Positions 1 to 64,000 of a stretch of DNA of 64,000 bases are shown piece after piece. Below the pieces are notes generated by a model. That model was not told where the DNA came from and did not search any database. It worked only from the letters and a program-made list of their open reading frames with translations. A program made the translations under genes and the position numbers. Location: positions 248,001 through 312,000 of the forward strand of contig JIBW01000002.1 in assembly GCA_012970285.1 (NCBI GenBank), written 5' to 3'. The stretch comes from Bacillaceae bacterium JMAK1 (GTDB lineage: Bacteria; Bacillota; Bacilli; Bacillales; Marinococcaceae). Each line of letters begins with the position of its first letter. The stretch's first letter is position 1.

Positions 1-17
1 TAAAGGTAGGCGATTAG

Positions 18-764
18 GTGTCTTGGTTTGAATATTCTGGGCAAACCCCGGACTTCGTGTGGTTTGGACCAGCGCATGTCGCGATACTCGTTGGTCTTTT
101 GATCATCTGTATCTTTATTACAAAGGCGCGTCATTCAATTCGGACGAACAAACGCGTGGATCGTTCTTTACGTCTAGGGATGGTTGCAACATTGATCATG
201 TTAGAAGTTATTTATCAGACATGGTATGTCGTAAATGGTGAGTGGGGTGCTCATTTTGCATTGCCTTTGCATTTGAGTAGTATTACGTGGATTACGGCAG
301 TTATTATGTTGCTCACCCTTCATAAACGCTGGTTTGAAGTGACGTTCTTTGCCGGAGTGAGCAGTGCGCTGTTAACGATGATTACACCAGACATTGGGAA
401 CTTCGGCTTTCCGCACTTTCGCTTTTTTCATTTCTTTTTGACGCATGGTCTCGTTGTCGTAGCAGCGTATTACGTATTGGTCGTTTATCGCACTCAGCTC
501 TCGATTCGATCGGTGATGATCGTTTGGGGATATTTGAATGCGTATGCCGCAGTTGTTTTTGTCGTGAACCTTCTCATCCCAAATGCGAATTACATGTATT
601 TAATGACCAAACCGCCGAGCCCTACTCCATTTGATTGGTTCGGTCCTTGGCCGTATTACATTTTCGTATTACAAATCGTATCGTTGCTCTTGTTCTTGCT
701 CATGTATGCTATTTATCGGGGCATTCAGTGGCTCGTCATTAAATCTTCGACTCGCTTGCCGTGA
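18..764 (+). CDS. TIGR02206 family (YwaF-like) integral membrane protein
   Basis: A 248-residue, very hydrophobic protein with about six or seven membrane helices. The spacing of helices, a Trp/His-rich tract near residues 80-90 (HFALPLHLSS) and a second one (FPHFRFFHFF) around residue 135 fit the TIGR02206/YwaF family, whose function is not known. The GTG start is chosen because AAAGGTAGG lies just upstream at 2-10. The last 40 bases overlap the end of the convergent gene on the minus strand. Its own promoter lies outside the window. Family assignment is by recognition of the overall pattern; no catalytic residues are known. Confidence 0.75.
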   Translation: MSWFEYSGQTPDFVWFGPAHVAILVGLLIICIFITKARHSIRTNKRVDRSLRLGMVATLIMLEVIYQTWYVVNGEWGAHFALPLHLSSITWITAVIMLLTLHKRWFEVTFFAGVSSALLTMITPDIGNFGFPHFRFFHFFLTHGLVVVAAYYVLVVYRTQLSIRSVMIVWGYLNAYAAVVFVVNLLIPNANYMYLMTKPPSPTPFDWFGPWPYYIFVLQIVSLLLFLLMYAIYRGIQWLVIKSSTRLP

Positions 765-1099
765 AGATAAAGGCTCATGCATTCACTCGTCTGTCGCTTT
801 AAGTTCGCGTTCACGTAGCGGTTTTGACCCTCGTATCGACCGCAAACGTAACCATAACTCGAAAACGTTTCATCAGAATCAACTCGGTAGATGCGTAAGT
901 TACGAGATTGTTGTTCTTTCTTTAGTTGGCGTAAGTCAAGGTGTAACAGCGCAAGAGCTTCATCAATCAAATTGATGTACGGTTCATGCACCCGAAATAG
1001 TTGTGGCACTTGCTGTAGATTTTCTTCGAAAGACCGTTTAACGAGCGGCAAGATAATCGCATAGTGGATGAGCGTAAGGTCGTCATTTTGCAATGGCAC
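725..1099 (-). CDS. small hypothetical protein, YhjD-like, under a LexA-type promoter
   Basis: A 124-residue soluble protein rich in charged residues and Tyr, with no signal peptide or membrane helix. The GTG start is supported by AAAGGAG eight bases upstream; an ATG four bases further up is out of frame. The general look (N-terminal LTLIHYAIILPLV stretch, then a helical region with LHLDLRQLKKEQ) resembles the Bacillus YhjD family, but I hold this loosely. It is transcribed from a promoter whose 17-bp spacer contains a near-consensus SOS (LexA/DinR) box, so a DNA-damage-induced role is likely. Its 3' end overlaps the convergent membrane protein gene by 40 bases. Confidence 0.6.
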   Translation of the reverse strand: MPLQNDDLTLIHYAIILPLVKRSFEENLQQVPQLFRVHEPYINLIDEALALLHLDLRQLKKEQQSRNLRIYRVDSDETFSSYGYVCGRYEGQNRYVNANLKRQTSECMSLYLHGKRVEDLMTSH

Positions 1100-1130
1100 A
1101 TGATCGTCTCCTTTTCCAACTCGTAAGATT

Positions 1131-1159
1131 AGTATACGAATACACGTTCGTATTTACAA
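1131..1159 (-). promoter_or_regulatory. sigma-A promoter with LexA (SOS) box in the spacer
   Basis: Reading the minus strand: TTGTAA (1154-1159), 17-bp spacer, TATACT (1131-1136). The spacer contains CGAACGTGTATTCG (1137-1150), which matches the Bacillus LexA/DinR consensus CGAACRNRYGTTCG at all but one defined position. It touches the -10 hexamer, a position where bound LexA would block RNA polymerase. It serves the 725-1099 gene. Confidence 0.7.
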
Positions 1160-1279
1160 CCGGTAATCAAAGGAAATAAAAAAATTGATCAAAAAAAGCA
1201 GGAATGAAAGCTACAAAAGTCAAATAAAATAACAGCACACCTTTCTTGATCAATGTTTGAAATTGTCGGAATAAGGGTA

Positions 1280-1308
1280 TTGACTGGCAAGGATGAACGT
1301 TTCATACT
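1280..1308 (+). promoter_or_regulatory. sigma-A promoter of the IDEAL-domain gene
   Basis: TTGACT (1280-1285), 17-bp spacer, CATACT (1303-1308). It lies inside the longer open frame that begins at 1253 and so supports the downstream ATG at 1349 as the real start. Confidence 0.55.
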
Positions 1309-1348
1309 ACGTTTAAAAAATGATGAAGAGAATAGGGAGGGAGCATCA

Positions 1349-1666
1349 ATGGCAGGTTCAACTTACGAGAACGAACTCTTTGAGAAATTGAAAATGATCC
1401 GTCAAGGATATCGAGCACCGAGACAAGTGCTACAATCACTCTACGCACGCATGATGTTGGAGTACTCTGTATACGAGTTTACGAAGGCTCGATTTGAACG
1501 GCTCATTGACAAGGCTCTCGATGAAAAAGACGAGGATGCTTTTCATACATTAACGAGTCAGTACAATGACTGGGTTGTTAAGTATCAATCGGGAAACACC
1601 ATCTCTGAACATGGGTATGAATTAGAATGTAATTTCGAAGCTGTGAAACCTCCAATCAGTAGCTAA
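1349..1666 (+). CDS. IDEAL domain-containing protein
   Basis: A 105-residue cytoplasmic protein. The segment FERLIDKALDEKDEDAFHTL (about residues 56-75) matches the short helical IDEAL domain (I-D-x-A-L-D followed by D-x-x-x-F-x-x-L) found in several small Firmicutes proteins such as YpiB and YozD. The domain is thought to mediate protein-protein contacts; the protein's function is unknown. I chose the ATG at 1349 over the longer frame from 1253 because AGGGAGGGA sits eight bases upstream of it and a promoter lies between the two possible starts. An intrinsic terminator overlaps the stop codon. Confidence 0.65.
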   Translation: MAGSTYENELFEKLKMIRQGYRAPRQVLQSLYARMMLEYSVYEFTKARFERLIDKALDEKDEDAFHTLTSQYNDWVVKYQSGNTISEHGYELECNFEAVKPPISS

Positions 1667-1694
1667 TGACTAGCTACTGATTTTTGTTTTTTTT
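1657..1694 (+). terminator. intrinsic terminator
   Basis: Perfect 9-bp stem CAGTAGCTA / TAGCTACTG with a 5-base loop, then a long T tract. It overlaps the stop codon of the IDEAL-domain gene. Confidence 0.9.
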
Positions 1695-1745
1695 CGGGAG
1701 CAGATCAGGTATAATTAGGATAGTAATTTCAGGAGGTAAGGCACG

Positions 1746-2276
1746 TTGATATTATCTGACACAACTATTAAGAAGATGATGGCCGCAGATGAATTACGTA
1801 TTGATCCGGTTGATGACGCTCAAATCCAACCGGCTTCGGTCGATATTCGACTCGGCAATCACTATTTGAAGATCGATGAAAATGCCATCGAATCTATTGC
1901 ATTAGATGCACCTGCACAGTATGTAGAGTTTGAAGCAGATGAAGTGATCGTTCCACCGAACTCATTTCTACTTGCGACGACGAAAGAATACATTAAGCTT
2001 CCCAATGATCTAACAGCTTTTGTTGAAGGGCGAAGTTCAATTGGTCGTATGGGCTTATTTATTCAAAATGCAGGATGGGTTGACCCAGGATTTGAAGGTG
2101 AGATTACATTGGAATTATACAATGCCAATCGCTTGCCCATCCGTTTGAAATCGGGGAGAAGAATTGCTCAACTCGTTTTTGCTCGTATGGACCAACATGC
2201 ATCTGCGCCATATGATGGAAAGTATCAGAAGCAAAGAAAAGCGGTAGGTAGTCGAGTTTATAAAGACGTAAACTAA
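1746..2276 (+). CDS. dcd: dCTP deaminase
   Basis: A 176-residue enzyme that deaminates dCTP to dUTP, feeding dTMP synthesis. Family hallmarks are visible: [12 protein letters not shown] near residue 27, [22 protein letters not shown] near residue 97 (the signature with the catalytic Glu in the following GEITLELYN), and a C-terminal region that closes over the nucleotide ([12 protein letters not shown]). Bifunctional deaminase/dUTPases share this fold, so dUMP as the final product cannot be excluded from sequence. The TTG start is supported by AGGAGGTAAG directly upstream at 1731-1740. It is a monocistronic unit between two terminators. Confidence 0.92.
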
Positions 2277-2278
2277 CG

Positions 2279-2318
2279 AAAAGCCGCTACCTTTATGAAA
2301 AGGTCGCGGCTTTTATTA
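2279..2318 (+). terminator. intrinsic terminator after dcd
   Basis: AAAAGCCGC-TACCTT / AAGGT-CGCGGCTTTT hairpin with one bulge, ending in a T-rich run. Confidence 0.85.
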
Positions 2319-2334
2319 TGGAGGACGGGGAAAC

Positions 2335-3732
2335 GTGATGTATGATACGAAGATTGTGAATGGAACAATTGCGAATGGACAAGCGTCTTTTCTTGGAAAT
2401 ATCTACATAACAGATGGTAAAATTAGTGCCGTAACTGAGCCTGGAGATGATCGTGAAGCAGAAGAAGTAATCGACGCACAAGGTCAATATGTCTTGCCTG
2501 GTCTTATCGATACACATGTTCACTCTAGAGATCCTGGTCCGACGCATAAAGAAGATTTTTATACGTCAACTCAAGCTGCTGCAGCTGGAGGCATTACGAC
2601 GATTTTTGAAATGCCAAATACGACACCGCCGGTGAAAGATCAAGACACGTTTGATGCACAAGTTGAGAACTTAAATGAAAAAGCGGTCGTAAATTACGGT
2701 TTGTGGGGCATTTGTTTGGGACCTTTAAATCGCCATGCTTTTGCAGAACTTTCTGAGCGCGGTGTCATTGGGTTCAAATACTTCTGGGGATACGGCATTC
2801 ATCAGGAGACGTTCCAGCTTCTTTACAATGTCGATGCGAAAGATGAGCAAATTATTGAACCTTACGATGACGGTGAAGTGTTCGCAATGATGCGAGAAGT
2901 GGCAAAAACAGACCAAGTGTTTGCTGTTCATGCTGAAAATCATGAGTTGATTCGTCAATTAAGTGAAGAGAAAGATCCGACAGATGAGTCCTATGATGCT
3001 CTTCTTCGCTCAAGACCTGCACTTGCTGAGACGTTAACGGTAAATACGGGATTGTCGCTCGCAAAAGAAGCGGGGGTTCATTTCCATGTGTTGCACGTGA
3101 GTGCAAAGGAAAGTGTGGAATCGATTCGTGCAGCAAGAGCAAACGGTCAGAATGTAACAGTTGAGACGTGTCCACATTATTTGTTTTTAACGAATAAAGA
3201 TTATGAAACCGTCGGTCGTGACATGAAGATCTTCCCACTCGTAAAAGAACAAAAAGATCAAGATGAGATTTGGAAAGGTATCCAAGACGGAACGATTACC
3301 GTCGTCTGTTCAGATCATGCACCTCATACAGAAGAGGAGAAATATTCTGGGTCTTTAAGTGAAATTCCTGCTGGAATGTGTGGAGTCGAAACCCTTGCAC
3401 CACTTCTATTAAATGAAGTGCATACGGGTCGCTTGACGATTAATCAAGTCGTGCAACTATTATCTGAAAACCCAGCGAAGCTTTATGGGATTGATGATCA
3501 AAAAGGAACGTTAACGCCAGGGACAGATGCAGACATTACGATCGTTGACTTAGAGAAAGAAGGCACGATTCAAAAGGCAAACCTTCACAGCAAAAGCAAA
3601 ATCTCTGCCTATGACGGTAGGAGTATCACTGGTTGGCCTGTGCGCACGATCGTTCACGGTCATACGGTGATGAAAGAAGGCAACATTGTTAATGAACAAC
3701 CAAAAGGACAACTCGTGAAGCCTGGGAGGTAA
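2335..3732 (+). CDS. allantoinase / dihydroorotase-family amidohydrolase
   Basis: A 465-residue cyclic amidohydrolase (TIM-barrel metalloenzyme). The metal site is readable: HVH in IDTHVHSRDPG (about residue 61), the lysine that would be carbamylated in GFKYFWGYG, His in FAVHAENH and HVLHVS, and the Asp in CSDHAPH. These residues fit the allantoinase/dihydroorotase/hydantoinase group. The AAAAGGITTIFEMPNTTPP stretch is closest to allantoinases, but the pyrimidine genes and the other purine-catabolism genes are absent here, so substrate is open. GTG at 2335 or ATG at 2338 may be used; GGAGG is at 2320-2324. The nitroreductase gene follows at once and is probably co-transcribed. Confidence 0.75.
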   Translation: MMYDTKIVNGTIANGQASFLGNIYITDGKISAVTEPGDDREAEEVIDAQGQYVLPGLIDTHVHSRDPGPTHKEDFYTSTQAAAAGGITTIFEMPNTTPPVKDQDTFDAQVENLNEKAVVNYGLWGICLGPLNRHAFAELSERGVIGFKYFWGYGIHQETFQLLYNVDAKDEQIIEPYDDGEVFAMMREVAKTDQVFAVHAENHELIRQLSEEKDPTDESYDALLRSRPALAETLTVNTGLSLAKEAGVHFHVLHVSAKESVESIRAARANGQNVTVETCPHYLFLTNKDYETVGRDMKIFPLVKEQKDQDEIWKGIQDGTITVVCSDHAPHTEEEKYSGSLSEIPAGMCGVETLAPLLLNEVHTGRLTINQVVQLLSENPAKLYGIDDQKGTLTPGTDADITIVDLEKEGTIQKANLHSKSKISAYDGRSITGWPVRTIVHGHTVMKEGNIVNEQPKGQLVKPGR

Positions 3733-3737
3733 TGATA

Positions 3738-4475
3738 ATGAAGGAAACAAGAGACCTAATCCAAACACACCAATCGATTCGTAAATATAAGCAAGAAGAA
3801 GTTTCAGAGGAAATCATTCAAGATTTAATTGAATCTGCACGTTGGGCGCCAAGTTCACACCATGTTCAAGCCTATACTGTGATCCGGGTGACAGATGTAG
3901 AAAAGCGCAAAGCACTTAAAGAAATTACAGGTGGCCAAAAGTGGGTAGAAGAAGCACCATTATTCCTCGTGTTTGTAGCAGATTGGCACAAACATAAAGT
4001 GAATAATGAGAAATGGGACGCTTCATTTGAAATGGAAGAAACAGAAAACGTCATCGTTGGAGCAGTAGATGTTGCATTAGCTGCACAAAATACATTGCTT
4101 ACGGCCCGTTCATACGGCCTCGGTGGCGTGATGATCGGAGGAATCCGAAACGACTTGCACGAAGTTGCGAACATTTTGGAGTTACCAAAGCATACGTTCC
4201 CAGTGATGGGGGTCTGCCTTGGGTATCCAGATCAAGACCCTGGTCAGAAACCTCGTTTTCCAAAAGAAGTCGTACTGCATGAAGATCGCTATGATCAAGA
4301 GCGAATCAATGCAGGACTCGAGCCATACGAGCAAGAGACGAGCGCATACTATGAGCGCCGTACGAAAGGAAAGCGTACAGCAGGCTGGGGCGAGAATATG
4401 GCTGAGTATTTGAATAAACCTCGCCGTCAACAAGTAACGACGTTTTTGAAAGACCAAGGATTTACGTTGAAATAA
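3738..4475 (+). CDS. NADPH-dependent FMN nitroreductase (NfrA-like)
   Basis: A 245-residue flavin oxidoreductase of the NfsA/FRP/NfrA group. Visible features are the FMN-binding HQSIRKYKQE start, SARWAPSSHHVQAYTVIRV, the central LAAQNTLLTARSYGLGGVMIGGIRN and the MGVCLGYPD region, followed by a C-terminal tail with YYERRTKGKR that is typical of this subgroup. Such enzymes use NADPH to reduce FMN, nitro compounds, quinones or disulfides. ATG at 3738 is preferred to the in-frame ATG at 3732 because GGGAGGT ends at 3730, too close for the earlier start. It lies six bases behind the amidohydrolase gene and forms an operon with it, ending at a strong terminator. Confidence 0.85.
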   Translation: MKETRDLIQTHQSIRKYKQEEVSEEIIQDLIESARWAPSSHHVQAYTVIRVTDVEKRKALKEITGGQKWVEEAPLFLVFVADWHKHKVNNEKWDASFEMEETENVIVGAVDVALAAQNTLLTARSYGLGGVMIGGIRNDLHEVANILELPKHTFPVMGVCLGYPDQDPGQKPRFPKEVVLHEDRYDQERINAGLEPYEQETSAYYERRTKGKRTAGWGENMAEYLNKPRRQQVTTFLKDQGFTLK

Positions 4476-4498
4476 GCACACCTGTTGTAGAAAGAAAC

Positions 4499-4555
4499 GA
4501 AGCCCCCATCAAAGGAAGCACTTTACAAGTGACAACTTTGTTGGGGGCTTTTTTT
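4499..4555 (+). terminator. intrinsic terminator
   Basis: AAGCCCCCA ... TTGGGGGCTT stem with a long interior, followed by seven T. It ends the amidohydrolase-nitroreductase unit. Confidence 0.85.
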
Positions 4556-4645
4556 GACGAAAAAAGTGAAGGTGACCTCAAATAGCACCGCGCTTCACGT
4601 GTCTAGTGCCATACTCCTAGGTTCAAAGCACGATCTATCCGGCTT

Positions 4646-5443
4646 TTAATCTTCGTGACTAAGGGGGAATTGGACTTCGGTTAACCACCGTGTAGGTTCA
4701 AGTTCATTCCAGATGCCATCAATGACAGCTTCTCTAGGGGGACCAGCAAGTGAATAATCACTTTCTTCAAGCCACTGGTAAAGTTTTGCGTGGGATTCAC
4801 CAATCGTTTCATACGGTCCGCGGTGCAGGAGGCATGCAGCAAAAGGCACTTTCGCAATGTCTTTGAAAATAAGTCCATCATGATTCTCTTTCTTTTCAGT
4901 TACCGCTTCGCAAATTTCAAGGTTGATGTTCGTCTCTTTGAATTCACCGTCGTAAAAACGTGTGAAGCAGTATTGAATTGGATCGACTACTGAACTTGTT
5001 GCACGCATTTTATCTCCCATGGCTGGATAAGCCACGAATAAGTCATCGTAATGAGGTAGCGTCAACCTCATGGACGCTACTGTGACTTTCGGTAAACTTT
5101 TTACGATGATTTGTGGTGGGGAATGGTCGAGCAAGTAGTAGTTCGCTTGTTGTAGTTGACGATTTACTATAACAGACTTTTTTTCTAGTTCTTCTTTTTT
5201 CTTACCAATCATCGTTTGCCAATCTTGTTGTTGTGTTATCACTTCTTGTATTTCTGCAATTGAAAAGCCGAGCTGGCGCATGGCCAGTACTCGATGAAGT
5301 GTTTCAATTTGGTTAGAACGATAGTAGCGATAACCTGTGTTTGGATCGGTATAAGCAGGAGTTACGATGCCCACTTGATCATAATACCGTAAGCGTTTGA
5401 CAGTAACTCGATTCATTTTCGAAAATTGACCGATGCTGTACAT
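4646..5443 (-). CDS. MerR-family regulator with C-terminal effector-binding domain
   Basis: A 265-residue BmrR-type activator. N-terminal winged helix: YSIGQFSKMNRVTVKRLRYYDQVGI, then YRYYRSNQIETLHRV; a coiled dimer helix (residues about 80-115); and a GyrI-like ligand-binding half ending in WNELEPTRWLTEVQFPL. Proteins of this type bind drugs and twist a promoter that has an overlong spacer. ATG at 5443 is chosen because AAAGGAG lies eight bases upstream; the longer frame reads into the ABC permease. It is the third gene of an operon behind the ABC ATPase and permease and should autoregulate the operon through the site at 6922-6952. Confidence 0.85.
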   Translation of the reverse strand: MYSIGQFSKMNRVTVKRLRYYDQVGIVTPAYTDPNTGYRYYRSNQIETLHRVLAMRQLGFSIAEIQEVITQQQDWQTMIGKKKEELEKKSVIVNRQLQQANYYLLDHSPPQIIVKSLPKVTVASMRLTLPHYDDLFVAYPAMGDKMRATSSVVDPIQYCFTRFYDGEFKETNINLEICEAVTEKKENHDGLIFKDIAKVPFAACLLHRGPYETIGESHAKLYQWLEESDYSLAGPPREAVIDGIWNELEPTRWLTEVQFPLSHED

Positions 5444-5459
5444 CGACTGAACTCCTTTC

Positions 5460-6176
5460 TTATTCCCACCTGAAAAATCGCAATGAGAGCGTTGTAGCGG
5501 CAATTGTAATCACAAATAATAGCAGCAAAGAAGAATAGGAGGTAAACGGCGACCCTAAGGCTTGACTTTGAAGTAGCTCGATACCATGAGTTAATGGAAG
5601 AAGTTGCGCAATCGATTGTAAAACGCTCGGTAATAAATCAAATGGAATGGTCGCACCGGATAAGATGAACATGGAAAAGAACAATAAACTACTCATTGCA
5701 GCCGTCGTCTTCTCTCGCGGAGAAGTACTTGCGATCAGTATACCAATCGAGTGAATGCTAATCATCACAAACAGATAGGAAATAAGGAAAAGTCCGATCG
5801 ATCCAGGGAAGATCATGTTGAAGCCGAATAGTGCAACGAGAGAAACGGTAAACATAGACAAGATACTTAAGCTAAAACAATAAAAAACATGTGCAACGAG
5901 TAACTGTACCGGGCTAATAGGTGTAACTTTGTACCGCTTTAACACTTTCTTTTCACGATAGGAAGAAAGGGACAAAGGTAAGCTCATGACACCTGTAGAT
6001 ACGAGCCCTAGCGTTGCAACGGCGGCAAATGTTGTTACAAGTTCTTCATTAGTAGTGGAGAGGTAGCCCATAATAACCATAATACCGACAGGGAGAAACA
6101 ACCCGAAGATAAATGACGACATCTCCCGAAATGATAGTTTAAACTCTGCGACGTAGAGTAACCAAAATGTTCTCAT
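5460..6176 (-). CDS. ABC-2 type transporter permease
   Basis: A 238-residue membrane subunit with about six helices and the ABC-2 layout: a cytoplasmic start, a first helix at residues 20-40, and a central SLSSYREKKVLKRYKVTPISP loop that is characteristic of ABC-2 exporters (short R-E-K-x-x-x-x-L-K-R-Y motif). It pairs with the ATPase encoded just upstream, whose last four bases overlap its start (ATGA). The substrate is unknown; the linked MerR gene makes a drug or toxic amphiphile plausible. Confidence 0.85.
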   Translation of the reverse strand: MRTFWLLYVAEFKLSFREMSSFIFGLFLPVGIMVIMGYLSTTNEELVTTFAAVATLGLVSTGVMSLPLSLSSYREKKVLKRYKVTPISPVQLLVAHVFYCFSLSILSMFTVSLVALFGFNMIFPGSIGLFLISYLFVMISIHSIGILIASTSPREKTTAAMSSLLFFSMFILSGATIPFDLLPSVLQSIAQLLPLTHGIELLQSQALGSPFTSYSSLLLLFVITIAATTLSLRFFRWE

Positions 6177-6892
6177 CGTATTCCCTCCCCTGTTAGCTGT
6201 AAATAAGCGTCATCCATCGATTTCGCTCCACTTTTTGATAACACTTCTTGAACAGTTCCTTCCATAAAGACGTTGCCATGTTTGAGCAGCAAAATACGGT
6301 CACAAAGTGCCTCAATCTCATGCATATCATGAGAGGTTAATAGAATGGTAACCCCCTCATCGTTTAATTTACGTAAATTGTTCCAAATCTGTCGTCTAGC
6401 AACGGGATCTAATCCGGTCGTTAATTCATCTAATACGAGTAGTTTTGGTTGACCCATTGTAGCAAGGAGAATGCACAATTTTTGGCGTTCACCACCTGAG
6501 AGAGTAGAAATGGACGAGCGTACGTGGTGTTCAAGTTGATAGTCCGCCAGTTTCGTTCTCCAATCGATTGGATTCTTGTAAAGAGAGTGTGTGATTTCAC
6601 AAATTTCCTTAACGGTTAAGCCGTTTTGAAACGCACTTTCTTGAAATTGAACACCGATCTGTTCAAAGAGAGATTTATGCTTCGTAGTAGGTGAGGTCCC
6701 GAGAATGTTCACCGTACCTTGATCAAGTTTCTTCGTGCCGAGCAAACAATCAATGGTTGTTGATTTGCCTGCACCATTGGCGCCGATTAGACCGAAGATT
6801 TCTCCAGTCTTCACGTTCATATTGAGACCTTGTAAAACCTGTTTGTTGCCGTAGTATTTCACGAGTCCTTCTGCTTCAATTGCGTATGTCAT
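6173..6892 (-). CDS. ABC transporter ATP-binding protein
   Basis: A 239-residue nucleotide-binding domain. Walker A GANGAGKST (about residue 37), Q-loop VQFQESAF, signature TLSGGERQK, Walker B LLVLDELTTGLDP and the switch His in LLTSHDMHE are all present. It energises the ABC-2 permease. First gene of a three-gene operon (ATPase, permease, MerR); GGAGGGATCCT precedes the ATG. The leader from the predicted MerR promoter is only about 20 bases long. Confidence 0.9.
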   Translation of the reverse strand: MTYAIEAEGLVKYYGNKQVLQGLNMNVKTGEIFGLIGANGAGKSTTIDCLLGTKKLDQGTVNILGTSPTTKHKSLFEQIGVQFQESAFQNGLTVKEICEITHSLYKNPIDWRTKLADYQLEHHVRSSISTLSGGERQKLCILLATMGQPKLLVLDELTTGLDPVARRQIWNNLRKLNDEGVTILLTSHDMHEIEALCDRILLLKHGNVFMEGTVQEVLSKSGAKSMDDAYLQLTGEGIR

Positions 6893-6921
6893 AGGATCCC
6901 TCCAATGTGATTTGCTATTGA

Positions 6922-6952
6922 AGTGTAGACCCTCCCTTTACAGGAGAGTCAA
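6922..6952 (-). promoter_or_regulatory. MerR-type promoter/operator with 19-bp spacer
   Basis: On the minus strand: -35 TTGACT (6947-6952), 19-bp spacer, -10 TACACT (6922-6927). Lying between the elements is the dyad GACTCTCC-N7-GGAGGGTC, matching at seven of eight arm positions. An overlong spacer with a central dyad is the hallmark of promoters switched by MerR-family activators, and the operon encodes one. Confidence 0.85.
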
Positions 6953-6962
6953 CTCGTGAACA

Positions 6963-6999
6963 AAAAAACACGTAATGGAAAAATTCCATTACGTGTTTT
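6963..6999 (-). terminator. intrinsic terminator
   Basis: ACACGTAATGGAA / TTCCATTACGTGT hairpin with a run of seven T on the minus-strand side. The stop codon of the DUF948 gene lies inside the stem. Confidence 0.85.
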
Positions 7000-7429
7000 G
7001 GGTTGCTGCGTTGTATTCTTTTTTCTTCTGATTTAAGAAATAAACAAATGCTGCAAGGCCGTATAGACCACGGAGGTCTTTGTTGTCAGTCATTTCTGCA
7101 GCTGCATTTGTTTGCTTACGCATACTCTCTGTTAGATCAACAAGGCTTGATGAAACTTTTCTTGAGGCGGTTCCTGCATCCTCAACCATTCCGAAAATGG
7201 GGTTGAGCGTTTTGATCTTTTCATTAAGATCGAGAATGGTTTCATTTGTGTTGTGTAAAATCGTTCCTGTTTCTTTACTGATTTCATCAAGTTGGTCGGG
7301 TAGTTTACCGATCGTATCTCCGGTTTTAGAAAGTACATCACTTAGATTGTTCAATACTTTCCCGAGAAAAATGACAAGTACAGCAAAAGCGATTGCGGCG
7401 ATGAGTGCGGCAATTCCTAAAAAGTCCAT
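6989..7429 (-). CDS. DUF948 domain-containing membrane-anchored protein (YtxG-like)
   Basis: A 146-residue protein with one N-terminal membrane helix (IAALIAAIAFAVLVIFLGKV, residues 5-24), then a long amphipathic, coiled-coil-like region rich in Ile/Leu heptads (NNLSDVLSKTGDTIGKLPDQL and on), as in DUF948/YtxG general stress proteins. Function is not established. The ATG at 7429 has GGAG seven bases upstream; the longer frame extends into the neighbour. It is the last gene of a group with a DUF5665 gene and a pterin dehydratase gene, all reading leftward. Confidence 0.75.
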   Translation of the reverse strand: MDFLGIAALIAAIAFAVLVIFLGKVLNNLSDVLSKTGDTIGKLPDQLDEISKETGTILHNTNETILDLNEKIKTLNPIFGMVEDAGTASRKVSSSLVDLTESMRKQTNAAAEMTDNKDLRGLYGLAAFVYFLNQKKKEYNAATQNT

Positions 7430-7451
7430 GTGCTTGCTCCTTTCCGTTGCA

Positions 7452-7772
7452 TTAGTCTTGCATGTAGCGATCAACTTCTGTTTGTAAATCAGCAATCCAT
7501 TCACCAATCACAGGCATATCAATAAATATGGTAGCTATGTAAGCAAATAAAGCAAGGACGACGGCCGTACCGAGCGTAAGACCAACGCCCCTTGCAACCC
7601 CTGCGATAATATTAACTTTAATGACTTCTTTTTTATCTGTAAAGTGGTACGCAATATCTTTGAGTCTGGCGCTTGTTGTCATATCTTCTAATCGGTCGAT
7701 AAGCTTCTCTAGTTTGGTGATGTCTTCATTTCGCTTTTCTTCATCACGCTCTGTACTCGGTAATTTCCGCAT
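7452..7772 (-). CDS. DUF5665 family membrane protein
   Basis: A 106-residue protein: a charged N-terminal half (RDEEKRNEDITKLEKLIDRLEDM) followed by KEVIKVNIIAGVARGVGLTLGTAVVLALFA, a membrane segment that begins with the VNIIAGVARGVG motif typical of DUF5665. Function unknown. ATG at 7772 is preceded by AAGGAGG six bases upstream, which excludes the longer frame. It lies between the DUF948 gene and the pterin dehydratase gene with short gaps. Confidence 0.75.
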   Translation of the reverse strand: MRKLPSTERDEEKRNEDITKLEKLIDRLEDMTTSARLKDIAYHFTDKKEVIKVNIIAGVARGVGLTLGTAVVLALFAYIATIFIDMPVIGEWIADLQTEVDRYMQD

Positions 7773-7782
7773 AGCAGCCTCC

Positions 7783-8061
7783 TTACTGTCCACTTGCTTG
7801 ATAAAGATTGTCTGCGGCATTAGCGCCATGAATGTCTTTATCAGTTAATTTACCTTCATCAACTGTCGTCCACACGATCGTTACGTTCGTATGGTCAATG
7901 GTGATTTGTGGATGATGTTGGACAGCCTCTGCGAAAGCTGCAAGTCTTTCTACGAATAGTATACCCGTTAAATAGTCATCAAAGCCAAACGTTTTGGAAA
8001 TTTGTTCTTGATTTCGTTCCCAACCGTCCAATTTTTGTAATTGTTGTTCAAGTGTACTCAT
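7783..8061 (-). CDS. 4a-hydroxytetrahydrobiopterin (pterin-4a-carbinolamine) dehydratase
   Basis: A 92-residue enzyme of the PCD/DCoH family. The signature VQHHPQITIDHTNVTIVWTT (about residues 47-66) carries the paired catalytic His residues, with the third His in the same strand. In organisms with aromatic amino acid hydroxylases it recycles the pterin cofactor; no hydroxylase gene is visible here, so its partner is elsewhere or it acts on molybdopterin/folate side products. It reads leftward, 10 bases ahead of the DUF5665 gene. A hairpin in its leader, next to the RBS, is described separately. Confidence 0.85.
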   Translation of the reverse strand: MSTLEQQLQKLDGWERNQEQISKTFGFDDYLTGILFVERLAAFAEAVQHHPQITIDHTNVTIVWTTVDEGKLTDKDIHGANAADNLYQASGQ

Positions 8062-8070
8062 ACGTTCACC

Positions 8071-8109
8071 TCCAAAGGATTATTCATACATATTCCTTTT
8101 ATCCTTTGA
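8071..8109 (-). other. leader hairpin next to the pterin dehydratase RBS
   Basis: TCCAAAGGAT (8071-8080) and ATCCTTTGA (8101-8109) pair across 20 bases. On the minus-strand transcript the 3' arm runs straight into the GGAGGT ribosome binding site. It could be a terminator remnant of the upstream ABC gene or a translation control element. Confidence 0.4.
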
Positions 8110-8123
8110 AGGCAAACCTGAAA

Positions 8124-9842
8124 TTAAATTAATGTTTGTTGAGCGTTGTAGAGTCTGCTGTAATGACCACCTTGAGCAAGTAACTCCTCGTGGTTCCCTT
8201 CTTCAGCAATTCCTTCTTTTGTAATGACAACAATGCGATCTGCATGTTTAATCGTCGTCAGACGGTGCGCGATAACGAGTGTCGTTCGACCAGCGGATAA
8301 TTTTTCTAAAGCACGCTGGATGGCAGCTTCTGTCTCCGTATCAAGCGCAGAAGTTGCTTCATCTAATATGAGGATAGGAGGGTTCTTTAAGAACATTCTA
8401 GCGATCGAAAGACGTTGCTTTTGTCCACCGGACAATTTGACGCCTCGTTCTCCTACGACTGTATCAAGTCCGTCTGGTTGATCTTGAATGAAATCTTCCA
8501 GTTCTGCTAAACGAGCAGCTTCCATAACCTCTTCGTCGTTCGCATCAAGGTTCCCGTAACGGATGTTATCCCTTAATGTGCCTGAGAACATAAATACGTC
8601 TTGTTGTACGACGCCGATTTGTTCACGTAACGATGTGAGCGTAATATCTTTAATGGAATGATCATCAATTGTAATATCGCCATCCAAAACATCATAAAAG
8701 CGTGGAAGGAGACTACAGAGGGTTGTTTTCCCTGCACCGGATGGTCCAACGAATGCAATCGTTTCTCCTTGCTTAATTTCTAAATGAATATTTTCAAGGA
8801 CTGGACGCTTCGCGTCGTATCCGAACGTAACATCATTGTATTTGATGTTTCCTTGTAGCCCTTGCACATCCTCGGCTTCAGGACGGTCTTGAATCTCAGG
8901 TTCAGTGTCCATAATTGCTAGGTAACGTTTGAACCCTGCATAGCCTTTCGGGTAGCTTTCAATAATGGCATTAATTTTCTCAATCGGACGGAAGAAAATG
9001 TTAGTAAGGAGAATAAAAGCCATAAAATCTCCAATAGATAATTGGTCTTGAAGCATAAAGTACGCACCAGTGAGTAGAACGAACAACGTCATAATTCGCA
9101 TCATCATATAACTTAAAGAGTTGTTAACTCCCATAATTTTGTAGGAGCGAATTTTAGCTTCTCGGAAGTTCTCGTTGTCTTCTTTGAACAGTTTTTGCTC
9201 ATGCTTTTCATTTGCAAAGGCTTGAACGAGACGAATTCCTCCAAGTGTGTCTTCAACACGAGCGTTGAAATTCGCCATTCGGTGAAACATGAGACGCATC
9301 GCTCCAGCCATTTTTCGGTTGCAATATACAACAATCCAGGTTAACAATGGAACGACAATGAACGTAATGACGGCAAGCTGCCAGTTAATGTAGAGCATGA
9401 CACCAAAGGATCCGAATAACGTCATGATGGCAGTAAACACATCTTCTGGTCCGTGATGGGCAACTTCACCAATCTCAAATAAGTCATTCGTTAAGTTTGA
9501 TAATAAATGTCCGGTTTTATTATTATCATGATAGCTGTAAGATAAATGTTGGACATGGGCGAATAATTCACGCCTCATATCGGTTTCGATATTAATCCCA
9601 AGAATGTGTCCCCAGTATGTAACGATATAATGAGCACCAGAATTAAAAATATAGATGACGAAAAGTGCGAGGCATGCGAGGACAATAATGGTAATCTCTC
9701 CTTGAGGGAGAAGGCGGTCCACGACTTGATTGACGATGATTGGAAACGCAAGCTCTAAAAGCGCGACAAAAATGGCGCTAATAAACGTAATCGTAAAGAG
9801 CTTCTTATAAGGTTTATAATAAGAAAAGAAACGACGAAGCAT
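8124..9842 (-). CDS. ABC exporter, fused permease and ATPase (YwjA-like)
   Basis: A 572-residue half-transporter of the MsbA/lipid-drug exporter type. Residues 1-310 hold six membrane helices (begins LRRFFSYYKPYKKLF); the C-terminal half has Walker A GPSGAGKTT, Q-loop VQQDVFMFSG, signature KLSGGQKQRL, Walker B PILILDEATSALD and switch His in IAHRLTT. It should act as a homodimer. The overall start and length look like Bacillus YwjA, a member of the Fur regulon. The Fur-like box just downstream of its promoter supports that. ATG at 9842 has GGAGG six bases upstream and is preferred to the longer frame from 9854. Confidence 0.88.
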   Translation of the reverse strand: MLRRFFSYYKPYKKLFTITFISAIFVALLELAFPIIVNQVVDRLLPQGEITIIVLACLALFVIYIFNSGAHYIVTYWGHILGINIETDMRRELFAHVQHLSYSYHDNNKTGHLLSNLTNDLFEIGEVAHHGPEDVFTAIMTLFGSFGVMLYINWQLAVITFIVVPLLTWIVVYCNRKMAGAMRLMFHRMANFNARVEDTLGGIRLVQAFANEKHEQKLFKEDNENFREAKIRSYKIMGVNNSLSYMMMRIMTLFVLLTGAYFMLQDQLSIGDFMAFILLTNIFFRPIEKINAIIESYPKGYAGFKRYLAIMDTEPEIQDRPEAEDVQGLQGNIKYNDVTFGYDAKRPVLENIHLEIKQGETIAFVGPSGAGKTTLCSLLPRFYDVLDGDITIDDHSIKDITLTSLREQIGVVQQDVFMFSGTLRDNIRYGNLDANDEEVMEAARLAELEDFIQDQPDGLDTVVGERGVKLSGGQKQRLSIARMFLKNPPILILDEATSALDTETEAAIQRALEKLSAGRTTLVIAHRLTTIKHADRIVVITKEGIAEEGNHEELLAQGGHYSRLYNAQQTLI

Positions 9843-9865
9843 AAGTACCTCCACTGAACATTAAT

Positions 9866-9880
9866 TGATAATGATTTTCA
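9866..9880 (-). promoter_or_regulatory. Fur box
   Basis: TGATAATGATTTTCA matches the Bacillus 7-1-7 Fur motif TGATAATNATTATCA at all but one position. It lies just downstream of the predicted start point of the YwjA-like gene, where bound Fur would block elongation or polymerase entry. Confidence 0.8.
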
Positions 9881-9892
9881 ATTACCTATTTC

Positions 9893-9921
9893 ATTCTATG
9901 AAATATTTGCGCGATAGTCAA
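9893..9921 (-). promoter_or_regulatory. sigma-A promoter of the YwjA-like exporter
   Basis: Minus strand TTGACT (9916-9921), 17-bp spacer, TAGAAT (9893-9898). The start point would fall a few bases before the Fur box. Confidence 0.75.
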
Positions 9922-9940
9922 TCGTTTCTAGCAACAGTCA

Positions 9941-9969
9941 TTGACGGATGGGTGGGTTTTTTTTACACT
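9941..9969 (+). promoter_or_regulatory. sigma-A promoter of the acyl-CoA carboxylase operon
   Basis: TTGACG (9941-9946), exactly 17 bases, TACACT (9964-9969). The spacer contains a T run. It fires away from the Fur-controlled exporter. Confidence 0.7.
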
Positions 9970-10005
9970 TTAAAAAGATGGTGAAGTTGTCTTGCTTGAC
10001 TCACC

Positions 10006-10022
10006 CTTCCAAAGTTTGGAAG
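10006..10022 (+). promoter_or_regulatory. perfect 8-bp inverted repeat in the carboxylase leader
   Basis: CTTCCAAA-G-TTTGGAAG, a perfect palindrome around one central base, in the untranslated leader about 30 bases after the predicted start point. No T run follows, so it is not a terminator; a regulator-binding site is the simplest reading. It does not match the FapR or Fur consensus. Confidence 0.45.
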
Positions 10023-10063
10023 CAGGCGCGATTTGCCTGATATCAAGAAGGGAGCTCCATGAG

Positions 10064-11404
10064 ATGATTAATAAAGTACTGATTGCGAATCGCGGGGAGA
10101 TTGCGGTTCGGATTATTCGGGCATGTCGCGAATTAGACATTGAAACGGTGGCAGTATATTCAGAGCCTGATCGCGAATCATTACACGTTGTGATGGCGGA
10201 TGAAGCATATTGTATCGGACCGAGTACTGCGACTGAAAGTTACTTAAAGAAAACGAATATTATAGCTACGGCTCTAAAAACAGGCTGTGATGCTATTCAC
10301 CCAGGATATGGTTTCTTGGCAGAGAACGCTGAATTTGCAGAGATTTGTGAAGATCATGGTCTCGTATTTATTGGACCTTCACCGAGTGCGATAAATCGTA
10401 TGGGCGATAAATCACAGGCAAGAGACACGATGAAAGCGGCCGGCGTCCCGATTGTTCCTGGAAGCGATGGTCTCATTGATCGAGAAGATGAAGCGATTGA
10501 AATTGCTAAAGAAATTGGTTACCCTGTCATTATTAAAGCAACTGCAGGGGGCGGTGGAAAGGGAATGCGCGTCGCTCAAAACCGTGAGGAACTCGTTCGC
10601 TCCATTCAAACTGCAAGACGAGAAGCTGAATCGAACTTCGGGAATGCAGGCGTTTATTTAGAAAAGTTTGTCGAAGAGCCTCGCCATATTGAAATTCAAA
10701 TTGTCGGTGATAGATACGGTGATGTAGTGCATTTCGGAGAACGAGATTGCTCGATTCAACGTCGTCATCAGAAGTTGATCGAAGAAGCGCCTTCACCAGC
10801 ATTGAATGAAACGATTCGCGAAGAAATGGGGCAAGCTGCGGTTGCTGCTGCAAAGGCCGTAGAGTATTGCGGCGCAGGAACGGTTGAGTTTTTACTCGAT
10901 AAACATAAGAATTTTTACTTCATGGAAATGAACACTCGGATTCAAGTAGAGCATCCGGTTACTGAAGAGGTTACCGGTGTTGATTTAATAAAAGAACAAT
11001 TGCTCGTTGCAAACAAGCAGCCTTTGTCTGTGAAACAAGAAGAAGTCGTTGTACGTGGACACGCAATTGAGTGCCGGATTAATGCCGAGAATGCCCGTAA
11101 AGGGTTCAGACCTTCCCCTGGGAAGATTTCGATGTGTGTGCCTCCAGGTGGACCGGGAGTGCGTGTCGATAGTGCTGCGTATACAGGTTACACAATTACA
11201 CCATTCTATGATTCAATGGTCGCCAAACTTATCGTTCATGCAAATACGAGAGATGAAGCGATTGCACGAATGAAACGTGCGTTATCAGAGTTTGTCATTG
11301 AAGGGGTCGATACGACCGTTCCATTCCATTTAAACTTAATGGATCATGATGTGTTTAAATCGGGAGAATTTGATACAAGTTTTCTAGAAAAATATACGGT
11401 GTAA
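10064..11404 (+). CDS. biotin carboxylase subunit of an acyl-CoA carboxylase
   Basis: A 446-residue ATP-grasp enzyme that carboxylates the biotin on the carrier protein. Visible: [23 protein letters not shown] start, ATP-binding [28 protein letters not shown], and the [18 protein letters not shown] active-site segment. The length is that of AccC. ATG at 10064 is preferred because AAGGGAG is nine bases upstream; the longer frame covers the leader. The next genes encode a biotin carrier and a propionyl/methylcrotonyl-type carboxyltransferase, so this set may serve an acyl-CoA other than acetyl-CoA; a second accBC pair is expected elsewhere in the chromosome. Confidence 0.93.
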
Positions 11405-11421
11405 TGTAAAGGAGAGCGAAC

Positions 11422-11904
11422 ATGTATAGCATTAAAGAAATTAAAGAGCTTATTGAAGCAGTGAATGCATCAGAGATTACACAACTGGAAGTGCAAGGCG
11501 AGAAAGATACGTCGATTACAATCAAGAAAGAAACTAAAACGGTTGTTGAAACTACACCAGTAGTAGCGGCACCTAGCGCACCAGCAGTATCACAGCCGGT
11601 TGCAACACCTGAACAAAAACAAGAGCAACCTCAAGCAGAGAAAGCGAAAGCAGAAGCGGCTGACGATTCTGTTGAAATTACTTCACCGATGGTCGGGACC
11701 TTTTATCGTGCGTCATCACCAGATGCTGATCCATATGTACAAGTCGGAGATCAAGTTCACTCAGAATCAATTGTTTGTATCGTTGAAGCAATGAAACTAA
11801 TGAATGAATTAGAAGCTGAGACAAAAGGTGAAATCGTAGAAGTTCTTGTTGAAAACGGTGAACTCGTCGACTACGGTCAACCACTTTTCCGTGTGAAAGT
11901 TTAA
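11422..11904 (+). CDS. biotin carboxyl carrier protein
   Basis: A 160-residue carrier. The C-terminal lipoyl/biotinyl domain contains the biotinylation motif EAMKLMNE with Lys125, preceded by [21 protein letters not shown]. Residues 40-85 form a flexible Ala/Pro/Gln/Lys-rich linker. It is placed 17 bases behind the carboxylase gene, the reverse of the usual accB-accC order. The intrinsic terminator that follows means the downstream carboxyltransferase depends on readthrough. Confidence 0.93.
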
Positions 11905-11929
11905 AAACCTTTATAGTAGCAAAACCTAA

Positions 11930-11961
11930 GAAACGATGGTTGCCATCGTTTCTTTTTTTTT
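11930..11961 (+). terminator. perfect intrinsic terminator inside the carboxylase operon
   Basis: GAAACGATGG (11930-11939) / CCATCGTTTC (11943-11952), a perfect 10-bp stem with a TTG loop, then nine T. The ribosome binding site of the carboxyltransferase begins only seven bases later, leaving no room for a promoter between. Confidence 0.9.
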
Positions 11962-11977
11962 ACACTTAGGAGGAGTT

Positions 11978-13492
11978 ATGAACCGTTATTTAGATGATTT
12001 ATATAAACGTAGAGAAGGCGTCTCCCTTGGAGGCGGTGAAAATAAGCAAAATAAGCAACGTCAACAAGGCAAACAATCGGCAAGGGAAAGGATTCATCAA
12101 CTAGTAGACAACGGCACATTCCGAGAACTTCAGCGTTTTGTACGCACTTCTGGAACCGATTATCACTGTGAAAATGTTGTTACAGGTTATGGTAAAGTTT
12201 TCGGTCGAACGGTTTGTGTTTACGCTCAAGATTTTACGATTCAAGGCGGATCACTAGGGGAAATGCACAGCCTTAAAATTACAAAACTAATGGATTATGC
12301 GTACAACTTAGGAGTACCAATTGTTGGCCTTTGTGATTCAGCAGGTGCAAAGATTCAAGAAGGCGTAAAAGCTTTGGAAGGGTATGGAGAGCTTTTTTAT
12401 CGTAATGCGAAATACTCGGGTAAGATTCCACAAATCTCGGTCATTATGGGTCCGTGTGCCGGGGGTGCTGTCTATTCTCCAGCGCTAACTGATTTTGTCT
12501 TTATGGTAAAGCAAACGTCGCACATGTTCCTTACAGGTTCCAAGGTCGTAAAAGCTGTGACGGGAAAGAACATGAGTCATGAAGAATTAGGCGGAAGTCA
12601 ATTGCATGCAACGAAAAGTGGGGACGTTCACTTTGTTTCTGAAAATGAAACCGATTGTTTACGGCAAGTGCGTAAATTGCTATCGTATTTGCCACAAAAC
12701 AATAAAGGACCAAATCCGATTGCATCCAATTGGGTTATGGAACAAAAACAAAACCAAATTGAAAGTGTCGTACCAGATGATCCCAAAAAAATTTACAATA
12801 TGATTCATGTTATTGCCGCTCTGTTTGATACGGGCTCCTATATGGAAGTACAAACGAATTTTGCAGCGAACATTACAGTCGGTTTTGCGAAGCTTGATGG
12901 GAACACAGTCGGTGTCGTTGCGAACAATCCGAAATACAAAGCAGGTGCACTAGATGTTGACGCCTCAGACAAGGCTGCACGCTTTATCCGGTTTTGTGAT
13001 TGTTTTGCCATTCCAATTGTTACGCTCGAAGACGTTTCTGGCTTTATTCCAGGCGTTTTACAACAAGAAAGTGGCATTATTCGTCACGGTGCCAAGCTGT
13101 TGTATGCGTATGCAGAAAGTTGTGTACCGAAAGTGACCGTCATTTTACGAAAGGCGTATGGAGGTGCTTACGTTGCGATGAATAGTAAATCAATCGGAGC
13201 TGATTTGGTGTTTGCGTGGCCAACAGCTGAAATTGCGGTCATGGGGGCGGAAGGTGCCGTCGATGTGTTGTATTCCAAAGAAATTCAGCAGGATGAACAT
13301 CCAGAATCAAAACGGGAGCAATTCATCGAGCAATACAAACGAGAGGTAATGCACCCTTATATTGCTGCTGAGCTTGGGGTCGTAGATGATGTGATTAGTC
13401 CCTCTGAAACGAGAAGTGTACTCATCGAGAGTTTGGATATGTTACGATCAAAAACAAGGAATGATGAATGTCATGGCAATATTCCACTTTAG
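11978..13492 (+). CDS. acyl-CoA carboxylase carboxyltransferase subunit (PccB/MmdA-like)
   Basis: A 504-residue carboxyltransferase with both crotonase-like halves in one chain: ARERIHQLVDNGTFREL near residue 35, LCDSAGAKIQEGVKALEGYG and IMGPCAGGAVYSPALTDF in the acyl-CoA half, then LEDVSGFIPGVLQQESGIIRHGAKLLYAYAE-type carboxybiotin-half residues and KAYGGAYVAMNSK. This is the propionyl/methylcrotonyl-CoA type, not the split AccA/AccD type. It transfers the carboxyl group from biotin to an acyl-CoA. ATG at 11978 sits behind AGGAGGAG; the longer frame runs through the terminator. No Glu/Asp phenotype or downstream mutase gene helps to fix the substrate. Confidence 0.85.
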   Translation: MNRYLDDLYKRREGVSLGGGENKQNKQRQQGKQSARERIHQLVDNGTFRELQRFVRTSGTDYHCENVVTGYGKVFGRTVCVYAQDFTIQGGSLGEMHSLKITKLMDYAYNLGVPIVGLCDSAGAKIQEGVKALEGYGELFYRNAKYSGKIPQISVIMGPCAGGAVYSPALTDFVFMVKQTSHMFLTGSKVVKAVTGKNMSHEELGGSQLHATKSGDVHFVSENETDCLRQVRKLLSYLPQNNKGPNPIASNWVMEQKQNQIESVVPDDPKKIYNMIHVIAALFDTGSYMEVQTNFAANITVGFAKLDGNTVGVVANNPKYKAGALDVDASDKAARFIRFCDCFAIPIVTLEDVSGFIPGVLQQESGIIRHGAKLLYAYAESCVPKVTVILRKAYGGAYVAMNSKSIGADLVFAWPTAEIAVMGAEGAVDVLYSKEIQQDEHPESKREQFIEQYKREVMHPYIAAELGVVDDVISPSETRSVLIESLDMLRSKTRNDECHGNIPL

Positions 13493-13501
13493 AAAGCGAC
13501 G

Positions 13502-13951
13502 TTAAATGGTACTTGCCATGATCATCGTAAGAACACCGCTACAACCGATGAATAACGATAAACTGTTTGCAAGTTGCACTCCCCCTGATTTTTCACCTAA
13601 GAGAGATAATGCGCGATCCACAAGGAAGAACAGCAATGTGGCGACAACTGCGAGAATGGTCAAATCAATATTTGCAGTAGCGAAATAGACGAACATACCA
13701 CCAGCGATATGAATGCTTAATGAAATCGTTTCACGAAAACGAGTATAATGTTTAGCAATCCAATCGGCCATAAAAGATAAGAATCCACCATAAAATACGA
13801 TTGGAATTAAAGAAAAGAAACCGTAAATCGTATAACTGTGCAGAACTTGAGTCACGTCGCTAGCACCGTTTGTTAATTCAATTGGGAACATCACACCTGA
13901 AATGAAGATAAAGATGGCCCACACTGCAAGTGCTGTTGAGAACTTATGCAT
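13502..13951 (-). CDS. hypothetical four-helix membrane protein
   Basis: A 149-residue protein with four predicted membrane helices (about residues 5-22, 45-66, 80-105 and 125-148) and few charged residues. I do not recognise a family. It converges on the carboxyltransferase gene, nine bases from its stop, and diverges from the flavodoxin-fold reductase gene at 14042. The AGGTGTCC stretch upstream of its ATG (minus strand) can serve as a ribosome binding site. Confidence 0.65.
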   Translation of the reverse strand: MHKFSTALAVWAIFIFISGVMFPIELTNGASDVTQVLHSYTIYGFFSLIPIVFYGGFLSFMADWIAKHYTRFRETISLSIHIAGGMFVYFATANIDLTILAVVATLLFFLVDRALSLLGEKSGGVQLANSLSLFIGCSGVLTMIMASTI

Positions 13952-14041
13952 AAGGACACCTCTTTAATTAATTTACGTTATCAATCTATCTATAACCGAT
14001 ATTTTTGTAATCGAAACAAAAATTTAGAAAGGAAGTGTGTT

Positions 14042-14620
14042 ATGCACTATATTATTTACATGCACCCGACGAAAGATAGCTTTAATGGACAAGTGCTACA
14101 TACGTTTGAACAAGCACTTAAACAGACAGGTAATGAAAAGGTTTATGTTAGACATTTGTATGAATCGTTTACGGATGTGGTACTTTCAAATGCTGAATAT
14201 GAGGACTCACTTAAGGGATTGTATGCAGAGGACGTACAGCATGAGCAACAAATGCTCCAGGAAGCAAAGACGGTTACATTCATTTTCCCGATATGGTGGG
14301 GAGGATTTCCGGCAATCGGAAAAGGATATTTAGATCGCGTGTTGTCTTACGGATTTGCGTTTGAGTTAGAAGATGAAACGCCGATTCCTAAAATGAATAA
14401 CAAGCCATTAGGATTAATCTATACGACTGGATCTCCAGAAAAAGAGTGGAATAAAGCAGAAAAAGACGATTTCGAAGGAATTGTAAAACGCTCAATTAGC
14501 GATTTTTGTGGATTCAATATGCTCAAGCCGTTACACTTAGGTTATGTTGTCCAAGCAAGTGAAGACGAGCACCAAACGATGTTGCAGCGGGTGAAAGAAT
14601 ACGCTGTTCAATATGAATAG
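14042..14620 (+). CDS. NAD(P)H-dependent oxidoreductase, flavodoxin fold (quinone reductase type)
   Basis: A 192-residue protein of the KefF/MdaB/NQO1-like group. MHYIIYMHPTKDSFNGQVLHTF gives the first strand and FMN-phosphate loop, and FIFPIWWGGFPAIGKGYLDRVLSYGFAF is the conserved flavin-binding core. Such enzymes reduce quinones or electrophiles with NAD(P)H. ATG at 14042 follows AAAGGAAG at good distance; the longer frame begins in the divergent gene. The FAH-family gene starts 12 bases after it, so the two are an operon. Confidence 0.82.
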   Translation: MHYIIYMHPTKDSFNGQVLHTFEQALKQTGNEKVYVRHLYESFTDVVLSNAEYEDSLKGLYAEDVQHEQQMLQEAKTVTFIFPIWWGGFPAIGKGYLDRVLSYGFAFELEDETPIPKMNNKPLGLIYTTGSPEKEWNKAEKDDFEGIVKRSISDFCGFNMLKPLHLGYVVQASEDEHQTMLQRVKEYAVQYE

Positions 14621-14631
14621 GAGAGGATTTT

Positions 14632-15540
14632 ATGCACATATTGTCGGTTTCACATGAAGGAATTGAAACGCTAGCTGCAAAGCAAATGTCAAGCGATAAA
14701 GTATTACTGTTAGAGAAAGCTTTCCAACTTTACAGTCCAGGAACGGAATGCCCAACAGATATGATATCAGCTATTTCACTTGGCGAGCCTTTCCTCAATA
14801 CAGTAAATTCTGTATATGAGCAAGCGGTACATAACGAAGCTGTTAATAAAGATGTATTTATAAAAGACGGAGAATTTCAAACGCTCACACCAATTAAACA
14901 ACCTCCCAAAAATGTAATGTGTGTCGGGAAAAATTATGCAGCACACGCGATTGAAATGGGTTCTGCAAAAGATATCCCAGACCATCCATTAATCTTTACG
15001 AAAGCTCATACGACGATCTGTGCCCATAGAGACGACGTTTCACTACATCGTGACGTTACAGAGCAAGTTGACTATGAAGGTGAACTTGCCATCGTTATTG
15101 GTAAAAAGGGAACGAAGATAAAGCGCGAAGAAGCTTGGGATTACATCTTTGGATTTACACTATTAAATGATATTACGGCTCGCGATTTACAAGCAAAACA
15201 TAAACAGTTCTTTGTCGGCAAAAGTTTAGACGGTTTTTGTCCAATAGGTCCATCCATCGTTACGGGGCTAAGTGAGGAAGAACTACTAAAAGAGACCATT
15301 ACGACAACGGTGAATGATGAAGTACGACAGCAAGCACCTCTTACTGATATGATCTTTGATGTTCGAGAATTGATTCACGTACTGTCGAAAGGAATGACGC
15401 TCGAGCCTGGTGATATTATCGCAACAGGTACACCGTCAGGCGTTGGGAAAGGAATGAAACCACCGAAGTTTCTTAGAGCTGGTGATGAAGTAGTGATCAC
15501 GATCCCTGCAATTGGTGAGCTACGCAATCAGATGGTTTAA
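14632..15540 (+). CDS. fumarylacetoacetate hydrolase family protein (YisK-like)
   Basis: A 302-residue FAH-fold enzyme. The catalytic domain starts near residue 97 (KNVMCVGKNYAAHAIEMG), with HPLIFTKAHT, the metal-binding YEGELAIVIGKK, and GFTLLNDITARDLQ with GKSLDGFCPIGP, ending in PGDIIATGTPSGVGKG. Metal ligands Glu/Glu/Asp are in place. In the family such proteins hydrolyse C-C bonds or decarboxylate oxaloacetate; the length and N-terminal extension fit Bacillus YisK. It is co-transcribed with the quinone reductase-like gene and ends at a terminator shared with the convergent kamA-like gene. Confidence 0.85.
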   Translation: MHILSVSHEGIETLAAKQMSSDKVLLLEKAFQLYSPGTECPTDMISAISLGEPFLNTVNSVYEQAVHNEAVNKDVFIKDGEFQTLTPIKQPPKNVMCVGKNYAAHAIEMGSAKDIPDHPLIFTKAHTTICAHRDDVSLHRDVTEQVDYEGELAIVIGKKGTKIKREEAWDYIFGFTLLNDITARDLQAKHKQFFVGKSLDGFCPIGPSIVTGLSEEELLKETITTTVNDEVRQQAPLTDMIFDVRELIHVLSKGMTLEPGDIIATGTPSGVGKGMKPPKFLRAGDEVVITIPAIGELRNQMV

Positions 15541-15556
15541 ATCCTGTGAAACATGT

Positions 15557-15611
15557 AAAACGACACACCTTAACTCTTCGTGAACTAAGAGCTTAGGGTG
15601 TGTCGTTTATC
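15557..15611. terminator. bidirectional intrinsic terminator
   Basis: AAACGACACACCTTAA ... TTAGGGTGTGTCGTTT long stem between two convergent genes, with A/T runs on both sides. Confidence 0.8.
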
Positions 15612-15615
15612 GTTA

Positions 15616-16797
15616 TTATGACGTTTTAACTTTGCGTTTTCGTTTCTCAGGCATGTCAGACATTTGATTGACGCTTGCAACGTCGTCTACTTTCTTCTTA
15701 GGCATTTCCCAATGGGCTTCACTTCCTGGTAAATCATCAAACCAAGCAGCATCGTCTGGACAATCTAAAACCATAAACTTTCCATAATTTCCATCGCGTG
15801 ATTGGTGGTATTTTAAATACGCTTTTCCATCTTCAATGGCAAGAATTTCGATTTTCCCAGACGTGTGACTCATCGACAGGCGAATTCGTTTGCCAAGACC
15901 ACTCGTAATCGCTTTAGCTTTTTCGACGGCTTCATACGCTTCTTTAAGTGTGAGCACAAAGTCGTTGTTACCAGCAACTGGGCGGTTAATAAAGAAGTAG
16001 TAAGGGGTTACACCAGCCCAGGATAATCGATTGAGTAGCTCGCCTAAGTCTTCAGGGTTATCATTAATTCCCTTTAGTACAGGCGTCTGGTTAACAACGA
16101 TGACTCCTGAATCGTGAAGCGCTTCAAATGCTTTTTTTGCTTCAGCGGTAATTTCACGTGGGTGATTGACGTGAGCCATCACATAGATTCGATTGTCAGG
16201 TGTAGAGTATTCTTTAAAGAGATCAAGCAGCTCTTGATCTTCATAAATACGCATCGGATTAAATACAGGCAATTTTGAACCGATCCGGATAATCTTTACG
16301 TGCGGAATGCTACGCAGTTCTTCAATAATGTAACGCAACTTCTTCGTTGCTAAAATCATCGGGTCTCCACCCGTTAAAAGGACGTTGTTGATTTCAGGGT
16401 GATTACGGATGTATTCAATTCCAGGATCAACATCGCTCATTGCTTCTTTTACGTCGTTTCTAAATAAGCGCTTTCTAAAGCAATAGCGACAATAAGCACC
16501 GCAAACTTCGGAGCAAATTAAGAGGGCAGTCGTTTCATACTTATGTTGGCAACCGGTAACAACGTAATTCGTATCTTCATCAGAAGCATCCCAACGACCG
16601 TATTCAGAAAGCTCTTGTTCGTTTGGGATTACGAGATTCTTAATAGGGTCATTCGGGTCTTCCCAATCAATAAGACCTAAATAGTAATCATTGACTCTAA
16701 ACACAAATTTATCAGTGATCTTACGGAGTTTTTCTTTTTCTTTCTCTGGAATTTCTGGAATTTTATCAATATTAGTAATATATTTTGGCTGTGCCAT
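15616..16797 (-). CDS. KamA-family radical SAM aminomutase-like protein
   Basis: A 393-residue radical SAM protein. The cluster motif CGAYCRYC (CxxxCxxC) and the following RKRLFRND, then LLTGGDPMIL, are those of lysine/glutamate 2,3-aminomutases and the EF-P lysyl enzyme EpmB. The classical PGGGGK lysine loop for pyridoxal phosphate is replaced by SHTSGK; its lysine may still serve. The C-terminus is Lys/Arg-rich. Substrate is unknown. ATG at 16797 has AAAGGAGG at the right distance, while the earlier ATG at 16803 abuts it. It diverges from the aminotransferase gene across a region packed with operator-like dyads. Confidence 0.8.
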   Translation of the reverse strand: MAQPKYITNIDKIPEIPEKEKEKLRKITDKFVFRVNDYYLGLIDWEDPNDPIKNLVIPNEQELSEYGRWDASDEDTNYVVTGCQHKYETTALLICSEVCGAYCRYCFRKRLFRNDVKEAMSDVDPGIEYIRNHPEINNVLLTGGDPMILATKKLRYIIEELRSIPHVKIIRIGSKLPVFNPMRIYEDQELLDLFKEYSTPDNRIYVMAHVNHPREITAEAKKAFEALHDSGVIVVNQTPVLKGINDNPEDLGELLNRLSWAGVTPYYFFINRPVAGNNDFVLTLKEAYEAVEKAKAITSGLGKRIRLSMSHTSGKIEILAIEDGKAYLKYHQSRDGNYGKFMVLDCPDDAAWFDDLPGSEAHWEMPKKKVDDVASVNQMSDMPEKRKRKVKTS

Positions 16798-16838
16798 AAA
16801 CATCCTCCTTTAGTATTGATCATTGATAGAATGAGCTT

Positions 16839-16867
16839 AGTATAACAAGAGGAATGTACAAGGTCAA
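16839..16867 (-). promoter_or_regulatory. sigma-A promoter of the kamA-like gene
   Basis: Minus strand TTGACC (16862-16867), 17-bp spacer, TATACT (16839-16844). Close to consensus, and outside the cluster of dyads. Confidence 0.75.
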
Positions 16868-16899
16868 AAAAGAATAAAAAGATTCAAAATAGTTTTAAA

Positions 16900-17007
16900 T
16901 GAAAGATCTCCTTCATATTTTTGAAATAAATATTTCACAAAATGAATAATTTGAAATAATGGGTTCACAAAAAGAGAGTTTTCGCTTAAAATGAAGTAAA
17001 TCATTCA
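16900..17007. promoter_or_regulatory. four 16-bp TGAA-N8-TTCA dyads, probable RpiR operators
   Basis: Dyads at 16900-16915, 16922-16937 (the perfect palindrome TGAAATAAATATTTCA), 16952-16967 and 16992-17007. The third overlaps the -35 and the fourth overlaps the -10/start region of the aminotransferase promoter. Their size and AT-rich centre resemble MurR/RpiR-family sites, and such a regulator is encoded two genes downstream. Confidence 0.65.
16964..16992 (+). promoter_or_regulatory. sigma-A promoter of the aminotransferase gene
   Basis: TTCACA (16964-16969), 17-bp spacer, TAAAAT (16987-16992), lying between and partly under two of the TGAA-N8-TTCA dyads. Confidence 0.55.
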
Positions 17008-17053
17008 TTTTGTTATTTTTATGAAATTAATATTTTATTACTGGAGGAGAACA

Positions 17054-18436
17054 ATGGGGATAGCGAACAATCGCCTTTCTTATGAAGCGCAAACAATGAT
17101 GTCAAAAAGACATATGGAGCGTGCAAAACAAGTCATGCCTGGAGGGATGACTGCGAATATAAAGCATTTTGAGCCATACCCAATTGCCATTAAACGAGCA
17201 CACGGCAGTCGGATGTTTGATGTTGATGGTCATGAATACATCGACTATTTAATGGGATACGGGGCTTTGATGCTCGGTCACGGTCATGAAGAAGTGAAAG
17301 CCGCAATCCAACAACAAATTGAACAAGATGGCACGTGGCTGTTCGGAACGCCTCACGAAAAGGAAGCCGCATTTGCGGAACGGTTGTTACGATATTTTCC
17401 TTCAATGGAAAGCGTGCGCTATACGAACTCAGGAACAGAAGCGAATTTACTTGCCCTTCGCTTGGCGATGGCGCACACAGGTAAATATAAGATTGCGAAG
17501 TTTGAAGGACATTACCACGGAGCGATTGACTCTCTACTCATTAGTGTAAGTCCTAATGAAAAGGATGCAGGTACTGCACATGAGCCAAACCGTGTTGCAG
17601 ACTCATACGGTATGGATGAATTAGCGATGCAAAATACGTTCGTTCTTCCGTTTAATCAGTTTGAGCACTGTGAAAAAATCTTAACAAAACATGCAGACGA
17701 AATTGGGGCGCTCATTGTTGAGCCATTAGAAGCAGGTATTATTGCGCCAACGAACGATTTCCTACAGAAGCTTTATGCATTAACGAGAAAGTTAAACATC
17801 GTATTGATCTTTGATGAAGTGAAAACAGGATTTAGAACTGGCATGGGTGGTGTTCAGAACCTCTACAATGTTGAACCAGACTTAACGACGATGGGGAAAG
17901 TTGTTGGTGGAGGTTTTCCTTTCGGTGTTGTTGGTGGGAAACAAGAAATTATGGAGCGTACGTCTCCGCTCGCTGGATTTGATTTCTTTGCCGACCAAGA
18001 CCCTACCGACCGTAAGCAACTGGCGTTGTTCCACAGTGGAACGTATAACGGTCACCCGCTCGTTTTAGCAGCAGGTTTAGCAACACTAGATGTTCTAGAA
18101 GAAGAAATGAGTGACTTATTGATTCGCACAGAACAGTTCAAATCGGAACTTGAAGCGATATTTAAGAAACATAGTCTTCCAATGAAAGCGGTTGGCATCG
18201 GTTCATTGTTTAGTGTATTATTTACAAATAAGGAATGTCTCAGTAATTATCGATGCTTCGAGCACGTAGATAAGAAGCTTCGAACAGAAATGGATCGTGC
18301 CCTATTCCAAGAAGGAATTTATGTTAAACCTGGTAATCGTTATAGCATGTCAGTTGCACACGATGATGAAGCAATTGAGAAAACGATTCGTGCTTATGAA
18401 AAGGTGGTACCGACCCTTTTTCCTTCAAACGATTAA
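17054..18436 (+). CDS. class-III PLP aminotransferase, HemL-like
   Basis: A 460-residue fold-type I aminotransferase related to glutamate-1-semialdehyde aminomutase. Visible: VMPGGMTANIKHFEPYP, DGHEYIDYLMGYGALMLGHGH, the cofactor-binding NSGTEANLLALRLA and EGHYHGAIDSLL, IFDEVKTGFR with the PLP-ring Asp, and the Schiff-base Lys in TTMGKVVGGGFPFG. It is longer than true HemL and lacks heme gene context, so it probably acts on another amino acid. ATG at 17054 follows GGAGGAGA. The divergent aminomutase and the RpiR gene 36 bases downstream suggest a shared small pathway. Confidence 0.82.
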   Translation: MGIANNRLSYEAQTMMSKRHMERAKQVMPGGMTANIKHFEPYPIAIKRAHGSRMFDVDGHEYIDYLMGYGALMLGHGHEEVKAAIQQQIEQDGTWLFGTPHEKEAAFAERLLRYFPSMESVRYTNSGTEANLLALRLAMAHTGKYKIAKFEGHYHGAIDSLLISVSPNEKDAGTAHEPNRVADSYGMDELAMQNTFVLPFNQFEHCEKILTKHADEIGALIVEPLEAGIIAPTNDFLQKLYALTRKLNIVLIFDEVKTGFRTGMGGVQNLYNVEPDLTTMGKVVGGGFPFGVVGGKQEIMERTSPLAGFDFFADQDPTDRKQLALFHSGTYNGHPLVLAAGLATLDVLEEEMSDLLIRTEQFKSELEAIFKKHSLPMKAVGIGSLFSVLFTNKECLSNYRCFEHVDKKLRTEMDRALFQEGIYVKPGNRYSMSVAHDDEAIEKTIRAYEKVVPTLFPSND

Positions 18437-18472
18437 TGTGTAGGGTTTCGCGGTCTGAAGGGGGATCTTGAA

Positions 18473-19321
18473 TTGTCTGATGTATATGAACAAATGATCG
18501 CGAGACAGCATGAGATGAGTAAATCTCAATTAAAGATCGCCAACTATTTGATCGATCATCAAGAGACCGCACCGTTTCTTACCGCGTCAAAACTAGCCAA
18601 AAACGCAGAAGTAGGCGAGGCGACCGTCGTGCGCTTCGCTTTCTTTTTAGATTACAAAGGCTACCCAGATTTGCAACGTCACATGCAAGCAGCTTTACAA
18701 CGTAAATGGACGTCTGCGGAAGTGTTTGCGTCAACGACTGAGCAAGGGGATTCTCCAAAAGATACGATTCGAGAAGTGCTCGCTGATGATATGAACAATT
18801 TAAGTACAACGCTCCAACAAATTGACATCGAACAGTTTCAAGGTGCAATTGATGATATTGTCAATGCGAAGCGAATCTACATTATCGCTTATAGAAGTGC
18901 GATGAGTGTGGGATTATTTCTTGAATTCTACTTGGATCTCGTATTACAAAATACCGAGATGCTTCGTAGTGCAGATGGGGTATCAGAGCATTTGATTGAT
19001 ATAAAAGAAGATGACTTGGTTATCGCTTTTGGCTTCTCAAGGTATACGAAACGAACGGTAGAAGTGTTGAAATCTGTCAAACAAAAGAACGCTAAAACGC
19101 TCGTTATTACGGATCATATGTTATCTCCACTCGTTCCATACGGTGATCGGAAGTTACTTGCGGCAACTGAAATTAATTCATTTATTGATTCGTTTTCAGC
19201 GCCTCAGAGCATTGTGAGTGCATTGATTACAGCTGTAACAAGATCACAACACGAAAAGGTTGAAAAACGCTTAGAAAGTTTAGAAGAGCTTTGGGATGCG
19301 TTTGATGTCTTTCACAAATAA
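18473..19321 (+). CDS. MurR/RpiR family transcriptional regulator
   Basis: A 282-residue repressor/activator. Residues 1-75 are the RpiR helix-turn-helix (SKSQLKIANYLIDHQETAPF, then SKLAKNAEVGEATVVRFAFFLDYKGYPDLQ); residues 125-250 are a SIS sugar/ligand-binding domain (AKRIYIIAYRSAMSVGLFLEFYLDL ... LVIAFGFSRYTKRTVEVLK). SIS domains of this family sense small phosphorylated or amino compounds. The TTG start has GAAGGGGGA upstream. It follows the aminotransferase gene in the same transcript and is the best candidate to bind the dyads at 16900-17007. Confidence 0.88.
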   Translation: MSDVYEQMIARQHEMSKSQLKIANYLIDHQETAPFLTASKLAKNAEVGEATVVRFAFFLDYKGYPDLQRHMQAALQRKWTSAEVFASTTEQGDSPKDTIREVLADDMNNLSTTLQQIDIEQFQGAIDDIVNAKRIYIIAYRSAMSVGLFLEFYLDLVLQNTEMLRSADGVSEHLIDIKEDDLVIAFGFSRYTKRTVEVLKSVKQKNAKTLVITDHMLSPLVPYGDRKLLAATEINSFIDSFSAPQSIVSALITAVTRSQHEKVEKRLESLEELWDAFDVFHK

Positions 19322-19392
19322 CATGTTTCTAAAGAGCACGTTAAGGTAATATACAGAGGATATAGGTACCTATCGATTTTAGGAGGATATCT

Positions 19393-19557
19393 ATGTCAAA
19401 CTTGGAGAGGTCGATGTTTCGAAGAGACTTAGATTTTCTGCGTCAACTGCAGCAGAAAATCACGAACAAGGAGCGACAATTAGAAGATGGTCTTAAAGAT
19501 CAAATTACGCACCTTGAACAAGTTCTCGATGAAACAAAACAACGGAATTATGATTAG
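19393..19557 (+). CDS. small coiled-coil hypothetical protein
   Basis: A 54-residue, highly charged, Gln/Leu-rich protein (MSNLERSMFRRDLDFLRQLQ...) likely to be one long alpha helix or coiled coil. A strong AGGAGGATAT lies directly ahead of the ATG and supports translation. I do not recognise a family. It sits alone between the RpiR gene and a hairpin, and may be read from a promoter around 19345. Confidence 0.6.
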   Translation: MSNLERSMFRRDLDFLRQLQQKITNKERQLEDGLKDQITHLEQVLDETKQRNYD

Positions 19558-19645
19558 TAGTGTATAGGGTGGAGCTTTCTCCATCCTACATATGAGGTGT
19601 GTGTCGCTCGGTTACTAATCAACGTACATTCTCCAAAACAATATC

Positions 19646-19676
19646 AAAGAGCCTATCCTTTAAGGGTAGGCTCTTT
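19646..19676. terminator. strong hairpin, probable terminator
   Basis: AAAGAGCCTATCC / GGGTAGGCTCTTT stem (one G-U pair) with a short loop, just after the 3' end of the TRAP permease gene on the minus strand. T runs are short on both sides. Confidence 0.65.
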
Positions 19677-19691
19677 GACGTTCTATCGTAA

Positions 19692-21689
19692 TTACGCTTC
19701 AACCGTACGTTCAGGTGTACGTGGTGTTTGATTCCGCTTGTTACGGAAATGTTGAAGTAGGCCAATCAAAACGAGAATTCCAATTCCTACAAGAGAAATT
19801 GTGATGCTATTTGGATAAACAGCCATAATTCCACCGACGATTAATCCTAGACGTTCATAGATTTTAGGTTTTGCAATGAAATAGTTCATAATGGCAGCAC
19901 TTATTGCGACCATTCCAATAATCGCAGTTATGAGCGGTGGCATAAGCGTCGTAAATGTTGCATCTTGCAAGAGTAACACAGGGTTTGCTACGAACACGTA
20001 TGGAATGATAAAGGCAGCGATTGCCAACTTAAATGCGATGATCCCTGTTTTCATCGGATTGGCTCGCGCAATTCCTGCACCTGCATAAGCTGCTAAGCAG
20101 ACAGGAGGCGTAATGTCTGCTGCGAGACCGAAGTAAAATACAAACATGTGTGCTGCAATCGGTGGGACATCAAACATCAAAATTGCTGGTGCTGCAACGG
20201 TTGCAGTCACAACATAATTAGCTGTTGTCGGAAGACCCATACCAAGTACTATACAAGCAATCATCGTAAAGAACAGTACAAGGAAGAACTGGCCATCTGC
20301 AAGTATGATAATTCCTCGTGCTAACACACCACCAAGTCCAGTAAACACAACAATCCCAACGATAATCCCTGCTGAAGCACAGGCAGCAATGACTGGAACG
20401 GCTGTTCTAGCTCCTTTCTCCATCATATCTAGAACACCGAGAAATGTTGGGCGTGTATCTTTTCGAAATAAACTGATAGCAAAGGCAGCAAGAATACCCC
20501 ATAATGCAGCGAAAGTTGGGGTGAAGCCTATGAGCATTAAACCTATAATTGTTACGAGTGGCAAAATCATATCAATTCTCGTAATAAATGAACGTATTTT
20601 TGGAAGTTCAGAAACTGGAACGCCGACAATTCCTTGACGTTTCGCTTCAAAGTGTATACCGAAAAACACCCCCATAAAGTAGAGCAATGCCGGAATGATG
20701 GCATAAATAATAAGTTCGCTATAGGGGATGCCTACGTACCCCGCCATAATAAAAGCAGCAGCCCCCATAATTGGTGGCATAATTTGTCCACCTGTTGAGG
20801 CAGAAGCTTCTGCAGCACCGGCAAACTCAGGTCTAAAACCAGAACGTTTCATCATCGGTATCGTAAAGGAACCAGAACCAACTGTATTGGCAACAGAACT
20901 TCCTGTTACCATCCCTTGTAAACCACTTGCAGCGACGGCCGCCTTGGCTGTTCCACCGGTATACCGCCCGGTTAGTCGAAAGGCAATATCGTTGAAGAAC
21001 TGACCAATATTTGTTCGGACGAGAATTACACCGAAAAACAAAAATAAGTAAATAAATGTTGAAGACACTTGAATTGGTGTACCGAAAATAGCTTCAGTCG
21101 TAAAGAACAGTTGCGTTGCCATTCCTGTCCACGTAAAACCAGGGTGGGCAAACGTCCCGAGCCAGGACCAAGAGCCGTATACACCATAAAGTAAAGCAAG
21201 TATTGCTATGACGACAATAGGCATGCCGACCGCTCGTCTCGTCGCTTCAAGTAAAAGGGCGATCGCGCCTAGTGCAACGAGTTGGTCATGAAGTGAAAAA
21301 CCAAATATAATAGCGCTCGTCAAATATTCATAGTTCCAAACAACATAAAAACAACAATAAAGCGAAAGAAGTGCAAGAATTGCATCGTAAAATGGAACAC
21401 CGACTTTTTTATCTGCTTTTTTACTAATGGGATATAATATGTAAATTAATGCAAGACCACTACCAACGTGAATAGCCCCTTGCATTAATGATCCATAGCC
21501 CCCGCGAAGACCGGTATACAAGTGAAACGAGGTGAGAGATATACCTATAATGAACGCAATCCAAATCCACTTACCAAGATCGGTTCTCGTGTTTGATTCT
21601 TTGTCAAATTTCTTCAGCAGCTCTTCTTTTTCTTTTTCAGTCAGTTCTCGCTCTGGTGCAGCGTTGAGATGAGCGTTGGCATCAGCCAT
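19692..21689 (-). CDS. TRAP transporter fused permease (4TM/12TM)
   Basis: A 665-residue protein with about 16-18 membrane helices: an N-terminal small (DctQ-like) part, then the large DctM-like part with the GLQGMVTGSSVANTVGSGSFTIPMMKRSGF and ASASTGGQIMPPIMGAAAFIMA regions and the AADITPPVCLAAYAGAGIA motif typical of TAXI-type fused permeases. It imports an organic acid or amino acid with sodium or protons. It is co-transcribed with the solute-binding protein gene upstream; a GC-rich hairpin separates the two. Substrate unknown; the aminotransferase locus nearby is a possible link. Confidence 0.9.
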   Translation of the reverse strand: MADANAHLNAAPERELTEKEKEELLKKFDKESNTRTDLGKWIWIAFIIGISLTSFHLYTGLRGGYGSLMQGAIHVGSGLALIYILYPISKKADKKVGVPFYDAILALLSLYCCFYVVWNYEYLTSAIIFGFSLHDQLVALGAIALLLEATRRAVGMPIVVIAILALLYGVYGSWSWLGTFAHPGFTWTGMATQLFFTTEAIFGTPIQVSSTFIYLFLFFGVILVRTNIGQFFNDIAFRLTGRYTGGTAKAAVAASGLQGMVTGSSVANTVGSGSFTIPMMKRSGFRPEFAGAAEASASTGGQIMPPIMGAAAFIMAGYVGIPYSELIIYAIIPALLYFMGVFFGIHFEAKRQGIVGVPVSELPKIRSFITRIDMILPLVTIIGLMLIGFTPTFAALWGILAAFAISLFRKDTRPTFLGVLDMMEKGARTAVPVIAACASAGIIVGIVVFTGLGGVLARGIIILADGQFFLVLFFTMIACIVLGMGLPTTANYVVTATVAAPAILMFDVPPIAAHMFVFYFGLAADITPPVCLAAYAGAGIARANPMKTGIIAFKLAIAAFIIPYVFVANPVLLLQDATFTTLMPPLITAIIGMVAISAAIMNYFIAKPKIYERLGLIVGGIMAVYPNSITISLVGIGILVLIGLLQHFRNKRNQTPRTPERTVEA

Positions 21690-21720
21690 CGCAGGTCACC
21701 ACCTTTCTTCAATAACGAGA

Positions 21721-21741
21721 GCCGGGCTTTAATCGCCCGGC
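21721..21741 (-). other. intercistronic hairpin between the TRAP genes
   Basis: GCCGGGC / GCCCGGC, a perfect 7-bp GC stem with a 7-base loop and no T run. Such a stem could protect the upstream mRNA and raise the ratio of binding protein to permease. Confidence 0.6.
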
Positions 21742-21752
21742 CCTACAGTTCT

Positions 21753-22817
21753 TTAATTCAATAAGCCTGCTTCTTCGAAGTAGCGCTCAGCTCCTGGATG
21801 CATTGGGAGTCCTTCATTCCCTAATAATAAGTTATCTGTGTCTTCCATATGCATTCCTTGATTGTGGGTAATGCTACTTGCATTCTCATAAAGGGCTTTC
21901 GTAATTTCATAACCTAAATCTTCATCGATCGTTTCATTTGAACCGATTAAAACAGCGTAAGCAGCAATCGCATTGATATCTTCCTCTAGGAAATCATACG
22001 TATCAGCTGGAATGACAATTCGTTCATACATACTATTTTCTTCGATCGTATCAAGGGCATCTTCGTCAATGGAAAGCAGTTCAACGTCGATTTGGCTATC
22101 AAGTTCTGTTATGTTGTCAGCAGGTAAGCCTAACAAACCGAACGTTGCATCAATATTACCGTCTTGAAGCATGCCTGCTCCATCACCAAATCCTTCTTCA
22201 TACACTTCAATGTCGTCCTCAGTCATACCGTAAGCTTCAAGTATCATTAAAGAAGCCGATTGTGAAGCTGAGTTTGGAGGACCGAGGTTTACTCGCATAC
22301 CTTCTAAATCTTCAATCGATTCAATGCCGCTATCTGCTCGAACGGCAATCTGATTCGTTTCTGGATAAATGTAACCCATGTAACCAAATTGATCGAATTC
22401 TCCTTGCCCTTCAAAATCGCCAATGCCTTCTAACGCATCAAGCGCAGGGATATGTACAGTCATCCCTAGATCAAGATCACCGTTATGCACACGGGCAATG
22501 TTCTCATTAGAAGCACCTGTGGAAACCGCATTTACCGTGACACCATCTGCATTGTCAGAGATCACGTTTGCCATTTCTTGGCCGAGTGCATAATATGTTC
22601 CCCCAGTAGAACCGGTACCGATTTGAAGTTGGGAACCATCACCGCTTGAAGCGGCGTCCTCGCCATCTGCATCATCACCATCGTCTGCTCCGTCCGTATC
22701 CCCGACATTTAGATCGTCTTCGTCAAGCTCATCCACATCAATGTCGCTGTCGCAAGCCGCGAGAACGGCGACAGACAAAAATGTCCCCGATAGTAAAACT
22801 TTCTTATACTTGTTCAT
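21753..22817 (-). CDS. TAXI-family TRAP solute-binding lipoprotein
   Basis: A 354-residue lipoprotein: signal peptide with lipobox LAAC at about residue 22, then an unusually acidic linker of roughly 35 residues made mostly of Asp/Glu/Gly, then the TAXI core (LQIGTGSTGGTYYALGQEMAN ... VNAVSTGASNENIARVHNGDLDLGM ... MRVNLGPPNSASQSASLMIL). It captures the substrate outside the membrane and passes it to the fused permease. GGGGAGGT precedes the ATG. The acidic linker suits a high-salt exterior. Confidence 0.92.
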   Translation of the reverse strand: MNKYKKVLLSGTFLSVAVLAACDSDIDVDELDEDDLNVGDTDGADDGDDADGEDAASSGDGSQLQIGTGSTGGTYYALGQEMANVISDNADGVTVNAVSTGASNENIARVHNGDLDLGMTVHIPALDALEGIGDFEGQGEFDQFGYMGYIYPETNQIAVRADSGIESIEDLEGMRVNLGPPNSASQSASLMILEAYGMTEDDIEVYEEGFGDGAGMLQDGNIDATFGLLGLPADNITELDSQIDVELLSIDEDALDTIEENSMYERIVIPADTYDFLEEDINAIAAYAVLIGSNETIDEDLGYEITKALYENASSITHNQGMHMEDTDNLLLGNEGLPMHPGAERYFEEAGLLN

Positions 22818-22857
22818 GAAAAGACCTCCCCATTAAGAAACAATGTTATTTTCGTCT

Positions 22858-22886
22858 ATTTAACCAAAAGTTAAGACTATTGTCAA
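22858..22886 (-). promoter_or_regulatory. sigma-A promoter of the TRAP genes, with an internal dyad
   Basis: Minus strand TTGACA (22881-22886), 17-bp spacer, TTAAAT (22858-22863). A 5-bp-arm dyad TTAACCAAAAGTTAA (22860-22874) covers the -10 and the spacer and may be an operator. Confidence 0.6.
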
Positions 22887-22921
22887 AGTTTGTATTACTT
22901 AAAAGGGTTAAAGGTAAATGT

Positions 22922-22950
22922 TTGTTAGCGAGGCAATAATTGAGTATAAT
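22922..22950 (+). promoter_or_regulatory. sigma-A promoter of the AI-2E family gene
   Basis: TTGTTA (22922-22927), 17-bp spacer, TATAAT (22945-22950). Confidence 0.7.
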
Positions 22951-22997
22951 AAATTGTTAGGACAGGAAAAGATAATAGATAAATTGGAGTGATGAAA

Positions 22998-24101
22998 GTG
23001 CCTGACGGTAAATATTTCCGCTTTGGCTATGCAGTTGCTTTAATCTTGTTGATCATTTTTTTAGGAACACTTGTTGATTTCATATTCACTCCAGTTGTTA
23101 TTCTCATTCAAACGGTGTTTGCGCCGCTTGCTTTAGCTGGTGTACTTTTTTACTTGTTCCGGCCAGTGGTGAAGATACTAGCTAAGAAGATGCCGAAGGT
23201 ATTAGCTATCACCGTGATTTACTTAGTGTTTATCGGGCTGATGACACTTCTTGTAATCTTAGTAGGACCTGAAATTCAACGACAGTTTTACAGCCTCATT
23301 GATGTGGCACCTCGCTTCATTAATCAAGCTCAAAATTGGTTTAATGATTTTATGCAAAGTGACATAATGCAACGCTTCCAAGAAAATGAAACATTTAGCT
23401 TAGAAGAGATCATTCAAAATATCGGAAACTATTTAAGCGAAGCTTTTGCAGATATTGGTTCAAATATCGCAAGTTTTATCGGTGCAATTACAAGCGCAGT
23501 CATTGTTATTGCGATTGTACCTTTTATTCTTTTTTATATGTTAAAAGAAGGAGAAAAGGCGCCACAACAAATTCTTCGCCTGCTTCCTTCAAAGCAACGT
23601 AATGAAGGAAAACGAATTCTTAGTGACATGGACGGTGCGCTTGCCAATTTTATACAAGGCCAAATCATTGTTAGTTTTTGTGTAGGTGTTCTCGTTTATA
23701 TTGCCTATTTGATTATTGGAATTGAATATTCCTTAGTCCTTGCTTTGATTGCCATGTTTACGAACTTGATTCCATTTATTGGACCGTGGATTGGTACGGC
23801 ACCAGGGGTTATTGTCGCGTTGTTTGACGGTTGGTTGACAGCAGTTGCAGTTATCGTCGCTGTAGTCATCATCCAACAATTTGAAAGCATTTTTATCTCA
23901 CCACAAGTAATGGGAAGGAAGCTTCAAATCCATCCAATTACCGTCATTTTTATTTTGCTAGTTGCTGCGAACTTTGCAGGAATTATCGGGATGTTACTAG
24001 CGGTGCCGACGTATGCTGTTGCCAAAGTGATCGTCAGTCATACGTATCGACTCATACGGTTACGCTACAAAGAAACACATAATGATAATAAAGGAGATTG
24101 A
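22998..24101 (+). CDS. AI-2E/PerM family membrane transporter
   Basis: A protein of about 367 residues with seven or eight membrane helices and the PerM layout: two N-terminal helices, RPVVKILAKKMPKVLAITVIY, a long periplasm-like middle segment (residues 90-150), and a C-terminal core with GPWIGTAPGVIVALFDGW and QQFESIFISPQVMGRKLQIHP. Family members export small molecules or ions; substrate cannot be told. I prefer the GTG encoding residue 4 of the longest frame because the TTGGAG site is eight bases ahead of it; GTG or ATG slightly upstream (22989, 22992) crowd that site. It overlaps no gene and is followed within six bases by a rhodanese gene. Confidence 0.85.
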   Translation: MPDGKYFRFGYAVALILLIIFLGTLVDFIFTPVVILIQTVFAPLALAGVLFYLFRPVVKILAKKMPKVLAITVIYLVFIGLMTLLVILVGPEIQRQFYSLIDVAPRFINQAQNWFNDFMQSDIMQRFQENETFSLEEIIQNIGNYLSEAFADIGSNIASFIGAITSAVIVIAIVPFILFYMLKEGEKAPQQILRLLPSKQRNEGKRILSDMDGALANFIQGQIIVSFCVGVLVYIAYLIIGIEYSLVLALIAMFTNLIPFIGPWIGTAPGVIVALFDGWLTAVAVIVAVVIIQQFESIFISPQVMGRKLQIHPITVIFILLVAANFAGIIGMLLAVPTYAVAKVIVSHTYRLIRLRYKETHNDNKGD

Positions 24102-24106
24102 TCAGA

Positions 24107-24472
24107 ATGAAATCAGAAAAAGAAGGCATTACACAATGGGACTATGACGAATTACAGAAGCATTTAAATGATGAGCATCTCGTGTTTATCGATGTAAGAG
24201 AGCCCGATGAATATGAAGAAGGTCACATTCCAGGAGTGCCACTCATGCCTATGGGTGAAGTACCTGAGCGATTAAATGATATGGACAGTGAAAAGACACA
24301 CGTCTTCATTTGTAGAAGTGGGGGTCGTAGTCAACGGGTTGCACAATATGCAAAGGAAAATGGATTCGACCGTGTCATTAACTTTGATGGTGGGATGCTA
24401 AGCTTTGAAGGTGAGAAGAACACCGGTGAAGAAAAGCGAATCGATCAAACATCAGAACTGTATTCAAAATAG
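24107..24472 (+). CDS. rhodanese-like sulfurtransferase domain protein
   Basis: A 121-residue single-domain rhodanese. VFIDVREPDEYEEGHIPGV and the active loop CRSGGRS with Cys69 are clear, followed by GFDRVINFDGGM. Such proteins carry persulfide sulfur. The N-terminal and C-terminal tails are short and charged. ATG at 24107 is chosen because AAAGGAG is ten bases upstream. It is the second gene after the AI-2E family transporter and ends at a strong terminator. Confidence 0.88.
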   Translation: MKSEKEGITQWDYDELQKHLNDEHLVFIDVREPDEYEEGHIPGVPLMPMGEVPERLNDMDSEKTHVFICRSGGRSQRVAQYAKENGFDRVINFDGGMLSFEGEKNTGEEKRIDQTSELYSK

Positions 24473-24484
24473 CGTTGATGAGAA

Positions 24485-24510
24485 AAAGCCTCGAAGGAGG
24501 CTTTTTTTTT
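24485..24510 (+). terminator. intrinsic terminator
   Basis: AAGCCTC / GAGGCTT stem with a 4-base loop and about nine T. Confidence 0.9.
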
Positions 24511-24583
24511 GTGAATTGTTAATGATGTGTGACAAAAAATGTCGTATAATGGAACTAGTTAAGAAAAATGGGGCGATCGTTGT

Positions 24584-25288
24584 ATGAAATCAACCATTCT
24601 TGTAGTTGAAGATGACTATGAAATTGCTAGCATTATTCGCGATCATTTGCAATCGAAAGGATTTCACGTCACGGTTGCAACGACAGGTATTGAAGGGTTT
24701 CAAGATTTTGAACGTGGGCTATTTGACTTAGTCATCATTGATATTATGCTCCCTGAATTAAGTGGCTTTGAATTGTGCCAACGAATTCGATTAAAGAGTC
24801 AAGTCCCATTGCTTATTCTTAGTGCTAAGATGAGCAATGATGATAAAGTTCGTGGGCTTAATCTAGGGGCGGATGATTACATGACTAAGCCTTTTTCATT
24901 GCATGAATTAACAGCACGAGTGCAAGCGCAAATACGCAAACATTCGCGATATAGAGAAAAGTACAAACAGAAACGGATGCTCTTTGGCAAGGATTACGTC
25001 GTGGACCATCAAGCAAACCAACTTTTCTATCATAATGAAGAAGTGCCGTTAACACCGAAAGAATTTGAAATATTATTGTTGTTCGTGAAAAACCCTAACA
25101 AAATGTTTGCCAAAAAAGAAATTTACCGGCTTGTATGGCACGAAGACTGTGATGATGAACAGACGGTAACTGTACATATGAAAGGTTTAAGAGACAAGTT
25201 AAACGAAGACAAAAAGAATCCTAAATACATTGAAACTGTATGGGGAAGCGGCTATCGCTTCATTGGAGAAGTCAAGTATGAGAATTAG
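24584..25288 (+). CDS. OmpR/PhoB-type response regulator
   Basis: A 234-residue two-component regulator. The receiver domain has the acidic pair ED (residues 9-10), phospho-acceptor Asp53 in LVIIDIMLPELSG, LSAK, and Lys in DDYMTKPFS; the C-terminal winged helix carries LTPKEFEILLLF and VWHEDCDDEQTVTVHMKGLRDK with GSGYRF. It is the first gene of a three-gene operon with a histidine kinase and a lipoprotein. A TATAAT lies at about 24544 and a short TGACA-N5-TGTCG dyad just before it could be an autoregulatory site. Signal unknown. Confidence 0.92.
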   Translation: MKSTILVVEDDYEIASIIRDHLQSKGFHVTVATTGIEGFQDFERGLFDLVIIDIMLPELSGFELCQRIRLKSQVPLLILSAKMSNDDKVRGLNLGADDYMTKPFSLHELTARVQAQIRKHSRYREKYKQKRMLFGKDYVVDHQANQLFYHNEEVPLTPKEFEILLLFVKNPNKMFAKKEIYRLVWHEDCDDEQTVTVHMKGLRDKLNEDKKNPKYIETVWGSGYRFIGEVKYEN

Positions 25289-26744
25289 AACTTGGCTTTT
25301 CTTGTCTTTACTTTTCGTTATGGTCATCCCTTCACTCGCCGTCTATTCGTTGTATACGCTTTTGACAAATTGGAATGCGCAACAAAGTTTGGACGAGTAT
25401 TTAGACTTTATCTCCACGTATCAAGAAATCAAGGAACCTCTTCAAAATCCTGATCTTTATGCTTTTAACCCGACAATTCATGAACCCCTCCAAGAAACTG
25501 TAGAACAAGTCGCACAAGTTACACTTTATCGAAATGATGGTTACGTCGTGTATGAAACAACGTCGGATACGATTGGGACGAGACAAGCAGAATTACGGGA
25601 TTTATACGATGGTTTGTATGAAGGGAATATGTCATACCGTTATTTCACAATTAAAGAACCGGTATTTGTTAATGAAGAGATCGTCGGGTTCTATGAAGTA
25701 CGTATGCAAAGAGACGACCGTGTTGAATACGTTCAATCGCGTTCTACAGCGATCATTGCATTAAGTACAGGTGTATTTGTCGTAACTGGACTACTTGCTT
25801 GGTTTCAAATAAATCGTAGAGTTAACAAGCCGATCAATTATTTAAAAAATGATATGAACCGATTCGTCTTAGATCCTAAGAACATGACAACGTTAGAGCA
25901 TCCTAAAAACGATGAGATTGGTGACTTGATCAAGCACTTCAACTACATGAAACAAGAGGTTGTACTTGCGCGTGAAGAAATACTCCAAGAACAGAAAGAA
26001 AAGGAAATGATGACAGCAGCACTGTCACATGATCTAAAAACACCACTCACATCGGTTATGGCGTATACAGAATCAATGCAACAAAGAGCACTTACAAAAT
26101 CGGAAACGGATCATTACTTAACGATTATTCGAAATAAGTCGATACAAATGCAACGATTAATTGAAGATATACATACGTTTACATTATTAAAAAACCAGCA
26201 GTCTGTTGAACAGAAGGTGACCGTTAACGGTCAAGAATTTTTTGAAATGCTCGTAGATGGCTACGATGAACTCGCAAGTCGACACGAGATTAATCTTCAA
26301 AAAGAAGTGAAAATCCGAGATAGCTACGACGTACAAGTTAACCATATGATGCGTTTAGTCGATAATCTAGTATCGAATGCGATTCGCTACACTCCTCCTG
26401 TTGGAAACTTATATATTGGTATTTATGACCAACAATTACCATCGTGGTTGTATAAGCCTTTCGTCGTTGATTTTTCAACACACGGGGTGTTAATTGTTCA
26501 AAATGACGGAGCGACCATTTCTGAAAAGGAAAGTATGAAAATTTTCGAGGCTTTTTATCAAAGTGAAGAAAGTCGCTCAAAAAAAGCAGGACAACATTCA
26601 GGGTTAGGGTTGAGTGTTGCAAAGATGATTACCGAAAATCACGGTGGGAACATTCAATTTATCCCGGTACCTAACAAAGGGACAATCCTAATGAGTACGT
26701 TTGTAAAAAGGAAGGATTATGATGAAAAAGACGTTGATGAGTAG
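25278..26744 (+). CDS. membrane sensor histidine kinase
   Basis: A 488-residue kinase: two membrane helices (about residues 5-25 and 160-180) flanking an extracellular sensor, then a HAMP-like linker, the phospho-acceptor His in ALSHDLKTPLTSVMAYTES, the N box MRLVDNLVSNAIRYTP, and GLGLSVAKMITENHGG of the ATP lid. The ATG at 25278 overlaps the end of the regulator gene by 11 bases, a sign of translational coupling. The stimulus is not evident. Confidence 0.92.
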   Translation: MRIRTWLFLSLLFVMVIPSLAVYSLYTLLTNWNAQQSLDEYLDFISTYQEIKEPLQNPDLYAFNPTIHEPLQETVEQVAQVTLYRNDGYVVYETTSDTIGTRQAELRDLYDGLYEGNMSYRYFTIKEPVFVNEEIVGFYEVRMQRDDRVEYVQSRSTAIIALSTGVFVVTGLLAWFQINRRVNKPINYLKNDMNRFVLDPKNMTTLEHPKNDEIGDLIKHFNYMKQEVVLAREEILQEQKEKEMMTAALSHDLKTPLTSVMAYTESMQQRALTKSETDHYLTIIRNKSIQMQRLIEDIHTFTLLKNQQSVEQKVTVNGQEFFEMLVDGYDELASRHEINLQKEVKIRDSYDVQVNHMMRLVDNLVSNAIRYTPPVGNLYIGIYDQQLPSWLYKPFVVDFSTHGVLIVQNDGATISEKESMKIFEAFYQSEESRSKKAGQHSGLGLSVAKMITENHGGNIQFIPVPNKGTILMSTFVKRKDYDEKDVDE

Positions 26745-27714
26745 TGTATTGCTTGGAAGTGTGTGTGTATTATTCGGTTGCCAGACACAATTTTCTCCTC
26801 AAGAAATTGTTGCAAATGCTGCAGAGAATCACGAACAACCGGATCAATTTTATATTGAATCGAAAATTATATACGAAGGTGAAGAAGCCATTAACCTATT
26901 TGAATGGCGCAATCAAGATTATTACCGCATAAACATTGTGGAATCTTTAGGGCAGACGGTGACGATTGAAAGTCCTGAAGAGAGCTTAACGTACCTGGAA
27001 GATGAAAACATAGCGCTCATTTCAAACAATAACGGCGAAGTTGTTGATGAAGTTCATTATTTAAATGATTTTTATCAACTTGAGGACTTATACGATCTTG
27101 ACGTACGGCGCGTTGATGAAGACGTTTGGAATGGTCGTGATGCTTATCATCTCGTATTAGAAGGAGCAGATGATCAAGTAAAACTTGTTGTTGATCAGTC
27201 TACGTGGATGATCCTAATGTGGGAACGTGGCCCTTTACGTACAGAGATTATTAACTTTGAGACGAACCCTGATTTTGACGGTGTGTTTGACTTTGAAGTT
27301 CCAACGAGTGCAGAAGTGTTGCATTTGGATCACGAACAAAATGTGCTAACACCTGAAGAAGCACAACAACTATTTTCATCTGATGTGAGAATGCTCACTG
27401 ACGATTATGAGTTGTGGGAAATCTATGTTCTCAGTGAAGAAGAAGTTATGCTCGAATACTTTAAAGATCAATCACCGTATGTTGTTATGACGATTGGCGA
27501 AACACAAAATGATACGGTCGTTGAGAACAATGAGCAGATTGATCAACTGGAACTATTTACGACGATTGACGTTTATGAGTTACCTGGAGAGACGTTCGTA
27601 TTGACGTTTGAAGAAGAAGGCAATTATTATGAGGTGTTTGCAGAGGATGCGAACGTTACCGTCGAGGATCTTATCGCCTTTATAGAATCTCTATATAGCT
27701 TAAATGAAGAATAA
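26719..27714 (+). CDS. lipoprotein with LolA-like fold
   Basis: A 331-residue exported protein. The lipobox LFGC falls at about residue 21, so it should be membrane-anchored outside. The rest is acidic, with the pattern of LolA/outer-membrane-lipoprotein-sorting-like proteins of Gram-positives (repeated strands such as YRINIVESLGQTVTIESPEE and AYHLVLEGADDQVKLVVDQSTWMILMWE). It overlaps the end of the kinase gene by 26 bases and may be an accessory to signal sensing. GGAAGGATT precedes the paired ATG codons. Confidence 0.75.
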   Translation: MMKKTLMSSVLLGSVCVLFGCQTQFSPQEIVANAAENHEQPDQFYIESKIIYEGEEAINLFEWRNQDYYRINIVESLGQTVTIESPEESLTYLEDENIALISNNNGEVVDEVHYLNDFYQLEDLYDLDVRRVDEDVWNGRDAYHLVLEGADDQVKLVVDQSTWMILMWERGPLRTEIINFETNPDFDGVFDFEVPTSAEVLHLDHEQNVLTPEEAQQLFSSDVRMLTDDYELWEIYVLSEEEVMLEYFKDQSPYVVMTIGETQNDTVVENNEQIDQLELFTTIDVYELPGETFVLTFEEEGNYYEVFAEDANVTVEDLIAFIESLYSLNEE

Positions 27715-27757
27715 TCTTTAATTCCTCCTCATATAGTGCATGTAGTGTGCTTGATTT

Positions 27758-27775
27758 TGAATCGGTAATGATTCA
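27758..27775. promoter_or_regulatory. inverted repeat upstream of the epimerase gene
   Basis: TGAATC-GGTAAT-GATTCA, a perfect 6-bp-arm dyad 43 bases before the epimerase start. It might be a regulator site; no assigned regulator matches it. Confidence 0.4.
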
Positions 27776-27817
27776 TTTCGATTGTTTAGAAAAACTCATA
27801 GCAGGGAGTGTTTCTGA

Positions 27818-28774
27818 TTGTCAACTCAAGCGTTTCCGTATAAACGTGCACTTGTCACTGGAGGAGGAGGGTTTGTTGGGAGTCATCTCGTTGAAGAGTT
27901 GTTGAACTTAGACGTTGAAGTGATTTGTTTAGACAATTTTAGTGCGGGAAAAAAGAAGAACCTTTCTACATTTGATACGCACCCAAAGTTAACAATCGTC
28001 AAGTCAGATGTGACGGATTTTGATCATATGTCTCGTTTCTTTAAAGATGTGGATGTTGTTTTTCATCAAGCGGTATCAAAAAATACCGTTTGCATGAAAG
28101 ATCCTCGCCTCGATTTAAAAATAAATGCAGAAGGAACCTTTAACGTATTAGAAGCATCACGCATTCATGCGGTAAAAAAGGTCGTTCATGCGTCAACGGG
28201 CTCCGTCTACGGTGAGCCCGTTTATTTTCCAGAAGATGAAGCGCACCCGACTAATCCTGTTTCGTTTTACGGAACGAGTAAGCTAGCTGCTGAAAAATAC
28301 TGTTCTGTGTTTAAAAATCTTTACGATATGGATATTTCTGTGTTGAGGTATTTTCATGTGTATGGCCCAAGGCAAGAAGATAACGATGACGGGGGAGTTG
28401 TCTCAATATTCATACGAAGGGTGTTGGCAGACCAACCACCGGTCATTTTTGGAGATGGCAAACAGCTACGATCGTTTACATTTGTTAAAGATGTCGTAAA
28501 AGCGAATATTCTACTTGCTACGAAGAAAGAGACGAACGGAGAAGTTTACAATTGTGCTTCAGGCTTAAAGATCACGATTCAACAATTGGCAGATCTCGTC
28601 TTAGAACGATTCAAACGAACAGATCTTATCGTGGAATATTCCGGTTGGAAGCCTGGTGACATCCGCTATTTCGAAATCGACAACAGTAAAATCAAACAAT
28701 TAGGTATGAACTTCTCTTGGGGTTTTGAAGACGGTGTTGATGAAACGATTAAATGGATGAAAGACAACAAGTAA
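27818..28774 (+). CDS. NAD-dependent epimerase/dehydratase (UDP-sugar type)
   Basis: A 318-residue extended short-chain dehydrogenase. GGGGFVGSHLVEEL is the NAD-binding loop, then HASTGSVYGEP and the catalytic Tyr/Lys in SFYGTSKLAAEKYC, and LRYFHVYGPRQ. Most such enzymes interconvert UDP-sugars (glucose/galactose or uronic acids). The TTG start has CAGGGAGTG upstream. It is directly followed by three glycosyltransferase-like genes, so its product is probably a sugar nucleotide they use. The arrangement recalls the B. subtilis ytc genes that glycosylate the spore surface, a loose comparison. Confidence 0.87.
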   Translation: MSTQAFPYKRALVTGGGGFVGSHLVEELLNLDVEVICLDNFSAGKKKNLSTFDTHPKLTIVKSDVTDFDHMSRFFKDVDVVFHQAVSKNTVCMKDPRLDLKINAEGTFNVLEASRIHAVKKVVHASTGSVYGEPVYFPEDEAHPTNPVSFYGTSKLAAEKYCSVFKNLYDMDISVLRYFHVYGPRQEDNDDGGVVSIFIRRVLADQPPVIFGDGKQLRSFTFVKDVVKANILLATKKETNGEVYNCASGLKITIQQLADLVLERFKRTDLIVEYSGWKPGDIRYFEIDNSKIKQLGMNFSWGFEDGVDETIKWMKDNK

Positions 28775-28799
28775 TGAATCTTCGATTGAGGAGGTTTCT

Positions 28800-29804
28800 A
28801 TGAGAGTTTTGCACCTTCCTTATGGCATTGGTATGAGTACGATGGCAAAGGCATTGCGTACGAAAGGAATTGACGCAGAGTCTTGGAGTCTTAGAACGCA
28901 TCATTATGCATACATGGCTGATGAACGAATCCATTTTGATCAGTTCAAATCGGAAGAAGAAGAGGAAAAGCGCGAAGCTTACTTGCAAAAAGCACTCAAA
29001 GAATTCGATGTGTTTCATTTTCATTTTGGTGAAAGTTTTTATCCGGACCGACGTGATTTAGACACGATAAAAAAAGCAAATAAAAAAATGATTGTACACC
29101 ATCGAGGTTCTGAAGTTCGGATGTTAAAGCAAGCCCAAAGCTTTAACAATCCTTATGTACGCGTGAAAAAGTCTTGGCCTGAAGAAAAGGTAAAGAGCAA
29201 TTTAGAGTTTCTTTCGCAATACTTTGATCAAGCAATTGTGAATGATTTTGAGCTTTATTATTATGTCGAGCCGTATTACAAGTCGATTCACGTTGTTCCT
29301 CATACGATGGATTTAAGTAAATATACGCCTAATTACCCTCAAGATCATGAGCGACCACTTGTCGTGCATGCACCTTCAAGGCGCGATACGAAAGGGACAC
29401 AATATGTGCTTCCTGTGCTAGAAAAACTTAAAGATGAAGGTGTCGCGTTTGACTACGAGCTTGTAGAAGGGAAGTCACACGAAGAAGCGTTAGAGATTTA
29501 TAAGAAAGCTACGGTGATTGTCGACCAGTTGCAGTTAGGTGCGTACGGTCATTTAAGTATGGAAGCGATGGCGCTCGGTAAGCCTGTCATTTGTTATATT
29601 CGAGACGACCTTGTTAAGAAGTATCCTAAAGATATGCCAATACTATCAGCGGATCCGAAAAACTTTGAAAATGAGCTTCGATCTTTCCTTAAAACGAGTG
29701 ACCAATATCAAGCGATCGGAAAAGCCGGGCGCAAGTATGCCGAACATTATCATAGCTTTGAAAGTGTTGCGAATAAGCTGATTAACATTTACAACAAGCT
29801 TTAG
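28800..29804 (+). CDS. glycosyltransferase-like protein, paralogue 1 of 3
   Basis: A 334-residue protein without signal peptide. Motifs shared by all three tandem copies: start LHLPYGIGM, DVFHFHFGESF near residue 73, VHHRGSEVR near residue 100, VHAPSRRDTKGTQYV near residue 190, and the C-terminal HLSMEAMALGKPVICYIRDDL near residue 255. The last is the nucleotide-sugar-binding region of GT-B (GT4-like) enzymes. It sits 25 bases behind the epimerase gene and is the first of the trio. Acceptor and sugar unknown. Confidence 0.75.
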   Translation: MRVLHLPYGIGMSTMAKALRTKGIDAESWSLRTHHYAYMADERIHFDQFKSEEEEEKREAYLQKALKEFDVFHFHFGESFYPDRRDLDTIKKANKKMIVHHRGSEVRMLKQAQSFNNPYVRVKKSWPEEKVKSNLEFLSQYFDQAIVNDFELYYYVEPYYKSIHVVPHTMDLSKYTPNYPQDHERPLVVHAPSRRDTKGTQYVLPVLEKLKDEGVAFDYELVEGKSHEEALEIYKKATVIVDQLQLGAYGHLSMEAMALGKPVICYIRDDLVKKYPKDMPILSADPKNFENELRSFLKTSDQYQAIGKAGRKYAEHYHSFESVANKLINIYNKL

Positions 29805-29818
29805 GGAGGGCGGTTTTC

Positions 29819-30820
29819 ATGAAGGTTTTGCATATGCCTAGTGGCTCGGATATTAGCATGCTTGCAAAACAAATGCGTGCTCTCGGTGTAGATGCGACAT
29901 CAGTTAGCTTTAGCTCAAAAGATCTGTACGGTTATCGTGCAGACCGTAATTTGAATGTTGATCAGTTTTTACCTGAAGAAAAGAAAGCGAAACTCGAGCA
30001 AATTTTTCAAGAGGCGATGAATGAGTTTGACGTGTTTCATTTTCATTTCGGGAAGACGTTCAACTCAAAATCAGATATTGCAATCTTAAAAAGCAAGGGT
30101 AAGAAAATGGTTGCTCATCACCGTGGATCAGAAGTGCGTCTCCTATCACTCGCACAAAAAAATAACCGTTTCGCTTCAATTAAATCCAAATGGCCTGAAG
30201 AAACGGTCCATAAGTATGTTCGGCGTTTATCAGCGTCAATCGATCATGCCATCGTGCCGGATTATGAAATGCTTCCTTACGTCGAGCCGCATTACAAACA
30301 TGTGCACGTCGTATCACGCGCCATTGATGTCTCAGCGTATACACCGGTTTATCCGAAAGAAACGGATAAACCGGTCGTCGTTCATGCGCCTTCGCACCAT
30401 GAGATTAAAGGTACACAATTCGTATTAGAAGCAGTAGAGCAATTAAAACACGAAGGATTAGATTTTGAGTTTAAAAAAATCGAGAATCTTACCCACGAAG
30501 AAGCAATGAAAGCTTACAAAAAAGCAACGGTTGTTATTGATCAATTACGAATTGGTAGTTATGCAAACTTAACGATGGAATCAATGGCTTTAGGAAAGCC
30601 AGTCATCTGTTATATCCGAGAAGACCTAGTCTCTAAATTTCCCGGGAAATTGCCGATTATCAATGCAAATCCTGAAACGTTAACGTCCGTTTTGCGAAGC
30701 TTCCTGACGAAGAACAACGATTGGAACAAGATCGGTAAAGAAAGTCGGACCTACGTAGAGCAATATCATCATGTTGAGCGTGTTGCAAAACAAATGATCG
30801 ACATTTATAAATTGCTGTAA
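29819..30820 (+). CDS. glycosyltransferase-like protein, paralogue 2 of 3
   Basis: A 333-residue copy of the preceding protein, keeping LHMPSGSDISML, VFHFHFGKTF, VAHHRGSEVRLL, VHAPSHHEIKGTQFVLEA and LTMESMALGKPVICYIREDL. The gap from the first copy is only 14 bases, and GGGAGGGCGG provides the ribosome binding site. Retention of all core motifs in the copies suggests each still functions, perhaps adding successive sugars. Confidence 0.75.
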   Translation: MKVLHMPSGSDISMLAKQMRALGVDATSVSFSSKDLYGYRADRNLNVDQFLPEEKKAKLEQIFQEAMNEFDVFHFHFGKTFNSKSDIAILKSKGKKMVAHHRGSEVRLLSLAQKNNRFASIKSKWPEETVHKYVRRLSASIDHAIVPDYEMLPYVEPHYKHVHVVSRAIDVSAYTPVYPKETDKPVVVHAPSHHEIKGTQFVLEAVEQLKHEGLDFEFKKIENLTHEEAMKAYKKATVVIDQLRIGSYANLTMESMALGKPVICYIREDLVSKFPGKLPIINANPETLTSVLRSFLTKNNDWNKIGKESRTYVEQYHHVERVAKQMIDIYKLL

Positions 30821-30832
30821 TAGGAGGACTTT

Positions 30833-31837
30833 GTGAAGGTTTTACACTTACCGTATGGAGCGGGCATCGTCTCATTATCTGAAGCGTTGCGAGAACATGG
30901 TGTCCATGCGGACTCATGTAGCTTTTATTCTACGAATACGTACAACTACCTTGCCGATTATAAATTGGATTTGGACCTTTTAACTAAAGACAAGAAAGAA
31001 GAGAAGCTAAAGCAATTTTTTGAGTATGCAAAGGAAACGTATGATGTGTTTCATTTTCATTTCGGTGAGACGTTTCATCCGATGTTTCTAGATGTTAAAG
31101 AATTAAATGAAAAAGGAAAAAAAGTCTTGGTTCATCATCGAGGTTCTGAAGTGAGAAGACGTTCGATTGCCCAGCGGGTGAACCCTGATGTTGTTGTGAA
31201 AAAAGACTGGTCAGAACAGCGGATCAAAAAGCGTTTGCGAGCATTGTCGAAATATGTAAAAGTAGCAATCGTGAACGATGTTGAACTCATTCCGTATGTC
31301 TCAGATTACTATGAACGAGTGGAAGTTGTCCCTCATGCGTTGAATCATCAGCGGATTAGCCCTGTCTTCCCAAGTGAAAAGGCTGTTCCTACGATTGTTC
31401 ATGCACCGAGTCATCAAGAAATTAAAGGAACAGCTGAAATCGAAGCTGCTATTCGACGTTTACGAGAGCAAGGACATAAATTTAATTACCGGCGTCTTGA
31501 GCATAAGACACATGAAGAACTATTAAGTGAAGTATTAGAAGCGACCATTGTAATTGATCAACTGAAAATAGGAACATACGCAAATTTAACGATGGAAGCG
31601 ATGGCTTCTGGAAAACCTGTGATCTGTTTTATCCATGAACAATTCCGTAATTCTTATCCAAAACAGTTACCGATCGTTGAAGCAACGACTGAAACGATTC
31701 ATGATGTTATTTTAGATTTACTCGTACATCAAGAGAAGTGGGCAACAATTGGTCAGCAATCTCGAATGTATGTGGAGCAGTTTCATAGTTATCCGATCAT
31801 AGCGAAGCAACTAAAACAAATCTACGAAACGCTTTAA
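30833..31837 (+). CDS. glycosyltransferase-like protein, paralogue 3 of 3
   Basis: A 334-residue third copy starting at GTG behind TAGGAGGACT. It keeps VLHLPYGAGIVSL, VFHFHFGETF, LVHHRGSEVRRR, VHAPSHQEIKGTAE and LTMEAMASGKPVICF. It is the most diverged of the three in the N-terminal 60 residues and in the tail. It ends the epimerase-glycosyltransferase unit; no clear terminator follows, so transcription may run into the small membrane protein gene. Confidence 0.75.
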   Translation: MKVLHLPYGAGIVSLSEALREHGVHADSCSFYSTNTYNYLADYKLDLDLLTKDKKEEKLKQFFEYAKETYDVFHFHFGETFHPMFLDVKELNEKGKKVLVHHRGSEVRRRSIAQRVNPDVVVKKDWSEQRIKKRLRALSKYVKVAIVNDVELIPYVSDYYERVEVVPHALNHQRISPVFPSEKAVPTIVHAPSHQEIKGTAEIEAAIRRLREQGHKFNYRRLEHKTHEELLSEVLEATIVIDQLKIGTYANLTMEAMASGKPVICFIHEQFRNSYPKQLPIVEATTETIHDVILDLLVHQEKWATIGQQSRMYVEQFHSYPIIAKQLKQIYETL

Positions 31838-31895
31838 ATCATGAATGACCCTTTCTATTCATACACTTGTGGTACGAAAGTGAGGGGGCGTCTGG

Positions 31896-32039
31896 ATGAT
31901 CTGGACATGGGTAGCAATCATTATTTTGCTATGGCTTCTCGGATTTGGATTCGAAGTCGGTGGAGTTTGGATTCATGGCCTGTTAGGTATTGTCGTTTTG
32001 CTAGTTGTCTTGCAAGTATTCCGTTATATAAAGCGTTAA
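31896..32039 (+). CDS. lmo0937-family small membrane protein
   Basis: A 47-residue two-helix protein: MIWTWVAIIILLWLLGFGFE then VGGVWIHGLLGIVVLLVVLQVF. The LWLLGF and IH-G-LL spacing is that of the lmo0937/DUF5670 family, very common and of unknown function. GAGGGGG lies eight bases upstream of the ATG. Another frame is open across the same DNA but has no matching signals. A terminator follows 12 bases after the stop codon. Confidence 0.8.
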   Translation: MIWTWVAIIILLWLLGFGFEVGGVWIHGLLGIVVLLVVLQVFRYIKR

Positions 32040-32050
32040 CCTGTTTTTAG

Positions 32051-32076
32051 GAGCTCCAAATCCGGAGCTTTTTTTA
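32051..32076 (+). terminator. intrinsic terminator
   Basis: GAGCTCC / GGAGCTT hairpin followed by seven T. Confidence 0.8.
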
Positions 32077-32155
32077 TTTTGGAGTTTAATCTTCTAAAGA
32101 AGGGGAAACGTTATAGTAAGAAGCAAAAGTAAATTTTGTAGGAGGATGAGACATA

Positions 32156-32473
32156 ATGGGTAAATCAAAGTACGTATGGACTTCAGCGATTGTAGCAACT
32201 GTCGCAGCAGGGGCAACTTATTTAGTTAAGAATCCTGATAAAGGCCGACAACTCATGGACGGTGCCAAGTCAAGGTATCACAAGCTCGTTGGATCTGCCT
32301 CTAACAAAGGATCTGACATTCCGCTAGAGCAACGAATTGGTAATCCAGATCCACTAGACATTAACGATAATGAAATGGTCGCTGAAGGGTCAACATTCTC
32401 AGTCGATTATTATAATAAAGCACACGAAAACGACCCTGAATACGGAACAACTTCAGAACAGAAGCCTCACTAG
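32156..32473 (+). CDS. hypothetical protein with N-terminal membrane segment
   Basis: A 105-residue protein: one hydrophobic segment (YVWTSAIVATVAAGATYLV, residues 6-24) followed by a hydrophilic domain rich in Asn/Asp/Gly. It resembles YtxH-type stress proteins in layout only. AGGAGGATGAGAC precedes the ATG. It is a single gene between two terminators. Confidence 0.65.
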   Translation: MGKSKYVWTSAIVATVAAGATYLVKNPDKGRQLMDGAKSRYHKLVGSASNKGSDIPLEQRIGNPDPLDINDNEMVAEGSTFSVDYYNKAHENDPEYGTTSEQKPH

Positions 32474-32508
32474 AAGCAAGGAAATGACTCGTTTCCTTGC
32501 TTCTTTTT
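32473..32508 (+). terminator. intrinsic terminator
   Basis: GAAGCAAGGAAA / TTTCCTTGCTTC perfect 12-bp stem with a 7-base loop and five T. Confidence 0.92.
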
Positions 32509-32580
32509 GCCAAAATCGGTTATACTGCTGTTTATATGATTTTTACACCCAAGATTACATAATGTTCGAGGTGTCAATCA

Positions 32581-33426
32581 GTGATAACAAACCATACGAC
32601 AATTAGTACTGAAATGAAACGGATCGCCATAATTATATTCGGAGCAATTGCTGTAGCATTTGGATTAAACTTTTTCTTAATCCCAGCAGATGTGTTTGCT
32701 AGCGGCTTGACCGGGGTTTCACAGTTTATTAGTGCCCTGTTTCCAGTTTCAACAGGGGTTGTATTGTTTCTATTAAACATTCCTGTTGCGATTTTGGGTT
32801 GGTTAAAAGTCGGACGATTGTTTACTTTTTATAGTTTTTTGCACGTGGCATTGACGTCATTCTTTCTAGAAGTCATTCCTGTACAAGCATTAACGGAAGA
32901 CATTATGCTGAACGCTGTTTTTGGTGGTATCATTGCAGCGATTGGTACGTCACTACCACTTCGTTACGGTTCTTCAGCTGGAGGACTTGATATTATTGCG
33001 CTCGTTTTAGCACGAATGAGTGACCGGCCAATTGGCGTATATTTCTTTATGTTAAATGCGCTAATCGTCATTACTGCAGGTTTTGTTTTTACCTGGGAAC
33101 AAGCATTATTTACACTCGTATCCATTTACGCAACGTCAAGAATCATGGATATGATTCATACACGTCACGTCAAATGTACAGCATTTATTATCACGAAGAA
33201 AGCGGATGAACTTCGAGAGAAAATCCATGAAAATGTAACAAGAGGTATCACACGAATGCCAGCTAAAGGTGGATTTGACTCAGAAGAAAAAGAAGTGCTC
33301 ATGATCGTTATTACGCGGTATGAATTATTCAAATTACGACAGATTACCGAAGAAACGGACCCTAAAGCGTTTACGAATATTGTACCAACTACAGAGATTG
33401 TCGGTTCTTTTAGAAAAGATGATTAG
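32581..33426 (+). CDS. YitT family membrane protein
   Basis: A 281-residue protein with five or six membrane helices (GLNFFLIPADVFASGLTGVSQ is the family hallmark) and a C-terminal DUF2179 domain (KKADELREKIHENVTRGITRMPAKGGF ... EVLMIVITRYELFKLRQI). These proteins are abundant in Bacillus; the substrate is unknown. The GTG start follows GAGGTG. The BsuPI-like gene starts 11 bases downstream and is likely co-transcribed. Confidence 0.9.
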   Translation: MITNHTTISTEMKRIAIIIFGAIAVAFGLNFFLIPADVFASGLTGVSQFISALFPVSTGVVLFLLNIPVAILGWLKVGRLFTFYSFLHVALTSFFLEVIPVQALTEDIMLNAVFGGIIAAIGTSLPLRYGSSAGGLDIIALVLARMSDRPIGVYFFMLNALIVITAGFVFTWEQALFTLVSIYATSRIMDMIHTRHVKCTAFIITKKADELREKIHENVTRGITRMPAKGGFDSEEKEVLMIVITRYELFKLRQITEETDPKAFTNIVPTTEIVGSFRKDD

Positions 33427-33437
33427 TTGAGGTGGTC

Positions 33438-33812
33438 ATGATGTTAGCGTTGAAAGTGAACGCCGTGAATGAGAAGAATGGTGTAACAGTTTGGGTAAGT
33501 GTTACGAATCAAAGCGAGGAAGTCGCTGAACTGCTGTTTAAAACGAGTCAGCGTATTTCAATTGCGGTATTCGATGAAGAACAAAAGCGTGTATATCGCT
33601 CTGAATCAGAGTGGATGTACTTACAAGTTGTTGAACATGTGATGTTGCAACCGAATGATGAAGTTGTGTTTCAAGAAATGATGCCCTCCACATATTTTGA
33701 AGAAGGGCATACGTATAAAGGAACAGTCCGGCTCGCGGTTAGTGAGATCAATAATGAGCAAGCTTTGCAGCAATCACAAACGTTCACGTTTACACGTCAA
33801 GAACATTCTTGA
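33438..33812 (+). CDS. BsuPI-domain protein (intracellular proteinase inhibitor-like)
   Basis: A 124-residue beta-rich protein. VWVSVTNQSEEVAELLFKTSQ and the later GTVRLAVSEIN, with YRSESEWMYLQVVEHVMLQPNDEVVF, fit the BsuPI inhibitor fold first seen in B. subtilis. There is no signal peptide, so it should be cytoplasmic. ATG at 33438 or 33441 are both possible behind GAGGTGG. Its stop codon lies within a strong terminator hairpin. Confidence 0.78.
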   Translation: MMLALKVNAVNEKNGVTVWVSVTNQSEEVAELLFKTSQRISIAVFDEEQKRVYRSESEWMYLQVVEHVMLQPNDEVVFQEMMPSTYFEEGHTYKGTVRLAVSEINNEQALQQSQTFTFTRQEHS

Positions 33813-33822
33813 CGTGTTTTTA
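33792..33822. terminator. bidirectional intrinsic terminator
   Basis: ACACGTCAAGAA / TTCTTGACGTGT perfect 12-bp stem with a 2-base loop between convergent genes; T run on the plus side. Confidence 0.88.
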
Positions 33823-34272
33823 AAATTGGAAACCGTATCGCTTTGATACAACATCATAAAAACCTAATGAATTGTAAAGGCGTTTCGTAGCGATATTGTT
33901 AATTCCAGTTTCAAGTTCAATCCCTTTGTAATCATGTTGTTCAGCCCAATGAATAATGGCAAGGAGCATTTTTTTGGCAATCCCTTTGTTTCTTTGGTCT
34001 TCACGAACGTATAAGTCATTAAGCCAAACGTAGCGTCCGCCTTTTCGAATGCTATACATCGTGTTTAAAAATGCAGCGCCTACTAAGATTCCTTGGTCTT
34101 CAGCAATAAAGAGTTCCGCGTTGGAGTCAGGATCTTTCGCTTCATGCAATGTCGTTAAAATGTTGTCATAGGCGTGTTCTCCGCCGATTGATTCCATTTG
34201 GCCCATAAGTAGTTCTGTCGCTTTTAGTAATATCTGCTGATCATGCTGTTCAGTTAGTGCGTAGATCTTCAT
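33820..34272 (-). CDS. GNAT family N-acetyltransferase
   Basis: A 150-residue acetyltransferase. VWLNDLYVREDQRNKGIAKKML is the acetyl-CoA-binding motif A (R-x-x-G-x-A), and GIELETGINNIATKRLYNSLGFY is motif B. Substrate not evident. AAGGGGTG precedes the ATG. It converges on the BsuPI-like gene and diverges from ctaG. Confidence 0.87.
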   Translation of the reverse strand: MKIYALTEQHDQQILLKATELLMGQMESIGGEHAYDNILTTLHEAKDPDSNAELFIAEDQGILVGAAFLNTMYSIRKGGRYVWLNDLYVREDQRNKGIAKKMLLAIIHWAEQHDYKGIELETGINNIATKRLYNSLGFYDVVSKRYGFQF

Positions 34273-34458
34273 TTCGCACCCCTTATCTTTAATAATGAAT
34301 GACCCTTTTCCACAAGGGAATACTTATCTATGATAGCATAGCTTGAGGAGATTCGGAATGTCCTTCTCCTGCACAAAAATGTAACAACTTGTTCAAAACA
34401 GGAGCTGATCTCATGTGGTAAGATGAGATTAGCTCGGTTGATCATTTGGAGGGTCAAT

Positions 34459-35382
34459 ATGGAAGAATTGTTTGAAGTATTATCATTTCGGGCACTTTGG
34501 ACGCCAGAATTGATTGCAATATTAACACTCGTTGCAGTCGCGTATTTTTTAATTACACGTCGTTTTCGAACGCGATTTACGACAGAAGCTAAGCAAACGC
34601 CTAAACAAGACATCATGTTTTTAGGTGGTCTTCTTAGTTTGTATTTAGGATGGGGGAGCCCATTATATAGTTTGGGGCATATGCTCGTTTCCATCCATAT
34701 GATCCAGATGGTTTTTGCTTATTTCTTTGCCGTTCCATTATTCATTTTGGCATTGCCTAAATGGTTGCTCTCCAATGTTTATGAATGGTTAGGGAAGAAA
34801 GTCAAGCCCATCAGAGATCTCATGTTTCATCCGATTATCGGCTTAATCTTTTTTAATGCATTATTTTCCATTTATCATATCCCTGTCGTATTTGACTTTT
34901 TGATGCTTAGACCTGGTGTTCATAGCGTCTATGAAATCATCATGTTGGTAGCGTCGTTTATGATGTGGTGGCATATGCTTGCACCGTTGCCTAGTAAACA
35001 ATACTTACATGACTTTAGAAGAATCATTTATATATTTGGTAATGGTATTTTAATTACACCAGCGTGTGCACTCATTATTTTCTCAGGTACTGCACTCTAT
35101 GATACGTACACAGACCTTAATTATTGGTCGCAAGTCATGGCGTTTTGTATCCCTGGAGGCGCTGCTGTGCCTGCTTCAATGTTTGGTGGGTTCGGGTTTT
35201 TAGGGGGATTAGATGCGTACAGTGATCAACAACTCGGTGGTGTAGCAATGAAGGTCGGTCAAGAGCTCGTTTACGGTACAACGATTGGATTTGTCTTTAA
35301 ACAATGGCTACAAAAGGAAAGCCACCAAGAAGGTGAACTGACAATTAGTGATATTCCTTCTCACATCAAGACCAACCGCTAG
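34459..35382 (+). CDS. ctaG: cytochrome c oxidase assembly factor CtaG
   Basis: A 307-residue protein with about seven membrane helices. GLIFFNALFSIYHIPVVFDFLM and the histidine-bearing MMWWHMLAPLP, with DQQLGGVAMKVGQEL near the C-terminus, are CtaG features. It helps build caa3/cytochrome oxidase. ATG at 34459 has GGAGGGTC upstream; the longer frame is not needed. Its stop codon overlaps the RBS of the Sco gene, so the two are translationally linked. Confidence 0.88.
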   Translation: MEELFEVLSFRALWTPELIAILTLVAVAYFLITRRFRTRFTTEAKQTPKQDIMFLGGLLSLYLGWGSPLYSLGHMLVSIHMIQMVFAYFFAVPLFILALPKWLLSNVYEWLGKKVKPIRDLMFHPIIGLIFFNALFSIYHIPVVFDFLMLRPGVHSVYEIIMLVASFMMWWHMLAPLPSKQYLHDFRRIIYIFGNGILITPACALIIFSGTALYDTYTDLNYWSQVMAFCIPGGAAVPASMFGGFGFLGGLDAYSDQQLGGVAMKVGQELVYGTTIGFVFKQWLQKESHQEGELTISDIPSHIKTNR

Positions 35383-35393
35383 GAGGGATTGTC

Positions 35394-36002
35394 ATCTTAA
35401 AGAAACAAGCGCTGCTATTTTTGATAGGGGCCATCTTCTTAACTGGTTGTGGCTGGTTGTATGAATCAGGCGCATCAGCGAATAACGGAACGGATACATC
35501 TGACTTAGATTTATTTATGATTCCCTTTGAAGCAACAAACCAACACGAAGAGACGATTACAGAGCAAGATATGCAAGGCGACTATTCAGTCGTCAATATG
35601 GCATTTACTCGTTGTCCATCGGTTTGTATGATGTTAACGCCGAATATGGCACAAGTACAATCTGAACTAGAAAACGAAGGGATCGATGCTTCCCTTTATA
35701 CGTTTTCTGTAGACCCTGAATTTGATACACCAGAACGGTTAGTCAACTATGGAGAAGCATACGCTGCTGATTTTGACAGTTGGCATTTTCTTACTGGGTA
35801 TGATTTAGAGGTGATCCAGGAGATTGCTACAGAATCATTTAATACAATTGTTCAGCCCGCAGAAGATGATATTATGCATACGACGTACTTCTTTATCGTT
35901 GATCCTAATAATCAAGTCATCCGTTTTTATGATGGGCTTGAGAACGATGTAAGCCCAATTGTTGAAGACTTACAGGGACTAACAAATGAAAATGAATCGT
36001 AA
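35394..36002 (+). CDS. Sco-family copper/redox assembly lipoprotein, unusual start
   Basis: A Sco1/SenC/PrrC-like thioredoxin-fold protein for oxidase copper-site assembly: copper-binding CPSVC (CxxxC) in NMAFTRCPSVCMM and the partner His in IMHTTYFFIVDP. A lipoprotein signal LKKQALLFLIGAIFLTGCG is complete only if translation starts near 35394. The well-placed site AGGAGGG is seven bases before ATC there; the first normal start (TTG at 35421) would remove the charged part of the signal. So the gene either uses ATC, or ATG was mutated or misread. It follows ctaG and ends at a terminator. Confidence 0.85.
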   Translation: MLKKQALLFLIGAIFLTGCGWLYESGASANNGTDTSDLDLFMIPFEATNQHEETITEQDMQGDYSVVNMAFTRCPSVCMMLTPNMAQVQSELENEGIDASLYTFSVDPEFDTPERLVNYGEAYAADFDSWHFLTGYDLEVIQEIATESFNTIVQPAEDDIMHTTYFFIVDPNNQVIRFYDGLENDVSPIVEDLQGLTNENES

Positions 36003-36033
36003 ACACACAGTGATTATGCTGTGTGTTTTTTTT
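36002..36033 (+). terminator. intrinsic terminator
   Basis: AACACACAG / CTGTGTGTT 9-bp stem followed by seven or eight T. Confidence 0.9.
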
Positions 36034-36056
36034 CATTAATTATTATAAAAATACAC

Positions 36057-36085
36057 TTGAATTTATGTTTACTCACGTTTATAAT
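36057..36085 (+). promoter_or_regulatory. sigma-A promoter of the arginine operon
   Basis: TTGAAT (36057-36062), 17-bp spacer, TATAAT (36080-36085). Confidence 0.75.
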
Positions 36086-36097
36086 CAAATCAATAGA

Positions 36098-36114
36098 TGC
36101 ATAAATATAAATAG
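36098..36114 (+). promoter_or_regulatory. possible ARG box (ArgR/AhrC site)
   Basis: ATGCATAAATATAAATAG lies right after the expected start point and resembles the AT-rich, half-dyad ARG-box pattern. The match is partial. Confidence 0.35.
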
Positions 36115-36126
36115 GAGTGAGGAATT

Positions 36127-37161
36127 ATGAAGGTTGCGATCGTCGGAGCTACAGGTTATGGAGGCATAGAGTTGATACGTTTACTCAGACAGCACCGGCA
36201 CGTATCTGAACTTTCCGTGTTTTCCTCATCACAAGCGGGCACGAATTATGATGATATATATCCCCATGTTCAAGATGTTTATCAAGGGGTTTTAAAAAGT
36301 GTAGATGCACATCAATTGGCAGATGAATACGATGTGATTTTTGTATCAGCACCTCCAGGGGTTGCTGCTGAACTGATGGAATACTTGATTGATGGTCAAG
36401 CGAAAGTGATTGATTTATCAGGAGATTTCCGTTTGATTGATGGTGCAATTTATGAAGATTGGTACGGGCGACCAGCAGCGAAATCTTCTCTCGTAGAAAA
36501 AGCAGTGTACGGACTTAGTGAATGGAATCGCGAAGAGATCGAAAAGGCGAAATTAATCGCAAATCCAGGTTGTTATCCAACCGCAGTGCTTTTAGGACTC
36601 GCGCCGTTAGCGAACGACAATGTGATTGATACCTCAACATTAATTATTGATGCGAAATCGGGAACGACTGGGGCGGGTAAAAACCCGAGTGAAATGACAC
36701 ACTTTGCCGAAATGAATGACTCATTGAAAGTTTATAAAGTAAATCAACATAAACATACACCTGAAATTGAACAACAACTTGAGCAATGGATTGGCACGAA
36801 GGAGCCGATTACGTTTACGCCTCACCTAGTCCCAATGTCTAGAGGGATTATGGCGACGATGTATGCAAAAGTGGATGATTCTTTAACGAAAGCAAAAGTT
36901 GAACAAATCTATCGTGATGCTTATGAAAATGCACCATTCGTTCGCGTGAATTCATCAAGATATCCAGCAACAAAAGAAGTATACGGCAGTAATTTCACGA
37001 ACATTTCATATCATCTAGACGAAAGAACGGGAAGAATTACCGTCATATCAGTGATTGATAACCTCGTGAAAGGTGCAGCAGGGCAAGCGATCCAAAACAT
37101 GAACTTGATGCAGGGATTTGAAGAAACTGAAGGGTTGTGGGCAATGCCTGTATATCCTTAA
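36127..37161 (+). CDS. argC: N-acetyl-gamma-glutamyl-phosphate reductase
   Basis: A 344-residue NADP-dependent dehydrogenase for the third step of ornithine synthesis. KVAIVGATGYGGIELIRLL gives the Rossmann loop; active-site Cys149 lies in ANPGCYPTAV, and the KSGTTGAGKNPS segment and the His in HKHTPEIEQQL are present. First gene of a seven-gene operon in the B. subtilis order. GGAGTGAGG is upstream. Confidence 0.97.
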   Translation: MKVAIVGATGYGGIELIRLLRQHRHVSELSVFSSSQAGTNYDDIYPHVQDVYQGVLKSVDAHQLADEYDVIFVSAPPGVAAELMEYLIDGQAKVIDLSGDFRLIDGAIYEDWYGRPAAKSSLVEKAVYGLSEWNREEIEKAKLIANPGCYPTAVLLGLAPLANDNVIDTSTLIIDAKSGTTGAGKNPSEMTHFAEMNDSLKVYKVNQHKHTPEIEQQLEQWIGTKEPITFTPHLVPMSRGIMATMYAKVDDSLTKAKVEQIYRDAYENAPFVRVNSSRYPATKEVYGSNFTNISYHLDERTGRITVISVIDNLVKGAAGQAIQNMNLMQGFEETEGLWAMPVYP

Positions 37162-37179
37162 AGAAAAGGAGTGAAGGAC

Positions 37180-38415
37180 GTGGCAAACGCACAGACAGTA
37201 GCGATGCAAGCCATCGAAACCGTGAACGGAACAATTACGACGCCAAAAGGGTTTAAGAGTGATGGCATTCATACGAAAGTGAAAAGAAAGCGTAATGATC
37301 TTGGTGTCATTTATTGTGATCAACCCGTTGCAGCAGCGGCTGTTTATACATTGAATCAAATTCAAGCAGCGCCGATCGCTGTAACAAAAGAAGCGATTCA
37401 AACGAATGGAAAGATACAAGCAGTCGTTGTTAACAGTGGTCATGCAAATGCATGCACAGGAAAGCAAGGATTGATCGATGCGTATGATGTGCAAGAAAAA
37501 GTCGCTAAAACATTTGTCATCCAACCAGAGGATATCGCAGTCGCTTCAACGGGTTTAATTGGTGAGCGAATGAAGATGGAAAAAATTATACCAGGAATCG
37601 AACAACTTGAACCAGTCGCAAACGAGCAAGGAGCAGAAGCGTTTGCACAAGCAATTCTTACGACGGATACGTTTACAAAGTCAGCGTGCGTTCAAACGGT
37701 AATCGATGGGGAAGTTGTGACGGTAGCGGGTGTCGCCAAAGGTTCCGGGATGATCCATCCGAATATGGCGACGATGCTCGGGTTTATGACGACAGACGCG
37801 AACATCAGCCATGAGGCGTTACAACATGTGTTGTCAAATGTGACAGATCAAACGTACAACCGCATTACCGTTGATGGAGATACATCTACGAATGATATGG
37901 TACTTGCGCTTGCAAGTGCAGAAGTTGATCATGAGGAGTTAAATGAAGCACACCCAGAGTGGCTGCAATTTGTTAGTGCCATGCAAGCGGTTAGTGAATC
38001 ATTATCCAAACAAATTGCCCGAGACGGAGAAGGGGCAACGAAACTAATTGAAGTTCAAGTCAGTGGCGCTCCGACAGATGCAGATGCGGGTAAAATTGCA
38101 AAACAAATAGTCGGCAGTGATCTTGTGAAAACGGCGATTTACGGTACAGATGCAAATTGGGGAAGAATTATATGTGCAATCGGTTATGCAGGTGTAACGA
38201 TTGATCCAGACACGATTGATATTGCAATTGGATCTTACGACACATTGTTAAACAGTGAACCTGTCATGTTTAGTGAAGAAGAAGTGCTCGCCTACTTAAA
38301 AGGTGAAGAAATTACGATTCATGTTCATTTGCATGTAGGTGAAGGTGTCGGTAAAGCATGGGGATGCGATTTAACGTACGATTATGTTCGCATTAATGCG
38401 GGGTATCGAACATGA
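37180..38415 (+). CDS. argJ: bifunctional glutamate N-acetyltransferase / ornithine acetyltransferase
   Basis: A 411-residue ArgJ that recycles the acetyl group from N-acetylornithine to glutamate. The self-cleavage Thr lies in HPNMATMLGFMTTD, where it splits into alpha and beta chains; KGSGMIHPN is adjacent. The GTG at 37180 is preferred because AAAGGAG is ten bases upstream; the earlier GTG at 37171 abuts it. It follows argC at once and overlaps argB by four bases. Confidence 0.96.
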   Translation: MANAQTVAMQAIETVNGTITTPKGFKSDGIHTKVKRKRNDLGVIYCDQPVAAAAVYTLNQIQAAPIAVTKEAIQTNGKIQAVVVNSGHANACTGKQGLIDAYDVQEKVAKTFVIQPEDIAVASTGLIGERMKMEKIIPGIEQLEPVANEQGAEAFAQAILTTDTFTKSACVQTVIDGEVVTVAGVAKGSGMIHPNMATMLGFMTTDANISHEALQHVLSNVTDQTYNRITVDGDTSTNDMVLALASAEVDHEELNEAHPEWLQFVSAMQAVSESLSKQIARDGEGATKLIEVQVSGAPTDADAGKIAKQIVGSDLVKTAIYGTDANWGRIICAIGYAGVTIDPDTIDIAIGSYDTLLNSEPVMFSEEEVLAYLKGEEITIHVHLHVGEGVGKAWGCDLTYDYVRINAGYRT

Positions 38416-39176
38416 GTAGTGAATACGTTGTCATCAAATGTGGTGGCTCAGTCGTAAATAAATTGTCAGATCCTTTTTTTCTAGCGATTAAAGAGCTACA
38501 AGACCAAGGCAAGAAACTCGTCATCGTTCACGGCGGTGGAAGTGATGTGAATGACATGCTAGAAACGATGGACGTCACGTCAACATTTGTAGAAGGACTC
38601 CGCAAAACGACACCTGAAGTGATGGCAGTCGCAGATCTAGTGTTTAACGGTAAAGTGAATCCAGCGATTTGTAGTGGTGTTCAAAAAGCAGGCATGAAAA
38701 GCGTTGGGCTCTCCGGATACGACGGTCCACTCATTCAAGCGAAGCTACTAGACGAAAAAAAATTCGGTCTCGTTGGAGTTGCTGAACATGTGGATCCGAC
38801 GCTTATTGTACAGTTAGCAGAAGCTGGATACGTCCCAGTTATTTCACCAATCGTTGCAGGTCCAGATGGTATGCGTCTGAATATGAACGCAGATACAGCG
38901 GCTTCTCACTATGCTTCTGCATTGAAGGCCGAAGAAATCGTCTTCGTTACTGACGTGCCAGGGATTATGAAAGACGATCAATTAATTAACCATCTAACCG
39001 ATTACGAAGTCGAAACACTCATGGAAGATGGAACGATTTATGGCGGAATGATTCCAAAAGTAAAAGCAGCATTGCATTCGTTATCAGGACGAATTAAGAC
39101 AGTACGAATCGTCGGAGCATATAGTCGAGGATTAGGAACGTCGATTACGAAACAAGTTCAACTTCACGGTTCTTAA
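38412..39176 (+). CDS. argB: acetylglutamate kinase
   Basis: A 254-residue amino acid kinase. YVVIKCGGSVV start, VIVHGGGSDVNDML, the substrate region FVEGLRKTTPE and the nucleotide region VTDVPGIM, with GGMIPKVKAAL. It phosphorylates N-acetylglutamate. The ATG overlaps the argJ stop (ATGA). Confidence 0.97.
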   Translation: MSSEYVVIKCGGSVVNKLSDPFFLAIKELQDQGKKLVIVHGGGSDVNDMLETMDVTSTFVEGLRKTTPEVMAVADLVFNGKVNPAICSGVQKAGMKSVGLSGYDGPLIQAKLLDEKKFGLVGVAEHVDPTLIVQLAEAGYVPVISPIVAGPDGMRLNMNADTAASHYASALKAEEIVFVTDVPGIMKDDQLINHLTDYEVETLMEDGTIYGGMIPKVKAALHSLSGRIKTVRIVGAYSRGLGTSITKQVQLHGS

Positions 39177-39192
39177 ATAGGAGAGTAATGGT

Positions 39193-40338
39193 ATGCAAAA
39201 TCACCTTTTTAAAACGTATAAACGTTGGGATTTAACGTTTGAGAAAGCATTTGACAGTACGATTATCGCAAATGGTCAACCGTATCTTGATTTAATGAGC
39301 GGCATAGGAACCGTAAATCTTGGTCACAACCATCATCGTGTTAACAATGCGATACAAGAACAGTTAGACAAAGGAATGCATGGTTCGAACCTTTTTCACT
39401 ATGAACTACAAGAACAAGCAGCAGAGAAACTTGCTACCTTATCCGGCTTAGACTATGTTTTCTTCGCAAATAGTGGTGCAGAAGCAAATGAAGCAGCAAT
39501 TAAACTCGCACGAAAAGCGACAGGAAAACATGAGATTATCACATGTGAACAATCGTTTCATGGTCGAACATACGGCGGAATGGCAGCGACAGGTCAGGAA
39601 AAAGTACGACTTGGCTTCGGACCGAATTTGCCAGGTTTCTCTTACGTCCCATTTAACGATGTAGAAGCGATGAAAGAGCAGCTTACTGAAGATACAGCAG
39701 CAATCATGATTGAAATTGTTCAAGGTGAAGGCGGTGTTCATGTAGGAACTACGGAATACTTACAAGCAATTGAGCAAATGGCAAAAGAAGTCGGTGCTCT
39801 TTTGATCATCGATGAAATCCAAACGGGAAATGGGCGTGTGGGATCTGCATTTGCTTATCAACAAATTCCGTTATCTCCTGATATTGTGACCACTGCAAAA
39901 GGTGTAGCGAACGGATTTCCAGTCGGTGCAATGATCGGTAAGAAAGAACTTGCAGATTCGTTTAGTTACGGAAGCCACGGAAGTACATTCGGAGGGAATC
40001 CGTTGGCGATGGCAGCAGTAAATGCAACGTTAAATGAAATGAACGACAGTCTGTTTCAATCAGTAAAAGAAAAAGGCGAGCTCACCTTATCGCTCCTTCA
40101 AAAAGGACTCGCACAGAACCCTGGAGTGAAAGAAATCCGCGGTAAGGGTCTTATGATTGGGATAGAACTTGACTTGAAGTCAAGTGATGTCGTTGCACAA
40201 TTACAAAAGAAAAACATTCTTGCACTGCAAGCAGGTGAGCACGTTGTACGGATGTTACCACCGCTCACCATTGATTCAGCAATGCTTGAAGAAGGAATAC
40301 AAACGATTATACAAACGATACAAGAGTTGTCAGCATAA
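39193..40338 (+). CDS. argD: acetylornithine aminotransferase
   Basis: A 381-residue class-III aminotransferase. FANSGAEANEAAIKLARKA, EQSFHGRTYGGMAATGQ, IDEIQTGNGRVG with the PLP Asp, and the Schiff-base Lys in TTAKGVANGFPVG are present. It makes N-acetylornithine from the semialdehyde. A weak site, GAGAGTAATGG, precedes the ATG. Confidence 0.96.
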   Translation: MQNHLFKTYKRWDLTFEKAFDSTIIANGQPYLDLMSGIGTVNLGHNHHRVNNAIQEQLDKGMHGSNLFHYELQEQAAEKLATLSGLDYVFFANSGAEANEAAIKLARKATGKHEIITCEQSFHGRTYGGMAATGQEKVRLGFGPNLPGFSYVPFNDVEAMKEQLTEDTAAIMIEIVQGEGGVHVGTTEYLQAIEQMAKEVGALLIIDEIQTGNGRVGSAFAYQQIPLSPDIVTTAKGVANGFPVGAMIGKKELADSFSYGSHGSTFGGNPLAMAAVNATLNEMNDSLFQSVKEKGELTLSLLQKGLAQNPGVKEIRGKGLMIGIELDLKSSDVVAQLQKKNILALQAGEHVVRMLPPLTIDSAMLEEGIQTIIQTIQELSA

Positions 40339-40352
40339 AGGAGATGGAGACG

Positions 40353-41435
40353 ATGAAAGGGTATATTGTTTTAGAGAATGGTGAAGTGTTCACAGGTAAG
40401 ATCATCGGTGGTAATGAGTCAGGTACATACGGTGAAGCGGTGTTCTTCACGGGAATGACTGGCTATCAAGAAGTGGCGACCGATCCATCTTACCGGGGTC
40501 AAATCGTCATTTTCACGTACCCGCTCATCGGGAATTACGGCATTCAAGATCACACATCTCAAAGCGAAGAGTGGCAGGCGAACGCGTTAGTTATTGGTGA
40601 ATGTTCCAAAGACGGATACCACTATTTATCGAAGAAAAGTGTCATGAATGAAGCGAATAACATGAATGTTCCAATCATTGTTGATGTGGATACGAGAGCA
40701 CTGGTGAAATGTTTAAGAGAACAAGGTGCAATGGGGGCCGTCATTACGACTGACATAGATTCAATTGATTGGTCGAATTACCAACCTGTCGATGAATACC
40801 CGTTCGTAAAAGAAGTATCAACAAAACAAATCGAAACGTACGGAGCTGGAGATACTCATATCGCATTATACGATTTTGGTCATAAAAAAGCGATGATCCA
40901 AGAGCTTACTCAATTAGGTGCCAAAGTAAGCGTCGTACCGTTTGATACGCCATATGAAACGATTCAACGTTTGGATGTAGATGGCGTATTGTTCTCAAAT
41001 GGTCCAGGTAACCCAAAACAACTCGAACATGAACTGCACATATATCGAAAAGTAGCGAGTGCGTATCCAACGTTTGCCATTTGTCTCGGGCATCAGCTTT
41101 TAGCGTTAGCATTCGGAGCGGATACGAAGAAATTAAAGTTCGGTCATCGAGGCGCAAATCAACCCGTCTTAGAACTTGCCACACAAAAGGTGGATATGAC
41201 GGCTCAAAATCACGGCTTTGTCGTTGATGATGAGACGATTGATAACAGTGAAATGCAAGTCACACACGTCAATATTAACGATGGGTCGATTGAAGGATTA
41301 AAGCATGAACAGCTCCCGCTTTTTACCGTTCAATATCATCCAGAAGCAAGCCCTGGACCGAAAGACAGTCACCCACTCTTCCATCAGTTTTTTGCATCCA
41401 TTGAAAAAAAGAAAGAAGTGACCATCCATGCCTAA
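40353..41435 (+). CDS. carA: carbamoyl-phosphate synthase small subunit
   Basis: A 360-residue glutamine amidotransferase subunit. The Cys/His triad is seen in FAICLGHQLLALAF, HRGANQPV and QYHPEASPGP. It feeds ammonia to CarB. ATG at 40353 has AAAGGAG nine bases upstream; the ATG at 40344 is too close. It is the arginine-operon copy; a pyrimidine copy is expected elsewhere. Confidence 0.96.
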   Translation: MKGYIVLENGEVFTGKIIGGNESGTYGEAVFFTGMTGYQEVATDPSYRGQIVIFTYPLIGNYGIQDHTSQSEEWQANALVIGECSKDGYHYLSKKSVMNEANNMNVPIIVDVDTRALVKCLREQGAMGAVITTDIDSIDWSNYQPVDEYPFVKEVSTKQIETYGAGDTHIALYDFGHKKAMIQELTQLGAKVSVVPFDTPYETIQRLDVDGVLFSNGPGNPKQLEHELHIYRKVASAYPTFAICLGHQLLALAFGADTKKLKFGHRGANQPVLELATQKVDMTAQNHGFVVDDETIDNSEMQVTHVNINDGSIEGLKHEQLPLFTVQYHPEASPGPKDSHPLFHQFFASIEKKKEVTIHA

Positions 41436-44400
41436 ACAACAACATCTTAGAAAAATCCTCGTATTAGGATCAGGCCCAATTGTGATCGGGCAAGCAGCGG
41501 AGTTCGATTACGCAGGAACTCAGGCATGTTTGGCATTGAAAGAAGAAGGCTGTGAAGTTGTCCTTTTAAATAACAATCCTGCCACGGTCATGACGGACGA
41601 ACAATGTGCAGATCGTGTCTATTTCGAGCCACTAACTGTAGAAGTGCTAACAAAAATCATTAAAAAAGAGCGTCCTGACGGACTCCTCGCAAGTGTTGGA
41701 GGGCAAACGGGTCTTAACTTAGCGCTTGCAGCTTACAATGAAGGCATCTTTGAACAATACGACGTTCAACTGTTAGGAACATCCATGCAATCGATTCAAC
41801 AAGGAGAAGATCGCGAGTTATTTCGAGCGTTAATGCATGAAATTAACGAACCTGTTCCTGATAGTGAAATTGTATCGACTGTTGAAGAAGCTGTGCAATT
41901 CGCAAGTGATGCTGGGTTTCCGATTATCGTTCGTCCTGCCTATACGTTAGGAGGCGCTGGCGGTGGGCATGCTTACTCAGAAGACCAATTAAAGGAGATT
42001 GTTGCTGGAGGACTTGCTGCAAGTCCAATCACTCAATGTTTAATTGAACAAAGTATTGCGGGTTTTAAAGAAATTGAGTATGAAGTCATGCGAGATGATA
42101 ACGATACGTGCATTACGATTTGCAACATGGAGAACATTGATCCTGTTGGTGTCCATACAGGAGATAGCATCGTCGTTGCGCCGTCGCAAACGTTAAGTGA
42201 TCACGACTACCAAATGCTCCGCTCTGCTTCAATTAAAGTCATTCGAGCGCTTGGGATCGTCGGAGGATGTAACATTCAGTTTGCACTCGATCCGTCCAGT
42301 AACCAATATTATCTCATTGAGGTAAATCCCCGTGTCAGTCGCTCTTCAGCACTCGCTTCAAAAGCAACGGGTTATCCGATTGCAAGAATTGCAGCGAAGC
42401 TCGGCGTCGGTTATCACCTTCATGAGTTAAAAAACCCCGTTACGGCGCATACGTATGCAAGCTTTGAACCTGCACTTGATTACGTTATCGTGAAATTCCC
42501 TCGTTGGCCGTTTGATAAATTCAAAGATGGAAATCGAGAACTCGGAACGCAAATGAAGGCCACTGGCGAAGTGATGGCGATTGAACGAAACTTACAAGCT
42601 GGACTTCAAAAGGCCGTCCGTTCATTAGAAATTCCAGTCGACGGTTTAAAAGTAGCAGCCATTGAAGCGATCGCAACCGATGAACTGCTACAAAGGATTG
42701 AAAAGGCAGATGATCAGCGTTTCTTCTCGTTACTTGCATTGCTTCGAAGAGGCATTTCAATCGAGACGTTGCATGATAAAACAGGCATTGATCAATTCTA
42801 TTTACAACACTTCCAACGCTTAATTGAGTTAGAACAATTAGCAGAAAGTGTGAAGTTCGATCAAGTTGACCGAGATACACTATATGAATTGAAGAAACAT
42901 GGCTTCACGGATGAGACGCTCGCGAAAGCGATGAACACGAGTGAAAAGAATATTACGCAGTTGCGAGAGCACTACGACATGTATCCGAGCTATCAACAAG
43001 TTGATACGTGTGCGGGAGAGTTTATGGCGGAAACGCCTTATTATTACTCTACTTGGGGCACAAAAGGTGACCATCATGTAACAGAAAAACCTTCTGTGTT
43101 AATCGTTGGCTCAGGTCCAATCCGAATTGGGCAAGGCATTGAATTTGACTATTGTTCGGTTAATGCTGCGCACTCATTAAAGCGAATGGGTTATGAAACG
43201 ATTATGATAAACAACAACCCAGAAACTGTGAGTACAGACTATGAAACTGCTGACAAACTTTATTTTGAACCACTCACTGCCGAAGATGTTATTCACGTGG
43301 CAAAACGTGAGAATGTTCAAGGCGTGCTATTGCAACTTGGAGGACAAACGGGCGTTAAGTTAACAGAGGCACTTGAAAAAGCAGGTGTTCCTTTATACGG
43401 AGCCGCATTTGATGTGATCGATCAATTGGAAGATCGTGGGAGGTTCTATGAATTAATGCAAACGTTGGACATTCCTCATATCCCTGGCACAACGGGGATT
43501 AATGCAGCAGATACTGAGATGAAGGCAAGTGAAATCGGCTACCCGGTATTGTTACGACCATCGTACGTCATTGGTGGAGAAGGTATGGTGATTTTCACGA
43601 GTGAGTCGGAATTAAAGGCGTATTTGAATGACTCTTTAAACGAAGTCTCGTATCCCATTTTAATTGATCGATATGTTGCAGGGAAAGAACTTGAAGTAGA
43701 CGTTGTAACTGATGGTGAGAAGTGTTTTATCCCAGGCATCTTTGAACACGTTGAAAAGGCAGGTGTTCACTCTGGTGACTCGATGGCCGTGACACCACCG
43801 TATTCTATCCACGATTCATTAAAAGAAACCATCGTTTCGTATACGACGAAGATTGCAAAGCATTTATCATTTGTCGGCTTGTTCAACATTCAATTTGTTT
43901 ACGAAAATAACACACTGTACGTAATTGAAATTAATCCAAGAGCCTCTCGTACAGTCCCGATCTTTGCAAAGATTACCGATGTAGATCTCGTTGATTGTGC
44001 CGTTCAATTGTTGCTCGGTAAACCATTTGAAGCGTGTGTGCCATCTGTTGGCCTTAAAGAAGAGCCTTCATTTTACTCGGTAAAAGCTCCCGTCTTCTCA
44101 ACCGAAAAGTTACCAGATGTTGATATGCTCTTAAGTGCTGAAATGAAGTCAACAGGTGAAACGCTTAGCTTCGGATCAACCGTCGAAGAGGCCTTCCAAC
44201 AAGCCTTTGCATGGAAAGATGATCAAACACCGAAGATCTACACAGAAAAAAGCGGCTCGATCTTTGTGGATGCTGGAGACGCGCAACAATCGCTCATTCG
44301 TACCGACTTAGAAAAGTTAGAGCAAAGTGGCTTTACGATTGTAAAAGGCTCGAGTGAACAGTTCAATGAGTGGTTAACGAAAGAAGATGCGCTTTTATAC

Positions 44401-44583
44401 GTTAGCATTCCGGACCTTGGATCAAAGCACTATAAAGATCAGCGTGAGAAAGCAAAGCGGAACCGTATCCAATTAACGACGCATAGTGAAACATTACATG
44501 CACTCGTGCAAGGAATTGATTTTAAAGATCGACATTCTTTGTCGCTTGATGAATGGCAAAAGAAAGACTTACAAAGGACGTGA
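41428..44583 (+). CDS. carB: carbamoyl-phosphate synthase large subunit
   Basis: A 1051-residue, two-half ATP-grasp enzyme that builds carbamoyl phosphate for citrulline synthesis. The two repeats start LVLGSGPIVIGQAAEFDYAG and LIVGSGPIRIGQGIEFDYCS; each half has its Asn/Glu metal segment (FNIQF... and EINPRASRT). The C-terminal domain is MGS-like, with LSAEMKSTGE. It overlaps carA by eight bases and its end overlaps the longer argF frame. Confidence 0.96.
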   Translation: MPKQQHLRKILVLGSGPIVIGQAAEFDYAGTQACLALKEEGCEVVLLNNNPATVMTDEQCADRVYFEPLTVEVLTKIIKKERPDGLLASVGGQTGLNLALAAYNEGIFEQYDVQLLGTSMQSIQQGEDRELFRALMHEINEPVPDSEIVSTVEEAVQFASDAGFPIIVRPAYTLGGAGGGHAYSEDQLKEIVAGGLAASPITQCLIEQSIAGFKEIEYEVMRDDNDTCITICNMENIDPVGVHTGDSIVVAPSQTLSDHDYQMLRSASIKVIRALGIVGGCNIQFALDPSSNQYYLIEVNPRVSRSSALASKATGYPIARIAAKLGVGYHLHELKNPVTAHTYASFEPALDYVIVKFPRWPFDKFKDGNRELGTQMKATGEVMAIERNLQAGLQKAVRSLEIPVDGLKVAAIEAIATDELLQRIEKADDQRFFSLLALLRRGISIETLHDKTGIDQFYLQHFQRLIELEQLAESVKFDQVDRDTLYELKKHGFTDETLAKAMNTSEKNITQLREHYDMYPSYQQVDTCAGEFMAETPYYYSTWGTKGDHHVTEKPSVLIVGSGPIRIGQGIEFDYCSVNAAHSLKRMGYETIMINNNPETVSTDYETADKLYFEPLTAEDVIHVAKRENVQGVLLQLGGQTGVKLTEALEKAGVPLYGAAFDVIDQLEDRGRFYELMQTLDIPHIPGTTGINAADTEMKASEIGYPVLLRPSYVIGGEGMVIFTSESELKAYLNDSLNEVSYPILIDRYVAGKELEVDVVTDGEKCFIPGIFEHVEKAGVHSGDSMAVTPPYSIHDSLKETIVSYTTKIAKHLSFVGLFNIQFVYENNTLYVIEINPRASRTVPIFAKITDVDLVDCAVQLLLGKPFEACVPSVGLKEEPSFYSVKAPVFSTEKLPDVDMLLSAEMKSTGETLSFGSTVEEAFQQAFAWKDDQTPKIYTEKSGSIFVDAGDAQQSLIRTDLEKLEQSGFTIVKGSSEQFNEWLTKEDALLYVSIPDLGSKHYKDQREKAKRNRIQLTTHSETLHALVQGIDFKDRHSLSLDEWQKKDLQRT

Positions 44584-44588
44584 AGGCG

Positions 44589-45539
44589 ATGCAACAGCAA
44601 CTGACAACAGGTGGTATGGTCGGCAAAGATGTGCTAACTTGGCTTGATTTTACGAGTATTGAAATTGAACGGTTGCTTCAACAGTCACTTGTGTTAAAAG
44701 AGCAATTACAAGAAGGGATTCCCCATGAAACGTTAAAAGGTAAATCGCTCGGAATGATTTTTCAAAATGCATCAACGCGCACGAGAGTATCTTTTGAGGT
44801 CGGCATGACCCAGCTTGGTGGTCATTCGTTATTTTTAAGTGGCAAAGATATGCAAATCGGTCGAGGGGAACCCGTACAAGACACTGCGAGAGTGATGTCT
44901 AGGTATGTGGATGCGATTATGATTCGCGCCAACGACCACGAAATGGTTAAGAAACTCGCAGAAATGAGCGAAGTTCCCGTGATTAATGCGCTAACAGATG
45001 AAGATCACCCTTGCCAAGCGCTTGCCGATGCGATGACGTTAAAAGAGCAATTCACTGATTTGCACGGTCTGAAACTTGTGTATGTTGGAGACGGAAATAA
45101 CGTCGCAGTTTCCTTAATGATTATTTGTGCAAAGTTAGGCATTCATTTTACGATGGCAGCACCAGTTGGCCATACCGGAGACAAAGAAGTATGGGAGAAA
45201 GCAAAAGCTGTCGCGAAAGAAACTGGTAGCATCATCGAACACGTCGTAGATCCTCTTGAAGCGGTGCAAGAAGCAGATGTGATCTACACAGACGTATGGA
45301 CGAGTATGGGTGCTGAAGAAGAGCAACAAAATCGAATTGATATTTTTAAAGCGTATCAAGTAAATGAGTCGCTCATGGAAGCAGCGAAACCTGACGCGAA
45401 ATTTATGCACTGTTTACCTGCACACCGCGGTGAAGAAGTTACAGAAGACGTATTAGAAGGAACAAATTCGATCGTCTTTGACCAAGCAGAAAATCGCTTA
45501 CACGTTCAAAAAGCAATCTTACAAAGTGTGATTGGCTAA
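44589..45539 (+). CDS. argF: ornithine carbamoyltransferase
   Basis: A 316-residue transferase. The carbamoyl-phosphate motif STRTRVSFE, the ornithine motif HCLPAHRGEEV, and DEDHPCQALADAMT are present. It makes citrulline. ATG at 44589 is preferred; the longer frame lies inside carB. The RBS is weak (GAAGGCG), so it probably relies on coupling to carB. Terminator follows. Confidence 0.96.
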   Translation: MQQQLTTGGMVGKDVLTWLDFTSIEIERLLQQSLVLKEQLQEGIPHETLKGKSLGMIFQNASTRTRVSFEVGMTQLGGHSLFLSGKDMQIGRGEPVQDTARVMSRYVDAIMIRANDHEMVKKLAEMSEVPVINALTDEDHPCQALADAMTLKEQFTDLHGLKLVYVGDGNNVAVSLMIICAKLGIHFTMAAPVGHTGDKEVWEKAKAVAKETGSIIEHVVDPLEAVQEADVIYTDVWTSMGAEEEQQNRIDIFKAYQVNESLMEAAKPDAKFMHCLPAHRGEEVTEDVLEGTNSIVFDQAENRLHVQKAILQSVIG

Positions 45540-45544
45540 TGCAA

Positions 45545-45580
45545 CTGGTTGAGAGGAAGCCCTCTCAACCAGCTTTTTTG
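45545..45580 (+). terminator. intrinsic terminator of the arginine operon
   Basis: CTGGTTGAGAGG / CCTCTCAACCAG perfect 12-bp stem, 4-base loop, six or seven T. Confidence 0.93.
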
Positions 45581-45638
45581 TATGGATTAAGTTCGGGGTG
45601 CTGTGGATCAAGAGTGAGTGTGTGCAAATCAAGACTCG

Positions 45639-45660
45639 AAAGTAGTCATCGCTACTTTTT
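45639..45660 (+). terminator. possible small terminator
   Basis: AAAGTAG / CTACTTT stem with a 6-base loop followed by a T run. No gene ends just before it; it could end a short transcript. Confidence 0.4.
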
Positions 45661-45714
45661 GGTTCATGAAAGTTACGCTACAATAGAAGCATAGAATTAG
45701 AGAGTAGTGATGTA

Positions 45715-45873
45715 ATGAATCGACACGTTTTAGGTATTATCATATTTGGAATTGTAGCGGTTAGTAGTTATTTGATGCTTGATCTATTTACGTCGCTTGC
45801 TGAGTGGATTCTCATTTTATTGGCGATTGCAGCTGGGTTCCTCGTTGAGTTTCTCGTTTTACGTCGATCGTGA
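45715..45873 (+). CDS. small two-helix membrane protein
   Basis: A 52-residue, mostly hydrophobic protein (MNRHVLGIIIFGIVAVSSYL, then WILILLAIAAGFLVEFLVL) ending in two Arg-Arg-Ser residues. Two membrane helices are likely. The ribosome binding site is weak, so confidence is moderate. Family not recognised. Confidence 0.5.
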   Translation: MNRHVLGIIIFGIVAVSSYLMLDLFTSLAEWILILLAIAAGFLVEFLVLRRS

Positions 45874-45948
45874 AATCTTTGTCCGTTGTACAGGCGCAAA
45901 ACCCTTGTGTAATCATAGGATAGTTAACGATTAGAAAGGGAGGTACCC

Positions 45949-46359
45949 ATGCAACGAACGTACGCAGATTCAGTGAGGAACGGGCGGGTTAGCGGCTATG
46001 TAGAATACCCTTATCGCCAAGCGTATAGTCAAAGTCCTTATCGTCATCAAGGTCACCATGGCCCTCATGGAAAAGATGAGCGGTTCTTTGGTCCATTCTT
46101 GCCCTTTTTGGCAGGTTTAGCGGTCGGACCACTGTTCTTTGGCGGTTTTGGTGGGGGTTATGGTAAGTACGGTCCACCAGGACCTCCAGGACCACCGGGA
46201 CCCCCAGGGCCACCAGGATATTATTATGGGGGACCAAACTTCGGCCCTAATTATGGTCCGAATTTCGGACCAAACTACGGTCCGGGATTTGGACCGAACT
46301 TCGGCCCTAACTTTGGACCGAACTTTGGTCCATACGGACGTCCAAGACCGAAATGGTAA
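45949..46359 (+). CDS. collagen-like Gly-Pro-rich protein with GPNF/GPNY repeats
   Basis: A 136-residue low-complexity protein: a Tyr/His/Gln-rich head (residues 1-45), a hydrophobic FFGPFLPFLAGLAVGPLFFGG stretch, then five GPP triplets (GPPGPPGPPGPPG), YYYGG, then a tail of four-residue GPNF/GPNY/GPGF units ending in basic residues. No signal peptide. Such make-up is typical of Bacillus spore-coat or crust proteins, but this is inference. GGGAGGTACCC precedes the ATG. It lies between the arg operon and fabH, where relatives carry other small genes. Confidence 0.7.
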   Translation: MQRTYADSVRNGRVSGYVEYPYRQAYSQSPYRHQGHHGPHGKDERFFGPFLPFLAGLAVGPLFFGGFGGGYGKYGPPGPPGPPGPPGPPGYYYGGPNFGPNYGPNFGPNYGPGFGPNFGPNFGPNFGPYGRPRPKW

Positions 46360-46366
46360 CCTTTTG

Positions 46367-46398
46367 CCACAGATGAATCTACTCATCTGTGGTTTTTG
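46367..46398 (+). terminator. intrinsic terminator
   Basis: CCACAGATGA / TCATCTGTGG perfect 10-bp stem with a 6-base loop and five T. Confidence 0.92.
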
Positions 46399-46401
46399 TC
46401 A

Positions 46402-46430
46402 TTGAAGTCATCGGTAATCTGCATTATAAT
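46402..46430 (+). promoter_or_regulatory. sigma-A promoter of fabH-fabF
   Basis: TTGAAG (46402-46407), 17-bp spacer, TATAAT (46425-46430). Confidence 0.8.
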
Positions 46431-46446
46431 TGGTACTAGGTCATAA
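46430..46446 (+). promoter_or_regulatory. probable FapR operator
   Basis: TTGGTACTAGGTCATAA matches the Bacillus FapR site TTAGTACCTAGTCTTAA at 12 of 17 positions, including both outer halves. It begins at the last base of the -10 element, as expected for repression of fab genes by FapR. Confidence 0.6.
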
Positions 46447-46486
46447 TACTAAGTGTAAACTATGGTAAAACTAGGGAGGCACGGGG

Positions 46487-47422
46487 ATGCGACGAGCAGG
46501 GATTTATGGTGTTGGGCGTTATACGGACGGAAAAGTTGTCAAGAATTCAGAGTTTGAACAATCACTAGATACATCAGATGAATGGATTCGTTCAAGAACG
46601 GGAATTGAACAACGTGTGTTTGCACATGATGATATAAATACTTCGGACATGTCGTATTATGCGGCATTAGATGCACTAAAAAATGCAGAAGTAGATCCTT
46701 TAGAACTTGATTTAATTATTGTAGCTTCAGTAACAGGGGACTATTTATTTCCATCAGTATCAACGTTGATTCAAGAACGACTAGGCGCGAAAAATGCAGC
46801 TGCGATGGATGTCGGCGCTGCGTGTGCTGGGTTTATTTACGGCGTTGTTACGGCAAGTCAATTTATTCAAACAGGTACATATGACAAGATTCTCGTCGTA
46901 GGTGCTGAGAAGCTTTCGAAAGTAACGAATTTTGAAGACCGCAACACGGCAGTATTATTTGGTGACGGTGCAGGTGCGGCAGTTGTTGGTCCTGTTTCAG
47001 AAAATCGAGGAATTGTTTCCTTTGAACTTGGCGCAAACGGTGCAGGTGCAGATCATATTAAAGCGGACCCACAAATTAGTATGAATGGACGTGAAGTGTT
47101 TAAGTTTGCTGTTCGTCAAATGGGTGACACGTGTATGAATCTCGTTGAGAAGGCGAATTTAACAAAAGATGATGTCGATTTTCTCGTTCCACACCAAGCG
47201 AACATTCGGATTATGGAAGCCGCGAGACAACGGTTGGATTTACCGAAAGAGAAGATGGCAGAGACGGTTCACAAGTATGGGAACACATCAGCTGCTTCCA
47301 TTCCGATTGCTCTTGTTGAAGAGTTAAATGATGGTAAAATTAAAGACGGTGACCTTGTTGTCATGGTTGGTTTTGGTGCTGGCCTTGCATGGGGCGGTAT
47401 TGCCCTTTATTGGGGTCGTTAA
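46487..47422 (+). CDS. fabH: beta-ketoacyl-ACP synthase III
   Basis: A 311-residue initiating condensing enzyme. Active-site Cys113 is in [14 protein letters not shown]; His in [14 protein letters not shown] and Asn in [13 protein letters not shown] complete the triad. It starts fatty-acid synthesis from acyl-CoA. GGGAGGC precedes the ATG. It is followed 29 bases later by fabF in the same operon, as in B. subtilis fabHA-fabF. Confidence 0.96.
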
Positions 47423-47451
47423 ATCATTTTTGTATTAAAGGAGAGAAGAAG

Positions 47452-48690
47452 ATGACACGTCGTGTAGTAGTTACAGGGATGGGTACTGTTAATCCTTTAG
47501 GAAATGACGTTGAACGCTCGTTTGGTCGGGCATTAGCTGGAGAAACTGGAATTGACTATATGGAACGCTTAGATCGAGAACTATTTAATGTACATGTCGC
47601 TGGTGAAGTGAAAGACTTTAATCCAGAACAGTACATGGATAAAAAAGATGCACGTAAAATGGACCGCTTTACTCAATACGCGGTTGCATCTGCGAAAATG
47701 GCTCTTGAAGATTCGAAGTTCGAAATTAACGATGAAAACGCTACGAGAGTAGGCGTTTGGATTGGTTCTGGAATTGGTGGTATGGAAACCTATGAATCAC
47801 AATTTCGTACGTTTCTAGAAAAAGGTGCGCGAAGAGTAAGTCCGTTTTTTGTACCGATGATGATTCCTGATATGGCTGCTGGACAAGTATCAATTCGTTT
47901 TGGTGCAAAAGGTATTAACTCTTGTACAGTAACAGCGTGTGCGTCGGGGACAAATGCAATTGGTGATGCGTTTCGTGTCATTGAACGAGGCGATGCAGAT
48001 GCAATGATTACTGGTGGAAGTGAAGCTCCGATTACGAGTATGGCAGTAGCTGGATTTGCATCGGCAAAAGCGATTACGACGAACGACAATCCAAAGGAAG
48101 CCTCCCGTCCTTTTGATGCAAACCGTGACGGTTTTGTCATCGGCGAAGGTGCTGGAATCTTGATTCTTGAATCTTTGGAAAGCGCACAGAAACGTGGAGC
48201 TCACATTTATGCAGAGATTGTCGGCTACGGTGCAACAGGGGATGCATACCATATGACTGCACCTGCACCTGAAGGCGAAGGCGCTAAACGTTCAATGGAA
48301 CTTGCGATTGAAGATGCAGGGATTGATAAAGCAGAAGTTGGCTATATCAACGCACATGGAACGAGCACTCCGTATAATGATAAATATGAGACGATGGCAA
48401 TTAAGGACGTATTCCAAGATCATGCCAAGGAGCTAATCGTAAGTTCTACGAAGTCTATGACCGGTCATATGCTCGGTTCGACTGGGGCAGTGGAATCGAT
48501 CTTTACGATTAAAGCGCTAGAAAACAAAATCGCCCCACCAACGATTAACTTGCATGAAAATGATCCAGAATGTGATTTGGATTATGCAGCGAATGAGAAA
48601 AAAGCGTTCACTGGGGATGCAGCGCTGAATAATTCATTCGGTTTTGGTGGGCATAATGCAACCCTTCTCTTTAAACGATATAAGCAATAG
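47452..48690 (+). CDS. fabF: beta-ketoacyl-ACP synthase II
   Basis: A 412-residue elongating condensing enzyme. Cys163 in [15 protein letters not shown], His in [11 protein letters not shown] and in [18 protein letters not shown] are the catalytic set; [12 protein letters not shown] is the C-terminal hallmark. ATG at 47452 has AAAGGAGAG upstream; the longer frame overlaps fabH. Confidence 0.96.
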
Positions 48691-48692
48691 TG

Positions 48693-48728
48693 AAAAGGCT
48701 TGTCATTTACAGTGACAAGCCTTTTTTT
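48693..48728. terminator. bidirectional intrinsic terminator
   Basis: AAAAGGCTTGTCA / TGACAAGCCTTTT perfect stem with a 7-base loop and T runs, between convergent genes. Confidence 0.9.
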
Positions 48729-49290
48729 ATTCAGTATGAACATGTTCATGTGCTTCTTGAAGTTCACGAATGGAAAAGTCAAATGTCATCTGTAAATGGG
48801 GATAGTCTGGAAAGTGCGTCCACCGTCCACCCCATTCAAATCCAAGAGATTCAGCGATTTCAGCGACTTCGTACCAATCCGATTGGCCATTGCCGTTCCC
48901 GTCATAGTCGATGTCCCAAATCACTTCTCCAGCGTCATTCATGAGGGCATAATCAATCGCAAGTCCATAGTTATGATACGACTCCCCGCCTTGTGCATGG
49001 GTAACGATTTGTCCATCATCTTCTCTCCCTCTTGCATAAAGCTCATCTTGTTCAGCGAATGTTCGATACCCATCCGTTATGACAACTGTAATGCCAATGT
49101 CAGATGACTGTTCAAGTAGCATTTCTTTCTTTGATACAATTTCTCGGTGTAATTCTTTTTCTACAATGATGTCTTCAGCAAACGCTTGGCGTTCAGATTG
49201 TTGTTCTTCATAAAAATGAATGACGAAAAAAATAACGAATACAAACGATAATGTAAATACAAAAGAAAGAAAGGCTTTCACCGTACACAT
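48727..49290 (-). CDS. M15-type D-Ala/L-Ala-D-Glu peptidase (CwlK-like)
   Basis: A 187-residue exported enzyme: one N-terminal membrane anchor (AFLSFVFTLSFVFVIFFVI, residues 6-24), then a VanY/CwlK zinc peptidase core with ITDGYRTFAEQDELYARGR, SYHNYGLAIDYAL (His and Asp ligands) and FPDYPHLQM (third His). It should cut peptides in the cell wall. GGAG lies close to the ATG; GTG at 49281 is an alternative start. It is next to the LCP-like gene, also cell-envelope related. Confidence 0.83.
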   Translation of the reverse strand: MCTVKAFLSFVFTLSFVFVIFFVIHFYEEQQSERQAFAEDIIVEKELHREIVSKKEMLLEQSSDIGITVVITDGYRTFAEQDELYARGREDDGQIVTHAQGGESYHNYGLAIDYALMNDAGEVIWDIDYDGNGNGQSDWYEVAEIAESLGFEWGGRWTHFPDYPHLQMTFDFSIRELQEAHEHVHTE

Positions 49291-49300
49291 GTCTCCTACA

Positions 49301-49342
49301 GAAAAAAACTCGCCATGAGTTAATTCGAGTCATGGTCGAGTT
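49301..49342 (-). terminator. intrinsic terminator of the LCP-like gene
   Basis: AACTCG-CCATGA / TCATGG-CGAGTT stem with a T run on the minus-strand side; the stop codon of the gene is in the loop. Confidence 0.75.
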
Positions 49343-50243
49343 CATCTAATGATAATTGTTCATCTAAAAACGAATGCAGGTAATCTTGATTTAACTGTGA
49401 GTCAAAAGAAATGACATCTTCGTCTTTATTCAAAGAGAATTCATAAGTGTAACTATCTTTATATGGAATGGTAATGGCTGCGATAGAATCAGATGCTGAA
49501 TTAATATAATCCGTGCTGATTTTAAACAATTTACCAGTAGGTATATTCGTTTCTAGATGTGTCGTGAACGCTGCGATTAACGTTTGTGCATCGCGAACAG
49601 TCATATTATCGAGCAAATGATCATGAACATGCGATACAATTTGTTGGTGTCGGTTCGTGCGATCAAACTCCCCTTGACCTACATCTTGAATATAGTTCAC
49701 AAAATCTTCCCCATAATATCGTTGATTGTCTAGGTTGATTCCTGTTGGAGCAATCGTATTAACTATGCTCTTGAAACCTTCTATATCTACCTTAACGAAA
49801 TAGTCAACTGATAATTGGAAGTTTTCTAGTAGCGTGTCTTCTAGAAGCTCTAATCCCCCTAATTGATAAACAGAGCCTAGCTTATGATTCTGATGTCCAG
49901 GTACTGATACGTAGCTGTCACTAAGCAATGATACGATTCTTGTATCGCCATCGGCCGGGTCAAATTGAGCAAGCATAATTGCTGAACTGTCATTTGACTC
50001 TTGATCATTAACTGAGAACATGAGCACTTGAAACGGTTCGTCGACCGATTCAATATCACTAACAGATTCGTTGATCGTTTGTTGAGCATGTAATGTTTGC
50101 TCATCCAACTCATCAGATGCAATGAGACTGTTCGTGCTTTCAAAACCCAGTGGAATCGCAACCAGCAGAATGACAAGAACAAGAAGGAAATAGACCTTGT
50201 TGATTGTTACTTTGCCAAATAAAAGGTCGTTAATCTTTCTCAT
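49320..50243 (-). CDS. divergent LytR-CpsA-Psr (LCP) family protein
   Basis: A 307-residue protein with one membrane anchor (VYFLLVLVILLVAIPLGF, residues 18-35) and an extracellular domain that keeps the LCP layout: LSDSYVSVPGHQNHKLGSVYQLGG, VDYFVKVDIEGFKSIVNTI and TNRHQQIV. The catalytic Arg expected in the SRDTYV-like motif is replaced (LSDSYV), and the usual Arg-x-Arg of the lower site is TNRHQ, so ligase activity is doubtful. LCP proteins attach teichoic acids or polysaccharide to peptidoglycan. Next to a peptidase gene. Confidence 0.72.
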   Translation of the reverse strand: MRKINDLLFGKVTINKVYFLLVLVILLVAIPLGFESTNSLIASDELDEQTLHAQQTINESVSDIESVDEPFQVLMFSVNDQESNDSSAIMLAQFDPADGDTRIVSLLSDSYVSVPGHQNHKLGSVYQLGGLELLEDTLLENFQLSVDYFVKVDIEGFKSIVNTIAPTGINLDNQRYYGEDFVNYIQDVGQGEFDRTNRHQQIVSHVHDHLLDNMTVRDAQTLIAAFTTHLETNIPTGKLFKISTDYINSASDSIAAITIPYKDSYTYEFSLNKDEDVISFDSQLNQDYLHSFLDEQLSLDELDHDSN

Positions 50244-50313
50244 TGCTGCCCCCCTCCGTTTCGACTCATAATTATAACAGAAAGATTGCGATTATAAAAT
50301 ATCTATTACAAAT

Positions 50314-52788
50314 TTATAAAGATATTTTTTTAATAAACACAATAGCTTCTTCTTTTGTTATGGAAGGGTAGTCTAACTGTTTGCATTCAAGTTGTAACAG
50401 TCGTCGTGAGATCTCTGGTCCTTTCTCAATACCGAGTTGGATGAGTTCTTCAGCTTGTAAGAGTAATTCTAAGTGTTCACGTTTTGTAACATAGTCCTTT
50501 AATGAAAGTGGTAGTGAAGTTGTGCAATCAAAAAGTAACAATGATGAATTCTGCAGGTGATGTGTTTTTTCATGCCATGCACCATACGTTTGAATTGACT
50601 GAACGTCTAGGTGATGAAGTTCAATGAGTTCTTTCGTGATTCTTTTTTCTTCTTTTGTTTTAGCGATAAATTGTAATGAAGAAACATGGTGAATGTACAG
50701 TGGATATAACGTGAAAAACGGATGCTCGTCTAATTTATCGTTGGCCAAGCACGTGTAGATGTTCGCAACATTCGTCGAGTATGAAGCGCCGGTAAAAAAT
50801 GCGGACAGTACGTCTAGTTCATCGAGACGTTTCACAATGCGGCAATAGCTTTTCTCTTCTGTAATCTTTCCCCACTCTTGACGAATACGTTCAACAGAAA
50901 GCTTTGGAATAGCAGATTTTGCATCTGTGGCGAAACGCTCTGCTTCACGCGTTAAGCGAAAGCCGAAGCGACTTTCAAATCGTAATCCTCGAAGAATGCG
51001 TGTCGGGTCTTCAATAAAACTGAGATTGTGAAGAGGACGAATCACTTGTTTTTCTAAGTCTCGTTTTCCGCCGAAGGGGTCGATAAGTTTCATGAACGAA
51101 TCACGATTTAAGGAAATTGCCATGGCGTTAATCGTAAAGTCCCTTCGATACATATCCTCCTTTAAATGAGTGCGGATCACTTGTGGTAACGCTGAAGGAT
51201 GGTCGTAGTACTCAGCTCGAGTGGTTGCTAAGTCGATCGTCATGTCATCTGAGACTTTCACTTTTGCTGTTTGAAACGATTCGTGTACGATTACTTCTTT
51301 TTGCCATGAACGTCCTACAAATTCGGCAAACAGAACGGCGTCTCCTTCTACGACAATATCGATGTCATCGTTCGGTCTTTCCAATAAAAGATCTCGCACA
51401 ATTCCACCTACTAGATAAATGTGAACACCAAAATCATCTGCAAGGTTTCCGAGACTTTCTAAATCATGATGAACAGAAGAGGGAAGCTGTACGATCTCAT
51501 CAGACTTTTTCTCTGCAGGTTTGTTCGTATAAAGCGATTGAAGTAGGTCTGATCTCGTTAAGATTCCAACAAGCCGGTCATCTTCAATAATTGGGAGACG
51601 TCCGATGTCATGATGAATAATAAGGGTTTCAGCTTCTTCTAATGCTGCGTCTGCTGTCATCGTGATTACGTTCTCAGTCATGTGACCTTTAACGGGGGCA
51701 TGACCAAGTCCGTGGTGCCGAGCTTTGTTCGCATCACGAACTGAAATCATGCCGCGAATGTATTCTTCATCGACGACAGGAAAACCAGAATGACCATAAC
51801 GTAAAGAAAGTTGCATCACATCGTCGATTGTAGAGTCTGTTGTGACTGTTTTTACCGGAGTGCTCATCACTTGACTGACGGTTGTGGCGGGTTTAATAGA
51901 TTGCTTATATTGCTGCACAATGACGTCTGTAACGTCTTCTAGTGATCGGTTTTTAATCGTTGCTGCAGCTGCGGCGTGATGACCGCCTCCTCCTAACATT
52001 TCCATTAAGGTACGAACATTGAAGCGGTCATGTTGACTCCGAGCGACGACGAAGACGGTTTCTTTCATCTTAACGATGGCAATACAGCCATCACCACTGA
52101 TCAATGGAACCCATCGTTCTACAATCGCACTCAAGTTGGAAACATGCTCTTCAAGTTCAATCACACTGTAAACGAAGGAGATTCCTTCATGATGAATCGA
52201 CTCGTAGTGCTCTAAGAGGTTTTTTAATATGTGTTGTTGGAGTTCTGTTAACGTTTGAGAATGAAATTGGTTGACGGTTTGCAAGGAAATTCCATCTGCG
52301 AAAAGTTGATTCAACATGTTTATGTCGCGTGATGTTGTTGATTCAAACATAAAAGAACCAGTATCGCTATACAATCCGAGTGCAAATAATGACCGCTCCC
52401 AAGGGTCAATATCAAGCTTTTGTTTATAGATTTCCTCTAATAAAAGGGTGACACATGCTCCTGTCATTGCTACAATCCCTTTTGCTTCAGGTGCATTAGG
52501 ATGATGATCATAAATGATCGTTTCCAAAGGGTTGATGTCTTGTAGCTTGTTACTGCAACGTGCGGGATCTGATGTATCAACGAGAATTAATTGATCAAGT
52601 TCATCAATACGTAATTCCCGTTCCTCGATGTATGAGAAGTTGTTGCGATGTAAGCTTACGTATTGCTGAACTTCAGGACTTAACTGTCCCGAAAGTAAAA
52701 TTGAAGCTTCGGGGTGAAGTTTTTTTGCTGCCAGTAAGGAAGCAAGTCCATCAAAATCGGTTTGTTTATGAGTTGCTATAAGCTTCAT
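50314..52788 (-). CDS. DHH phosphoesterase + CBS pair + tRNA nucleotidyltransferase fusion, probable A-adding enzyme
   Basis: An 824-residue three-part protein. Residues 1-300: DHH/DHHA1 phosphoesterase (ATHKQTDFDGLASL, VDTSDPAR, IIYDHHPNA, GGGGHHAAAAATIKN). Residues about 305-425: two CBS domains. Residues 450-824: class-II nucleotidyltransferase (YLVGGIVRDLLLERPNDDIDIVVEG, RRDFTINAMAIS, DPTRILRGLRFESRFGF). B. halodurans and some others split CCA addition between CC- and A-adding enzymes, and this fused type is the A-adding kind. The CBS pair suggests adenylate control. RBS is weak for the ATG at 52788. Confidence 0.85.
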   Translation of the reverse strand: MKLIATHKQTDFDGLASLLAAKKLHPEASILLSGQLSPEVQQYVSLHRNNFSYIEERELRIDELDQLILVDTSDPARCSNKLQDINPLETIIYDHHPNAPEAKGIVAMTGACVTLLLEEIYKQKLDIDPWERSLFALGLYSDTGSFMFESTTSRDINMLNQLFADGISLQTVNQFHSQTLTELQQHILKNLLEHYESIHHEGISFVYSVIELEEHVSNLSAIVERWVPLISGDGCIAIVKMKETVFVVARSQHDRFNVRTLMEMLGGGGHHAAAAATIKNRSLEDVTDVIVQQYKQSIKPATTVSQVMSTPVKTVTTDSTIDDVMQLSLRYGHSGFPVVDEEYIRGMISVRDANKARHHGLGHAPVKGHMTENVITMTADAALEEAETLIIHHDIGRLPIIEDDRLVGILTRSDLLQSLYTNKPAEKKSDEIVQLPSSVHHDLESLGNLADDFGVHIYLVGGIVRDLLLERPNDDIDIVVEGDAVLFAEFVGRSWQKEVIVHESFQTAKVKVSDDMTIDLATTRAEYYDHPSALPQVIRTHLKEDMYRRDFTINAMAISLNRDSFMKLIDPFGGKRDLEKQVIRPLHNLSFIEDPTRILRGLRFESRFGFRLTREAERFATDAKSAIPKLSVERIRQEWGKITEEKSYCRIVKRLDELDVLSAFFTGASYSTNVANIYTCLANDKLDEHPFFTLYPLYIHHVSSLQFIAKTKEEKRITKELIELHHLDVQSIQTYGAWHEKTHHLQNSSLLLFDCTTSLPLSLKDYVTKREHLELLLQAEELIQLGIEKGPEISRRLLQLECKQLDYPSITKEEAIVFIKKISL

Positions 52789-52867
52789 TTCACACACTCG
52801 TTTCTGCACATGTGCATCTTGTTTTGTGCATAAAGTTTAGTAAGAAGAGAAGAGAGGAGAATGTGCC

Positions 52868-53119
52868 ATGCTGTTTCGCATTTGTATGGCAATACTCGGT
52901 ATTAGTATAGCAACAATTGGCGGTGTCGGTATGGTTGCTTATCTCAATTTAATCGTGTCAGGATATAGCTTACACGAATTTTGGGATTTCATCATTCGCC
53001 GACCAGAATTATACTTTTTAATTGGCGGTTTATTGTTAGCTTTTATTTCCCTATACCGTAGGGCTGGAAGAAAAAAGAAGAAAAATGAAATTGTTATTCA
53101 TAAGAGTGAGAACGAATAA
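52868..53119 (+). CDS. small membrane protein, hypothetical
   Basis: An 83-residue protein with two membrane helices (ICMAILGISIATIGGVGMVAYL and LYFLIGGLLLAFISLY) and a very basic tail (RRAGRKKKKNE). Function unknown. A GAGAGGAGAATG site is close upstream. It diverges from the nucleotidyltransferase gene and precedes yjbA. Confidence 0.65.
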   Translation: MLFRICMAILGISIATIGGVGMVAYLNLIVSGYSLHEFWDFIIRRPELYFLIGGLLLAFISLYRRAGRKKKKNEIVIHKSENE

Positions 53120-53182
53120 AATAAATCGTCCCCGACTATACTGTAGGTACAATTTTAAATGGTAGAGGAAGGGGGCGTCCAT

Positions 53183-53932
53183 ATGGCACGGATTCGTGAT
53201 GTGTGGGTCAATTGGTTTGAAGGCGAAGAGAATGGTTATAACATATGTTCATTCCATGAATGGAAAAGTGAAGATAAGATCGAGGTATTAGATCAAGCAG
53301 AAGTCGTCAAAGTCAGTGAGACGTTATTCTTTCAGTTAGAAAACAGTTTAGAAGAGATCCCAAGAATACTTTTAGATGCGGTGTACAAAAAAAGCGCACT
53401 CCGTAAAAATATGTCGAAGTTACCACTTGACTATTGTTTTGTTGCAACGAACGGGAAAAATGCGATTGCAATTGATACGTTAGGATATGAAACGCCGATT
53501 CGAAAGAGCCGTTTAACACCTAGACAAGAAAAACTTGCGATAGAAGCAATTGTGCAACTTGAAGATGAACGTGAATATGAAGCACTAGAAAAATCAGAGA
53601 AGCAATATCATATACTTTCACCACACCCTGATGATATGTACGGATTAACGAGAAGAGAACGCCAACTTAAGCAATTATTGTTTATGGCAGTTGATCAATT
53701 AAAAACGACCGGTTATGATTCTGAGGTTCGCTATTGGTATACAGAGTGGTCACCAGACAAATATATGGAGATTCAAATGCTTTCAAAAGATCAAGCTTGG
53801 GATCACATGTATACCGAAATTCGTAGTGGCTGGTCAGAAAAACATTATGAACTATGCGAAGCGTTAGTCAAAGGCCAACCGTTCTTTGAGAAGCTCTGGG
53901 ACATGCAACATGAAAGCGAAATGCATAAATAA
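53183..53932 (+). CDS. yjbA: YjbA family (DUF3603) protein
   Basis: A 249-residue acidic protein. RIRDVWVNWFEGEENGYNICSFHEW start, LPLDYCFVATNGKNAIAIDTLGYETPIRKSRLTPRQEKL and YGLTRRERQLKQLLFMAVDQL are YjbA landmarks. Function unknown. ATG at 53183 follows GGAAGGGGG. Its place before trpS keeps the B. subtilis order. Confidence 0.88.
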   Translation: MARIRDVWVNWFEGEENGYNICSFHEWKSEDKIEVLDQAEVVKVSETLFFQLENSLEEIPRILLDAVYKKSALRKNMSKLPLDYCFVATNGKNAIAIDTLGYETPIRKSRLTPRQEKLAIEAIVQLEDEREYEALEKSEKQYHILSPHPDDMYGLTRRERQLKQLLFMAVDQLKTTGYDSEVRYWYTEWSPDKYMEIQMLSKDQAWDHMYTEIRSGWSEKHYELCEALVKGQPFFEKLWDMQHESEMHK

Positions 53933-54025
53933 CATTTTTGCGAACATAGAATGTCCTCCATTTACAGCAAAACAATCTTTCATTATAATGAAATGAGTGT
54001 AGGTTTACGGACAAGGAGGAAGAAC

Positions 54026-54142
54026 ATGGACGGTCTTGCGATTACAATCATGCAGGTGTTTACCATTCTTTTGGTAGTAGGAACAATTGGCGGAAGCCTT
54101 TTTGTAGGAAAAGTATGGAGAAATGACACGAAGAAAAACTAA
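54026..54142 (+). CDS. small single-helix membrane protein
   Basis: A 38-residue protein (MDGLAITIMQVFTILLVVGT...) with one strong membrane helix and a charged C-terminal tail. AAGGAGGAAGAAC gives a good ribosome binding site; the longer frame upstream is not needed. Its terminator is shared with trpS. Function unknown. Confidence 0.65.
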   Translation: MDGLAITIMQVFTILLVVGTIGGSLFVGKVWRNDTKKN

Positions 54143-54187
54143 CAAAAAAACACCAGCGTCCTTATCTATGGATGCTGGTGTTTTTTG

Positions 54188-54188
<1 letters not shown>
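54143..54188. terminator. bidirectional intrinsic terminator
   Basis: AAAACACCAGC ... GCTGGTGTTTT stem with A run before and T run after, between two convergent genes. Confidence 0.88.
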
Positions 54189-55165
<977 letters not shown>

Positions 55166-55235
55166 TTATTTTCATCCTTTCACAATGGCCATACATGGAT
55201 CTGTAGTAAATCGTATAACCTAAAAACTGTGGTTG

Positions 55236-55418
55236 TCATTGTTCATTGTTTTTTAATGTACGTTCTTGCTTTCTGTTACGCCATCGTTCATAGACGAACG
55301 TTGGAATCAGTATGAGTAAAAAGGCAATTGCAATTGCTCTAAACGAGTATCCTGTCGTGTAATCTAAAATGACGAATACAAGTAGACAGACTGCAAGAAC
55401 CATCGTTACGATCCTCAC
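55236..55418 (-). CDS. small membrane protein, hypothetical
   Basis: A 60-residue protein from GTG at 55418: helices VTMVLAVCLLVFVILDYTTG and FRAIAIAFLLILIPTFVYERW, then a basic tail (RNRKQERTLKN). AAGGGAG is eleven bases upstream of this GTG; a longer frame starts at 55442. It reads into trpS from a divergent position to the thiol-redox gene. Confidence 0.6.
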   Translation of the reverse strand: MRIVTMVLAVCLLVFVILDYTTGYSFRAIAIAFLLILIPTFVYERWRNRKQERTLKNNEQ

Positions 55419-55473
55419 GTCAATGACCACTCCCTTAAACACTGATTATAGCAGAAACGAAGGAAGGGTTGCT

Positions 55474-55968
55474 ATGGAATTCATGAAAAGCGTCGTCTAT
55501 CTAAGCTTCATTGGCCTTGTGCTTTGTTTTCCGTTACAAGCAGCTGCAAATGGGCCTGCGAACTTCACTTTAACAAGTACAGATGGAGAGCAAGTAGAGC
55601 TGAGTGAATTTGATGGAAAGCGGAAGTTAGCTGTCTTTTTTACGACGTGGTGTGAAGTATGCCAAGAAGAAATTGCAGAGCTTGCTTTAACTTACGAAGA
55701 ATTATTGGATAAAAACGTCCAAGTTCTTGCAATCAATATGACCCATGAAGAAAGAAACAAAGAAGAAGTGAAAGTCATTGGTGACCAATTGCCTTATCCA
55801 GTGCTCTATGATGAAGGGGGTTCTGTAAGTAAACAATACGGAGTATTTGGTGTACCATTAACTGTTTTGCTTGACGAAAAAAATGAAGAATCGGCCCGTT
55901 TTTTTGGACCGATTCAAAAAGAGAAGCTTCACTCATTTATTAACGAAGCAGATACAGCAATACCATAG
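55474..55968 (+). CDS. exported TlpA/ResA-like thiol-disulfide protein
   Basis: A 164-residue redoxin with a signal peptide (MKSVVYLSFIGLVLCFPLQAAA) and the active motif FTTWCEVCQEEIAEL (CxxC). The following LDKNVQVLAINMTHEERNKEEV and VPLTVLLDEK fit thioredoxin-fold AhpC/TSA-like proteins; it probably reduces extracellular thiols or helps cytochrome c maturation. ATG at 55474 has AAGGAAGGG upstream. Its 3' end overlaps the convergent exchanger gene by 29 bases. Confidence 0.83.
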   Translation: MEFMKSVVYLSFIGLVLCFPLQAAANGPANFTLTSTDGEQVELSEFDGKRKLAVFFTTWCEVCQEEIAELALTYEELLDKNVQVLAINMTHEERNKEEVKVIGDQLPYPVLYDEGGSVSKQYGVFGVPLTVLLDEKNEESARFFGPIQKEKLHSFINEADTAIP

Positions 55969-56911
55969 AGGAAGCGTAAAATAAAAGCATCATTATTGGG
56001 AACGCAACTGTAATTCGTCGTTTCGTTTGAGCTCTAAAAATGGCAAGGGTGACGACAAGGCTGCTTAATAGTAAGAGCCCTCCTGTATAAATGTTCGTCG
56101 GTGAAGCGGCAAGTAAGATTGATCCTGGGTAAAGAAAGTCACAAAGAACTAGGATGAGTAAGTTAAATAAGTTGCTACCGAAAATGGATGCTGCTGCAAG
56201 GTTATGGTTGCCCAGTTTAAGCGCCACATAAACGGTCACAACTTCAGGCAACGATGTACTCGTAGCAATTAAAAAACTTCCAACAAAACTCGAACCTAAT
56301 CCTGTTAAGATGGCAATTTGATCACCACTAAACGTTAAAACGGTACCTGAAATTAGGATGAAAATCGCAGCAATAATAAAGCCGGTAATGGCATGCTTTA
56401 ACGTGTACTTTTCCTCTGTTGCTTTTTCGTCTTCAGCATCACTGCTCTGTTCATCGGCACCGCGCAAAAGCCAAATGCTCAATCCGTAAAGAAAGAGCAG
56501 AACGAGCGATTCAACACCGATGTTTACAACAGGAATTTCGATCGTATAAAAGAGGGCAACAACGACGAATGTCGTCATTAACACACCTAAAATCGCTGTG
56601 TGTCGTTGCTCTTTGTGTACAGAATTCAAAATCGCACGATGTCGATAAATAAGGAGAAATACAGCAAGAATTGATAAGTTAAATAAGTTGCTGCCAAGTA
56701 CGTTTCCAACAGCCATGTCTGGATTGTCTAGAAAAACAGCAGTAACACTTGTCGTCACTTCAGGTAAAGAAGTCGCGCCAGCGAGAAGAAACGTTCCGAC
56801 AAACAACGCACCGACAGAAGAAAGACGTGTGATCGCATCGGCATACGTGCTAATCTTAATGGCGGCAAAGACGGTCACGATAACAGCTAAAATAAAAAGA
56901 AAGTAAACCAT
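55940..56911 (-). CDS. Na+/Ca2+ exchanger family (CaCA) antiporter
   Basis: A 323-residue membrane protein of two inverted repeats, each with five helices. The alpha-repeats are GTFLLAGATSLPEVTTSVTAVFLDNPDMAVGNVLGSNLFN and GSFLIATSTSLPEVVTVYVALKLGNHNLAAASIFGSNLFN, with the acidic pore residues. It should exchange sodium for calcium or another divalent ion. A central acidic loop (SSDAEDEKATEE) separates the halves. AAGGATG precedes the ATG. Confidence 0.9.
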   Translation of the reverse strand: MVYFLFILAVIVTVFAAIKISTYADAITRLSSVGALFVGTFLLAGATSLPEVTTSVTAVFLDNPDMAVGNVLGSNLFNLSILAVFLLIYRHRAILNSVHKEQRHTAILGVLMTTFVVVALFYTIEIPVVNIGVESLVLLFLYGLSIWLLRGADEQSSDAEDEKATEEKYTLKHAITGFIIAAIFILISGTVLTFSGDQIAILTGLGSSFVGSFLIATSTSLPEVVTVYVALKLGNHNLAAASIFGSNLFNLLILVLCDFLYPGSILLAASPTNIYTGGLLLLSSLVVTLAIFRAQTKRRITVAFPIMMLLFYASSMVLLYLLR

Positions 56912-57080
56912 TTATCGACATCCTTTATATGTATTTCCAAGGATAGTATACCCAAATTTCACCGTTTCACACAGAAAACCTGTCAAGAGCACGTTTGTTT
57001 TGATACGTTTAAAGGGTAACAAATAATTACCAGCCATAGATGTTGGAACATTTGAACATAGTAAAAGGAGACGATAATTC

Positions 57081-57356
57081 ATGGCAACTTATGCAGTTTT
57101 TTTACCATTAAAAGACGAAGAGAAATCGAAAGAACACCGACCCGCACATTTGGATTACTTAGAACGGTTACACGAAACAGGGCATGTACTTGCTAGAGGT
57201 CCTTTTGTTGACGGTTCTGGAGGTCTTATTATTTATGAATCCCCATCTTATGACGCTGTCGAGAAATTGGTGAATGAGGATCCATACGTTGTACATGGGG
57301 CAAGAGATTATGTAATTCATGAGTGGGCGCTCGTCGGACATCTTCGAACTACGTAG
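57081..57356 (+). CDS. YciI family protein
   Basis: A 91-residue dimeric alpha-beta barrel protein: AHLDYLERLHETGHVLARGPFVDGSGGLIIYE and NEDPYVVHGARDYVIHEWA with the conserved His/Asp pairs. Function in Bacillus is unclear. AAAAGGAGACG precedes the ATG. The gene after it starts 15 bases later, so an operon is possible. Confidence 0.85.
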   Translation: MATYAVFLPLKDEEKSKEHRPAHLDYLERLHETGHVLARGPFVDGSGGLIIYESPSYDAVEKLVNEDPYVVHGARDYVIHEWALVGHLRTT

Positions 57357-57371
57357 TAGCGAAAGGAAGTT

Positions 57372-58538
57372 ATGAGCGTGCGTCATGTTGTGTTGTTTAC
57401 TGCCATAGGACTAGTTTTATTCTTATGTTCCCCTATGACAATTGAAGCCCATCAACCCATAGTAGGAAAAGAAATTCAAGAATTAGAGAAGCGTTCAACG
57501 TTGGACGTTGAGCGCTTTTCTAATGATGATGCAATTCGTGGCATATACGTATCTAGCCATTCTGCGGGTAGTAAGAGGTTTCAATCGTTATTATCCCTCA
57601 TAGATGAGAGTGATTTAAACGCAATGGTGATTGATATTAAAGATGACTACGGGAATGTCACGTACGATCCTGGTCATTCGTCTACATATAATGATATTGC
57701 AACAAATTACATTCAAGATTTGAATTACGTGATGGAAGAACTTGAAGCTCATCACGTTTATCCAATTGCACGAATCGTCGTTTTTAAGGATTCACTTCTT
57801 GCGAACAAAAAGCCAGAACTATCGTTTACAAATGAAAACGGTGATGTTTGGCTTAACGGAAGAGGAGAAGCGTTTGTGAATCCTTTTCTGGAAGACGTGT
57901 GGCATCACAACCTTATGATTGCAAAAGAAGCTGCGAAAGCAGGGTTTAAAGAAATCCAGTTTGACTATGTTCGTTTTCCGGAAGGTTTTGAGACAAGAGA
58001 TCTTGAACTTGATTATTCAGTTGGGAACTATGATCGCTTTGAACGTGTACAAGCAGTAACAGACTTTGTGTCGTTTGCAAAAAAAGAGTTGGAACCATTT
58101 AATGTTGATGTCTCCGTCGATCTGTTTGGTTATGCGACGGTTGAACAAGAATCGGCTGGAATTGGACAGAACTTCTCTCGAATTGCAGAGTCCGTGGACG
58201 TAATCTCATCAATGATTTATCCGAGTCATTGGAGTGGGAATTTCGGTATTGAAGCACCAGACACCATGCCGTATGAGCTAATTAGTGCGTATGCAAAAGT
58301 CGAAACTGAGCGGTTAAACGAGTTATCCTCTCCCCCGATTACTCGACCGTGGATTCAAGATTTCACAGCTTCATGGCTCGGTGAAGGCAACTATATTCCA
58401 TACGGGTCAACAGAGGTTGAAGCTCAAATTCAAGCGTTACACGATCACGGGATTGATGAATACCTCATTTGGAATGCTGGAAATACCTATTCGGAAGGGA
58501 CAAATTACGCGCCGAAACGCAATTATTCTACAAAGTAA
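57372..58538 (+). CDS. putative secreted glycoside hydrolase, DUF4015 family
   Basis: A 388-residue exported protein with a clear signal peptide (VVLFTAIGLVLFLCSPMTIEA). The core IRGIYVSSHSAGSKRFQSLLSLIDESDLNAMVIDIKDDYGNVTY, IARIVVFKD, EIQFDYVRFPEG and ISSMIYPSHWSGNFGIEAP are those of DUF4015 (a TIM-barrel, putative GH). It probably acts on cell-wall or external glycan. GAAAGGAAG precedes the ATG. Confidence 0.83.
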   Translation: MSVRHVVLFTAIGLVLFLCSPMTIEAHQPIVGKEIQELEKRSTLDVERFSNDDAIRGIYVSSHSAGSKRFQSLLSLIDESDLNAMVIDIKDDYGNVTYDPGHSSTYNDIATNYIQDLNYVMEELEAHHVYPIARIVVFKDSLLANKKPELSFTNENGDVWLNGRGEAFVNPFLEDVWHHNLMIAKEAAKAGFKEIQFDYVRFPEGFETRDLELDYSVGNYDRFERVQAVTDFVSFAKKELEPFNVDVSVDLFGYATVEQESAGIGQNFSRIAESVDVISSMIYPSHWSGNFGIEAPDTMPYELISAYAKVETERLNELSSPPITRPWIQDFTASWLGEGNYIPYGSTEVEAQIQALHDHGIDEYLIWNAGNTYSEGTNYAPKRNYSTK

Positions 58539-58645
58539 TCTAAGGTTTTGTTTATTTTTTTAGGAAAAAAGGTTTAGGGTAAGAGTGCAAAGGGTACAAG
58601 TGTTACGTGAAGAGAAAATCATGTGAATTGCTCACAGAATTGACC

Positions 58646-58675
58646 TTGCTTAGATTAGAATAATTATTGTATAAT
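58646..58675 (+). promoter_or_regulatory. candidate promoter of spx
   Basis: TTGCTT (58646-58651), 18-bp spacer, TATAAT (58670-58675) in the 271-base space before spx. Other promoters may also exist there; the rest of the space is AT-rich with no clear feature. Confidence 0.45.
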
Positions 58676-58809
58676 GAATGTAATCTCACTTTTTTAAAGC
58701 AAAGCAAGTGTGTAGTTACGAGCAATTTGCTTTTATGGAATACACGATGAAATGAGAATAGTAATCATTTTAGCATTGAACTTATTTGCAAAAGGGAGAG
58801 GGTCTTACT

Positions 58810-59205
58810 ATGGTGACGTTGTTAACATCGCCGAGCTGTACTTCTTGTCGAAAAGCGAAAAGTTGGTTAGAAGAACATAATATCCCGTTTCAAGAGCGTA
58901 ATATCTTTTCAGAACCGCTTTCGGTTGCTGAGGTGAAAGATATCGTTAGAATGACAGAAGATGGAACCGATGAGATTGTCTCAAAGCGTTCGAAGATCTT
59001 TCAAGAGCTTAATGTTGATGTGGACACGTTACCACTCCAACAACTCTTTGAGTTAATCAGTGAACATCCTGGTTTGTTAAGAAGACCGATCATTTTTGAT
59101 GAGAAGCGTCTTCAAGTCGGATATAATGAAGCAGAAATTCGCCGTTTCTTACCACGCCAAATTCGCACGTATTTCTTGCAAGAAGCGCAGAAGCTCGTTA
59201 ATTGA
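58810..59205 (+). CDS. spx: transcriptional regulator Spx
   Basis: A 131-residue ArsC-fold regulator, the exact B. subtilis length. [19 protein letters not shown] carries the redox CxxC (Cys10, Cys13). It binds the RNA polymerase alpha C-terminal domain under thiol stress and is degraded by ClpXP with the YjbH/SpxH adapter, which is encoded about 3 kb downstream. ATG at 58810 lies behind GGGAGAGGG; the longer frame is not needed. Confidence 0.96.
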
Positions 59206-59211
59206 CAAAGC

Positions 59212-59247
59212 AAAACTTCTATCACCTTGCGGGTAGAAGTTTTTTTC
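59212..59247 (+). terminator. intrinsic terminator after spx
   Basis: AAAACTTCTA / TAGAAGTTTT stem with a GC-containing loop and T run. Confidence 0.85.
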
Positions 59248-59418
59248 TTTAAATGAGCAAATTACTTCATAAAAGTTTACACTCTGATATACACTAATAA
59301 AACACCTTTTAAGATCAAATGCATGGCAGATGTAGCTCTTGAAATTCCATTTGATAAATGGTATAAATGAACAACCTTAGGAATAGCATTCTTTTCATGA
59401 AAAATGGTACAGTTATCC
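59248..59418. other. AT-rich intergenic stretch, no gene seen
   Basis: Space between the spx terminator and the mecA promoter (part of the 314-base gap 59206-59519). A small CCATTT-GATA-AATGG hairpin occurs; no ribosome binding site with a frame of credible length was found on either strand. Confidence 0.6.
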
Positions 59419-59447
59419 TTAACAAAGCGGAAGAGTTCGTATAGAAT
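59419..59447 (+). promoter_or_regulatory. candidate mecA promoter
   Basis: TTAACA (59419-59424), 17-bp spacer, TAGAAT (59442-59447). Confidence 0.55.
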
Positions 59448-59519
59448 ATAATGTAGAGACCACGAACACATCTGCATGAAGAATGTGAGCATCCACTTTA
59501 ACCCGAGGAGGGAGAAATC

Positions 59520-60179
59520 GTGGAAATAGAAAGAATTAATGATACAACCATTAAATTTTATATTACCTATGCTGATATTGAGGATAGAGGTTTTGATAGC
59601 GAAGAGATCTGGTACAATCGTGAGCGAGGAGAAGAATTTTTCTTCGAGATGATTAATGAAGCGCATGACCACGAGAATTTCGAGATTGAAGGACCTCTTT
59701 GGATTCAAGTTCAAGCATTTGATAAGGGACTGGAGATTGTCGTTACACGTGGCCAGATGAATGATGGCAATGTGAAGCTAGAAATCCCCGTTTCGAAAGA
59801 CCGAGACGATGACATGGATGAGAGCATTGTCGATATGCTTGATGAGCAGTTACGTAGCCGTAAGAAGGAAAGAGATGCGGCAACTGTAGAAGACCCGTTA
59901 AGCATCGTCATTGCGTTCGCTGATTTTGAAGACCTGATTCGTTTGAGTCAATCCGTCACATTGAACCAAGTTAAGAATGAAGTGTATTCAATGGAAAACA
60001 CGTATTATTTGCATGTTGAATTCGATGACTTTTACGATGAAGATGAGCAAGACAATATATTAAGTCGCGTGTTGGAGTTCGGTAATGAATCGGACGTATC
60101 GATTTATCGAATTAAAGAATATGGCAATACAATTGTTAGTGAAAATGGGTTGCATGTCATTTCCACTTACTTCTCATAA
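59520..60179 (+). CDS. mecA: adapter protein MecA
   Basis: A 219-residue ClpC adapter (B. subtilis length is 218). MEIERINDTTIKFYITYADIEDRGFDSEEIWYNRERGEEFFFEMI is the N-terminal ComK/ComS-binding half; residues 100-219 form the ClpC-binding domain, with an acidic linker (DRDDDMDE) between. It targets ComK for degradation and activates ClpC. The GTG start has GGAGGGAG upstream. Confidence 0.95.
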   Translation: MEIERINDTTIKFYITYADIEDRGFDSEEIWYNRERGEEFFFEMINEAHDHENFEIEGPLWIQVQAFDKGLEIVVTRGQMNDGNVKLEIPVSKDRDDDMDESIVDMLDEQLRSRKKERDAATVEDPLSIVIAFADFEDLIRLSQSVTLNQVKNEVYSMENTYYLHVEFDDFYDEDEQDNILSRVLEFGNESDVSIYRIKEYGNTIVSENGLHVISTYFS

Positions 60180-60213
60180 AAAAGTGAATCCAATAGGATT
60201 TGCTTTTTTTTTT
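60180..60213 (+). terminator. intrinsic terminator after mecA
   Basis: AGTGAATCC / GGATTTGCT stem (with G-U pairs) and a T run of about nine. Confidence 0.75.
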
Positions 60214-60279
60214 GCAGGATTTTTCATTTATGTGACGAATTACCTAATTTGTTAGAGAAGTTATGGGAGGAAGTGGACA

Positions 60280-61407
60280 ATGTTCACAGCGATTAACAGT
60301 CAAGGTGAAACGGTTTGTCTTTTGCATTTGCAAAATGATGCAAAACAAATGAGAGAGACAAAATGGCATTGTCCTCAATGTCATGAAGAAGTGATTTATA
60401 AAAAAGGGCTTTCTAAACGATCTCACTTTGCACATACAAGTCAATCGATTTGTTCAAAGAAAAAAGAAGAGACAGAAGAGCATTTACAAGGAAAACAACA
60501 ACTGTATGAGTGGCTACGCACCTTTGCAGATGAAATTGAAATTGAGAAGTGGTTGCCATCTGTAAATCAACGACCGGATATATGGTGTTTAATCGATGGA
60601 ACGGTTTATGTGTTTGAAATACAATGTTCAGCGATTGAAAGAAAGGAAATCAAGCGCCGCTCGTCTAATTACTTTAGTCATAATATTCAAGTGATCTGGG
60701 TTTTACCTGAACGGTATTTACATCGTTCATCAGGTTCTGTGTACTTGCAAGAGTGGCAACTTGAGACGTGTAGTGTTTTTCCCCATTCTTATCCTCGTTT
60801 GTTATTCATCGGTAAGCAGTTACAAATGGTAACGCTTTTGAGTTATCTTTCGCCTCGGAAATCATCTGCTATATCAGAATCACTGCCCTACACTTACTCC
60901 AGCTTCAAAAAGATCACTCAACCATCCTCGGTCAATTTAGAGCAACTATCAGGCCAATTGATCTACAAAAATGAATGTCGCTACGGCAAGAGGCAACCAG
61001 CAAAAGGATTGTCGTTACGAGTGCAAGAGGAACTTTTGTCTTCACGGTGTCCGTTACACTTACATCCTTGTGAAGTAGGGTGGTACGTTCCGGCTCAAGT
61101 GTATATTAATGAACCTCCATTGATTTGGCAATTGTACGTCTATTTGAACCTGCAAAAACATCAAGTTCAAGGTTTAGATGAATGGGTTGAAGGGGAAAGA
61201 TCAGAAATAGCAAAACAATTGGAAATTACCGAACGACAAGCAGAACTCGCGATGGTTCAATATTTTAATTTGTATAAACGAATGACGAAATTGGCGACTC
61301 AAGGAGTTGTTCATCATTACCCAAAGTCAGCGGATGAAGGTCATCGTTATGACCAAGTTTGTTTCTTATATTCAAACTGCTCAATTACGAGAGCAGAGCT
61401 CGGTTGA
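60280..61407 (+). CDS. coiA: competence protein CoiA
   Basis: A 375-residue competence protein. WHCPQCHEEVIYKKGLSKRSHFAH is the N-terminal zinc site, and WLPSVNQRPDIWCLIDGTVYVFEIQCSAI is the nuclease-like core (D...E-x-Q). It is needed for recombination of incoming DNA. Placed after mecA as in B. subtilis. GGGAGGAAG precedes the ATG. Confidence 0.9.
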   Translation: MFTAINSQGETVCLLHLQNDAKQMRETKWHCPQCHEEVIYKKGLSKRSHFAHTSQSICSKKKEETEEHLQGKQQLYEWLRTFADEIEIEKWLPSVNQRPDIWCLIDGTVYVFEIQCSAIERKEIKRRSSNYFSHNIQVIWVLPERYLHRSSGSVYLQEWQLETCSVFPHSYPRLLFIGKQLQMVTLLSYLSPRKSSAISESLPYTYSSFKKITQPSSVNLEQLSGQLIYKNECRYGKRQPAKGLSLRVQEELLSSRCPLHLHPCEVGWYVPAQVYINEPPLIWQLYVYLNLQKHQVQGLDEWVEGERSEIAKQLEITERQAELAMVQYFNLYKRMTKLATQGVVHHYPKSADEGHRYDQVCFLYSNCSITRAELG

Positions 61408-61409
61408 TA

Positions 61410-61580
61410 TCAAGTGAAACCTTTAAATCGTTTACGTTCATTGAACAAATGAACGGTAAATAAAATCGATAAGAACAACAACGGTACAGCAATCCACAAA
61501 GGAATAAATCGAAGGACAGACATTAGAAAGAGAACGTAGCTAACTACGGTTGTTGTAATTCCTAAAACGAATGGTTTCAT
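61410..61580 (-). CDS. small membrane protein, hypothetical
   Basis: A 56-residue protein with two helices (FVLGITTTVVSYVLFLM and WIAVPLLFLSILFTVHLF) and a basic end. A strong GGAGGTAGC lies seven bases ahead of the ATG. The gene ends three bases after coiA on the other strand. Family not recognised. Confidence 0.65.
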   Translation of the reverse strand: MKPFVLGITTTVVSYVLFLMSVLRFIPLWIAVPLLFLSILFTVHLFNERKRFKGFT

Positions 61581-61635
61581 CGTGCTACCTCCAATCTAAG
61601 TACAGTATATGTAGGTAGCGATGGTAAACATGCTA

Positions 61636-61668
61636 AAAAAACGGAAGAGTCATCACTCTTCCGTTCGA
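61636..61668 (-). terminator. intrinsic terminator of spxH
   Basis: AACGGAAGAGT / ACTCTTCCGTT perfect 11-bp stem with a 4-base loop and a T run on the minus strand; it contains the end of the gene. Confidence 0.88.
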
Positions 61669-62561
61669 ACATTGTATTTCCAAAATTCACCGTGCTTTAC
61701 TGGGACGCATTCAACTTTTTGTTGAAGTTGTAATCGTTTCATGGCTGATTTTGTTTCTTTTGTCGTCAAATCAAACACCTCCGCAATTTCTGCGGTTGCA
61801 ACGAGTGAATAATGCCTTACGAACGACAATATATCATGTTTCATTTCTGGAACCGGTACTTTCCCCAATACTTCAGTGAGGATATCTTCATAGACATCAT
61901 ACGAATGTAGACCCGAAATCATCACTCCTGCATCTTCAATGCAATCATTAAAGAAAATCATTGAAGGTACTTCACTTACTCCCATTTCATTTTTCGTGCG
62001 AAGATCACTTTCTAACGCTTGTTTAGCTAAGTCAGAATGGAAGTCTTTTTGAAATTCGGTTTCGTCTAGACCGGCTTCTTGTGCACATTTTAGTAATACA
62101 TGATCGTCTGTCACATCTTGCTTGTTAAGAAACAACGCTTCTCGCACGCGCCTTAAAAAACGCATACCGCATTGTCTGCCTTGCATCTCGGCTGCTTTTA
62201 TTGCGATTGACGGTGTTTCAGGTACAGAAATCGGATTCTCATACCAGAAATCTCCGTCACAGCACATCCCAGTTTGCGTACTCGTAATGTCCCATAGATC
62301 TGAGAGTGTACGTTGGTTTTGCTCATGAATTCGTGCACTTGCGTTTTCGGGCATGACTACATACCGTACTTTAATATATTGGTTATATTCATTGAGTAAT
62401 TTCTTTAGTTTCGGCTCAATGCCCCAACAAAGTGGGCAAAGAGGGTCAGTAAATACATAAATTTCTACACGATGGTCGTTGACTAGGCGCTCTCTTTGTT
62501 CGCCATCAGCCTCGCCGCAAGTCCCTGTATAATAATTGCACTGTTCTTTGGTCATTACCAA
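61653..62561 (-). CDS. spxH: ClpXP adapter SpxH (YjbH), DsbA-like fold
   Basis: A 302-residue thioredoxin-superfamily protein (DsbA-like) with VEIYVFTDPLCPLCWGIEPKLKKLL, where CPLC replaces the usual CPEC, and MCCDGDFWYENP. It carries Spx to ClpXP and so controls Spx levels. The TTG start at 62561 is preferred because AGGAGG is seven bases upstream; the ATG at 62555 is further off. A Cys/His-rich N-terminus (CNYYTGTCGE) is notable for zinc-binding. Confidence 0.9.
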   Translation of the reverse strand: MVMTKEQCNYYTGTCGEADGEQRERLVNDHRVEIYVFTDPLCPLCWGIEPKLKKLLNEYNQYIKVRYVVMPENASARIHEQNQRTLSDLWDITSTQTGMCCDGDFWYENPISVPETPSIAIKAAEMQGRQCGMRFLRRVREALFLNKQDVTDDHVLLKCAQEAGLDETEFQKDFHSDLAKQALESDLRTKNEMGVSEVPSMIFFNDCIEDAGVMISGLHSYDVYEDILTEVLGKVPVPEMKHDILSFVRHYSLVATAEIAEVFDLTTKETKSAMKRLQLQQKVECVPVKHGEFWKYNVRTEE

Positions 62562-62582
62562 TGTACATCCTCCTTTCAAGAT

Positions 62583-62966
62583 CTAATGATGATTTACCAT
62601 ATGTGAAGCTGTTAGTGTTAATCGATGAAACCATTCTTCTGAAGCATCTTGTGGCAAGTCATGGTCTTCGATCGCAAGCTTCATACATACGAGCCACGCT
62701 TCAGCGTGTTTTGGTGTTATTTCAAATGGTAAATGTCTTGCTCGAAGTCTAGGGTGCCCATGCTCCGCAGTATATAAGGGTTCTCCCCCAGTAAATTGTG
62801 TCATAAATTGAACTTGTTTCCGCTTTGTTTCGGTTAATTCATCAGGAAACAATGGACTCAGATCAGGATGGTCAGAGACGTAATTATAGAACGTCCCAAT
62901 CACTCGCTCAAGAGCTTCTGTTCCGCCAAGGCGTTCAAATAATGACGTTGGTTGAATGGATGTCAT
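62583..62966 (-). CDS. group II truncated hemoglobin (YjbI)
   Basis: A 127-residue 2-on-2 globin. LFERLGGTEALERVIGTFYNYV is the globin start, and HGHPRLRARHLPFEITPKHAEAWLVCM holds the proximal His and the conserved Trp of group II. It binds oxygen or NO and may counter oxidative/nitrosative stress. It lies 21 bases upstream of spxH in the same direction, as in B. subtilis. Confidence 0.93.
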   Translation of the reverse strand: MTSIQPTSLFERLGGTEALERVIGTFYNYVSDHPDLSPLFPDELTETKRKQVQFMTQFTGGEPLYTAEHGHPRLRARHLPFEITPKHAEAWLVCMKLAIEDHDLPQDASEEWFHRLTLTASHMVNHH

Positions 62967-63047
62967 AACTAGTTGGCTCCCTTATAACGAACTATTATCA
63001 TTGTAGCAACGAGTGAAGATCTCGGCAAATAGTATGAACTGAACGAA

Positions 63048-63095
63048 AAGAAGCATGAACTGTCAATTTGATCATAATGACAGTTCATGCTTCTT
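63048..63095 (-). terminator. long hairpin terminator
   Basis: AAGAAGCATGAACTGTCA / TGACAGTTCATGCTTCTT, a perfect 18-bp stem with a 12-base loop, ending in a short T run on the minus strand. It ends the lytic transglycosylase gene. Confidence 0.85.
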
Positions 63096-63105
63096 ACATA
63101 ATGTT

Positions 63106-63717
63106 TTAAGCAAGTCCATTGTATGTGTTTAGTACCTTAGGAACATAGCGTTCTGTTTCCTTAAATGGAGGCACACCATTGTAGCGATCAACATTGCCAG
63201 GACCAGCATTGTATGCGGCTAGTGCAAGTGTCACATCCCCATTGTAACGGTTCAACATGTCACGTATGTATCGAGTACCCCCGTCAATATTCGCTCTTGG
63301 ATCATAAGGGTTGTCCACATTTAATGATCTTGCAGTTCCAGGCATGAGTTGCATTAACCCTTGTGCGCCTGCATGACTCGTTGCATTTGGATTAAACGAA
63401 GACTCATTTTCAATAATGGCATAAATTAAACGTTCATCTACGCCGTGTTTGGCAGCACTTTCTTGAATGAAAGAGTTAAAAGGCGTTGACGGTAACGTAT
63501 TAGACGTCGCGTCAGTTACATTGCCATGAAGAAGCGTTGGGAATGAAAGTTCGCTCATGTTCTGGTCATTCGCACTCAATCCATTGTAAACCGATTGAGT
63601 CTGTAACGATTGCAAAATCGACGCAAAAGATAGCGTAGCCGTTTGCTCTTTCACGATGCTTGGTGCTTTTAGTGATGATGTTGTTGGAAGGTGTGACAAA
63701 GGATGGATAGCTTTCAA
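63106..63717 (-). CDS. lytic transglycosylase (YjbJ-like)
   Basis: A 203-residue protein. After a Ser/Thr/Gln-rich N-terminal part, the SLT domain (residues about 92-203) shows the catalytic Glu in [30 protein letters not shown] and [20 protein letters not shown]. It cuts peptidoglycan glycan strands. No signal peptide is obvious. Same direction as the hemoglobin and CYTH genes. Confidence 0.88.
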
Positions 63718-63774
63718 TACAACCCGCTCCTTATTCTGTAGTATACTTTGACTATAGCAAATGTTTTATCGTTT

Positions 63775-64000
63775 TTATAGCTTTTCTTTCCGTTTGAAGA
63801 AGCGTTTGACTTTCGGATCAGGTTCTTCTGTAATTGACAAGTTAAATGATGACTTTATAGCATTCATGACGGTGTCGACATGTTGTTTTGAACGGCCTTC
63901 GAATTCTAGTTCATAATCATCAACGCCTAAATAGCGACTGTGGTCAAAGAACAACGTTCCGTTTTCATATTCAAAGCTGGCACGGTTCGTTTCTAACGAC
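63775..64000 (-). CDS. CYTH-domain protein (YjbK-like), C-terminal part only
   Basis: The last 74 codons of a gene cut by the window end. FFDHSRYLGVDDYELEFEGRS is the strongly charged strand typical of CYTH (triphosphate tunnel) enzymes, followed by VKRFFKRKEK at the C-terminus. In B. subtilis the orthologous yjbK follows yjbJ on the chromosome. The start is outside the window. Confidence 0.75.
   Translation of the reverse strand, partial: SLETNRASFEYENGTLFFDHSRYLGVDDYELEFEGRSKQHVDTVMNAIKSSFNLSITEEPDPKVKRFFKRKEKL

Follow-up and report, generated by a model that had tools for sequence, protein, structure and literature searches.

We propose that a KamA-like gene of Bacillaceae bacterium JMAK1 makes beta-glutamate as a salt-protecting solute and that the aminotransferase beside it belongs to a separately inherited module, a reading to which we assign a probability of roughly 60%. 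The encoded protein, from a subfamily that is typical of Bacilli, would act as a glutamate 2,3-aminomutase and depend on PLP and SAM. Its Arg274 would hold the side-chain carboxylate of glutamate, and the beta-glutamate formed would be retained as a compatible solute. In some relatives a dedicated glutamine synthetase may amidate it further to beta-glutamine. In the Geomicrobium-like genome studied here, the control region from which the KamA gene diverges would also serve a module of its own, made up of an RpiR-controlled aminotransferase (AT3) and a TAXI-TRAP transporter; the transporter probably takes up an acidic amino or keto acid, and the module may salvage or remove the solute. The computations show the fold, the cysteines, where the lysine and arginine lie, the riboswitch, the gene coupling and the palindromes, whereas the substrate and product, an osmolyte role in this genome, the function of the operator and what AT3 and the transporter act on are inferred.

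Within the window (the whole 64,000-nucleotide stretch that was analysed), the KamA-like gene diverges from AT3 and an RpiR gene, with TAXI-TRAP genes further out. This is the layout that the earlier note had described, and the open reading frames lie as it said:

15616..16803, minus strand: KamA-family radical SAM enzyme, proposed glutamate 2,3-aminomutase, 395 aa (ORF list, TIGR00238)
15853..15855, minus strand: Lys317 codon, aligned with the LAM PLP lysine 337, motif SMSHTSGK (alignment)
15982..15984, minus strand: Arg274 codon, replacing LAM Asp293 (Lys in Eam) (alignment)
16480..16503, minus strand: CxxxCxxC codons (C101, C105, C108), 4Fe-4S/SAM site, invariant in 144/144 rows
16922..16937, no strand: perfect palindrome TGAAATAAATATTTCA, proposed RpiR operator (palindrome search)
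16952..16967, no strand: second operator-like box, 2 mismatches (palindrome search)
17022..17037, no strand: third operator-like box, 1 mismatch (palindrome search)
17054..18436, plus strand: class-III (HemL-like) aminotransferase, AT3 (PF00202, below GSAM cut-offs)
18473..19321, plus strand: RpiR-family regulator (HTH_6 and SIS), immediately 3' of AT3 (domain models)
19692..21689, minus strand: TRAP fused permease (TIGR02123, 691.1 bits)
21753..22817, minus strand: TAXI-type TRAP solute-binding protein (TIGR02122, 264.1 bits)

Translation of the KamA-like protein probably begins at the ATG at 16797 (Met3), a start favoured because AAAGGAGG sits just ahead of that codon. For AT3, GGAGG precedes the ATG at 17054, and the ORF caller had put the start at 17021.

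The synteny survey that the earlier note had called for covered 20-kb loci from 20 of the 21 other family genomes with the KamA-like gene. The KamA/AT3/RpiR order is kept in 19 of the 20, and together with TRAP and TAXI in 18; since it recurs across the family loci, the arrangement is not due to chance. In G019, a family genome outside the 20-locus set, AT3 was not found in the 1.5-kb flank (L021). As a separate observation, an FAH hydrolase gene recurs in 15 of 80 loci and a quinone-oxidoreductase-like gene in 16 of 80, in roles that are not evident.

The KamA-like protein and its candidate substrate

Judged from its alignments, the KamA-like protein is a member of a conserved subfamily, for which we know of no assay. 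It passes the KamA family model TIGR00238 (228.7 bits, cut-off 199.2) but reaches the cut-off of none of three narrower models, namely Eam (TIGR04368; 228.2 against 650), lysine 2,3-aminomutase or LAM (TIGR03820; 222.4 against 525.4) and EpmB (TIGR03821; 199.1 against 369.3). By curated criteria it is not an Eam, because 228 bits fall short of 650. A viperin-like match (PADLOC, 19.5 bits) was taken as generic radical SAM similarity. The AlphaFold model of the protein (mean pLDDT 87.4) matches LAM (2a5h) with a Z of 38.0 and an rmsd of 2.5 over 325 residues, and the second-best entry of the structure search follows at Z 15.2.

Two features reported in the earlier note, the CxxxCxxC motif and an altered PLP loop (SHTSGK), are real: the cysteines are C101, C105 and C108, the loop reads SMSHTSGK, and profile-to-PDB alignment places its lysine, K317, on LAM Lys337. 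In an ortholog alignment with 144 rows, of which 143 are distinct because the sequence from the window is entered twice, R274, K317, R110 and the three cysteines are invariant, and the equivalents of R274 and K317 are also kept in all nine readable relatives of other classes. The conserved position of the PLP lysine supports an aminomutase-type enzyme. A radical SAM enzyme that employs the KamA scaffold without PLP, and is not an aminomutase, would be consistent with the replacement of the glycine-rich loop by SMSHTSGK and with a following segment unlike the C-terminal segment of LAM, but a lysine at the Lys337 place in 144 of 144 rows speaks against it, and we consider it quite improbable.

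The substrate is best approached through LAM Asp293 and Asp330, which we take to be the residues for the lysine amino group. Asp293 is replaced by Lys in five of five Eam-model sequences and by Arg274 in the KamA-like protein; Asp330 is replaced by Asn in the same five and by Ser310 here, at a position that varies among the orthologs (S, V, A or C) and does not retain the Asn of Eam. Because the invariant Arg274 stands where the clostridial-type glutamate 2,3-aminomutase has Lys, it points to glutamate as the substrate. The same exchange tells against a drifted-loop version of lysine 2,3-aminomutase or of EpmB, an EF-P lysylation enzyme of the kind that the earlier note had named as an alternative identity. 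Membership of the KamA family and LAM as by far the best PDB match would fit such an enzyme, but Asp293 has become an invariant Arg, the LAM and EpmB scores lie below their cut-offs, and several genomes with the KamA-like gene hold a separate second copy of about 36–38% identity as well (for example G028, G092, G086, G423, G029, G048 and G051), so that this identity is very improbable.

Gene contexts in relatives

We infer synthesis of beta-glutamate, and sometimes beta-glutamine, as an osmolyte from the riboswitch, glutamine-synthetase and ectoine contexts of related loci. The first two lend support to the role as a beta-amino-acid osmolyte that the earlier note had suggested. Of 80 named loci, 24 have a c-di-AMP aptamer directly upstream of the KamA-like gene, and every one of these is among the 30 Paenibacillus/Cohnella loci, of which six have no aptamer; 12 of the 24 are also matched by Rfam RF00379, and the scan of 1.01 Mb in these 80 loci returned nothing else at E <= 0.1. 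A further set, of 61 sources, gave seven aptamer matches, six of them directly upstream of the KamA-like gene, two of the six being genes that had supplied model seeds; matches in L134 and L258, which are not upstream of KamA, were excluded from the counts. Against the osmolyte reading, Paenibacillus are mostly not halophilic, and within the 64-kb window no c-di-AMP riboswitch (RF00379) was found ahead of the KamA-like gene.

In 5 of 120 loci a glutamine synthetase gene overlaps the KamA-like gene or starts 24–34 nt downstream of it. The coupled synthetases carry PF00120 (all three tested), and in all five the loop NGSGMH, which presumably has a role in substrate handling, reads NGNA[LM]H; two of the five were tested against the general GlnA cut-off and pass it. 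Among 398 Bacilli genomes, four hold a synthetase with at least 70% identity to the G092 copy; each of the four bears KamA, and in two of them the synthetase gene is not linked to it. This genome search, in which the loop was read in 12 of 19 loci, is not a full census, because Paenibacillus-type copies (50–59% to the query) and ordinary GlnA (up to 56%) are inseparable by identity. No NGNA-type synthetase was found in the window's genome, whose two PF00120 genes carry NGSG and TGSS. A second glutamine synthetase proves nothing by itself, since Halobacillus is described as having a salt-induced one that makes ordinary glutamine (PMC2412884).

Ectoine genes lie near the KamA-like gene in five loci, a neighbourhood that may be a single inherited arrangement. 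Outside the aminotransferase group, neighbourhood surveys of 80–120 loci found no general KamA partner; an MnmA-like gene and arginine-biosynthesis-like genes (both recognized by eye), and one recurrent gene near KamA, were taken as chance neighbours. These contexts also bear on a rival reading in which glutamate is not the substrate and the enzyme acts on a different anionic amino acid, be it 2-aminoadipate, aspartate or a glutamyl derivative, or else on a neutral one of small size. In its favour, Arg274 indicates no more than a probably acidic side-chain end, and an ATP-grasp gene follows the KamA-like gene in three loci (Pfam checked on one). We regard this as rather unlikely: a special glutamine synthetase both coupled to and co-occurring with KamA, a gene with a glutamate-synthase domain next to KamA in two loci (more than 150 nt apart) and the Eam-like basic substitution at LAM Asp293 all favour glutamate.

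The aminotransferase, its regulator and the transporter

AT3 matches PF00202 with 208 bits and has its catalytic lysine, K282, in 101 of 101 rows. It is closest to GSA aminomutase (GSAM) yet stays below the cut-offs (370 against 527.3 for TIGR00713; 378.4 against 398 for NF000818), and it has a basic K37, a Lys/Arg position in a TANIK-type motif, where GSAM has what we assume to be its substrate-binding Arg.

The earlier note had read the locus as an aminomutase followed by a transaminase. In the form weighed here, KamA converts an alpha- to a beta-amino acid, AT3 strips the beta-amino group, TAXI-TRAP feeds the substrate and RpiR controls the whole of a catabolic pathway. The gene order kept across 18 of the 20 family loci is in its favour, as are beta-transaminases among the PDB relatives of AT3, AT3 beside KamA in 29 of the 80 loci of the wider survey, 12 of which belong to the same family, an alternative KamA-RpiR-AT3 layout on one strand in L202, and an RpiR of the linked type (at least 57% identity) in 5 of 53 fetched loci, all five in KamA-bearing genomes. 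Both genes occur together in 24 genomes against 7.9 expected (Fisher p 5.5e-9, relatedness not corrected). However, KamA is missing from 32 of the 56 genomes that have AT3, and AT3 from 32 of the 56 that have KamA; in 9 of the 80 loci RpiR accompanies KamA although AT3 is absent; and KamA is 84–98% identical within the family against 53–65% for AT3 outside the genus. The aminotransferase-RpiR pair is thus a module independent of KamA, and a single two-step pathway is therefore not demonstrated, although co-occurrence still exceeds chance. On the co-occurrence data we dropped the single pathway as the main reading, and think it unlikely, if still worth weighing.

The palindromes point the same way. 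Across the window, matches with up to two mismatches are as frequent as expected (10 against 10.6), and only the cluster at 16922–17037 stands out. With up to one mismatch, the palindrome lies upstream of AT3 in 13 of 19 loci without adjacent KamA, a count with no chance expectation attached, and it was rejected as proof of KamA control because it occurs there too; from its placement, it belongs to the aminotransferase-RpiR unit as a predicted operator. None of the 23 usable regions ahead of TAXI contains it (four further rows were dropped where the stretch ran off the locus), and RpiR control of TAXI-TRAP was rejected on that ground. TAXI-TRAP, to which the earlier note had given a part in bringing in or recapturing the substrate, also accompanies the aminotransferase-RpiR unit where KamA is absent, and an acidic-solute-type transporter lies beside that unit in some loci.

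Beyond beta-glutamate synthesis by a separately organized KamA gene, we tentatively suggest, at somewhat less than even odds, that Bacilli own a beta-glutamate/beta-glutamine osmolyte system behind generic KamA annotations, made up of an Arg274-type aminomutase, a c-di-AMP riboswitch in Paenibacillaceae, siting beside the RpiR module in halophiles, a dedicated beta-glutamine synthetase of the NGNA type that some genomes carry, and RpiR/AT3/TAXI-TRAP recapturing or recycling the solute. If so, a generically named gene common in halophilic and soil Bacilli would make a beta-amino-acid osmolyte, c-di-AMP would control an osmolyte-synthesis enzyme directly through RNA in Paenibacillaceae, a dedicated beta-glutamine synthetase would exist in some bacteria, and beta-amino-acid osmoadaptation, best described for methanogens, would reach a large bacterial group.

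Comparison with known systems

None of the titles and abstract openings surveyed shows a beta-glutamate aminomutase of Bacilli. The glutamate 2,3-aminomutase Eam (TIGR04368), reportedly the work of Ruzicka and Frey in 2007, shares with the KamA-like protein the KamA family, the CxxxCxxC motif, the PLP lysine position, a basic residue for LAM Asp293 and the lack of an acidic one at Asp330. The KamA-like protein differs in its 31–33% identity to Eam and 228 bits against a cut-off of 650, in Arg for Lys, Ser for Asn and an MSHxxGKIE loop, and in having no N-terminal extension and another C-terminal segment. With LAM (KamA/AblA; TIGR03820, 2a5h) it has in common the fold, the cluster motif and the PLP lysine, but not Asp293 (Arg), Asp330 (Ser), the C terminus or a score above the model cut-off. 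Among family models and PDB entries alike, AT3 is matched best by HemL (TIGR00713), yet it falls below the cut-offs and departs from HemL at the substrate-Arg position.

There is a precedent for control of aminomutase genes by RNAs that respond to ions or c-di-AMP: in one report (PMC9337991), eam and ablA are named as osmoprotectant genes under Na+ riboswitches, and tandem Na+/c-di-AMP riboswitches precede a lysine aminomutase gene. The present case differs from that report in a c-di-AMP aptamer ahead of a different KamA subfamily in Paenibacillaceae, with none in the window. The osmolyte system of Methanohalophilus (PMC1224877) has the end products proposed here, beta-glutamate and beta-glutamine, and uses a glutamine synthetase for beta-glutamine, as is proposed for some relatives. 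The same source reports that beta-glutamate in methanogens does not arise through an aminomutase, in contrast to what is proposed here.

Arrangement of the locus in Marinococcaceae

The window belongs to a 4.1-Mb genome, in which a search with the KamA-like protein as query found no second KamA-family gene; Geomicrobium supplies the closest named matches to this protein, at 98% identity. The features considered here are as follows.

15616-16803, minus strand: KamA-like gene (KamA-family radical SAM protein), diverging from AT3
17054-18436: AT3, HemL-like class-III aminotransferase, then RpiR
18473-19321: RpiR regulator, directly after AT3
Beyond RpiR, minus strand: TRAP fused permease, then TAXI binding protein

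The KamA-like protein is present in 22 of the 29 genomes of the family, the copies outside the window being 84-98% identical to the window's. The pairing singled out in the earlier note proved syntenic: besides the window's own genome, 21 in the family have the gene, and among 20-kb loci from 20 of these (G019 omitted) the order KamA-AT3-RpiR is retained in 19, and TRAP and TAXI are also retained in 18. One locus (L038) is without TRAP/TAXI and one (L041) is without all four partners (AT3, RpiR, TRAP and TAXI); in the omitted genome, AT3 is absent from the 1.5-kb flank of the KamA gene (locus L021). A FAH-family hydrolase gene (14632-15540 in the window) has a counterpart close to KamA in 15 of the 80 loci, without evident link. 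The window holds a second class-III aminotransferase gene at 39268-40317 (G000:C4:287268-288317; PF00202, 371.6 bits), and the genome has 11 genes of this class.

The control region and the aminotransferase-RpiR module

The gap between KamA and AT3 contains one perfect TGAAATAAATATTTCA palindrome plus two weaker copies. Allowing at most one mismatch, 39 loci with RpiR yielded 38 sites, spread over 25 loci, against 0.38 expected, and 42 loci without RpiR yielded one site against 0.12 expected, for a motif originally spotted in the window and in loci of which many are related. Since the palindrome also lies upstream of AT3 where KamA is non-adjacent, it marks AT3-RpiR; KamA has this region in common with the pair, and its control from there is no more than plausible.

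Relatives of AT3 (E <= 1e-110, 45-100% identity) occur in 56 of the 398 sampled Bacilli genomes, 24 of which also carry KamA. In 53 further AT3 loci (G232 left aside), RpiR of at least 33% identity was found in 45, a TRAP permease in 13 and KamA in two. A GltP/DctA-type symporter is present, without TRAP, in nine of them, all from one family; the symporter of L219, the only one tested with Pfam and NCBIfam, scored 422.8 bits for SDF and 633.8 for GltP against a cut-off of 638. Judged by the gene content of these loci, AT3-RpiR appears to be a module that can do without KamA and would serve an acidic amino or keto acid. Position 37 of AT3, the place of the substrate arginine in glutamate-1-semialdehyde aminomutase, is basic (K in 89 and R in 12 of 101 rows).

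This bears on the proposal in the earlier note that KamA and AT3 form one two-step pathway, aminomutase then aminotransferase. The association spans several families in two arrangements and is commoner than chance, so such a pathway is possible where the genes stand together, but KamA without AT3, and AT3 without KamA, occur in many genomes.

Substrate of the KamA-like protein

Among the 398 Bacilli genomes, 56 carry the KamA-like protein at 63-100% identity (a few partial or in pieces), and the next listed Bacilli matches reach at most 41%; outside Bacilli this gap is filled by matches at 58-61% and 39-46% in a sample of the phylum. Several orthologs (66-78% identical to the window's) can share a genome, with three in G109 and two each in G249, G123 and G057.

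The protein passes the cut-off of the general KamA model and reaches none of those for lysine 2,3-aminomutase (LAM), glutamate 2,3-aminomutase (Eam), arginine aminomutase or the EF-P-modifying enzyme EpmB. Its AlphaFold model (mean pLDDT 87.4) matches LAM (PDB 2a5h) with Z 38.0 and, across 325 residues, an rmsd of 2.5; the entry ranked after LAM has Z 15.2. Profile alignment places K317 on LAM Lys337 and S310 on Asp330, and the position of LAM Asp293 is R274. Five sequences passing the Eam model have Lys and Asn at the positions of R274 and S310. All 144 aligned rows (143 distinct sequences, the window being counted twice) have R274, K317, R110 and the cluster cysteines; the S310 position varies among them. 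In relatives outside Bacilli but within the phylum (38-61%; ten loci, nine with a readable ORF), R and K were kept in all nine read. In LAM, Asp293 and Asp330 hold the lysine amino group. The residues found here suggest that the substrate side chain is anionic, with glutamate the first candidate.

A glutamine-synthetase gene is coupled to KamA in five of 120 loci (80 named and 40 further), with gaps, by chosen starts, of -1, -1, -4, +24 and +34 nt in L074, L081, L097, L267 and L271, respectively. All three products tested (L074, L267, L271) match PF00120, the two run against NCBIfam nevertheless score above the cut-off of the general GlnA model, and in both genomes checked the coupled gene is a second copy beside another GlnA. 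The five proteins are 48-74% alike and resemble three GlnA proteins at 40-53%, and all carry the loop NGNA[LM]H versus NGSGMH in GlnA; the fourth loop place is G in the seven ordinary glutamine synthetases read. Copies at least 70% identical to the synthetase of genome G092 were found in four of the 398 Bacilli genomes (G077, G092, G048, G051), in a census that is incomplete because Paenibacillus-type copies (50-59% to the G092 query) are inseparable from GlnA in it. All four copies have the loop NGNA, and all four genomes have KamA, on other contigs than the synthetase in G048 and G051; given 56 of 398, the chance of this is about 0.0004, calculated by hand with kinship ignored and with G077 and G092 in the same family. 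G067, without KamA of the window's type, has a 60% relative of the G092 synthetase with the loop NGSA. In a KamA-less genome, two glutamine-synthetase paralogs, 78% identical, flank AT3/RpiR (L185, 5832-7163 and 10019-11344, minus); their loop is [A/P]GNGMH instead of NGSGMH, possibly another substrate change.

In Methanohalophilus, a glutamine synthetase is reported to make beta-glutamine (PMC1224877). A beta-glutamine reading of the second synthetase nevertheless calls for caution, since the second, salt-induced copy of Halobacillus halophilus is tied to ordinary glutamine (PMC2412884).

An ATP-grasp-type gene of 385-390 aa lies directly downstream of KamA in three loci (L246, L256 and L259; Pfam-checked in one), with a 4-nt overlap in two of the three; its product is possibly a ligase that acts on the beta-amino acid. 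A gene with a glutamate-synthase domain adjoins KamA in two loci (Pfam-checked in one), and ectoine genes occur in five Paenibacillus KamA loci, of which L100 is the one where EctA, B, C and D were confirmed.

Riboswitches and the osmolyte reading

Rfam places c-di-AMP riboswitches just upstream of KamA in Paenibacillus, Cohnella and other loci. An aptamer model of our own, built from 20 of the Rfam-found riboswitches, gave 24 matches in the 80 named loci (11 of them model seeds, 13 not), all upstream of KamA on the same strand, and zero others at E <= 0.1 in these 1.01 Mb; Rfam also recovers 12 of the 24. Aptamers occupy 24 of 30 Paenibacillus/Cohnella loci and are missing from six (L074, L081, L093, L097, L110, L113). 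A second set of 61 sources gave seven matches, six upstream of KamA, of which two (L263, L268) are genes already among the seed donors and the remaining four come from other families (f22, f55, f59). The aptamer is absent from the window and from every aminotransferase-linked locus searched. Matches elsewhere than upstream of KamA are L134:1-145 (minus) and L258:10520-10622 (minus). A distant relative of the window's KamA is preceded, some 3 kb upstream and in the same orientation, by OLE RNA (RF01071, >427 bits; L295:9814-10437 and L296:10224-10848, minus).

The strongest reading, we infer, is that the KamA-like protein makes an osmolyte as a glutamate 2,3-aminomutase. The c-di-AMP riboswitch in relatives argues for the osmolyte role, which the earlier note had raised as a possibility, and R274 together with the glutamine synthetase in relatives points to glutamate; the riboswitch and synthetase lines come from relatives, and the reading would carry over to the window by orthology. 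In the literature, c-di-AMP is described as regulating the homeostasis of potassium and osmolytes. According to PMC9337991, Na+ riboswitches accompany the osmoprotectant genes ablA and eam, and a lysine aminomutase gene is preceded by a tandem Na+/c-di-AMP riboswitch pair.
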